Shown in pieces: positions 1 to 36,046 of a stretch of DNA of 36,046 nt. The stretch's first letter is position 1. Each line of letters starts with the position of its first letter. The translations under genes were made by a program, and so were the position numbers. The notes under the pieces are model-generated. The model was not told where the DNA came from, did not search any database, and saw nothing but the letters and a program-made list of their open reading frames with translations. The stretch spans positions 1-36,046 of the forward strand of contig JAFTBM010000005.1 of assembly GCA_017455205.1 (NCBI GenBank), in the 5' to 3' direction. This stretch comes from Bacteroidales bacterium. Lineage in GTDB: Bacteria > Bacteroidota > Bacteroidia > Bacteroidales > P3.

Positions 1-9
1 AAGGTGCAA

Positions 10-40
10 AAAACAAACTACTTCGCGCACGAACTAATTT
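10..40 (+). repeat. 31-nt direct repeat, copy 1
   Basis: This 31-nt block recurs at 298-328 with a single mismatch (G at 27, A at 315). It contains the core CAAACTACTTCGC followed by CACGAACTAATTT. The two copies are exactly 288 nt apart and enclose the 11-bp tandem array. Its function is unknown. Confidence 0.85.
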
Positions 41-99
41 CACCCTCCAGCCACCCTCCCGCCATCCGCCCCGTTTTCTCCCCGTAACTCCTCCGCCCG

Positions 100-152
100 G
101 ATACGGACTTGATACGGAGCGGATACGGAGCGGATACGGAGCGGATACGGAG
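100..152 (+). repeat. 11-bp tandem array A (GATACGGAGCG, about five units)
   Basis: Five consecutive units with an exact 11-bp period: one divergent unit GATACGGACTT (100-110), three units GATACGGAGCG, and a partial unit ending at 152. The reverse complement of the same array, with the divergent unit in the matching place, lies at 23145-23198. The period is close to one helical turn. The units abut without spacers, so this is not a CRISPR array. Confidence 0.9.
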
Positions 153-297
153 GGGGTGCCTACCGAGGACTATAAAGGAACTGACAATGAGCGGATTACA
201 AACCACCAAAATAGTTAAAACACTGAAAAATAAGGCTAATCGGCACTGCTGGGGGATAAGACCGAGCTGTTGAAAAGAGGTTGAAAAAAAGCCCCCG

Positions 298-328
298 AAA
301 ACAAACTACTTCGCACACGAACTAATTT
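298..328 (+). repeat. 31-nt direct repeat, copy 2
   Basis: Second copy of the block at 10-40, one mismatch in 31 nt. It is followed by a G-rich stretch rather than the C-rich sequence that follows copy 1, so the identity ends sharply at both edges. Confidence 0.85.
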
Positions 329-449
329 TGGGCAGCAACAATCGGGAATGAAATGAGAGCGAATATCAAAACCGACGGCCATCGGTGATGTTCAAAAAAT
401 GAAAATGACTATCCGCAAACAACACAATAAGGACAGAAAACAAGCTTTT

Positions 450-528
450 GCCCTTTTAGGGCGTAGCTACTGCACGTTCTATACCCAGGGCAGCGCCCTG
501 GGCTGTTTGCTTTTTGGCCTTTCAGGCC
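450..528. repeat. Cluster of three short hairpins, likely dispersed intergenic element
   Basis: Three perfect hairpins follow each other: GCCC/GGGC (450-462), CCCAGGGC/GCCCTGGG with a 3-nt loop (484-502), and GGCCT/AGGCC (516-528). The minus-strand translation contains SPGRCPGYRTC and ALKGQK, strings I associate with spurious small proteins predicted from dispersed Bacteroidales repeats. That association is from memory and unverified. The element could also terminate transcription from the left. Confidence 0.55.
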
Positions 529-599
529 GCTTTTGTGACAAATGCGGATAATCATAAATGAAAAGTGAGAAAAAAAAATTACGAAACGAAAATTTGTTG

Positions 600-607
600 T
601 AACTTTG
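600..607 (+). promoter_or_regulatory. Bacteroidota -7 promoter element (TAACTTTG)
   Basis: TAACTTTG matches the Bacteroidota sigma-ABfr -7 consensus TAnnTTTG and is followed by GCAC, as in other promoters of this window. No clear -33 TTTG is seen at the expected distance; that region is A-rich. It lies 93 nt upstream of the first gene of the three-gene operon at 700-10681 and probably drives it. Confidence 0.7.
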
Positions 608-699
608 CACAGAATATACCCCCCGTTCACCCCCAAGGGAATATGGGCATAAGAGGGTGATATGAAACACATTAAAGCAACACAAGAGGCACAAAAACA

Positions 700-978
700 G
701 TGGTTGAAAACGACATAAAGCGGGTCAAAAAGCGGGAATATGAGCCACCGCACTTGACGGTAGTCAGTTTTCAAGCAGAGCGTGGCTACGCGGCATCGCT
801 GTCGGAGGTGGCCGACGAGTTGGATCGTTGGGCACAGGGCGAGCTCCAGATTATAGGGTCGCTATCGGACAATGAGCTTTGGCAGGCTTCACAAGACGTT
901 TCGGGTGTGGGTACAGCCAGCGATGGCTTGCAGGCAGGCTATTTCTACCAGGAACAGACCGACGGTTGGTTCCAGTAG
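700..978 (+). CDS. Small hypothetical protein (92 aa), first gene of the giant-protein operon
   Basis: The 92-residue product begins with a charged stretch and YEPPHLTVVSF, resembling short Bacteroidales proteins with a tyrosine-proline motif and a glycine-containing middle (here ERGYAAS) that often precede surface-protein genes. No signal peptide, membrane segment or known domain is visible. The start is GTG at 700, the only plausible start before the YEPP motif, with AGAGG about 11 nt upstream. An in-frame stop lies at 673-675. The next gene begins 38 nt downstream, and the promoter-like TAACTTTG is 93 nt upstream, so it is probably co-transcribed with the lipoprotein and the giant secreted protein. 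I cannot assign a function; a role with the surface proteins is inference from position only. Confidence 0.6.
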   Translation: MVENDIKRVKKREYEPPHLTVVSFQAERGYAASLSEVADELDRWAQGELQIIGSLSDNELWQASQDVSGVGTASDGLQAGYFYQEQTDGWFQ

Positions 979-1016
979 GCCAGAGGTATTCCACAGGCCA
1001 ATACAAATTAGGATAT

Positions 1017-1745
1017 ATGGAAACGAAAAGATTGAGAATCACGATAGGGATAGTGCTCTCGGTGGTGGGTGCGATGGCTGCGTCGGGCTGTGGCAAGGAT
1101 GAAGGCTACAGCAGCTTCGAGCTGACGCCATCGGTAAATTCCACCGACGGGCGCAAAGCTGATTGGAGCGGCAACGGACTGTTTTGGCACACTGGCGACC
1201 AAGTGAGCATCAACGGCTATACCCACACGGTGAATATCAGTGGGAGCTTGTGGATCACCACAGGAGTGCACGTCAATGCCGAGGATGACGGCAACTTCTA
1301 TATAGCCTTCCCCTCAGGTTCGGGCTACAGCAGCAGCAGCCACACGGTGGGAGGCATAAGCATCACAGGCAACGTGGTGCCGCTATCCTGCGTGGGTAGC
1401 ACTAACAAGCTGACGCTCTACCCCTGCTGCGCAGTGCTGAAACTGGAGGGGATGGGTGGCGATGCGACGGTGGAGCTGACAGATGAGCCGTATGGTTCGC
1501 CGGTGATGGTTCCCACGAGTGGGAGCATCGACATCGCGGGCAATTGCATCACTGGCGGGAGCGACTACGAAAATGTGCTTTCGGGCGTAGAGGTGGGCGG
1601 AAGCACCTACGTGGTGGTGCCGATGACGGGCAACAGCCTGAGAGCCGCACTGACCATATTTGATGAAAACTACTACGGGGAGACCACCGAGGCGGTTACG
1701 CTGCGGAAAGGGTACCTTTACATCATAGACCCCGCTAACTTTTAG
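1017..1745 (+). CDS. Fimbrillin-like surface lipoprotein (242 aa)
   Basis: The start chosen is the ATG at 1017; an open frame extends further upstream but would bury the signal peptide. Residues 1-24 form a lipoprotein signal with a hydrophobic core and lipobox ending ASGC, so Cys25 would be acylated. Cys25 is followed by GKDE, which resembles the K-(D/E)2 lipoprotein export signal described in Capnocytophaga and suggests display outside the cell. The mature part is rich in Gly, Ser and Thr. It contains LFWHTGDQVSING, similar to the WxxGDxIxV motif of Mfa-like/fimbrillin proteins, and ends in a beta-strand-rich GYLYIIDPANF. Length fits small members of that group. It lies 29 nt upstream of the giant secreted protein. 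It might anchor or assemble with that protein, but this is inferred only from adjacency. Family assignment is moderate. Confidence 0.65.
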   Translation: METKRLRITIGIVLSVVGAMAASGCGKDEGYSSFELTPSVNSTDGRKADWSGNGLFWHTGDQVSINGYTHTVNISGSLWITTGVHVNAEDDGNFYIAFPSGSGYSSSSHTVGGISITGNVVPLSCVGSTNKLTLYPCCAVLKLEGMGGDATVELTDEPYGSPVMVPTSGSIDIAGNCITGGSDYENVLSGVEVGGSTYVVVPMTGNSLRAALTIFDENYYGETTEAVTLRKGYLYIIDPANF

Positions 1746-1774
1746 GTTATTGAACTAAACAAAAAGAAACAACG

Positions 1775-4700
1775 ATGAGCAAGCGTCTGCTTTTTGCATT
1801 GGGATTGGGAATAGCTTTGACGGGATTTGCGCCAGCGGCAAGTGCACAGCTGGTGTGGCAGCGTGTGGAATGGGCACGAGGATTGGCGGCAGGGACGTCG
1901 TCGACAATGGTGCCGTTCAACCATTCGGGCAGTTTTGCCTACACGTATGTGGAGACCATCTACGACAACGACTCGCTGGTGTTGGCCTCGGGCACGTATA
2001 TCGACACCGTGTGGTTCTACTGCACGGCGGTGGGCGACCCTGTGCCCAACGATGCATCGGTGGAGATTCGGATAAGCACCACTCCACTCAGTGCCCACAG
2101 CACAGTTAAAGGATGGCTCACAGGGTCGACAGCGGCCTCGGCCACATTTGCCACCACCCTGCAGCCCACCACCACGGGGTGGTTTCCCATCAAGCTGGAC
2201 ACCCCGTTTGAGTATACGGGCGAGGACAACCTGGTGATAACCGTCTATCGCAACGGGTCGGACGGCACGGGGCAGACCTACGCAGGCATCACCACGGCTG
2301 CCACCCGCACGACGCTGGGATATGGTGGTGCCTCCGCGTGGTCGGCTACCCAACCTGGCAATAGGGGACATGCTCACCGCCCCGACCTGCGGCTCTCGGT
2401 GCGTGCACCGCGCGTCAATAAGCCAGTGGAAAACCTTGCTGCAGCGGGAAGCACACAGACTACGGCCACTGTGGATTGGTCGGTGAATGCTATGGCTCTT
2501 GAACCTGTGGGATACAAGATTGAGTATGGCCCGCGCGGATTCACCGAAGGCACAGGCACAAAGATAATCACCACCGATGGCACAGCCACAAGCCACACCG
2601 TGGAGGAACTCGCGGCGGCCACGTGGTACGATGTTTATGTCAGTGCCATTGCTGGCCCTGCTGACACCTCGGCCAGCCGCAAAGTGAGCCTCGCCACTGG
2701 GTGCGACAAGAAAAGCATTCCTTGGGCGTGGACGTATACCGAGGGGCAGCTCTCGGACATCATCGTATGGTCAGCCAGCCAGTGGACTGGGAGCAATGAG
2801 CTTCCGCTCTGCTGGGACTTCCCCAACAAAGGAGCCAACAGCACCAGTTACCCGCAGTTTGGCATCTCGACATCAGGCTCTACGCCCACCCTCACACTGG
2901 TAACCGACAACGAAGTGCAGGCAGTGGCTGTGCTTCCCGAGATGGCTTTGCCCATCAATCAGCTCCTGTTGAGCTTCCACGTCAGTCTGGATGGTTTGGA
3001 ATATGGCTACATCACCGATGCTGCCGATGCCTCCACATTCCGCCTGCTGGGCACAGCATATTTGGGTGACAACTACGTCGACTACGAAGAGTTTGGGATG
3101 GAAGTGCCTGGTGGGGCTCGCATAGCATTTCGCTACACCAGTGCGGAAAGCTACGTTATGCCCATCTACGTTTCGGCAATCAGCGTGGAGGAAGCCCCCG
3201 CCTGCAAGCGGCCTGGAGCCATCACTATCGACGAGTCGGCGCTAACCTCTACCAGTGCCACTTTCAGCTGGAGCGGACGACTGGGGGCGGGAAACAGCTA
3301 CAGGCTGAAAGTGGTCAAAGCCAATCAGACGGATACCGTTACCCTGACAGGGCTTACCACCCAAAGCTACACCCTCTCCACCTACAACGATGCACCGCTG
3401 GAAGTTGGTACGGCCTACTTGGTGTATGTGGACAAACTCTGCGGCGGGTCGTACACTCCCCGCATGGAGAAGCGAGTAACCACACTGGGGGTTATCTACG
3501 CCAGTGTGGAGAGTGCCTGCACGGGGATGGGGACAGTGTATGGCAATGCGACGGGTCCGCTTGGCCGCACTTCTACATTCAGGGCTGTGCCCAACAACCA
3601 CTACCACTTTGTGGAGTGGAACGATGGCAACACCAGCAACCCGCGCAACATCTTCTACCAGTCGGTAGCCTCGCTCTCGCCCTACACGGCCACCTTTGCC
3701 ATCAACACCCACACCATCAACTTTGCTTCCAACAACGAGAGCTATGGCACGGTGAGCAACGCCACGGGCGAATATGCCTACGGCAGCATCGTCTCGAGCA
3801 CAGCCACCCCCAACGCTGGCTACTACTTCGCGGGGTGGAGCGATGGGACGACAAGCAGCACGATTAACCACACCGTCCGTGCCGACAACACACTGACGGC
3901 CTATTTTGTGCCCGACGGCTCGGTGCTTTGCATGGGTACGCTCCGCAACAGCGTGGCGGGCTACAGCATCACGCAGACACCTGCCGACGGCATCGTCAGC
4001 GAAGGGCAGACGGTGAGCATCGAAGTAACCGCGCCCCATGAGACTGGCTACCGCAACAATTGGGTGACCACACCGACAACGGAGAGCCACACCACAGGAA
4101 CGCTCGTCTACCAGGCCACCTACACCGCAGGCAGCACAAGTCAGATACTGGTGTTCAACAACGACCTTAAGTCCTTCGTGCTTGGGGTAACGGTCAACAA
4201 TCCGCTTTTCGGCGAGGTAGTAGGCTCGTCGAATGGCTCTATCATGTATTTCAACGAGGCAGTGTCGGCACAGGCTGCGCCACTTGCTGGATACAAGTTT
4301 GCCCGCTGGACGGGTTATGCACCAGGGACAGACAACCCGCTGACCTTTAACATGCCGGCAGCCAATGCCTCGGTCAACGCTGTCTTCCGTCGCGACAGCA
4401 TCACAGTGCACTTGATAGGCGAAGAGGGTGGTACGGTTGCACTCACCTACCAAGGGACGACCACGACGGGGAGTGAAGTGATCCGAAATGTGGCCACAGG
4501 CGACTCGTACACTATTACAGCCGCTGCTTCGAACAGCCACTACACCTTCTTCCAGTGGAGCGATGCCGTCGGCACCGCCGAGCGTTCCCTCACCGCCACA
4601 GGCAACGATGGCACTACTAAAACGCTGACGGCCATGTTCTCGCCTGAGATATTGAACATCACCGCCACATCGAACATCGGTGTGTGCACAGCCAGCGGTA

Positions 4701-7700
4701 GCAACACCTACGCCTACAACAGGAAAGCCACGCTCACGGCCACCCCCGAAACCCACTACGACTTCACCCGCTGGACACTCAGCGGCAGCGAGGTGAGCAC
4801 CAGTGCCACCTACGCCTTCACCGTGCTGGCCTCGGGCAACTATACTGCCGAGTTCACACCCAAGAGCTACACCATCACTGCAGCCAGCGAGAGTGCATCG
4901 CGCGGCAGCGTCAGTGGCGGTGGCAGCTATGTCTACAACACCACCGTTACCCTTACCGCCACACCTGAACCAGGCTGGGCATTCACCCAGTGGAGCGATG
5001 GCAACACCAGCAATCCGCGCATCTTCGCTGCGGAGGCTGACCTCGACGTAACGGCACAATTTGAGCAAGAGGTATACCATCTGACACTCAACGTAGTCAA
5101 TGGCATCATCACCGATGAGGCCACCCTTGAGGCCGCCGACTACCACTACGGCGACGTGGTAACACTGACGGCTGTCAATGCCGACCCTGTTACCTACCGC
5201 TGGGCAGGCTGGAGCGATGGTGGTGCACAGTCGCACACTTACACCGTTACGGCCAGTGCCACCCTGACGGCTACCTTCACGGCCATGGATCGTTATGTGG
5301 TCAATGCCAGTCCGAACAACGACCTCTACGGCAGTTGTGCCACCGATGCTGCCGACTACACCTCGGTGCAGACCGCCGAAGTGAGGGCTACGGCCAACAC
5401 AGGTTACCTCTTCGACCACTGGACCAACATACCCGCAGCCTACATGTACGACAACCCGCTGCGCATAGACATGGATGAGCACGACACCCTCATCCAAGCC
5501 ATCTTCGTTGCTATTCCCTACACAGTCAGCACCTCGGTAAACAATGCTGCTTGGGGGACACTGACTGGCGGTGGGGCATATACCTACAACAGCACCGCCC
5601 TACTGACGGCCATTCCTATGCCTGGCTATCGCGTGGATAGTTGGAGCACTGGCACCAGCCGCAACCTCACGCAGAGCAGTCTGACGGTAACTGGCAACAC
5701 TACGGTCAGCGTGAACTTCTGCCCCGACACCTTCAACATCAGCGCCATGGCCACTCACGCCACAATAACTATGACCCATGAGGGCGATGTGGTGCCTGGT
5801 GCGTCAGGTGCATTCGCCTACGGCAGCGTACTCACTCTTACGGCTGTGCCCGATGCCAACTACTCGGGCAACGCATGGAGCGATGGCAACACCAACGCCA
5901 CCCGCACCATCACCGTTGGCAATGAGGACAAAATTTACGTCTACTACACCAATGCTGACACCTATACCATCACGGGCATCAGTGCCGACCCAGTCATGGG
6001 ATACGTAACTGGTAGCGACACGCGTGCCTATGGGCAGCAGACCACGCTCGTGGCACATGCCAATCCGCACTACACCTTCCTGCAATGGAACGATGGCAAT
6101 ACCAATGCCAGCCGCATTGAGACCTTCACCTCCGACCGCATAGATACAGCCTACTTCGCCATTGGGCAGCACACCATCACCCTTGCAGGAGATGACGCAA
6201 GCCTCGGAGCAGTGAGCATCAACGGTGGTGCGTCCACAGGAGCATTCAACTACGGCTCGAGCATCACACTCCTTGCCCGTCCCAATGCAGGCGTAAAGTT
6301 CTTGCAATGGGTTGAAGATGGCATCACCGACACCCTGCGGAGCTACACCGTGGCCGACGATGCCACACTCACGGCCACGTGGGACAGCATAGCCTACACC
6401 CTCGACACCTTCAGTAACAGCCTCGTCATGGGGCATATCAACGCTTCGCCCTCAAAAGCCTACTATCGTTATGGCGAGAGTGTAAGCCTTGCCGCCGAAA
6501 TCAACAACAGCAGCCTTTACCGCTTTGTGGGCTGGAGCGATGGTGAGACCTCTACCACACACTCTACCATCACTTTCACTGACGAAGAGGTGGTCAGAAT
6601 AAGTGCCATCTTCGAAGAGAAGAGTCGCCATGCCATCAGTGTGGTTCCCAACAACGCCAGTTGGGGCAGTACCACTGGCTGTGCAACCAACTTGACCAAC
6701 GGCACATATCCCATTACGGCCACACCGCTTCACGACTACACCGAGTTCCTCGGCTGGAGCGACAATGGCAGCACCGACAGCCCACGCACCATCGTAATCA
6801 ACGACAACGACTTTATAGCCACCGCCAACTTCGGTCTCAAGAGTTATACAGCCACCTCGGCAGACCTTGCTGGCAACGGTACAGTGAGCGGTACTGGTAC
6901 ATTCCCCTACGGCACCAGCCTTACCCTCTTTGCCACAGCCAACCCTAACTACCTTTTCCGCGGATGGAGCAACGGTGAGACGCAGAATCCCTACACCTTC
7001 ACCATTGTTTCCGACACAGCAATCAACCCCATCTTCACGCTCGACAGTGTGGACATCGCCGTAGTTGCTCCCCACACCGATGCCATCATCGGGGCAGGAC
7101 GCTACGCCATCGGTGAAGCGGTAACACTGCGGGTGACACCATCGGCTCACTACCACGTCAGCTCATGGTCGCTGAACGGGAGCATTGTGGCTACCACCAC
7201 TGACACCCTTCCCACTTTCTACGCTACCAGCAGCATCACCCTCGTAGTAGATATCGAAAGCGACCAGTACAGCCTCTGGATCGGCAACGCACAGCCCACC
7301 ATGGGACAGGTAGATGGTGCACAGCTCAACACCCTCCTCAAGCTTGACTATGGCACTAACCTAACGCTCTCCGCGACTCCCAATGCCCACTACGACTTCG
7401 TGGGATGGATAACCCCCAGCGGCGACACCGTGAGCCACACCGCCACATTTGCATTCAACCTGACAGCCGACACCAACCTAACAGCCCACTTCCGTCCAAC
7501 CACCTTTGCCGTCAGCACCGTTTCCGCAGACCTCACTCAAGGCACCACTACGGGTAGCGATGCCGATAGCAACTACACCTACGGAAGCCTCTTCACTGCC
7601 GTGGCTACCCCCGCAACAGGCTACACCTTCAAGCAATGGACACCTGGCAATATCACCACCAACCCCTACACCTTCCAAGTGCAGACAGCCACTACGCTGA

Positions 7701-10681
7701 CGGCAGAGTTTGAGGCCGCAGCCTACACCCTTACTGCCACACCCAACGACCCTGCCATGGGTAGCATTACCCTCACCCCGAGCCGTGCTACTTACAGCCA
7801 CGGCGATACCGTCCGCATAGCTGTCAGCTACGACCCCACACGCTACCGCTTCATCAGCTGGAGCAATGGCGACACCCGCGAGGCATTCGACACCATCGTC
7901 ACCAGCCACATCGCCCTCATAGCCATCTTCAACGATGCATTCCAGAAAAATGTAACCCTCTTCGCCAACGGCAACGGAACAGCCACTGCCTCGGCCAACA
8001 GCGTCTATGAAGGCACTACCGTTACCATCACCGCCACACCTGCCGACACCAATACCTACTTTGCAGGTTGGAGCAATGGCATCACCACTGCCGTGACCAA
8101 CATCACCGTTACCACCGACACCCTCCTCACTGCCACCTTCCTGCCCAAGCAGCGCGCGCTCGATGTGCTTATCGCTGGGCGCGGAAGCGTGAGCCACGAC
8201 CTCTCCTACGCACATGGCACTTCCCTCACCCTTATCGCCACTCCCGATGCCCACGCCCACTTCCTCCGCTGGGACAACGGAAGCACCGCCCTGCACCGCA
8301 CCATCACAATGGACAGCAGCATTACTTTGAGCGCCCTCTTTGCCAACGACTCGGTGCGCATTCAAGCCTCGGCCATCAACGGTCAAGTCTCGGTGAGCGA
8401 CACCCTTGTCAGCTACGACAGCACCTTCTACCTGACCGCTACAGCAGCCGACCACTACAGCCACTTCCTCGGCTGGACGCGCAACGGAATAGCCATCTCG
8501 GGCAGCGAGACCATACTCATTGATGCCCAAAATAGCGCTTCCTATCAAGCCACCTTTGCCATCGACACCGTCAGCCTTACCCTCGCGGTCAGCGATCCCT
8601 CACAGGGAGCAATAGTGGGAGCCTCATCGGGCAACTACCCCTACGGCGCTCGCATCCAAATGGCCGCTACACCTGCCCGCAATCACCACTTCATCGGCTG
8701 GGCATCCAATCCTGCACTGACCTCTGCCAACCTCGATACCACCCTCACCACCAACACCACCCTCACCGCACTCTTCTGCCTCGACAGCTTCAACCTCGTC
8801 GCCAGTACGGATGCCACACTCCACTTCGGCACAGCCACCATTGACGGCAACCGCACACGTTTCGGCTATGGCGAAGTGGCCACCCTGCGTGCACGTCCCT
8901 CGGGCGAGATGTATCGCTTCGTCAAATGGGACGATGGCAATATAGACTCCGTACGAGCATTGATCATAACCTCCGACCTCACCCTCACTGCCCAGTTCGA
9001 CACCATCTGGTACACAGCCACCGCCACTGCCAACAACATCACCATGGGCCATGTTGAGGCTCGCAGCGGGCGCTACTACCACGGCGAAAACTTCCACGCT
9101 GTCGCCATCACCGACGACAGCACCCTCTACCGATTCCTCGGCTGGAGTCATGGCTCAACCCAATCTGCAATTGACACCATCGTCAAGAGCGACATCGCTC
9201 TGACCGCCCAGTTTGGCATCACAGGCTTCTCCCTAACCCTCCACTCTGCCGACACCGCAATGGGCACCGTCAGTGGTTCGGGAGCCTATATCCCCCACCA
9301 GCTCGTCACCATCACCGCCACCCCCGCCCGCGGCCACTCCTTCCTCATGTGGAGCGATGGCAACACCTCGGCTACACGCCAAATCTACATTACCTCCGAT
9401 AGCACGCTGACGGCCTACTTCAGCATCAATCGCTACACCGTCAGCGTCAGCATCAACGACTCCTCCCTCGGCTTCGTCAGCGGAGCTGGCGTCTACCTCT
9501 ACGGCGAGACTGTAACCCTCACCGCGCATCCTGCTCCCCACTACCGCATAGCCAACTTCAACGGCACACCCGCTGCGAGCAATACCTTCACCTTCATCCT
9601 TCAATCCGACACCACCATCACTGCCGACTTCGCTCGCGACTTCATCAAAATCTACACCCGCTCCGACCATGGCACCCTCGCAATTACCGCTGGCAACACA
9701 CCCGCCAACACCAACTACCAACCTACACTCGTCTACTATAACGACAGCGTGGTAATCACCAACTCCCCCGACCACGGCTACCACTTCACCGACTACACCC
9801 GCTACTCCATCACCTACGACACCATCGTTGACACCGTCTACGTCATCGACAGCCTCGTGGTAGACTCCATCTACATCACCCCCGAAGGCGAAGTTATCAC
9901 CCTCTACGACACCATCGCCCACTACGAGCCTCGCACTACACTCAACGTCAACTACTCCGCACTCGACACCCTCACCACCGACACCCTCTCCTTCCGTTCC
10001 CTCACCGACCTCTACATCGAAACCCACTACGCCCGCAACAGCTACACCGTCAGTCTCTCTGGCCTCCACGCTACCCTCACTGGCGACAGCATCTACCTCT
10101 TCGGCGACCTCGTAACCCTCACCGCCCACTGCGACTCGCACTACCACTTCGTGGCCTGGCTCGATACCTTGGGCGACACCATTAGCACCCTCAACCCGTT
10201 CTCCTTCGCCATTGACAGCAACGTAAGCCTTATCGCCGCCACCGCCCTCGACCAACTGACGCTCACCCTCACCGCCACTACTGGCGGCACTGCCACAGGT
10301 GCTGGCCTCTTCGACTACGGCTCCACTGCCACCATCACCGCCACCGCCGACGATGGCTACTACTTCATCGCATGGAGCGATGGCGATACCCATGCTATAC
10401 GCCAGATCACCCTCACCACCGACACCTCCCTCACCGCCATCTTCTACCTACTCGGCATCAACCAAACCGACCGCGACGACCTCCGAATCCACGCCGAGGG
10501 GCTCACTATCCACATCGAAGGTGCCGAAGGGCAGCACGTAACCCTCTTCGACGCTGTAGGCCGACAAGTTGCCACCATAGCCGAAGCAAAACCCAGCCTC
10601 AAGCTGCAGGTAACAGCAGCTGGCATCTACCTCGTCAAGATAGGCAAGCATCCTGCGCAACGCATTATGGTAGTCAGATAG
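1775..10681 (+). CDS. Giant T9SS-secreted InlB-B-repeat protein (2968 aa)
   Basis: Residues 1-25 are a signal peptide ending ASAQ. Next come a beta-rich domain (about 26-212), a fibronectin type III domain (about 213-308), a domain resembling Bacteroidales cleaved-adhesin modules (about 309-475) and a second FN3-like domain (about 476-568). About 31 copies of a roughly 75-residue repeat follow (570-2890). Each has a GT/GS turn, a YxYG-type strand, LTATP, then a core such as HYTFLQWNDGNT, and ends in TAxF. These match the divergent InlB B-repeat (Listeria/Bacterioides repeat) family. The last 75 residues are a T9SS type A sorting domain: LFDAVGRQV, GIYLVKI and a basic end. The protein should therefore cross the outer membrane by T9SS and be attached or released. 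A long adhesin-like stalk is a reasonable inference. No catalytic domain is seen. A terminator hairpin follows 11 nt after the stop. Confidence 0.93.
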   Translation: MSKRLLFALGLGIALTGFAPAASAQLVWQRVEWARGLAAGTSSTMVPFNHSGSFAYTYVETIYDNDSLVLASGTYIDTVWFYCTAVGDPVPNDASVEIRISTTPLSAHSTVKGWLTGSTAASATFATTLQPTTTGWFPIKLDTPFEYTGEDNLVITVYRNGSDGTGQTYAGITTAATRTTLGYGGASAWSATQPGNRGHAHRPDLRLSVRAPRVNKPVENLAAAGSTQTTATVDWSVNAMALEPVGYKIEYGPRGFTEGTGTKIITTDGTATSHTVEELAAATWYDVYVSAIAGPADTSASRKVSLATGCDKKSIPWAWTYTEGQLSDIIVWSASQWTGSNELPLCWDFPNKGANSTSYPQFGISTSGSTPTLTLVTDNEVQAVAVLPEMALPINQLLLSFHVSLDGLEYGYITDAADASTFRLLGTAYLGDNYVDYEEFGMEVPGGARIAFRYTSAESYVMPIYVSAISVEEAPACKRPGAITIDESALTSTSATFSWSGRLGAGNSYRLKVVKANQTDTVTLTGLTTQSYTLSTYNDAPLEVGTAYLVYVDKLCGGSYTPRMEKRVTTLGVIYASVESACTGMGTVYGNATGPLGRTSTFRAVPNNHYHFVEWNDGNTSNPRNIFYQSVASLSPYTATFAINTHTINFASNNESYGTVSNATGEYAYGSIVSSTATPNAGYYFAGWSDGTTSSTINHTVRADNTLTAYFVPDGSVLCMGTLRNSVAGYSITQTPADGIVSEGQTVSIEVTAPHETGYRNNWVTTPTTESHTTGTLVYQATYTAGSTSQILVFNNDLKSFVLGVTVNNPLFGEVVGSSNGSIMYFNEAVSAQAAPLAGYKFARWTGYAPGTDNPLTFNMPAANASVNAVFRRDSITVHLIGEEGGTVALTYQGTTTTGSEVIRNVATGDSYTITAAASNSHYTFFQWSDAVGTAERSLTATGNDGTTKTLTAMFSPEILNITATSNIGVCTASGSNTYAYNRKATLTATPETHYDFTRWTLSGSEVSTSATYAFTVLASGNYTAEFTPKSYTITAASESASRGSVSGGGSYVYNTTVTLTATPEPGWAFTQWSDGNTSNPRIFAAEADLDVTAQFEQEVYHLTLNVVNGIITDEATLEAADYHYGDVVTLTAVNADPVTYRWAGWSDGGAQSHTYTVTASATLTATFTAMDRYVVNASPNNDLYGSCATDAADYTSVQTAEVRATANTGYLFDHWTNIPAAYMYDNPLRIDMDEHDTLIQAIFVAIPYTVSTSVNNAAWGTLTGGGAYTYNSTALLTAIPMPGYRVDSWSTGTSRNLTQSSLTVTGNTTVSVNFCPDTFNISAMATHATITMTHEGDVVPGASGAFAYGSVLTLTAVPDANYSGNAWSDGNTNATRTITVGNEDKIYVYYTNADTYTITGISADPVMGYVTGSDTRAYGQQTTLVAHANPHYTFLQWNDGNTNASRIETFTSDRIDTAYFAIGQHTITLAGDDASLGAVSINGGASTGAFNYGSSITLLARPNAGVKFLQWVEDGITDTLRSYTVADDATLTATWDSIAYTLDTFSNSLVMGHINASPSKAYYRYGESVSLAAEINNSSLYRFVGWSDGETSTTHSTITFTDEEVVRISAIFEEKSRHAISVVPNNASWGSTTGCATNLTNGTYPITATPLHDYTEFLGWSDNGSTDSPRTIVINDNDFIATANFGLKSYTATSADLAGNGTVSGTGTFPYGTSLTLFATANPNYLFRGWSNGETQNPYTFTIVSDTAINPIFTLDSVDIAVVAPHTDAIIGAGRYAIGEAVTLRVTPSAHYHVSSWSLNGSIVATTTDTLPTFYATSSITLVVDIESDQYSLWIGNAQPTMGQVDGAQLNTLLKLDYGTNLTLSATPNAHYDFVGWITPSGDTVSHTATFAFNLTADTNLTAHFRPTTFAVSTVSADLTQGTTTGSDADSNYTYGSLFTAVATPATGYTFKQWTPGNITTNPYTFQVQTATTLTAEFEAAAYTLTATPNDPAMGSITLTPSRATYSHGDTVRIAVSYDPTRYRFISWSNGDTREAFDTIVTSHIALIAIFNDAFQKNVTLFANGNGTATASANSVYEGTTVTITATPADTNTYFAGWSNGITTAVTNITVTTDTLLTATFLPKQRALDVLIAGRGSVSHDLSYAHGTSLTLIATPDAHAHFLRWDNGSTALHRTITMDSSITLSALFANDSVRIQASAINGQVSVSDTLVSYDSTFYLTATAADHYSHFLGWTRNGIAISGSETILIDAQNSASYQATFAIDTVSLTLAVSDPSQGAIVGASSGNYPYGARIQMAATPARNHHFIGWASNPALTSANLDTTLTTNTTLTALFCLDSFNLVASTDATLHFGTATIDGNRTRFGYGEVATLRARPSGEMYRFVKWDDGNIDSVRALIITSDLTLTAQFDTIWYTATATANNITMGHVEARSGRYYHGENFHAVAITDDSTLYRFLGWSHGSTQSAIDTIVKSDIALTAQFGITGFSLTLHSADTAMGTVSGSGAYIPHQLVTITATPARGHSFLMWSDGNTSATRQIYITSDSTLTAYFSINRYTVSVSINDSSLGFVSGAGVYLYGETVTLTAHPAPHYRIANFNGTPAASNTFTFILQSDTTITADFARDFIKIYTRSDHGTLAITAGNTPANTNYQPTLVYYNDSVVITNSPDHGYHFTDYTRYSITYDTIVDTVYVIDSLVVDSIYITPEGEVITLYDTIAHYEPRTTLNVNYSALDTLTTDTLSFRSLTDLYIETHYARNSYTVSLSGLHATLTGDSIYLFGDLVTLTAHCDSHYHFVAWLDTLGDTISTLNPFSFAIDSNVSLIAATALDQLTLTLTATTGGTATGAGLFDYGSTATITATADDGYYFIAWSDGDTHAIRQITLTTDTSLTAIFYLLGINQTDRDDLRIHAEGLTIHIEGAEGQHVTLFDAVGRQVATIAEAKPSLKLQVTAAGIYLVKIGKHPAQRIMVVR
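3484..10446 (+). repeat. About 31 tandem coding repeats (InlB-B type, roughly 75 codons each)
   Basis: The repeat core is a Trp followed by SDG or NDG in most units, spaced about 70-80 codons apart. Some units are near-identical at DNA level around this core, for example TGGAGCGATGGCAACACC at about 4993 and 9352. A few units are degenerate: the one near 4050 lacks the core order, one near 9560 has Phe-Asn-Gly in place of the Trp core, and one near 9790 carries a long Asp/Thr/Ile-rich insertion. The short DNA identities could allow unit gain or loss by recombination. Confidence 0.85.
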
Positions 10682-10691
10682 GAGTAAACCC

Positions 10692-10732
10692 ACCAGCGGA
10701 GGCCAAACCGCCAGCGTTTGGCCTCCGCTGGT
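10692..10732 (+). terminator. Strong hairpin after the giant gene
   Basis: A perfect 17-bp stem (10692-10708 with 10716-10732) and a 7-nt loop lie 11 nt after the stop of the giant gene. The left arm contains CCAGCGGAGGCCAAAC. Only a short T run follows, so termination may be partial. Confidence 0.8.
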
Positions 10733-10790
10733 TTAATGAAAAAACACCTGAATAGGGAGAATTAAAAAGTAACAACAACATCATACAGCC

Positions 10791-12575
10791 ATGCAAGAAC
10801 CGACCCGATTGTTTGACCTGCTCGACTGGCGCAAATCCCTTCATCCCGAGCGTCCCGTCTTCAAATACAAAGAAGACGGCCAATGGCAAAGCCACTACAT
10901 CGATGAATACATCGAAAAGGCCAACCTTATCAGCTATGCCTTGCTCCACCTCGGCGTGCAACGTGGCGAAAATATCGGCCTCATCTCCGCTGGCCGCCCT
11001 GAATGGAACTACATCGACTTCGGTGTGCAACAGACAGGTGCCGTACTCCTCCCCATCTACCCCACCATCAGCGAGGACGACTACCGCTTTATCCTCTCCG
11101 ATGCCAAAGTGCGCCTTCTTGTGGTGGAAACCCCTGCACTCTACAAAAAAATAACCTCCATCCGTGAGCAGTTGCCCACCCTCGAAAACCTCTGCACCAT
11201 CGTCCCCATGGAAGGAGTAAAATCCCTTGCCGACATCTACCAGCTCGGGCGCGACTACCTCGCCTCCCACCCCGATGCCCCTCAGCAGCTTCAGTCCATC
11301 AAGGACAGCCTCACCACCGACGATGTCTGCACCCTCATCTACACCTCTGGTACCACTGGCACCCCCAAAGGCGTTATGCTCGCCCATCGCGGCCTCATCA
11401 TGAACGTGCAGGAAATCAAAGAAAGCCCCAGCAAGACTTGGACTCGCGCCCTCAGTTGGCTCCCTATGTGCCACATCTACGAGCGCATGATGGGCTACCT
11501 CTACCAGTGGCTCTGCTTCGAGATAGCCTACGCCGAAAGCATTGCCAAAGTGGGCGACAACTGCAAGGAAATCCACCCCCACATGCTCGCCTGCGTCCCC
11601 CGATTCATCGAAAAAGTCTACGACAAAATCTACCGCAAAGGCGAGAAACTGACTGGCACACGCAAGAAAATCTTCGACTGGGCACTCAACCTCGCCTTCC
11701 GCTACGACCTCGATGAATCCCACCTCAGCCTCGGCTACAAACTCCAAAAACTCATAGCCGACAAGCTGGTCTACAAAGAAATCCGCGAAAGCATGGGCGG
11801 CTGCCTCGGCATGCTCGTCAGCGGCGGTGCCACCATCCAGCCACGCCTCACGCGCTTCTTCTCCTGCGTGGGTCTCGACCTCTACGAAGGCTACGGCATC
11901 ACCGAATGCTCACCACTGATAGCCGTCACCAACAGCAACAAGAAAGGGCGCAAAATAGGCTCTGTGGGATTTGCTATGCGCGAGATTGAAGTCCGCATCA
12001 ACCCCGACACCAACGAAATCCAGTGCCGCGGCGGCAACGTCATGAAAGGCTACTACAACCAGCCCGAACTCACCGCCCAAGCCATCGACCCCGACGGCTG
12101 GTTCCACACTGGCGACACTGGCTACTTCGACCCCGACGGCTACCTCTTCATCACTGGGCGCACCAAGAGCATGTTCAAAACCTCCATGGGCAAATTCATC
12201 AACCCCGAAGTCATCGAGGAAAAAATGAAGCAATCACCCTTCATCCTCGACATGATGGTGGTCGGCGCCGACCAAAAATACGCCGCCGCACTCATCGCCC
12301 CCGACTTCGACATGCTCCGCGACTGGTGCCGCCGACACGGCGTCAGTGCCGAAAGCCACGAGCAAATGATAGCCGACCGTGCCGTCGTGGCACGCTTCCA
12401 AAAGGTGGTGGACAAGTACAACACCGAACTGGGCGTAACCGAGCAAATCAAGCGCTTCACCCTCGTTCCCGATGCCTGGAACGAAAACAACCGTATGCTC
12501 ACCCCCACCCAGAAGCTCATCCGCCGCAACGTGGAAGCCGCCTACAAGGAGCAAATCAACGACCTCTTTAAGTAA
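10791..12575 (+). CDS. Long-chain fatty acid--CoA ligase (AMP-forming), 594 aa
   Basis: A member of the adenylate-forming superfamily that activates a fatty acid with ATP and transfers it to CoA. Visible motifs are the phosphate loop YTSGTTGTPKGVML (about residues 183-196), the YGITECS adenine-site motif (about 368-374), TGDTGYFDPDGYLFITGR (about 440-457) and a C-terminal Lys region TPTQKLIRR. Length and the N-terminal start (RLFDLLDWR) match Bacteroidota FAA1/FadD-type ligases of about 600 residues. Related ligases act on other acids, so the substrate is inferred. The threonine aldolase gene starts 4 nt after the stop, so the two are probably co-transcribed. No TAnnTTTG promoter was found in the 109-nt gap upstream. 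Confidence 0.88.
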   Translation: MQEPTRLFDLLDWRKSLHPERPVFKYKEDGQWQSHYIDEYIEKANLISYALLHLGVQRGENIGLISAGRPEWNYIDFGVQQTGAVLLPIYPTISEDDYRFILSDAKVRLLVVETPALYKKITSIREQLPTLENLCTIVPMEGVKSLADIYQLGRDYLASHPDAPQQLQSIKDSLTTDDVCTLIYTSGTTGTPKGVMLAHRGLIMNVQEIKESPSKTWTRALSWLPMCHIYERMMGYLYQWLCFEIAYAESIAKVGDNCKEIHPHMLACVPRFIEKVYDKIYRKGEKLTGTRKKIFDWALNLAFRYDLDESHLSLGYKLQKLIADKLVYKEIRESMGGCLGMLVSGGATIQPRLTRFFSCVGLDLYEGYGITECSPLIAVTNSNKKGRKIGSVGFAMREIEVRINPDTNEIQCRGGNVMKGYYNQPELTAQAIDPDGWFHTGDTGYFDPDGYLFITGRTKSMFKTSMGKFINPEVIEEKMKQSPFILDMMVVGADQKYAAALIAPDFDMLRDWCRRHGVSAESHEQMIADRAVVARFQKVVDKYNTELGVTEQIKRFTLVPDAWNENNRMLTPTQKLIRRNVEAAYKEQINDLFK

Positions 12576-12579
12576 ACCT

Positions 12580-13641
12580 ATGCAACGAGGATTTGGCAGC
12601 GACAATCACTCGGGCATCAGCCCCGAAGTCCTACAAGCCATCGCCCAAGCCAATAGTGGCCACGCCATCGCCTATGGCGACGACGAATGCACCCTCCGCC
12701 TCCGCACGCTCTTCAAGGAAGTCTTCGGCTCGGCAGCAGAAGTCTACCCCGTCTTCAACGGCACAGGAGCCAACATCCTCTGCCTCGACACCCTCTGCCG
12801 CTCCCACGAAGCCGTAGTCTGCGCGGAGACAGCCCACATCAACGTCGACGAATGCGGTGCCCCGCAACGCATCATTGGCTGCCGCCTACTCCCCATCCCC
12901 ACCCCCGACGGTAAACTCACTCCCGACCTCGTCCTCCCCCACCTCCACGGCATCGGCTTCGAGCACCACTCCCAACCCCGTGCCATCAGCATCACACAGC
13001 CCACCGAACTCGGCACCATCTACACCCCCAGCGAAATCCGCACCCTCGCTGACCTCGCCCACAGCCGCGATATGTACCTCCACCTCGACGGTGCCCGACT
13101 GGCCAACGCCGCCGCAGCCCTCTGTCTTTCATTCCGTGAACTCACCACCGACCTCGGAGTAGACATCCTCAGCTTCGGAGGCACCAAAAACGGCCTCCTC
13201 ATGGGCGAAGCCTGCGTCGTTCTCAACCCCACCCTCGCATCCCCCACCCCCTCCCCGTCCGACACCACCCCGCTGCTCCGCTACCGACGCAAGCAGATGT
13301 CTCAACTCTGCAGCAAAATGCGCTTCCTCTCCGCACAACTCGAAGTCTACCTCACCACCAACCTTTGGCAGCGCAACGCATCCCACAGCAACCACATGGC
13401 TCAACTGCTCAAAACATCCATCGAGCAACTACCTGGGGCAGAAATTGCCTACCCAGTCCAAGCCAACAGCGTCTTCGTCAAGCTCCCCACTGCCGTCTGG
13501 AAACGACTGCAGCAGCGCTACTTCTTCTACGCTTGGGACGAAGCCGCCGACATCGTCCGCTTCATGTGCTCATTCGACACCACCGAATCCGACATCCTCT
13601 CATTCACCCAAGCCCTCAACGAAGAACTATGCAAAAAATAA
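12580..13641 (+). CDS. Low-specificity L-threonine aldolase-like PLP enzyme (353 aa)
   Basis: A fold-type I PLP enzyme of the beta-eliminating lyase/threonine aldolase family, which cleaves threonine or allo-threonine to glycine and acetaldehyde. Diagnostic features: FGSDNHSGISPEVL at the N-terminus, the YGDDECT motif, HLDGARLANAA (cofactor-binding Asp and Arg), and SFGGTKNG, where Lys203 should form the Schiff base with PLP. Length fits the family (about 340-350). The ATG at 12580 lies 4 nt after the preceding ligase; the frame is open further upstream, inside the ligase gene, but that part looks non-coding. The 3' end overlaps the next gene by 13 nt. Likely a cytosolic enzyme in a three-gene operon. 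The metabolic link between these genes is not obvious. Confidence 0.88.
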   Translation: MQRGFGSDNHSGISPEVLQAIAQANSGHAIAYGDDECTLRLRTLFKEVFGSAAEVYPVFNGTGANILCLDTLCRSHEAVVCAETAHINVDECGAPQRIIGCRLLPIPTPDGKLTPDLVLPHLHGIGFEHHSQPRAISITQPTELGTIYTPSEIRTLADLAHSRDMYLHLDGARLANAAAALCLSFRELTTDLGVDILSFGGTKNGLLMGEACVVLNPTLASPTPSPSDTTPLLRYRRKQMSQLCSKMRFLSAQLEVYLTTNLWQRNASHSNHMAQLLKTSIEQLPGAEIAYPVQANSVFVKLPTAVWKRLQQRYFFYAWDEAADIVRFMCSFDTTESDILSFTQALNEELCKK

Positions 13642-14654
13642 CCCTCGGCCGCACTGGCCTCGTCGTGCCACGCAACGGCTTCGGTGCATTGCCCATCCAG
13701 CGCATCAGTCAGACCGAAGCCATCAGCCTCATCCGCCGCGCACTTGATGGCGGCATGTACTACTTCGACACCGCTCGGTTCTACACCGACAGCGAAGCCA
13801 AGCTCGGCCTCGCCCTCGAAGGCCATCGCCACGAAGTGGTCATCAGCACCAAAACTGGTGCCACCACCGCCGAAGCCTTCTGGGCCGACCTCGCCACCAG
13901 CCTCCGCCTCCTTCGCACCGACTATATCGACCTCTACCAGTTCCACAACCCTGCCTTCTGCCCCCGCCCCGACGATGGCACCGGCCTCTACGAAGCTATG
14001 CTCCAAGCGCAGCAACAAGGCAAAATCCTCCATATCGGCATCACCAACCACCGCCAAAGTGTAGCCCTCCAAGCCATCGAAAGCGGGCTGTACGAAACCC
14101 TCCAATACCCCTTCAGCTACCTCGCCTCCGCCGACGACCTACGCATCGTCAGCCTTACCCAGCAAGCTAACATGGGCTTCATCGCCATGAAAGGACTCGC
14201 TGGCGGCCTCATCACCCGCTCCGATGCTGCCTACGCCTACCTCGCCCAGTTCCCCCACGTAGCACCCATTTGGGGCATCCAACGCCAAAGCGAACTCAGC
14301 GAATGGCTCTCCTACCAGGACAATCCCCCCTCGCTCACCCCAGCCCTACAGAGGCACATCGATCACGACCGCGCCGACCTCAGCGGCGACTTCTGCCGCG
14401 GCTGCGCCTACTGCCAACCCTGCCCCGCAGGCATCCAAATCCAGGACTGCAACCGCATGTCGCTCTTCCTCCGCCGCGCTCCCCACAGCGTCTACCTCAC
14501 CGAAGAATGGCTCCACAAAATGGAGAAAATCGATGGCTGCCTCCACTGTGGCCACTGCACCCAGCACTGCCCCTATGGCCTCGACACCCCCACCCTCCTC
14601 CGCCGCAACTATGCCGACTTCCTCCAATTCTGGAATGCACGTCAGCAAGCCTAA
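13629..14654 (+). CDS. Aldo/keto reductase with two C-terminal 4Fe-4S motifs (341 aa)
   Basis: The N-terminal two thirds is an aldo/keto reductase barrel. LGRTGLVVPRNGFG starts the first strand, and the catalytic tetrad is visible: Asp and Tyr in YFDTARFYTDSE, Lys in ISTKTG and His in YQFHN. The C-terminal third carries two cysteine clusters: CRGCAYCQPCP starting near residue 255, and CLHCGHCTQHCP starting near residue 304. Both resemble 4Fe-4S ferredoxin motifs. This architecture is a known family of iron-sulfur AKRs in anaerobes with poorly known substrates. The start at 13629 overlaps the previous stop; a longer open frame upstream lies inside the aldolase gene and was rejected. A terminator hairpin follows about 120 nt downstream. 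Confidence 0.88.
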   Translation: MQKITLGRTGLVVPRNGFGALPIQRISQTEAISLIRRALDGGMYYFDTARFYTDSEAKLGLALEGHRHEVVISTKTGATTAEAFWADLATSLRLLRTDYIDLYQFHNPAFCPRPDDGTGLYEAMLQAQQQGKILHIGITNHRQSVALQAIESGLYETLQYPFSYLASADDLRIVSLTQQANMGFIAMKGLAGGLITRSDAAYAYLAQFPHVAPIWGIQRQSELSEWLSYQDNPPSLTPALQRHIDHDRADLSGDFCRGCAYCQPCPAGIQIQDCNRMSLFLRRAPHSVYLTEEWLHKMEKIDGCLHCGHCTQHCPYGLDTPTLLRRNYADFLQFWNARQQA

Positions 14655-14775
14655 TCTCACCCCACCAAGCACCCAACCTTACTCCCAAACTCCCCCCACC
14701 AACCTCCCCAACCCTACCCACACGCAAAAAAGTCAAAATCCCCCCCCAATCAGACCATAAAACACTGTAAATCAA

Positions 14776-14819
14776 CTTCGGGCGAAATTTTGAAAAAATT
14801 TCGCCCGAAGCCATTTTTT
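14776..14819 (+). terminator. Intrinsic terminator after the aldo/keto reductase operon
   Basis: A perfect 15-bp stem, CTTCGGGCGAAATTT (14776-14790) with its complement (14796-14810) and a 5-nt loop, is followed by six T at 14814-14819. This is a textbook Rho-independent terminator. Confidence 0.92.
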
Positions 14820-14863
14820 GCCCCTACACAATAACTTGATAATGAGCATCGTTTACCTATCAT

Positions 14864-14918
14864 CTCTTACTCAACTCCTACCCATCTCCTACCCATCCCC
14901 TACTCAACCCCTACTGGA
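14864..14918 (+). repeat. 11-bp-period pyrimidine-rich array C
   Basis: TAC recurs at 14868, 14879, 14890, 14901 and 14912, exactly 11 nt apart. Units look like CTCCTACCCAT, close to CTCCGTATCCA of the array at 23145. It is the same period with a related sequence but more divergent units. Confidence 0.7.
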
Positions 14919-14969
14919 GTAAAAGTTGGTATAGCGAAGACATATTGATGAAACGAAAATGATACATCT

Positions 14970-15644
14970 ATGCAACTGATAGCACACATCGAAAGCCCCT
15001 TCCCGTCCAAATTCGGAGTGCCTCGGCAGGCAGGGTTGGTAGCCACCGAAGCCCGCATCGTCTTCGAGCCGCCCTATCGCGTGGCCGAAGCCCTGCGGGG
15101 AATCGAAGCGTTCAGCCACCTATGGCTCATCTGGCTCTTCCACCAAGCCGTGCGCGAAGGCTGGAGCCCCACCGTCCGTCCGCCCCGCCTCGGAGGCAAC
15201 CGCCGCGTGGGCGTATTTGCCTCGCGAAGCCCCTTCCGACCTAATCCTATCGGCCTCTCGGCAGTCCGCCTCATTGGCATCGAGGAGACCGCCTGCGACG
15301 GCCTCGTGCTCCGCATCGAAGGTGCTGACCTCGTCAGCGGCACCCCCATCCTCGACATCAAGCCCTACCTCCCCTATGCCGACAGCCACCCCGAGGCCAT
15401 AGGAGGCTTCGCTCACGAACGCCCCCAGCAGACGCTGCAAGTCGCCATCCCCGCCCATCTCCTCCCCCTCGTCCCACCAGAGCTGCTCACCCACCTGACC
15501 GCCACCCTCGCCCACGACCCTCGCCCCCACTACCATACAGCTCCCGACCGCCTCTACCACCTCGAGTTTGCCACCCTCGAAGTAGCCTTCCGCGTAGCGG
15601 GTCAGCAACTGGACGTAGTGGCCATTGACGTTAAAAATAGTTAA
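14970..15644 (+). CDS. trmO: tRNA (N6-threonylcarbamoyladenosine-37) methyltransferase TrmO
   Basis: A TrmO/TsaA/YaeB-family protein, which uses S-adenosylmethionine to methylate t6A37 in some tRNAs. Diagnostic segments are the N-terminal IESPFPSKFGVPRQ, FSHLWLIWLFH and, most clearly, SPFRPNPIGLS (about residues 89-99), followed by GADLVSGTPILDIKPYLPYAD. The 224-residue length agrees with the bacterial enzyme (about 230). The C-terminal part is more variable, as usual. The ATG at 14970 is the natural start. The ECF sigma gene begins 38 nt after the stop, so read-through into the sigma operon is possible. No promoter motif was recognised upstream. Confidence 0.92.
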   Translation: MQLIAHIESPFPSKFGVPRQAGLVATEARIVFEPPYRVAEALRGIEAFSHLWLIWLFHQAVREGWSPTVRPPRLGGNRRVGVFASRSPFRPNPIGLSAVRLIGIEETACDGLVLRIEGADLVSGTPILDIKPYLPYADSHPEAIGGFAHERPQQTLQVAIPAHLLPLVPPELLTHLTATLAHDPRPHYHTAPDRLYHLEFATLEVAFRVAGQQLDVVAIDVKNS

Positions 15645-15682
15645 TTCGGCAACAATCGCCGCCAACTCCCGTCTACAGAGCG

Positions 15683-16201
15683 ATGGAGAAAGACTACGCA
15701 AAGATAGTAAGTGGCAGTCGGCAGCACAAGCCAGCGGCGCAGCGTGCACTCTACGACGAGCTTGCACCGATGGCTATGGGCATCTGCCTGCGCTACGCTC
15801 CCGACCGCGAAGAGGCACGCGACCTGCTGCAGGACGGCTTCGTCAAAATCTACGAGAAAATAGCCACCCTGCGCCAACCCGAGAAGCTGCGCTCCTGGGC
15901 CTACAACATCATGGTCAACACCTGCATCCAGCGGCTTCGCCGCCTCGGGCGGGAGCAACTGATGGAGGATATGGACTCATTCAACGACGAGCAGCCCCTG
16001 CCCGACATCTCCACCAGCGAAATCATGGCCGCCATGGAAAGCCTCACCCCTGGCCAACGGCTCGTCTTCAACCTCTGCTGCATCGAAGGCTTGAGCCTCG
16101 ACGAGGCAGCTGCCAAACTCCGCAGCAACAACTCCAACGTGCGAGCACTGCTCTGCAAAGCCCGCCGCCAAATGCGAACAATATTGAATCAAAAACTCTG
16201 A
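15683..16201 (+). CDS. ECF-type RNA polymerase sigma factor (172 aa)
   Basis: A small sigma-70-family protein with only regions 2 and 4. Region 2 covers about residues 20-90, with LRYAPDREEARDLLQDGFVKIYEKI and RSWAYNIMVNTCIQRLRR, the core-binding and -10-recognition helices. Region 4 covers about 115-168, with SLTPGQRLVFNLCCIEGLSLDEAAAKLRS and a recognition helix NNSNVRALLCKARR. Length and order are typical of Bacteroidota ECF factors. The next gene starts 4 nt after the stop and encodes a single-pass membrane protein, in the position of an anti-sigma factor. The target promoters cannot be read from the window. TrmO lies just upstream. Confidence 0.92.
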   Translation: MEKDYAKIVSGSRQHKPAAQRALYDELAPMAMGICLRYAPDREEARDLLQDGFVKIYEKIATLRQPEKLRSWAYNIMVNTCIQRLRRLGREQLMEDMDSFNDEQPLPDISTSEIMAAMESLTPGQRLVFNLCCIEGLSLDEAAAKLRSNNSNVRALLCKARRQMRTILNQKL

Positions 16202-16205
16202 AAAT

Positions 16206-17027
16206 ATGAAAACTGACAACAAATGGGAACAATTTGAAGTGCAGCCCGACAGCGACCTCTACGCTGGGGTGCAGCATCGGCTGCGTATTCGCAGGGCATG
16301 GCGAAGGGGTGCTGTAGCAACGGTCATAGCAGCTGCAGCCGCCGCCGCTTGGATGCTCATTCCATCTAATGACAAGGAGGTTACGCAGCCGATGCCTGTG
16401 GCTTCGGCGGTAGAAGTCCAGCCAGCAGCGACCGCCCCCGATCCAGTGGCAGAAAGCAGCGAGCTGGCTCCCCTCAGCAGCTCAACAACACGGCAATCGA
16501 CCGAGAATCATCCCACCACCACCGCCACCGTGGCCACTGCCCAGCCTCCTCTTGCCTCCACCACCAGCCAAGATGGCGTCCTTGACCCCAACCCATTGAG
16601 TCTCCCCTCGCAGCCCACTCCGCTCCCCCTCAAAGACCTGCCAATGGGCGAGATGGTAGCCACCTCCGAAGCCGACACAACCAGCGAACTCCCCGTCGCT
16701 GCTAATCCGCCCTCCTCCCCCACACAGACCTCCACCGACACCATCCCCAACCAAATTTGGGCACCCAACATCATCGTCCCCAACGGCGAAGTGGATGCCA
16801 ACCGCTACTTCAGCTTGAAATTCAGCACCTCGGTCAGCGAATTTAAGCTCTACCTCTACAATCGCGGCGGACGCCTTATCTACAAGACCGAAGACCCCGA
16901 CTTCCGCTGGGATGCACGGCGCGATGGCGACCTGGTGCCACAAGGCACCTACGTCTGGATAGCCACCTTCCGCGACAGCAGTGGCGAAGCCCGACGCGAA
17001 AAAGGCACCCTGACGGTGATTCGATAG
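16206..17027 (+). CDS. Putative anti-sigma-like membrane protein with CHU_C (T9SS type B-like) domain
   Basis: The 273-residue protein has a short charged N-terminal part (about 1-35), one Ala-rich transmembrane segment (about 36-55, TVIAAAAAAAWMLI), a long Pro/Ser/Thr-rich linker (about 60-180) and a C-terminal beta domain (about 185-273). The last part carries the signature of gliding-motility-associated C-terminal domains: PNGEVDANRYF, LYLYNRGGRLIYKTED, FRWDAR, VPQGTYVWIA and GTLTVIR. Anti-sigma factors in this phylum usually sit next to their ECF gene and span the inner membrane. The order, the 4-nt spacing and the topology suggest this is the partner of the sigma factor. No zinc-type anti-sigma motif is visible in the short cytoplasmic part, so the role is inference. 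A terminator closes the operon. Confidence 0.75.
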   Translation: MKTDNKWEQFEVQPDSDLYAGVQHRLRIRRAWRRGAVATVIAAAAAAAWMLIPSNDKEVTQPMPVASAVEVQPAATAPDPVAESSELAPLSSSTTRQSTENHPTTTATVATAQPPLASTTSQDGVLDPNPLSLPSQPTPLPLKDLPMGEMVATSEADTTSELPVAANPPSSPTQTSTDTIPNQIWAPNIIVPNGEVDANRYFSLKFSTSVSEFKLYLYNRGGRLIYKTEDPDFRWDARRDGDLVPQGTYVWIATFRDSSGEARREKGTLTVIR

Positions 17028-17034
17028 CACACAC

Positions 17035-17073
17035 ACGAGGAGAGGTATCTGGCAGGATACCTCTCCTCGTTTA
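17035..17073 (+). terminator. Intrinsic terminator of the sigma operon
   Basis: A perfect 15-bp stem, ACGAGGAGAGGTATC (17035-17049) with its complement (17056-17070) and a 6-nt loop, lies 7 nt after the stop and is followed by TTT. It separates the sigma operon from rnpB. Confidence 0.88.
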
Positions 17074-17115
17074 TGCACATGTAAACATTTCACCTCCAGC
17101 ACCTTAAATATATTC

Positions 17116-17147
17116 TTTCACCAATCCGAAAAAAAGTTGTACCTTTG
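17116..17147 (+). promoter_or_regulatory. rnpB promoter (TTTC -33, TACCTTTG -7)
   Basis: TACCTTTG at 17140-17147 matches the Bacteroidota -7 element, with TTTC at 17116-17119 in the -33 position (20-nt spacer). The mature RNase P RNA begins at about 17154, a fitting distance downstream. Confidence 0.8.
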
Positions 17148-17153
17148 CCGCGT

Positions 17154-17551
17154 GAAATAGCAGGGGCTGTTCTATCGCTGGGCAGAGATGCCGAGAGGAA
17201 AGTCCGGGCAGCGCAGGCCACCATGCTTCCTAACGGGAAGGCGTCGGGGCGGCAACCAACCGACGACAGCAAGCGCCACAGAAAACAAACCGCCCCGCAG
17301 CAAACCATCAACGGGCTGGTGCGGGGTAAGGGTGAAAACGCGGGGCAAGAGCCCACGACGCGCTCTGGCGACAGACGCGATGGCAAGCCTCATGGGCTGA
17401 AAGACCAAATACACCAGCAATCTCGGGTAGGCCTGCCCGAAGCCTGCAAAGGCCGTTGCTGGGGGGTAGGTTGATAGAGACTGCCGGCGACGGTAGCCGT
17501 AGATTGATGATAGAACACGACAGAACCCGGCTTATAGGCAACTGCTATTTC
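17154..17551 (+). ncRNA. rnpB: RNase P RNA (bacterial type A), catalytic RNA for tRNA 5' maturation
   Basis: The conserved core is easy to read: GAGGAAAGTCCGGGC near the 5' end (P4 5' strand), ACAGAAA in the middle, GGTGAAA and, at the 3' end, ACAGAACCCGGCTTATAG. The two ends pair perfectly as helix P1: GAAATAGCAG at 17154-17163 with CTGCTATTTC at 17542-17551. This gives a length of about 398 nt, typical for the phylum. A T-rich stretch (TTTATTTTG) after P1 probably ends transcription. It has its own promoter directly upstream. Confidence 0.96.
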
Positions 17552-17579
17552 TTTATTTTGACAACCAAAACCGACCGAA

Positions 17580-18413
17580 TTGAAAAGGACGTGTTACATC
17601 GCAATCGCGGCAATCGCACTGGCAGCCTGCTCGGGACGCTACGCAAGCGTACCCAGTGCCGAAGTGCTTGCCTACCAGACGGGACGCACCTACGGCGACC
17701 TCTACAACCTCTCTGTGGCCTACGCCGAAAACCTTAACGCCGCCGTCGAAGCCGACACCATCCATCCAGGCATGTATGCCGAATACGGCATCACCCTCGC
17801 CTTGATGGGGCATCGCGCCGAAGCCAATCGGATGCTCAACTCCGAGGCAAAAGCCTTCCCGCAAAGCAAAGCCCTCGTGCAATGCATCAAGCAAAAGCTC
17901 CTGCCCGACTTTGCTGACGACACCCTCTCGGGTGGTGGCGAAATGGCCAACATGAGCAAGCTGCGCGGCTGGGCCTACTCCCCCACCGAAGCCGCCCGTC
18001 GCCTGCCCTACGTAGCCCCAGTGGTCGACAGCACCGACACCGCGTGGGTTCGCCACCAGACGCCCACTGACTCCGTGCAAGTCCCCATCCGCCTCACCGC
18101 CAACCAAAAGCGTGAGCTCCTCGCTCAAGAGCAGCAGGCAGCCGAAGCACGGCGTCAGGCAGCTATTGACTCCGTTGCAGCTGCCAAGCAGGCCAAGATT
18201 GATGCCCGCAAACAGGCTCAAGCCGACAAGGCAAAGGCCAAAAAGGACAAAGCCAAAGCCAAAAAAGAGGCCGAAAAAGCCAAAAAGCAGGCCGACAAAG
18301 AGAAAAAGCAAGCCGCCAAGGACAAAAAGAAAGCCAGCCAAGACAAGAAGCAAGACAAAAAGAGCAAGTCCAAAGGCACAGCCACCAACAACCAACCCAC
18401 AAGCAATGAGTAA
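17580..18413 (+). CDS. DUF4810-like lipoprotein with Lys/Ala-rich tail (277 aa)
   Basis: A TTG at 17580 is the only start that keeps the signal peptide; a stop lies in frame at 17559. The lipobox is ALAAC with Cys17 as the acylation site. Residues about 35-130 contain TYGDLYNLSVAYAENL and MYAEYGITLALMGHRAEANRMLNSEAKAFP, a TPR-like helical pair that fits DUF4810 lipoproteins. From about residue 175 to the end the protein becomes an extreme Lys/Ala/Glu/Asp segment, predicted to form a long charged helix or coil. It overlaps the following GNA1162-type lipoprotein gene by 8 nt. In other genomes a DUF4810 gene and a DUF799 gene lie next to a CsgG-like lipoprotein gene; no CsgG is present here. An outer-membrane location is likely. 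Confidence 0.75.
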   Translation: MKRTCYIAIAAIALAACSGRYASVPSAEVLAYQTGRTYGDLYNLSVAYAENLNAAVEADTIHPGMYAEYGITLALMGHRAEANRMLNSEAKAFPQSKALVQCIKQKLLPDFADDTLSGGGEMANMSKLRGWAYSPTEAARRLPYVAPVVDSTDTAWVRHQTPTDSVQVPIRLTANQKRELLAQEQQAAEARRQAAIDSVAAAKQAKIDARKQAQADKAKAKKDKAKAKKEAEKAKKQADKEKKQAAKDKKKASQDKKQDKKSKSKGTATNNQPTSNE

Positions 18414-19176
18414 GAAAGCAACAACAACGGCAGTCTGCCTCTTGGCCATAGCCACCCTGCTGCTCACCTCCTGCAAAAGCGAAAAACGCCTCGCACACTA
18501 CGAAGGCATCTACCAGCAAGCCACCGAAGCTATCTATATCGCACCCATCAACGACCTCACACCTCGCCTCGCCGTGCGCGAACTGGACGACTCCGCCTAC
18601 AACGCCTCCCTCAACATAGCCGCCATGCAAATGTACCTCACCGCTGCCGCTCCGCTCACCTCGCGCGGGTACTACGTCCCCGGTCCCCTCACCTCGGCAC
18701 AGGTGGCCGACCTTGAAACCCGCACCGGCAAGCAACTACGCGAGGCTGACATCCGCGACCTCCACACACAGCTCGGCATCGATGCCATACTCTTCATCGA
18801 CATCCTCAAATGGGAAAACACCAACTGCTCGTGGAGCGTCGAGGCCGAATACCGCCTTCGTTCCACCCACACTGGTGCCGACATCATGCACGTCCACATC
18901 AACGCCACCAAATCCGTCTTCCCCGACTACAAAGGCGACCCCAAACCGCTCAAAGCCGACCTCGCCTTCACCCGCCAATACGGCTGCGACGTAGCCACTG
19001 CACAACGCTGCCGACTGGTCGAAACCGTCAATCAGTACGTCCTACGCGACCTTCCCCAAGGCTACCTCGCCCGGCAGCACAAGGCCGACCGCTACATCAA
19101 GGCACACCCTGACCGCTTCATCCTCACCATCCACCGCGACAGCAGCGTAGAACTCACCAAAGACACCGAACAATGA
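18406..19176 (+). CDS. GNA1162/DUF799-family lipoprotein (256 aa)
   Basis: The ATG at 18406 overlaps the end of the DUF4810-like gene. The signal peptide ends in the lipobox LLLTSC, giving acylated Cys23. The mature part contains IYIAPINDLTPR, then YLTAAAPLTSRGYYVPGP, LGIDAILFIDILKW and a later run of strands ending near ILTIHRDS. This is the layout of the GNA1162 family (DUF799), lipoproteins described as structurally related to the periplasmic TolB domain and found with CsgG-like proteins. Function is unknown; a role in an outer-membrane or secretion complex is the usual guess. The next gene, comB, overlaps by 4 nt (ATGA), suggesting translational coupling even though ComB is a cytosolic enzyme. 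Confidence 0.75.
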   Translation: MSKKATTTAVCLLAIATLLLTSCKSEKRLAHYEGIYQQATEAIYIAPINDLTPRLAVRELDDSAYNASLNIAAMQMYLTAAAPLTSRGYYVPGPLTSAQVADLETRTGKQLREADIRDLHTQLGIDAILFIDILKWENTNCSWSVEAEYRLRSTHTGADIMHVHINATKSVFPDYKGDPKPLKADLAFTRQYGCDVATAQRCRLVETVNQYVLRDLPQGYLARQHKADRYIKAHPDRFILTIHRDSSVELTKDTEQ

Positions 19177-19874
19177 ACATCGAAGTGGCACTCACGCCCT
19201 CGCTCTACCCCCACCGCACCCTCACTGGAAATCACACCACCGTAGCCATCGACCTGCTCCGCGCCACCACCGCCATCTGTGCGGCTTTTCAGGCAGGTTG
19301 CCGCGAAATAGTGCCACTTGCAAGCCTCGACGGACTTGCCTCCTACCGCCAAGCAGGCTACGCCATAGCAGCCGAACGAGGCGGAAAGAAGATAGGCGAT
19401 GCCGAGTACGGCAACTCCCCCACCGAGTACCTACACTCCAACATGCAGGGCATACGCCTAGCCTATAGCACCACCAACGGCACACGCAGCATACTGGCCG
19501 CCGCCGATGCCCTCCACACCTATGTCGGAGCATTTGCCAACCTCACTGCCCTCACCTCGCGCCTTGCCGCCGACGGCCTCGATGCCGTGCTGCTCTGCTC
19601 GGGATGGGAAGGCAACTTCTGCATTGAGGACACTCTCGTGGCTGGAGCCATCATCGAGCGGCTGGGCACACAGGCCTCGCCTTGCGGCGATGCCGCACAG
19701 ATGGCCGTAGCCCTATGGCAGGCTGCCCAACCCTCGCCGCTGGCCTATTGCGAGCGCTGCACCCACGTCCACCGCCTGCAAGCCTTCGGTGCCGAAGCCG
19801 ACATCAGCTTCGCCTTTGAGCAGGACACCTGCCCCCTCGTCCCTACCCTATATGCAAACACCCTGACACTATGA
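19173..19874 (+). CDS. comB: ComB-type 2-phosphosulfolactate phosphatase (233 aa)
   Basis: The ComB family hydrolyses 2-phosphosulfolactate to sulfolactate, a step first known from coenzyme M synthesis but also present in many bacteria without that pathway. Matching segments are VAIDLLRATTAICAAFQAG (residues about 25-43), GDAEYGNSPTEY, LAYSTTNGTRSI and the LLCSGWEGNFCIEDTLVAGAI region. Length is normal. The start overlaps the previous stop by 4 nt (ATGA), and the PAP2 gene overlaps its end by 4 nt in the same way. No ComA-like sulfolactate synthase is visible in the window, so the physiological substrate here is uncertain. Confidence 0.87.
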   Translation: MNIEVALTPSLYPHRTLTGNHTTVAIDLLRATTAICAAFQAGCREIVPLASLDGLASYRQAGYAIAAERGGKKIGDAEYGNSPTEYLHSNMQGIRLAYSTTNGTRSILAAADALHTYVGAFANLTALTSRLAADGLDAVLLCSGWEGNFCIEDTLVAGAIIERLGTQASPCGDAAQMAVALWQAAQPSPLAYCERCTHVHRLQAFGAEADISFAFEQDTCPLVPTLYANTLTL

Positions 19875-20512
19875 GACTCGGTGTCCTTATCCTGGCCGCC
19901 ATCATGCTGCTTGGGTTCGCTGCCGCGGCGCAATCAATGAGCAAACTCAAAAAGAAGAGCCTCGCCAACGACACGTGGTCGCCCGCCATAGGCACCACCC
20001 TCGCCCTCGGCGGCACCTTCGCCACATTCAACCCCTACCTCAAATCGCAGACCATCGGCTTTCGCGATGCACTCCAAGCCGATGGCCACGCCAAGCTCCA
20101 TTTCGACGACTACATCCAATACCTCCCCGGAGTCTCCCCCCTAACCCTTAAACTCTGCGGCCTCGAAAGCCGACACACCTTTTGGCGAATAGCCCTCCTC
20201 GAAGGCACAAGCTACCTCTTCGGTGCGCTCCTACTCAACACCGCCAAATACAACCTTGACGTCCAACGACCCGACAGAGAGGCTCACAACAGCTTTCCCA
20301 GTGGCCACACCTTCACAGCCTTCACTGGTGCCGAGCTGGTGCGGCTTGAATACGGCGAGTGCCACCCATGGGTGGCGGCGACGGCCTACGCCGTCGCCGC
20401 CTTGGTCGGCTTCATGCGCCTCTACAACAACCGCCACTGGATGGGCGACGTTATGGCTGGCGCTGGCCTCGCCATCCTCTGCACCAACATCACCTATTGG
20501 ATATTAGACTAA
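19871..20512 (+). CDS. PAP2-family membrane phosphatase (213 aa)
   Basis: The three PAP2 signature motifs are present: KYNLDVQRPDRE (Lys then Arg-Pro), SFPSGHT with the catalytic His, and RLYNNRHWMGDV, whose His and Asp complete the site. An N-terminal signal or membrane segment ending AAAAQS and several hydrophobic stretches indicate an envelope protein with the active site outside the cytoplasm. Such enzymes remove phosphate from lipid phosphates, for example undecaprenyl pyrophosphate or phosphatidylglycerol phosphate, and the substrate cannot be told here. It overlaps comB by 4 nt and is followed 13 nt later by the SulP transporter. Confidence 0.9.
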   Translation: MRLGVLILAAIMLLGFAAAAQSMSKLKKKSLANDTWSPAIGTTLALGGTFATFNPYLKSQTIGFRDALQADGHAKLHFDDYIQYLPGVSPLTLKLCGLESRHTFWRIALLEGTSYLFGALLLNTAKYNLDVQRPDREAHNSFPSGHTFTAFTGAELVRLEYGECHPWVAATAYAVAALVGFMRLYNNRHWMGDVMAGAGLAILCTNITYWILD

Positions 20513-20525
20513 CTCAACACCTCAA

Positions 20526-22235
20526 ATGAAAATCATCGACACCCACAACCTCAAAGGCGACCTCTTCGGCGGCATCACCGCCGGCATTGTCGCCCTGCCC
20601 CTTGCCCTCGCCTTCGGCATTCAGGCGTTCGGCGGCATCAACTCGCCCGAAGCAGCCTCCATCGGAGCCTATGCCGGCCTCGTCGGGGCCATGATGCTCG
20701 GATTCTTTGCAGCCCTTTTCGGCGGCACCCACAGCCAAATCAGCGGGCCCACAGGTCCGATGACCGTGGTGGCTGCCACCCTCGTGGGCGGCAGTTGGGC
20801 CGCCTCGGGCGGAAACCTCGGCGAAGTGATGGTCAGTATGGCACTCGCTGCCCTCTTCTGCGGACTGTTCCAAATCCTCTTCGGCCTTATCAAATTGGGC
20901 AAATACATCCGCTACATCCCCTACCCCGTCCTGAGTGGCTTCATGAGTGGCATCGGGGTCATCATCATCCTCCAGCAGCTCTATCCCCTCGTGGGCCAGA
21001 GCGGCAGCGGCTCCATGCTTGAACAGCTCGCTGGCATTCCGCAGGCCTTCGCCCACACCTCGGCCACCGCCCTGCTCCTCGGCCTCGGCACTGTGGCCAT
21101 CATCTACCTCTTCCCACTGCTCACCAAAAAGATACCCTCCACCCTCGTAGCCCTCATCGTGATGACCCTCGTCTCGCTCCTAATCAACATGGACGGCGTA
21201 CCAGTCATCGGCAAAATCCCCTCGGGGCTTCCCGTCCCCTTCTTTGCCAAAGAGGGAGTCTCGCTGGCCACCATCAACTGGGGTCATGTGCTCACCGCTG
21301 CCCTCATCCCAGGGCTCACGCTGGCCGGCCTCGGCTCCATCGACACACTGCTCACCTCAGTGGTGGCCGACAACATCACCCGCACCAAGCACGACAGCAA
21401 CCGCGAGCTCATCGGCCAAGGCATAGGCAACGCCGTGGCGGGCCTCTTCTGTGGACTACCTGGCGCGGGTGCCACCATGCGCACGGTGGTCAACGTCAAA
21501 AGCGGCGGACGCACCCAGCTCAGTGGCATGGTGCACGCCCTGCTGCTGCTTTCGGTGCTGCTCGGCCTCGGCTCGCTGCTGCAATACGTGCCACTCTCCG
21601 TCCTGGCCGGCATCCTCATCACCGTCGGCTGGGGCATCATCGACTTCAAAGGCTTCCGCGACCTGCTCAAAATCCCCCGTGCCGACGCAGTGGTGCTGAT
21701 CGTGGTATTCCTCGTAACGGTCTTTGTCGACCTCCTCACCGCCGTCGGCATCGGCATGGTCATCGCCTGCGTGCTCTTTATGAAGCGTGCCTCCGACCTC
21801 GTCGAAGGTGGATACAGCAGTCAGGAGCTGACCGGCTTCGACAAAGAAAGCCCATGGGACGACGAACACGGCATGCCCGACACCGTGGCCCACAAAATCT
21901 ACGTCCAGCGCCTCAACGGCCCCATCTTCTTCGGCACCATCAACAAGTTCAAAGAGGTCATGCAGACCGTCCCCCCCGAAGCCCGCATCGTCATCATCCG
22001 CATGCGCCTGGTCTCCTTTATGGACCAAAGCGGACTCTATGCCATGGAGGAAGCCATCAAAGAGCTGCAAGGCCGCGGCGTCATGGTGCTGATGACCATC
22101 ATCCAGCCCCAGCCGATGTACATGCTCACCAACATGAAGCTCATCCCCGAAGTAGTCCCCACCGAACACACCTTCCCCACCTTCGAAGCCTGCACCGACT
22201 TCCTCCGCCAGATGCTCCAACCACAAGAAGCCTAA
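20526..22235 (+). CDS. SulP-family inorganic anion transporter with STAS domain (569 aa)
   Basis: The N-terminus KGDLFGGITAGIVALPLALAFG is the hallmark of the SulP (SLC26-like) family. About ten to fourteen hydrophobic segments follow over residues 15-420, including SGPTGPMTVV, and GLGSIDTLLTSVVAD with nearby GAGATMRTVVNVKSGG. A cytoplasmic STAS domain fills about 450-565, with RIVIIRMRLVSFMDQSG where the nucleotide-binding-like loop lies. Members carry sulfate, bicarbonate or other anions, usually by proton or sodium symport. The substrate is not evident. The gene sits between a PAP2 phosphatase and yebC, near comB, which makes sulfate or a sulfonate-related anion one possibility. Confidence 0.92.
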   Translation: MKIIDTHNLKGDLFGGITAGIVALPLALAFGIQAFGGINSPEAASIGAYAGLVGAMMLGFFAALFGGTHSQISGPTGPMTVVAATLVGGSWAASGGNLGEVMVSMALAALFCGLFQILFGLIKLGKYIRYIPYPVLSGFMSGIGVIIILQQLYPLVGQSGSGSMLEQLAGIPQAFAHTSATALLLGLGTVAIIYLFPLLTKKIPSTLVALIVMTLVSLLINMDGVPVIGKIPSGLPVPFFAKEGVSLATINWGHVLTAALIPGLTLAGLGSIDTLLTSVVADNITRTKHDSNRELIGQGIGNAVAGLFCGLPGAGATMRTVVNVKSGGRTQLSGMVHALLLLSVLLGLGSLLQYVPLSVLAGILITVGWGIIDFKGFRDLLKIPRADAVVLIVVFLVTVFVDLLTAVGIGMVIACVLFMKRASDLVEGGYSSQELTGFDKESPWDDEHGMPDTVAHKIYVQRLNGPIFFGTINKFKEVMQTVPPEARIVIIRMRLVSFMDQSGLYAMEEAIKELQGRGVMVLMTIIQPQPMYMLTNMKLIPEVVPTEHTFPTFEACTDFLRQMLQPQEA

Positions 22236-22266
22236 ACCGAAACATAAATCATAAACACACCACACT

Positions 22267-22977
22267 ATGGGTCGCGCATTTGAATACCGCAAAGCACGCA
22301 AACTGAAACGCTGGGGCAACATGGCCCGCACCTTCACCCGCATCGGGAAGGAAATCGAAATCGCCGTCAAGGCCGGAGGCCCCGACCCCGCTGGCAACCT
22401 CCGCCTTCGCCTGCTCATGCAGACCGCCAAGAGCGAATCGATGCCCAAAGAGAACGTTGAGCGTGCCATCAAGCGTGCCATCTCGAAGGACACCACCGAC
22501 TATAAAGAGGTGGTCTACGACGGCAAAGGTCCCCACGGCATAGCCATCGTGGTCGAAACCGCCACCGACAACCCCACCCGCACCGTGGCCAACCTCCGCG
22601 CCGCCTTTGTCCGCGGCAAGGGCGAACTCGGCACTATGGGCATGAACGACTTCCTCTTCGAGCGCAAATGCTCCTTTGTAGTCGCCTGGCACGAAGGCAT
22701 CGACATGGACGAGCTCGAACTCGAACTTATCGACTGCGACATCGACGAAGTCTTCCGCGACGAGGACGACATCATGATCTACGCCGACTTCAAGAACTAT
22801 GGCCCTATCAGCAAATACCTCGAAGACAAAGGCCTTGAAATAAAAAGCTTCAAATTCGAGCGCATTCCCCTCACCCTCCGCGAACTCAGTCCCGAGGAGC
22901 AGGAGGACGTCAACGGCCTGCTCGAAAGGCTGGAGAACGACGACGACGTGGTCAACGTCTTCCACAACATGGCCTAA
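22267..22977 (+). CDS. yebC: YebC/PmpR-family protein (236 aa)
   Basis: The sequence starts MGRAFEYRKARKLKRW, close to the usual YebC start (AGHSKWANIKHRK type), and continues with ARTFTRIGKEIEIAVKAGGPDP and LRLRLLMQTAKSESMPKENVERAIKRA. The second domain contains YDGKGPHGIAIVVETATDN and NPTRTVANLRAAF, and the third ends with acidic-rich QEDVNGLLERLENDDDVVNVFHNM. Length (about 240) is typical. The family has been linked to transcription regulation and, more recently, to relief of ribosome stalling at proline-rich stretches. It lies 31 nt after the SulP gene and is probably the last gene of the run starting at 17580. No obvious terminator hairpin follows directly. Confidence 0.93.
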   Translation: MGRAFEYRKARKLKRWGNMARTFTRIGKEIEIAVKAGGPDPAGNLRLRLLMQTAKSESMPKENVERAIKRAISKDTTDYKEVVYDGKGPHGIAIVVETATDNPTRTVANLRAAFVRGKGELGTMGMNDFLFERKCSFVVAWHEGIDMDELELELIDCDIDEVFRDEDDIMIYADFKNYGPISKYLEDKGLEIKSFKFERIPLTLRELSPEEQEDVNGLLERLENDDDVVNVFHNMA

Positions 22978-23144
22978 CCCACAGTAGCCCCCTATCCGAG
23001 CCACTCTCTCCTCCCCTATGTCCCATTCAGGAGGCGTAGTACACCATTCTTTGCCCCCTGCCCCTCCCGACAATCACCGACAGCAAAACGGCTCTTTCCA
23101 CCCCAATGCTCAACCCTCACCCCTCCATTCTCCACTACCACCCG

Positions 23145-23198
23145 CTCCGTATCCACTCCGTATCCACTCCGTATCCACTCCGTATCAAGTCCGTATTC
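23145..23198 (-). repeat. 11-bp tandem array B, inverted copy of array A
   Basis: Three exact units CTCCGTATCCA (23145-23177), a variant CTCCGTATCAA (23178-23188) and a divergent unit GTCCGTATTC. Read on the minus strand this is the same order as array A at 100-152: divergent unit first, then GATACGGAG-type units. The flank on the divergent side also matches in both copies (a CCG...TTTTCTCC segment), so the repeat unit is larger than the array itself. Confidence 0.9.
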
Positions 23199-23316
23199 GG
23201 ACGGAGAAAATACGGCGAGGATACCCCTCGTCTACGTCTCATCTCCCTCCCGAGTGTCAGCGACTAATTTCTCCCGACGTTTTTCCACACAGAGAGGCAA
23301 AATAGATTTTTTTTCG

Positions 23317-23324
23317 TAACTTTG
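23317..23324 (+). promoter_or_regulatory. Bacteroidota -7 promoter element (TAACTTTG) for the GroES-like gene
   Basis: TAACTTTG followed by GCAC, 26 nt upstream of the start codon, sits after an A/T-rich block. No clear -33 TTTG is present; a T run occupies the upstream side. Confidence 0.7.
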
Positions 23325-23350
23325 CACATTCGAATGCAGAAAGAGCTGCC

Positions 23351-23710
23351 ATGAAAGAAAGCAATATCGACAAACTGATAGTGGTCGGCGACCGCGTGCT
23401 GATTGCCCCCGCTATGGCCACCCGCAAGACCAAAGGCGGACTGCTGCTGCCAGCAGGCTACCAGGAGAAAGAGGAGGTGCAGACGGGCTACATCGTCAAG
23501 TGCGGTCCTGGCTTCCCGCTGCCCTCCACCGACGAGGGCGAAGCCTGGCGCCCGAGCGACGGTGAGCCGCGCTACCTGCCATTGCAGGTGCACCCAGGCG
23601 ATATGGCCATATTCCTGCTCAAAAACGCCGTAGAGCTCAAATACGACGGCGAAAAATACTTCATCGTCCCCCAAAGCGGCATCCTGATGGTGGAGCGCGA
23701 CGAAGACTGA
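23351..23710 (+). CDS. Divergent GroES-family co-chaperonin-like protein (119 aa)
   Basis: The fold of GroES is recognisable: VVGDRVLIAP at the start, RKTKGGLLLPAGYQEKEEVQTGYIV corresponding to the mobile loop and following strand, and a C-terminal KYFIVPQSGILMVER. GroES is usually about 90-97 residues; here about 25 extra residues, including STDEGEAWRPSDGEPR, sit between the loop and the C-terminal strands. No groEL lies next to it, so this is not the canonical groESL operon copy. It has its own promoter-like element. It may be a specialised co-chaperonin or a protein that borrows the fold. The low-GC restriction-modification pair begins 23 nt after its stop. Confidence 0.82.
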   Translation: MKESNIDKLIVVGDRVLIAPAMATRKTKGGLLLPAGYQEKEEVQTGYIVKCGPGFPLPSTDEGEAWRPSDGEPRYLPLQVHPGDMAIFLLKNAVELKYDGEKYFIVPQSGILMVERDED

Positions 23711-23733
23711 CCGCCGAGAATGATTGAACCTGT

Positions 23734-24819
23734 ATGAGTGACAGTGAAATTATAGCAATCGTAAACAGTATCATCAACGGTGATCAACGTTTCGGTTTTC
23801 TCAATGGCAACTCTGCCGATGTTTTGAAACATCTACCAAACGAATCCGTTAATTGCATAATCACCTCACCCCCTTACTGGGCACAAAGGGAGTATGACAT
23901 TGAAGAGGAAGACAAAGAAATGGAGATTGGACGCGAGGAGGATTATGGGAAATATGTTCAGTCTCTGCGTGATGTATTTTGTGAAGCCAAGAGAGTTCTC
24001 AAAAAGGATGGTTCTCTGTGGTTAAACATCGGGGATAAGTATCATAATAAAGCATTGATGGGTATGCCATGGAGGGTTGCCCTGTCATTGATGGATGACG
24101 GTTGGATTCTCCGCAATGATATTATTTGGGATAAGATGAAAGGAACACAGAGTTGTCGTGATAGATTCCGTGATGTATATGAACATTTCTTTCATTTTGT
24201 CAAAAGCCCCAAATACTATTATGATGCAGATAGCATAAGGGTCATTTCTCCAAGAAAACCCAAAAAAGTCAATGGAGAAATGGTATCAGCGACTGGTGTG
24301 AGCGGAAAACGGTATAAACGGTTAATAGAAGAAAGCACAGAACTTACAGAAATGGAAAAAGCCGCTGCAACAAGAGCCCTCGAGGATACGCTAACTCAAC
24401 TAATGAATGGAGAAATCGTTGACTTCAGAATGACATTGAGAGGAACACAACGCACATATCATAGCGACAACTCCAATGTTAGCGGACGGGCAAAAGAATT
24501 AGAGAACAAGGGGTTCTTCATTATGAAAATGAGTAGTAAGGGATTCCTACCATCTGACATTTGGAGAATAACCCCGGAAGACACGTGGCGTAAAGATGAG
24601 CATTATGCAGTATTCCCTGAAGAATTGTTGCAAAATCCGATATTAGCGACATGCCCTCATGATGGAATTGTATTGGACACCTTTTCTGGCACAGGAAGTA
24701 CTATCGCCGCCGCACTTAAACTTGGCCGCAAAGGTATCGGTATCGATTTAAGCAACAAATACATTGAAATTGCCAAACGAAGAGTATCTAACACATCATA
24801 TACATTACCGTTGTTATGA
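23734..24819 (+). CDS. Type II DNA methyltransferase, probable N4-cytosine (361 aa)
   Basis: Motif IV is TSPPYW (Thr44-Trp49), a form common in N4-cytosine methyltransferases. The SAM-binding motif comes late, DTFSGTGSTIAAALKLGRKGIGID starting at Asp315, giving the order of class beta enzymes. Between them, RVLKKDGSLWLNIGD and GWILRNDIIWDK are typical of the N4/N6 methylase family. A variable region (about 185-290) should read the target sequence. The gene overlaps the nuclease gene by 4 nt, so the two form a restriction-modification pair in which this enzyme protects host DNA. N6-adenine modification is not excluded. Low GC and different codon use suggest recent transfer. Confidence 0.9.
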   Translation: MSDSEIIAIVNSIINGDQRFGFLNGNSADVLKHLPNESVNCIITSPPYWAQREYDIEEEDKEMEIGREEDYGKYVQSLRDVFCEAKRVLKKDGSLWLNIGDKYHNKALMGMPWRVALSLMDDGWILRNDIIWDKMKGTQSCRDRFRDVYEHFFHFVKSPKYYYDADSIRVISPRKPKKVNGEMVSATGVSGKRYKRLIEESTELTEMEKAAATRALEDTLTQLMNGEIVDFRMTLRGTQRTYHSDNSNVSGRAKELENKGFFIMKMSSKGFLPSDIWRITPEDTWRKDEHYAVFPEELLQNPILATCPHDGIVLDTFSGTGSTIAAALKLGRKGIGIDLSNKYIEIAKRRVSNTSYTLPLL

Positions 24820-25703
24820 AAAAGCCTGATATCAAAAAGTTCCCAACAGAAATGTTCGGATGTCCTTATATCGGACAAGAAAAAGCACTTAAACTTGCAT
24901 TACGACAGCAATACTGCAAGTATATTCATGGAACTTGCGTAAAACCGCGTAAAAGCGAGCCCGATGTGAAAGTCGGAATATGTAGTGTTGGATATAAAGG
25001 TGAGTTCTTAAAGGAATATACCCCCGTCATTTTATGCCCTCAACGACTAAAAGAAGACACGCTTTTCGAAACCATTCGCGAGAAATATTTGGGTTCATGG
25101 AAAAACGTAGAATGGATTCCGGAAGTGAATATTGGAGCCGGTGGGAGTGTCGATTATGTGGCAGTAACAAGAGATGATAAAGGGCGAATACTGGATTTCC
25201 TGTGTGTAGAGTTACAAGCTGCTGGCACTACCGGGTCACCATACCAGGCAATTCTGGACTACAAAAAGAATGGAAAGTTCTTGCAAAACAGTTACCGTTT
25301 TGGAATCAACTGGGCAAACGAGTTTTCAAAAACCATGATGCAACAGGCGTACAAGAAAGGTAAAATTGTAGAACATTGGCATCGTAAAATCGTCTTTGCT
25401 GTACAGGATGTTGCAATGGATTTTATTCGCAGTTCGTCTAACACAAGCCGACTAACGAAATGCAACCCTTCTTTACCTGTTGATTTCTGCACCTTCAAGT
25501 TGGTATGGAGCGATACCCACAGTGCTTGGCTAATGCATTTCGACAACATTGTGAGTACTGATATTGAAGGGATAAATCTTATTCTCGGTGGAGCTGATGT
25601 TGACCTTTACCCGACAGAAGAAGAGTTTATCTTGAACATTGTCAAGAAAGGTATTTCAGATGGTATCTTTGATAGTGAAACATATAGAAAACTGTATTTT
25701 TAA
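24816..25703 (+). CDS. NotI-like type II restriction endonuclease (295 aa)
   Basis: The N-terminal part follows the NotI-family pattern: EMFGCPY, then four cysteines at 34, 41, 56 (GICSV) and 74 (LCPQR), which could bind iron as in NotI. The nuclease core is read as a PD-(D/E)XK variant: Asp113 in GGSVDYVAV and Glu132-x-Gln134 in FLCVELQAAGTTG, with Gln in the place of the usual Lys. Cleavage of unmethylated DNA at a specific site is expected. Whether the site is that of NotI is unknown. It overlaps the methyltransferase by 4 nt and shares its low GC. Assignment rests on motif reading, and a more remote restriction family is possible. Confidence 0.75.
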   Translation: MKKPDIKKFPTEMFGCPYIGQEKALKLALRQQYCKYIHGTCVKPRKSEPDVKVGICSVGYKGEFLKEYTPVILCPQRLKEDTLFETIREKYLGSWKNVEWIPEVNIGAGGSVDYVAVTRDDKGRILDFLCVELQAAGTTGSPYQAILDYKKNGKFLQNSYRFGINWANEFSKTMMQQAYKKGKIVEHWHRKIVFAVQDVAMDFIRSSSNTSRLTKCNPSLPVDFCTFKLVWSDTHSAWLMHFDNIVSTDIEGINLILGGADVDLYPTEEEFILNIVKKGISDGIFDSETYRKLYF

Positions 25704-25732
25704 GGGTAGAGACGACGAAAACAATAGCGACC

Positions 25733-28327
25733 ATGACAAGCAAAGAGATACGCAAAGCATTCCTCGACTTCTTCGAGGGCAAAGGCCACCACGTGGTACC
25801 CAGCGCACCGATGGTGGTGAAGAACGACCCCACGCTGATGTTCACCAACGCGGGGATGAACCAGTTTAAGGACATATTCCTCGGCAACCAAACACCCGAG
25901 TGGCCACGTGCCACCGACAGCCAGAAGTGCCTCCGCGTCAGCGGCAAGCACAACGACCTGGAGGAGGTGGGGCACGACACCTACCACCACACCATGTTCG
26001 AGATGTTGGGCAATTGGAGCTTCGGCGACTACTTCAAGCGCGAGGCCATCGCCTACGCTTGGGAGTTCTTGACCGAGGTGATGAAAATCAACAAGGATTG
26101 GCTCTACGTCACCGTCTTCGGTGGCGACGAGAAGGAGGGACTCCCGATGGACACCGAGGCCTACGACTTCTGGAAAGCCCACATCAGCGAGGAGCGCATA
26201 CTCAAAGGCAGCAAGAAAGACAACTTCTGGGAGATGGGCGAACAAGGCCCCTGCGGCCCGTGCTCGGAAATCCACGTAGACCTGCGCCCCGAAGAAGAGA
26301 AAGCACTGGTGGCGGGCAAGGACTTGGTGAACATGGACAATCCGCTGGTGATTGAGATATGGAACCTGGTGTTCATGCAGTTCAACCGCAAAGCCGACGG
26401 CAGCCTTGAACCGCTGAAGGCCAAGCATATCGACACAGGCATGGGCTTCGAGCGCCTCTGCATGGTGATGCAAGGCAAGCGCTCCAACTACGACACCGAC
26501 GTCTTCCAACCCCTAATACAGGCATTGGCCTCGCGGGCTGGCAAAGTCTACGGTCAAGACACCGCCACAGATGTGGCTTTGCGAGTGTGCGCCGACCACC
26601 TGCGGGCGGTCAGCTTCTCGATAGCCGATGGCCAGTTGCCCTCCAACGTCAAGGCAGGCTACGTCATCCGCCGCATCCTGCGCCGTGCCGTGCGCTATGG
26701 CTACACCTTCCTCGGCTTTGGCGAACCCTTCCTGCATACGCTGGTATCCACGCTGGTGGAGCAAATGGGTGGGCAATTCCCCGAGTTGCAGAAGCAGCAG
26801 AGCCTCATCGAGCGCATCATCATGGAGGAGGAGCAAGCCTTCCTGCGCACCTTGGCAGGGGGCATACGTCGTTTCGAGGAATATGCAGCCAAATGCAGCA
26901 CCTCGGTGGTAGATGGTGCATTTGCCTTTGAGCTTTTCGACACCTATGGTTTCCCCATCGACCTCACGCAGTTGCTGGCTGCCGAGAAAGGGTTGACGGT
27001 AGACATGGAAGGCTTCCACCATGGCTTGCAGGAGCAGAAAGAACGCAGCCGCGGTGCAGCACGGGTGGAGAGCGACGACTGGGTGGAGCTGATGCCTGGC
27101 ATAGAGCAGGAGTTTGTAGGCTACGACGTGCTGGAATGCGAGGTACATATCGCACGCTATCGAAAGGTAAAACAGAAAGAGAAGGAATACTATCAGCTGG
27201 TCTTCGACCGCACACCCTTCTATGGCGAAAGTGGCGGTCAGGCTGGCGACACAGGCATATTGCGAGGTGAGAACATCGAAGTGAGAATTATCAACACAAA
27301 GAAAGAAAACGGCCTGACGGTGCACATCGTTGAGCAGTTGCCAGCCGACATAGAAGCCACGCTCCGAGCCTCTGTCGATGGCCACCGCAGGCAGGCCACA
27401 GCCTGCAACCACACGGCAACCCACCTCATGCACTACGCCCTGCGGCAGGTACTGGGAACGCACGTGGAGCAGAAAGGATCAAGCGTGGACAGCGAGCGAC
27501 TCCGCTTCGACTTTAGCCACTTTGCCAAGCTTACCCCCGAGGAGGTACGCGAGGTAGAGCATCGCGTCAATGCCATGATTCGTGCCTGCATCCCCCTCGA
27601 CGAACATCGCGCCATGCCCATCGAGGAGGCTCGCAAGTTGGGTGCCATGGCCCTCTTCGGCGAGAAATACGGCGACCGAGTAAGGGTGGTACGCTATGGA
27701 GAGAGCGTAGAATTCTGCGGCGGCACCCACGTCGCCAATACGGGCATGATAGGCTCGTTCCGCATCGTCAGCGAAAGTGCTGTGGCCGCAGGTATGCGTC
27801 GCATCGAAGCCATCACAGCCGAAGCCGCCAACGCCTATGCCGACCAGCAGCAAGACCAACTCGCTGTACTGGCCAGCCTATTCAAGGGCACCAAAGACAT
27901 AGCAGCCTCCATCGCCCGCCTGCAATCCGACAACGAGCAATTGAGAGCCACCCTCGACCAAATGCAGCGCGAAAAAGCCGAGGGCATCGCCCGCGACATC
28001 GTCTCACGCCTCGCAGCTGCACCTACCCTCGTGGAACGTGCAGCCTACGACGTCAATACCATCAAAGATGCCCTCATCGCCCTGCGTCCACAGCACCCCG
28101 ATATGGCGGTAGTACTGGGCAGCGTGAACGATGGCAAACCCGCCCTGCTGGTAGTGCTGGGCGAGAACCGAGTGGCTGCTGGCCTCAACGCGAGCCAGAT
28201 AGTACGCACACTCGGCAAAGAAATACAGGGCGGCGGTGGCGGACAAGCACACGTAGCCACCGCAGGCGGTCGCAACCCCGATGGCCTCGACTCCGCACTC
28301 GCTTCCGCCACAGCCATGCTCCAATAG
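25733..28327 (+). CDS. alaS: Alanine--tRNA ligase AlaS (864 aa)
   Basis: A full-length class II synthetase that charges tRNA-Ala. The catalytic domain begins at about residue 5 with FLDFFEGKGHHVVPSAP and continues with TNAGMNQFKDIFLG and YHHTMFEMLGNWSFGDYFK (motif 2 region). The editing domain shows its zinc-site residues, His560 and His564 in CNHTATHLMH and Cys662 and His666 in CGGTHVAN. The C-terminal region with GGGGGQAHVATAGG belongs to the C-Ala domain. Length matches bacterial AlaS (about 870). The ATG at 25733 is well placed. The tgt gene begins 2 nt after the stop, so the two are probably co-transcribed. It follows the low-GC restriction block with a 29-nt gap, so its original promoter may have been displaced by that insertion. 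Confidence 0.97.
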   Translation: MTSKEIRKAFLDFFEGKGHHVVPSAPMVVKNDPTLMFTNAGMNQFKDIFLGNQTPEWPRATDSQKCLRVSGKHNDLEEVGHDTYHHTMFEMLGNWSFGDYFKREAIAYAWEFLTEVMKINKDWLYVTVFGGDEKEGLPMDTEAYDFWKAHISEERILKGSKKDNFWEMGEQGPCGPCSEIHVDLRPEEEKALVAGKDLVNMDNPLVIEIWNLVFMQFNRKADGSLEPLKAKHIDTGMGFERLCMVMQGKRSNYDTDVFQPLIQALASRAGKVYGQDTATDVALRVCADHLRAVSFSIADGQLPSNVKAGYVIRRILRRAVRYGYTFLGFGEPFLHTLVSTLVEQMGGQFPELQKQQSLIERIIMEEEQAFLRTLAGGIRRFEEYAAKCSTSVVDGAFAFELFDTYGFPIDLTQLLAAEKGLTVDMEGFHHGLQEQKERSRGAARVESDDWVELMPGIEQEFVGYDVLECEVHIARYRKVKQKEKEYYQLVFDRTPFYGESGGQAGDTGILRGENIEVRIINTKKENGLTVHIVEQLPADIEATLRASVDGHRRQATACNHTATHLMHYALRQVLGTHVEQKGSSVDSERLRFDFSHFAKLTPEEVREVEHRVNAMIRACIPLDEHRAMPIEEARKLGAMALFGEKYGDRVRVVRYGESVEFCGGTHVANTGMIGSFRIVSESAVAAGMRRIEAITAEAANAYADQQQDQLAVLASLFKGTKDIAASIARLQSDNEQLRATLDQMQREKAEGIARDIVSRLAAAPTLVERAAYDVNTIKDALIALRPQHPDMAVVLGSVNDGKPALLVVLGENRVAAGLNASQIVRTLGKEIQGGGGGQAHVATAGGRNPDGLDSALASATAMLQ

Positions 28328-28329
28328 CC

Positions 28330-29475
28330 ATGATGCAACGGCTGACATTCGACCTTGATGCCACCTGTGGCAACGCCCGTGCCGGCACAATCCACACCGA
28401 CCATGGCGAGATCACCACGCCGATATTTATGCCCGTCGGCACCGCTGGCACAGTCAAAGCCGTCCACCGCCACGAACTGATTGACGATGTGCAGGCTCAA
28501 ATCATCCTCGGCAACACCTACCACCTCTACCTTCGCCCCGGCTGCGACATACTGCGCCTTGCAGGCGGCCTCCATCAATTCAGCGGCTGGCCACGACCAT
28601 TGCTCACCGACAGTGGCGGCTTCCAAGTATTCTCCCTCGCCCAAAACCGCAAAATCAAGGAAGAAGGCTGCACATTCCGCAGCCATATCGATGGCAGTAA
28701 GCACCTCTTCACCCCCGAGAGCGTGATGGACATCCAGCGCGTAATCGGAGCCGACATCATCATGGCCTTCGACGAATGCGCCCCGGGCGACAGCGGCCAC
28801 CGCTACGCCGAGCAATCCATGCGTCTCACCCACCGCTGGCTTGACCGCTGCCTGGCACGCTTTGCTACCACCGAACCCCTCTACGGCCACCACCAGGCTC
28901 TCTTCCCCATCGTCCAAGGTTGCCAATACGCCGACCTCCGTCGCCAATCGGCAGAATACATAGCCTCGAAAGAACCCGAAGGCTGTGCCATCGGAGGGTT
29001 GGCCGTGGGCGAACCCACCGAGGTGATGTACAGCATGATTGAGGTGGTCAACGCCATCCTCCCCCAAGACCGCCCCCGCTACCTCATGGGCGTCGGCACC
29101 CCACAAAACCTGCTCGAAGCCATTGAGCGTGGCGTAGATATGTTCGACTGCGTCATGCCTACCCGCAACGGACGCAACGGCCTGCTCTTCACCGCCCACG
29201 GCACCATCAATATCAAAAACAAGAAGTGGGAAGACTGCTTCGACAGCCTCAACAGCCTCCTCCTACCGCCCACCTCTCCCTTCCCCGACCCCTACACCCT
29301 CGCCTACCTCCACCACCTCATCCGTGCCGAAGAACTCCTCGGCCTCCAGATATGCTCCCTCTTCAACCTCAAATTCTACCTCTGGCTTACAGGCGAAGCC
29401 CGACGCCACATCATCGACGGCACCTACCCCGCCTGGAAAGCCTCCCTCCTCCCCCAACTCGGCCACCGAATCTAA
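28330..29475 (+). CDS. tgt: tRNA-guanine transglycosylase (queuosine pathway), 381 aa
   Basis: Exchanges guanine for the queuosine precursor preQ1 at position 34 of GUN tRNAs. TPIFMPVGTAGTVK starts the barrel; LLTDSGGFQVFSL carries the first catalytic Asp; IVQGCQYADLR and GGLAVGEP are the substrate-binding loops. FDCVMPTRNGRNG contains the nucleophile Asp273. The usual zinc cysteines (CxCxxC) near the C-terminus are not visible: at that place the sequence reads PPTSPFPDPYTLAYLHHL, keeping only the His side. Loss of these cysteines may be lineage-wide in Bacteroidota, and I cannot check that. Length is normal. It follows alaS by 2 nt, and a short secreted protein gene follows 24 nt later. Confidence 0.95.
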   Translation: MMQRLTFDLDATCGNARAGTIHTDHGEITTPIFMPVGTAGTVKAVHRHELIDDVQAQIILGNTYHLYLRPGCDILRLAGGLHQFSGWPRPLLTDSGGFQVFSLAQNRKIKEEGCTFRSHIDGSKHLFTPESVMDIQRVIGADIIMAFDECAPGDSGHRYAEQSMRLTHRWLDRCLARFATTEPLYGHHQALFPIVQGCQYADLRRQSAEYIASKEPEGCAIGGLAVGEPTEVMYSMIEVVNAILPQDRPRYLMGVGTPQNLLEAIERGVDMFDCVMPTRNGRNGLLFTAHGTINIKNKKWEDCFDSLNSLLLPPTSPFPDPYTLAYLHHLIRAEELLGLQICSLFNLKFYLWLTGEARRHIIDGTYPAWKASLLPQLGHRI

Positions 29476-29499
29476 CCCAACCCAAACCGTATCCCCACC

Positions 29500-30144
29500 A
29501 TGAAAAGACAACTCTTCATCCTGATAGCCCTCGCCGCCATCAGCATTGGCCACGCCCAGACAATCGGCCTCGAAACCACCGAACAATTCAAAGAAATGGT
29601 ACGCTACTGCTGCGACCTCCACCCCGGAGCCAAGCGAGCCTCAATCGACGACTGCCTTCCCCTACTCATGCGCGACGGACTGGAACGTACCACCATCACC
29701 ACCAGCCCCGACTCCACCCTGCACCACCACCACTACCCACGACTCGAAGGCGAAGACACCGTCTGCCTCATCCTCTCCACACTCCGCGACACCGTCTACA
29801 CCGTCAGCGGCCTCCTTACCAGCAGCGACACCACCCGCGCCATCGCCCTCATCCTCCAAGCCGACACCATCCAATCAGAAATCGCCCAAGAGCTGGGCTG
29901 CACCCGCTACAACGGCTCAATCAAAGGTGCCATCGGCCAATTCCACCGCAATCACGACCAAATCACAGCCCTCCTCGCCACCGCCACTGCCAGCCAAATA
30001 AGCCAAATAAGCCAAACTTGGCGCACCCCCGATGGCACCATCTCCGTCGCCCTCACCTACCGCAACCCACTACTGCCCAACAAAAAGCACACAGCCACCG
30101 ACCGCATCCAACTCACCCTCACCGTAACCAACACCTCAAACTAA
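29500..30144 (+). CDS. Secreted or periplasmic protein of unknown function (214 aa)
   Basis: The ATG at 29500 begins a typical signal peptide, MKRQLFILIALAAISIGHAQ, with probable cleavage after Ala19-Gln20. The mature part is mixed, with an N-terminal segment containing YCCDLHPGAKRASIDDC (three cysteines within 16 residues, possible disulfide or metal binding) and a C-terminal part of alternating hydrophobic residues consistent with beta strands. No membrane segment or T9SS tail is visible, and I recognise no family. Codon use is C-rich like the preceding tgt, so it is probably native and co-transcribed with alaS-tgt. A weak hairpin GCTGTTAATAGC lies about 20 nt after the stop. Confidence 0.6.
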   Translation: MKRQLFILIALAAISIGHAQTIGLETTEQFKEMVRYCCDLHPGAKRASIDDCLPLLMRDGLERTTITTSPDSTLHHHHYPRLEGEDTVCLILSTLRDTVYTVSGLLTSSDTTRAIALILQADTIQSEIAQELGCTRYNGSIKGAIGQFHRNHDQITALLATATASQISQISQTWRTPDGTISVALTYRNPLLPNKKHTATDRIQLTLTVTNTSN

Positions 30145-30226
30145 CCCACCCCCAAAACGCAAGGCTGTTAATAGCTCTGTTGATATTTTTCCACCTCCCA
30201 CCACCACAAAAGCAAGCAAAAGTCAG

Positions 30227-30234
30227 TAACTTTG
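30227..30234 (+). promoter_or_regulatory. Bacteroidota -7 promoter element (TAACTTTG)
   Basis: TAACTTTG followed by GCAC, 23 nt before the glycosyltransferase start codon, in an AT-richer gap between two C-rich genes. No good -33 TTTG is seen. Confidence 0.7.
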
Positions 30235-30257
30235 CACCGAATATACACCCACTACAA

Positions 30258-31430
30258 ATGTTCGATTTCAGCTGCTTTCTCACTGACACCTACGCCATTG
30301 CGCTAACCTCTGCGCTGCTCCTTGCACTCCTCTACCTCTGCCTCTACTATGGCCTCTACCACATGCGCGTTGGCCGACACCACCCCGCACCGTCCCCCGA
30401 TGCACCCGCCGATAGTGCACTCCCGCCCATCAGCGTAGTGCTCACCGCCATGAACGACTCCGCCTGGCTCAAAGAAAACCTCGTCTACCTCCTCGAACAA
30501 GACTACCCCGACTTCGAAATCGTAGTCGTCGACTACATCTCGCAGGACGACACCCAATTCGTCCTCAAACTCCTCAGCGACTACTACCCCAATCTCAAAA
30601 TCGTCTCCTTCAAAGGCGACCAGACCCTCAAAGAAGACGTCAACCTCTTCCAAGGCAAAAAATACCCCCTCTCCATCGGCATCAAATGTGCCAAAAACGA
30701 CATCCTCCTGCTCGCCGACCCCGACTGCATCCCTCAAAACCCGCACTGGCTGCACGGCATGGTCGAAGGCTACCAGAAAACAGGTACCCAAATCGTGGCA
30801 GGCTACTGCGGCATCACCCGCACCAAGACCCCACTCGGCTGGCTTCAGCAATACGACAACCTCGCCTACAGCGCCCACTACCTCGGCAGCATCCTCCTCG
30901 GCCATCCCTACACCGCCTCGGGTCGCAACCTCAGCTACCGCCGCTCCTTCTTTTTCCAACAAGGAGGCTTTATCAGCCACTACGACGTAGCCGACGGTGC
31001 CGACGACCTCTTCGTCTACCAAAACGCTCGGAAAGACAACATCGCCATCAGCATCGAACCCCAAGCCTGCCTCGCAGCCGACCCCTACCGCACCTTTGGC
31101 CAATGGCACGAAAGCCGTCGCCGACGCGTAGCCACCCGCAACCGCCACTCCCTCGCCTCGCGCCTGGCCGAACAACTCCCCACCCTCGCCAACCTCCTCT
31201 TCTACGCAGCCGCCACGCTCCTGCTCCTCCAAGCCTGCCTACCCTGGCCAGTCGTCGCCATCCTCGTCGCACTCAAATGGGCATGGCAAATCATCTGCTT
31301 CTCGCGCCTCACCCGTCGCTTCCACGGCGGCTGGATACACTGGGCAGCACCGCTGATGGAAATATATTTCATCATCGCCAATACTATCCTGCTACTTCTG
31401 CCGTTACGCAATAACAAACGATTCAAATAA
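30258..31430 (+). CDS. Membrane-bound family 2 glycosyltransferase (390 aa)
   Basis: The ATG at 30258 follows a promoter-like element; the frame is open far upstream into tgt, but that part is Pro/His/Arg-rich shadow sequence. Residues about 10-35 are an N-terminal membrane segment. A GT2 (GT-A) domain follows with ISVVLTAMND, FEIVVVDYISQDDT, ILLLADPDCIP (the metal-binding DxD-like motif), YTASGRNLSYRR, DVADGADDLFV and a QWHESRRRRV acceptor-site-like motif. Two or three C-terminal hydrophobic segments (about 310-385) return it to the membrane. Such enzymes use nucleotide sugars to build polysaccharide or glycolipid, and the sugar is unknown. The sigma gene begins 7 nt after the stop. Confidence 0.9.
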   Translation: MFDFSCFLTDTYAIALTSALLLALLYLCLYYGLYHMRVGRHHPAPSPDAPADSALPPISVVLTAMNDSAWLKENLVYLLEQDYPDFEIVVVDYISQDDTQFVLKLLSDYYPNLKIVSFKGDQTLKEDVNLFQGKKYPLSIGIKCAKNDILLLADPDCIPQNPHWLHGMVEGYQKTGTQIVAGYCGITRTKTPLGWLQQYDNLAYSAHYLGSILLGHPYTASGRNLSYRRSFFFQQGGFISHYDVADGADDLFVYQNARKDNIAISIEPQACLAADPYRTFGQWHESRRRRVATRNRHSLASRLAEQLPTLANLLFYAAATLLLLQACLPWPVVAILVALKWAWQIICFSRLTRRFHGGWIHWAAPLMEIYFIIANTILLLLPLRNNKRFK

Positions 31431-31437
31431 CACGGCA

Positions 31438-32040
31438 GTGCCCACCCCAATCGACCAGCAACAACAGCACGACTACGAAATAGTCTGCGCCGCCCGCGAC
31501 CAGGGCAGCAGCCGTGCCTACGCCGAACTCATGGCCACCTACCGCCGTCCGCTCTACCTCCTCCTCCTTCGCATGACCCACAACACCACCACCGCCGACG
31601 ACCTCACCATGGAAACCTTCGGCAAAGCCTTTCGCCAATTGAGCCACTACTCCCCCACTGGCACCTTCAGCTCCTGGCTCTACACCATAGGTATCAACAC
31701 CTGCATCGACCACCTCCGTCGCAACCGCCTCGACACCATCCCCCTCAGCCAGACCACTCGCGACGATGGCCACGGCCCCATCGAATACCAAATCCCCTCC
31801 ACCACCCCAGACCCCGCCGAGGCACTCATCCGCCTCGAACGCGACGAAACCCTGCGCCGCATCGTGAGCCAACTCAAAGAGCCCTATCGGCAAGTCATCC
31901 AGCTCCGCTACTACGACGACCTCTCCTACGAAGAAATCGCCACTCGTGTAGGCATTCCCATCGGCACCGTCAAAATACGCCTCTCTCGCGCCAAAGCACT
32001 TATCGCAGCCAAAATCAACCCAAAGACCGACCTCCGATGA
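31438..32040 (+). CDS. ECF-type RNA polymerase sigma factor (200 aa)
   Basis: A second ECF factor. The start is GTG at 31438, 7 nt after the glycosyltransferase stop, with no clear Shine-Dalgarno; an internal ATG near residue 32 would cut into region 2. Region 2 runs about 25-95, with RPLYLLLLRMTHNTTTADDLTMETFGKAFR and FSSWLYTIGINTCIDHLRRNR. Region 4 runs about 135-190, with LKEPYRQVIQLRYYDDLSYEEIATRVGIPIGTVKIRLSRAKALI, a clear helix-turn-helix. The downstream gene overlaps by 4 nt and encodes an outer-membrane-like protein rather than a recognisable anti-sigma factor, so control may be by expression or by an unlinked partner. Confidence 0.93.
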   Translation: MPTPIDQQQQHDYEIVCAARDQGSSRAYAELMATYRRPLYLLLLRMTHNTTTADDLTMETFGKAFRQLSHYSPTGTFSSWLYTIGINTCIDHLRRNRLDTIPLSQTTRDDGHGPIEYQIPSTTPDPAEALIRLERDETLRRIVSQLKEPYRQVIQLRYYDDLSYEEIATRVGIPIGTVKIRLSRAKALIAAKINPKTDLR

Positions 32041-32912
32041 GAACCCTCGCCACCCTCACCCTTGCACTCACCCTTGCCGCCCCGGCCTTGGCCGACGACG
32101 GCGAGCCTCCCAGTACTGGACTCTCCGTATTCGTCAGTGCCGACGCCTACCGTGCCGCACGCAACGCCGCCTCATTCTACGACGGCTCACCCTCCTCCCC
32201 CAACACCATTCTCCGCATACTCCACAGCGAAACCTATGGCACCCAGATTTGGTCCAGCCTCAAAAACGCAGGCCTCATCACCGATGCCATCGGCAACTAC
32301 AACAACCTCACCATCGCCGAATACCCCGACGCCATCGACTACCGCATCTCCTACCAAATCGGCCTCGGCATCCGCTACGACTACCCCTCGCGCTTCGGCT
32401 GGCTCCTCCGAGCCAACCTCGCCAAACTCCAAGCACAAGGCACCTTCAACCTCAGCACCGACAACGGCACCGGCATCCTCGGCTCCACCCAATACATCCC
32501 CTGCGGCATCCTCGGCAAAGAAGACCGCATCAGCCTCGACCTCGCACTCACACGCACCTTCCCCTTAAGCCGCAACCTCGAACTCGAACTCGACCTCGGT
32601 GCCAGCCTCCTCAACACCAAAGTGCGCGACAACCTCATCGAAATCGCAGGCTCCACCTACTCCATACTCGACCGATGGAACGGACTCTCCCCCTCCAGCA
32701 CCACCGGCGAATACGACTACATCAACCAGGGACGCATCGGCTACGGCATCTTCACCAGCCTCCTCATCGGCTACCGCGTCAGCGGCATCGGTGCCCTCCG
32801 CCTGTGCTACACCCTCGGCCACGCCCGCATCACCTTCGCCGACCGACAATGCTGGGGCTGGCAACACACCCTCGGCATCCGTGCAGAAATCAACAATTTC
32901 AGTTTCCTATAA
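32037..32912 (+). CDS. Probable outer-membrane beta-barrel protein (291 aa)
   Basis: The ATG at 32037 overlaps the sigma gene by 4 nt (ATGA), so translation is probably coupled. Residues 1-19 form a signal peptide, LALTLAAPALADD at its end. The mature part shows repeated amphipathic strands, such as RISYQIGLGIRYDYPSRFG, ISLDLALTRTFPLS, LELELDLGASLL and IFTSLLIGYRVSGIGALRL, and ends with a hydrophobic-aromatic NNFSFL, the kind of end recognised for barrel insertion. No family is recognised with confidence; PorT-like or OmpA-barrel-like proteins are possible. The 4-nt gap to the acetyltransferase suggests one operon with the glycosyltransferase and sigma genes. Confidence 0.65.
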   Translation: MRTLATLTLALTLAAPALADDGEPPSTGLSVFVSADAYRAARNAASFYDGSPSSPNTILRILHSETYGTQIWSSLKNAGLITDAIGNYNNLTIAEYPDAIDYRISYQIGLGIRYDYPSRFGWLLRANLAKLQAQGTFNLSTDNGTGILGSTQYIPCGILGKEDRISLDLALTRTFPLSRNLELELDLGASLLNTKVRDNLIEIAGSTYSILDRWNGLSPSSTTGEYDYINQGRIGYGIFTSLLIGYRVSGIGALRLCYTLGHARITFADRQCWGWQHTLGIRAEINNFSFL

Positions 32913-32916
32913 CACC

Positions 32917-33453
32917 ATGATTACCTTCAACGCATTAGCCGACAGCGACCATGCGCGCTTCGCAGAAGACCTTTTCGAAGAAGCCTTCCCAGAACATGAA
33001 CGCCCTCCGTTCGACGACCTCGAACAGCGCGACCCCACCCGATTCCACTTCCTCGTAGCCGAAAACGGCGACCAACCCGTAGGCCTGCTCACCTACTGGA
33101 CATTCCCCGACCTCATCTACATCGAGCACTTCGCCATCGCCGAGCACCTCCGCAACCAAGGCCTCGGCAAAGCCACCTTCCTCAACTTCCTCTCCCAACA
33201 GACCGAGCAAGTAGTCCTCGAAGTCGAACTCCCCACCACCGAAGAGGCCGACCACCGCCTCGAATTCTACGCCAGCATGGGCTTCTTCCGCAACCCATTC
33301 CCCTACCAGCAGCCACCCTACCGCGCAGGTAGCCGCCCCGTCGACATGCTCCTCATGTCCAAATACGAACTCGATGAAGACGAATTTTGCGAAATCCGCG
33401 ACCTAATCTACCGCGAAGTCTACCACGTCGCCCCCGCCAATACCCCACAATAG
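32917..33453 (+). CDS. GNAT-family N-acetyltransferase (178 aa)
   Basis: A GNAT fold is indicated by the segment around PVGLLTYWTFPDLIYIEHFAIAEHLRNQGLGKATFLNFL (about residues 49-87), where RNQGLGK is the acetyl-CoA pyrophosphate-binding loop (R/QxxGxG/A). Further support comes from VVLEVELP and the late RLEFYASMGFFRNP, which is the family strand 5 and helix 4 region. The N-terminus and the C-terminal acidic tail are specific to this group. The substrate (amine, protein or antibiotic) cannot be told. It starts 4 nt after the outer-membrane-like gene. About 140 nt separate it from the tRNA gene. Confidence 0.88.
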   Translation: MITFNALADSDHARFAEDLFEEAFPEHERPPFDDLEQRDPTRFHFLVAENGDQPVGLLTYWTFPDLIYIEHFAIAEHLRNQGLGKATFLNFLSQQTEQVVLEVELPTTEEADHRLEFYASMGFFRNPFPYQQPPYRAGSRPVDMLLMSKYELDEDEFCEIRDLIYREVYHVAPANTPQ

Positions 33454-33517
33454 CCGTCAATCAACGCACTGCAAACCAACAGCATAAAAAACAAATTGCA
33501 AAAAAAGCAAAAAAAAA

Positions 33518-33549
33518 TTTGGCCAGTAGGCAAAAAGTGCGTACCTTTG
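33518..33549 (+). promoter_or_regulatory. tRNA-Arg promoter (TTTG -33, TACCTTTG -7)
   Basis: TTTG at 33518-33521 and TACCTTTG at 33542-33549 with a 20-nt spacer match the Bacteroidota promoter consensus well. The spacer contains GCCAGTAGGCAA, repeated exactly at 35674-35685. The tRNA starts about 40 nt downstream, leaving a short leader. Confidence 0.85.
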
Positions 33550-33589
33550 CACTCGCTTTCGACAGGGGAACACCCCGCAGCGAAGCCGA

Positions 33590-33666
33590 GGCTCCTTAGC
33601 TCAACTGAATAGAGCATCTGACTACGGATCAGAAGGTTGCAGGTTTGAATCCTGCAGGAGTCACCA
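33590..33666 (+). tRNA. tRNA-Arg (anticodon ACG), CCA encoded
   Basis: A complete cloverleaf can be drawn: acceptor GGCTCCT with AGGAGTC (one G-U), D stem GCTC/GAGC, anticodon stem TCTGA/TCAGA around loop CTACGGA (anticodon ACG, read as inosine-CG after deamination), and T stem GCAGG/CCTGC with loop TTTGAAT. The discriminator A is followed by encoded CCA at 33664-33666. It has its own promoter and a downstream hairpin. Confidence 0.96.
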
Positions 33667-33670
33667 CCCA

Positions 33671-33703
33671 AGGAGAGAACACCACCAGTGTCCTCTCCTT
33701 TCA
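33671..33703 (+). terminator. Hairpin terminator after tRNA-Arg
   Basis: AGGAGAG (33671-33677) pairs with CTCTCCT (33693-33699), extended by ACAC/GTGT after one A-C mismatch; TTTCATTTATT follows. It lies directly after the tRNA. Confidence 0.78.
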
Positions 33704-33737
33704 TTTATTCCCCCAACCACCACCAATTCAGCATAAA

Positions 33738-33764
33738 AGAGGGAGCACCCACAGCGCCCCCTCT
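33738..33764 (-). terminator. Probable terminator of nadE (minus strand)
   Basis: The stem AGAGGG-x-GC with its complement (33738-33764) contains one A-C pair on the plus strand, which becomes a G-U wobble when read from the minus strand. On the minus strand it is followed by TTTT. It lies 39 nt beyond the nadE stop. Confidence 0.65.
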
Positions 33765-33802
33765 GCCAGACAGCATCTCTTCCCCCACCGAAAACCACTC
33801 GC

Positions 33803-35362
33803 TCAACTCACTGGCCAACGTCGGTCGAGCCCAAAGCTCACCGGGCTCACCTTCAGCTGCGGCGGAAACTGCAGTCGCTTCCACTCATTGCGCTTCACCC
33901 CGTTCACCACCCGCTCCACCAGCGCCTCCTCATAACCCTCCGCCACAATCTCCTCTGCCGAAAACCCCTCGTCCAAATACAACCCCAGCACCGCATCCAG
34001 CACCCCATAATCGGGCAGCGAATCGCAATCCCGCTGCCCAGGCCGAAGCTCTGCACTGGGCGCCTTATCAATCGTGTGCTGCGGAATGCGCTCCCCGTCT
34101 CGGTTGATATATTCACACAGCTGGTACACCTCCGTCTTATACAAATCGCCAATCACAGCCAGTGCCCCACACGAATCGCCATAGAGCGTCCCATAACCCA
34201 TCGCCGCCTCCGACCGATTGGTCGTATTCAGCGCCAACGCGCCAAACTTATTGGCATAGCTCATCACCATCAGTCCCCGAATCCTCGCCTGCATATTCTC
34301 CTCCGTGACATCCTCCTCCCGACCAGCAAAAATCGGACGCATCGCCTCCCGAAGGCCATCAAACATCCCCTTGATCGGCACCACATCATACCCCACACCC
34401 AAATTCCGTGCCAGAGCCTCGGCATCGGCCACCGAATGGTCGGTGCTATACTGGCTCGGCATCAGCAGTCCATGCACATTCTCTGCCCCCAACGCATCCA
34501 CCGCCAGCACACACACCAACGCCGAATCCACACCCCCACTAAGCCCCAACACCGCCCGCCGAAGCCCATTCTTGCGGAAATAATCCCTCACCCCCATCAC
34601 CAGCGCCTTATACACCAGCTCCACCGCCTCCGGCTTCACATCCTCCACCTCGGCATCCAAAAGCTGCAAATCCACCGTCGCACATCCATCCTCGAAATAA
34701 GGCAACTGCGCCAACACCCCACCCGCAGCATTCATCGCCATCGACCCGCCGCCGTAGAGATACGACCCCTCACCACCCACACGGTTCACATACACCAAGC
34801 TCACCCCCAGCGTCTCCACAATCTTGGCCATGCGGTAGCGCGTGCGATAAGGCTTCTGATAGTCAAACACCTGGCCTCCACAGCAAATCAGCACATCTGC
34901 CTCCTCCACATGCCCCTTCACCAGCTCCTTCAAATCCTCATAAAATCCAATCGCCAGCCGCTGCCCGTGGAAATCCATCACCTGCACCCCTTCCCCTCGC
35001 ACAAAGCAACGCTGCTCCTCCACCGAGAGGTACTTCTTCGTCACCACCCCACGGATAGCCCCATTCTGCACAAACACCAGCGCATTGCAAAGCCCCTTAT
35101 CCTGAATCTGAAGCGGCACCCCCACAATAAACGCCCTATGCTCGCTCGCATCCACCAGGCGCTGCAGCACCGCCTGCGACCGCTTCTGCACATCGCTATA
35201 GCCCGCTGCCGCAAACAGCGGCGACCCGCAAACCGTACAGGCAGGAAACACCGTAAGCAACGCCTCGCGCGACTCCGCCGAAGCCAGCTCCGCTTCAATC
35301 CAAGCCAAATTCTCCTCCAGACCCAGCGTCCGGACATCATGCTGAACAATATGAACCTTCAT
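33803..35362 (-). CDS. nadE: NAD+ synthetase NadE with degenerate glutaminase domain (519 aa)
   Basis: The final step of NAD synthesis: amidation of deamido-NAD+ with ATP. The C-terminal half (about 245-519) is a good synthetase: SGGVDS P-loop at 275-280, LNTTNRSEAAMGYGTLYGD, and DKAPSAELRPGQ. The N-terminal half has the nitrilase fold of glutamine-dependent enzymes, but the catalytic residues are altered. The expected Glu is Ala41 in VFPAC and the expected Cys is Tyr141 in IGFYEDL; only Lys109 in VVTKK is kept. Glutamine hydrolysis in this domain is therefore doubtful, and free ammonia may be used. I chose the start giving MKVHIVQHDV; in-frame codons upstream give less plausible sequence. 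It is the only minus-strand gene in the window. Confidence 0.92.
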   Translation of the reverse strand: MKVHIVQHDVRTLGLEENLAWIEAELASAESREALLTVFPACTVCGSPLFAAAGYSDVQKRSQAVLQRLVDASEHRAFIVGVPLQIQDKGLCNALVFVQNGAIRGVVTKKYLSVEEQRCFVRGEGVQVMDFHGQRLAIGFYEDLKELVKGHVEEADVLICCGGQVFDYQKPYRTRYRMAKIVETLGVSLVYVNRVGGEGSYLYGGGSMAMNAAGGVLAQLPYFEDGCATVDLQLLDAEVEDVKPEAVELVYKALVMGVRDYFRKNGLRRAVLGLSGGVDSALVCVLAVDALGAENVHGLLMPSQYSTDHSVADAEALARNLGVGYDVVPIKGMFDGLREAMRPIFAGREEDVTEENMQARIRGLMVMSYANKFGALALNTTNRSEAAMGYGTLYGDSCGALAVIGDLYKTEVYQLCEYINRDGERIPQHTIDKAPSAELRPGQRDCDSLPDYGVLDAVLGLYLDEGFSAEEIVAEGYEEALVERVVNGVKRNEWKRLQFPPQLKVSPVSFGLDRRWPVS

Positions 35363-35744
35363 CTTTTTTATGTGTTTCATTGGTAGCGGCAAAAACCGCT
35401 TTGTCTCTATGTTCACCATCCGCAACTTCAACCACCATCGGCCATCCTCACAACCCCACCAGCCATTCCTATAACCTCCATCCCTCGCCAATTATTGCCC
35501 CCTAAAGCAATATTTTTCTCCTCCCCACTTCCCACAACAATTTCCACCCACCCGCGTACCCCTCCCAGCCACTTATTTGCTCAATTCTTGATGCCTTATT
35601 CTCACCCTTTTAATCATACCAACTCTTACTCATCCCCTACACATCGCCTTACCATCCCCTTATCAAAATTTTCGCCAGTAGGCAATAATAAGACTTTGGT
35701 AACGTTATGGGAAGAAAATCATAGGGAATAAAAGGCAAGAGGAT
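35363..35744. other. Divergent intergenic region between nadE and the DUF6266 gene
   Basis: No gene is seen. Features are a short hairpin AGCGG/CCGCT near nadE (about 35384-35400), C-rich stretches, and a pyrimidine-rich block at about 35621-35664 with CATC recurring every 11 nt (35631, 35642, 35653), resembling array C. An exact copy of the 12-mer GCCAGTAGGCAA lies at 35674-35685 before a possible weak promoter AGACTTTG. No nadE promoter was recognised. Confidence 0.55.
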
Positions 35745-36046
35745 ATGGCTACGATTGCTTACGGAATACTGGGGGGATTTGATGGGCGCGTGGGGCCGGT
35801 GATAGGCTACACTTGGCGGGGGCGGATGTGCCTCAGGGCCAGGCCGTCGCACGTCGCTAATCCGCGCACCGAGGCCCAGCAGGCGCACCGCATGGCCTTC
35901 CGCGCGATGGTGCAGCTCTCGGCTCGGATGAAGGAGGCCATTCGGGTGGGGATGCGAGCCGAGTCCCTCGCACTGGGGATGACCGAGCAAAACCTGTTCG
36001 TCAAGCTGGGCTTCGGAGCGATGGGGACAGAGGGGGTGGATTATGG
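35745..36046 (+). CDS. DUF6266-family protein, 5' part only (runs off the window)
   Basis: Reading from ATG at 35745, with AGAGG 8 nt upstream, gives 100 codons without a stop before the window ends. The start GILGGFDGRVGPVIGYTWRGRMCLRARP matches the pattern I know for DUF6266 proteins of Bacteroidales: a Gly-rich opening, Lys or Arg-Gly and a conserved Arg-x-Arg/Pro. It is followed by a TEAQQAHRMAFRAM helix. No signal peptide is visible. The function of the family is unknown to me. The region is strongly G-rich on the coding strand, unlike the C-rich genes to its left. Confidence 0.75.
   Translation, partial: MATIAYGILGGFDGRVGPVIGYTWRGRMCLRARPSHVANPRTEAQQAHRMAFRAMVQLSARMKEAIRVGMRAESLALGMTEQNLFVKLGFGAMGTEGVDY

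Follow-up and report, generated by a model that had tools for sequence, protein, structure and literature searches.

Conserved repeat order in a giant InlB B-repeat protein of an uncultured gut Bacteroidales lineage

The InlB B repeat, familiar from Listeria InlB and represented by the families PF18998 and PF09479, is described as a beta-grasp-like, flexibly linked domain, with at most four copies reported for internalins (PMC8900821). Tails of type IX secretion system (T9SS) cargo form a second point of reference. For one type A tail, the last 22 residues (motifs D and E) are reported to be all that secretion needs (PMC10202324), and the P. gingivalis T9SS cargo PG2216 is listed with DUF6383 and described with a pectin-lyase-like domain (PMC9722745). 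Our searches found no literature joining the InlB B repeat with type IX secretion in Bacteroid-named taxa, and repeat order was not the topic of any title or abstract opening in the InlB-B, divergent InlB and DUF6383 literature.

We analysed a stretch of 36,046 nucleotides (the window) from a Bacteroidales genome (contig JAFTBM010000005.1), which encodes a protein of great length, probably exposed on the surface of an uncultured gut bacterium and here called the giant. It resembles the InlB B-repeat proteins in its PF18998 repeats but differs from the internalins in having about 31 of them, with FN3 stretches and a T9SS-type tail in place of the internalin domain. The tail profile matches that of the type A cargo protein RgpB and, weakly, RemA, and SprA and PorU are present in the genome; unlike type A tails, however, it falls below the PF18962 cut-off and is without the PNP motif. 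The tail is of the DUF6383 kind, as in PG2216, whereas the body of the giant consists of InlB-B repeats instead of a pectin-lyase-like domain.

The giant gene and its repeat array

The giant is a single open frame with 0 internal stops and is the third gene of a recurring unit made up of a small GWF-ended protein, a lipoprotein and an InlB-B protein. The features of the unit are listed here by window coordinates and strand; G and L numbers denote related genomes and loci.

700..978, plus strand: first gene of the unit, a small protein with a GWF(Q) end (GTG start picked by eye)
1017..1745, plus strand: lipoprotein, second gene of the unit (lipobox by eye; homologues upstream of the giant in relatives)
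1775..10681, plus strand: giant InlB-B repeat protein, 2968 aa (open reading frame and Pfam)
1775..1846, plus strand: signal peptide, residues 1-24 (read by eye)
1847..2413, plus strand: N-terminal region, residues 25-213 (without Pfam family)
2423..2683, plus strand: FN3 domain 1, residues 217-303 (Pfam)
2690..3199, plus strand: inter-FN3 region (without Pfam family)
3236..3460, plus strand: FN3-like domain 2 (22.7 bits alone, cut-off 25)
3509..10447, plus strand: InlB-B repeat array, 31 repeats, or 30 by a second model (Pfam and own-repeat models)
3947..4192, plus strand: irregular repeat segment, residues 725-806 (by eye in slices of G024, G025, G015 and G019)
9212..9247, plus strand: repeat 25/26 junction (site of extra repeats in L101, L104, L106 and L107)
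9863..10045, plus strand: insertion of about 60 residues after repeat 28 (repeat comparison)
10448..10678, plus strand: T9SS-type C-terminal domain, DUF6383-like (profile comparisons)

A sequence-only reading of the window had described one open frame with a signal peptide, two FN3 stretches and about 31 InlB-B repeats. The open reading frame and Pfam bear this out, and the start of the protein is signal-peptide-like by eye. PF18998 matches the giant at 620.9 bits (E 1.9e-191; curated cut-off 23.6 bits) in 29 stretches, PF09479 at 65.6 bits, and fn3 at 33.6 bits in two stretches of the whole protein; the E-values of the Pfam matches exclude chance. An own-repeat model places 31 repeats at residues 579-2891, a spurious match at residues 91-135 having been dropped from this count. 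A second repeat model finds 30, and its numbering is used for the repeat tree, the order tests and all comparisons with relatives. The median repeat period is 73 residues. The Pfam scan gave no family and no recognised ligand-binding domain for residues 25-213 and 306-475. When compared with the PDB, the N-terminal profile had 245 matches, the best 60 of which all peak in the first FN3 region, and a tri-repeat profile had 0 matches at E<=0.1.

Pairwise identity between repeats of the giant averages 32% and reaches 56% at most, and exact DNA repeats within the gene are no longer than 19 bp. This divergence makes collapse or expansion of the array during short-read assembly unlikely. The gene begins 1.8 kb from a contig start in an assembly of 69 contigs, which would suit a repeat number that is an artefact of assembly; given the short exact repeats and the collinear arrays found in seven other assemblies, we regard that explanation as extremely improbable. 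In the suggestion that several repeats had lost the Trp core or gained insertions, "several" is a strong word: the core slice is without Trp in two of the 30 repeats (27 and 28), and one repeat bears the insertion of about 60 residues.

Recent tandem expansion was considered for the window gene and ruled out. Adjacent repeats are 0.32 identical, as are all pairs (0.32), and tree cherries within one protein number 11 of 86, against 12.7% expected for random pairs. In the same repeat tree, a few within-protein repeat pairs in the relatives are nevertheless well supported (repeats 21 and 23 of L103, for example), and the closest match of every window repeat (30/30) is a repeat of another species.

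Repeat order across species

Over 99 species of the window's genus are represented in the collection that we used. The window N-terminus alone, as the query of a named-genome scan, returned no relative, and the same scan with an N-terminal alignment returned eight loci (L101-L108), all titled Bacteroidales or Bacteroidetes. In four of the titles a gut organ of sheep, water deer or goat is named, and the other four carry RUG isolate names. Seven of these loci, L101-L107, have both the N-terminus and the tail in common with the giant; L101, L102, L104, L105, L106 and L107 are the genomes G116, G024, G015, G004, G025 and G019, respectively. The model that counts 30 repeats in the window counts 37, 19, 30, 33, 30, 43 and 29 in L101 to L107, in that order. 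The eighth locus, L108, matches only part of the N-terminus and has 13 repeats. PF18998 is present in 60/60 congeners examined, with 4 to 79 matches each and 76 in the window's own genome, at most 79 candidates being scored per genome. The sequence-only reading had taken the repeat number to be large for the family, and that view finds no support here: the range of 19-43 in the seven relatives rules out 31 as a large number for the locus and makes it ordinary for the lineage.

We compared the order of the repeats by scoring each repeat against each repeat of a relative, removing row and column means, finding the best ordered chain and repeating this over 300 shuffles. The chain between the window and its relatives exceeds all shuffles in 7/7 comparisons (0/300 reach the score; z 5.4-10.6), and true-order scores of 25.7-49.8 compare with 11.9-17.0 when the order is reversed. 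Seven non-orthologous arrays served as controls (L108, five own-genome paralogues and the 1612-aa protein of G009). Six of the seven gave z -1.3 to 0.3, and C49, which has seven repeats, gave z 2.1 with 2/300 shuffles reaching the score. Some rotation of the array reaches the score in 3/7 comparisons; because rotation by one leaves nearly the whole chain in place, this control says nothing on order. Of the 28 possible pairings within this set of eight arrays (window and L101-L107), 25 have 0/60 shuffles reaching the score, the remaining pairs being L102-L101 (10 of 60), L105-L101 (3) and L103-L102 (2). Only one of the eight pairs with L108, that with L104, stands out at all (z 2.1, 2/60 shuffles).

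Most of window repeats 1-25 pair with repeats of equal or nearly equal number in L101, L104 and L106. Small register offsets occur near repeats 3-6. The last block is also retained, since repeats 26-30 map in L101 and L103, and repeats 26-29 in L104 and L106. Between repeats 25 and 26 lie extra repeats in L101 (7), L104 (4), L106 (12) and L107 (7), and no extras occur at this junction in L102, L103 and L105. Length also changes beyond the junction: L102 is without counterparts of many of repeats 16-25, and L105 and L107 are without counterparts of several. The extra repeats of L101 have mapped counterparts among those of L106 and L107, and in the N-terminal tree the window pairs with L101 (support 1.000). 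The simpler reading of these two observations is that repeats were probably lost in the window's lineage.

Irregular parts of the array recur as well. The irregular segment at residues 725-806 is found by eye at the same place in four relatives (G024, G025, G015 and G019), the insertion of about 60 residues is also seen by eye in G025 and G015, and for repeat 28 there are mapped counterparts in L101 and L103 as well. Mapped repeat pairs have a mean identity of 0.40 against 0.31 for unmapped pairs, a mapped value that is inflated because the alignment chose the pairs. Judged by these comparisons, the repeats are positional orthologues whose collinear order is kept between the window and all seven relatives. 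Conservation of repeat order in related species suggests that the array is more than padding made of interchangeable domains. The hint of specialisation inside the array that had been drawn from the window gains support from the positional orthology of single repeats and from the recurrence of irregular repeats at the same places.

The three-gene unit, its locus and the surrounding DNA

The three genes of the unit lie close together, with 38 bases between the small protein and the lipoprotein and 29 bases between the lipoprotein and the giant. Pfam and NCBIfam give no family for either of the two upstream proteins. Calling the lipoprotein a fimbrillin was rejected, the likeness being by eye only. 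The counts that follow for the unit families come from loci retrieved on account of the giant or of TrmO. The small-protein family comprises 14 genes at E<=0.05 in 64 sequences (1.02 Mb); five of the 14 are seeds of the model, and the genes occupy 15 rows because that of L105 is interrupted. In 13/14 cases a gene of the lipoprotein family lies within the next 2.5 kb. The InlB-B gene comes directly next in eight units and lies further downstream in L102, L104 and L105. The lipoprotein model has matches in 20/41 genomes at E<=1e-6. Matches below 1e-70 number five among the 25 genus genomes searched, all of them in giant-bearing genomes (own, G004, G015, G019 and G024). G002, G007, G008, G009 and G023 have longer lipoprotein relatives, of 563-594 aa. 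In the three of these genomes that were inspected, G008, G009 and G023, they sit just upstream of a 1612-1671-aa InlB-B protein.

The giant gene lies upstream of AKR and/or TrmO in G116, G024, G015, G004, G025 and G019. We viewed 46 genomes around TrmO (40 drawn, five known and the window's own) and found the giant in seven, five of which had been picked for holding it; one of the 40 drawn by TrmO has the giant. Those 40 loci were chosen by contig room from 89 genomes with a match, and at seven of them the contig ends before 12 kb, so that absence of the giant there means nothing. Five other TrmO-locus genomes (G009, G008, G023, G110 and G117) hold an InlB-B protein of 1604-1701 aa instead. 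These BspA-LRR/InlB-B proteins share with the giant its locus, both upstream families, a related tail and the InlB-B repeat, of which they have 10-12. L098, the one locus counterpart scanned with Pfam, differs from the giant in an LRR_5 region with BspA-type LRRs, and the repeats of L098 are not collinear with those of the window (z -1.3). G008 and G023 also hold a 484-490-aa, four-repeat protein with the giant's kind of tail.

Several further features were observed in the window and its genome. Along the giant gene, G/C skew at fourfold-degenerate sites declines from +0.08 to -0.85 (Spearman -0.345, n 1175, p 3e-34), a trend also present in Thr, Ala, Ser, Val and Gly codons taken separately. 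Among the orthologues the gradient is present in G004 (+0.38 to -0.75), weak in G024 and G025, and absent in G015 and G019. At L012 (own genome, C59), positions 9207-12818, two plus-strand genes have fourfold skews of -0.83 and -0.88, and the adjoining minus-strand gene has one of +0.86; because the sign flips with gene strand, the asymmetry there follows the DNA strand, and its strength changes within a few kb. A dispersed element of tandem 11-bp units (GGATACGGAG plus one base) lies at window positions 98-152 (plus strand) and 23145-23196 (minus strand). It has 124 pattern matches in the own genome, with at least 47 separate sites among the matches listed, against 0 for a reversed-pattern control, 0 in 58 congeners and 0 in viral contigs. 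Seven full copies have a longer conserved flank in common, and one lies about 300 bp upstream of SprA. A bacterial RNase P class A RNA (225.7 bits) occupies 17159-17550 and overlaps the listed open reading frame 17145-17474, whose apparent conservation is therefore that of the RNA and not of a protein. Adjoining genes for a DNA methylase (PF01555) and a NotI-like endonuclease (PF12183) at 23734-25703 lie in a 41% GC stretch and were probably acquired.

C-terminal tail, export and proposed function

The tail spans residues 2892-2968 and had been read as a type A sorting tail. Por_Secre_tail (PF18962) scores 20.3 bits on the tail alone and 14.4 bits in the whole protein, short of the cut-off of 27, and NCBIfam, including the TIGR04183 type A tail, has no match to the giant at E<=1. 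The PNP motif is N-terminal in 6/6 canonical tails of the own genome, a selection in which two fall below the PF18962 cut-off, and is missing from the window tail in the alignment. DUF6383 (PF19910) scores 22.9 bits and misses its cut-off of 23.7 marginally, by 0.8; it is matched in 12/12 related tails, a selection comprising the window tail and 11 others (seven from relatives and four from the own genome). The tail profile matches RgpB gingipain tails in the PDB, with 5hfs at E 1.5e-5 over positions 9-68 of 77, further matches to 7pq4, 5ag8 and 5ag9, and a weak match to RemA (8gl6, E 0.099), all within the best 60 of 94. Designed beta-propellers (Tako8 and Ika8) top this list with the lowest E-values and no single passing stretch, and the propeller 6d69 has one passing stretch (E 1e-4). 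This search thus carries composition noise and is weighed with care. Alignment of the related-tail profile with the six canonical own-genome tails by hhalign gave 96.7% over 44 columns.

From the 5hfs match and the hhalign result, we assign the tail to the T9SS-tail superfamily, broadly defined. Por_Secre_tail matches 28 times in the own genome at E<=0.01, with 22 of these above the cut-off, and SprA (2402 bits) and PorU (850 bits) are encoded there. T9SS export of the giant is likely on this evidence. The T9SS part of the earlier assignment thus stands, and the tail is better called DUF6383-like than type A. Elsewhere in the window, 16206-17027 encodes a 273-aa protein with a CHU_C domain (PF13585, 45.1 bits), a family described as a type B T9SS tail (PMC10202324).

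We consider it likely that the giant is a surface stalk or adhesin, exported by the T9SS and anchored by its C-terminus. What the analysis shows is the architecture, the SprA and PorU genes, the kinship of the tail with T9SS tails, the kept repeat order and the three-gene unit; export, cleavage and anchoring of the giant, its stalk shape, adhesion and ligand are inferred. The putative Sec signal peptide would take the protein to the periplasm, where the C-terminal domain would be recognised by the T9SS and the chain would leave through SprA. The sortase PorU would then probably remove the tail and join the new C-terminus to surface lipopolysaccharide. The roughly 31 beta-grasp-type repeats, seemingly old units that are each conserved individually and in fixed order, would form the stalk, with an FN3-containing N-terminal head at the far end. 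This head would most likely bind another cell, mucus or plant-fibre polysaccharide. A surface-binding role is favoured by the BspA-type LRR_5 region in the locus counterpart L098.

The T9SS is described as serving gliding adhesins and surface layers too (PMC10202324), and the giant could be a component of either kind instead of an adhesive stalk. The gliding adhesin SprB, however, has a type B tail according to the same source, whereas the window tail is DUF6383/type A-like, and we judge this reading very unlikely. Somewhat better placed, and still unlikely, is a released, non-anchored scaffold whose repeats themselves bind glycan or mucin and whose tail is removed without attachment. Conservation of single repeats by position would agree with such a scaffold, as would reports that RemA- and AmyB-type A tails allow release (PMC12618676) and that phage-displayed dextran and pectin binders resembled Prevotella proteins with InlB-B among other domains (PMC10076258). 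Those binders had no Pfam match, however, and so do not show binding by the repeats, and the genome encodes the anchoring sortase PorU.

An anchored stalk or adhesin may also be part of a larger arrangement, which we put forward as speculation with a rather low chance of being right as a whole. The small GWF-ended protein and the lipoprotein would assemble or anchor a T9SS-exported fibre of fixed-order, individually specialised repeats, whose length would change at a site beside the anchor-proximal block. The third gene would be exchangeable at the same chromosomal place, being either an FN3-headed giant or a protein of the BspA-LRR type.

InlB-B repeats occur in every one of the 60 congeners examined. 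The count of 31 is by itself ordinary for the lineage, and the positional orthology of the repeats is the new result. Because the order is kept, such an array can be studied as separate, testable domains, namely repeats 2, 22, 26 and 30, the insertion repeat and the 25/26 junction. The two partner proteins, which have no Pfam or NCBIfam family, offer a genetic way into the presentation of proteins of this kind.
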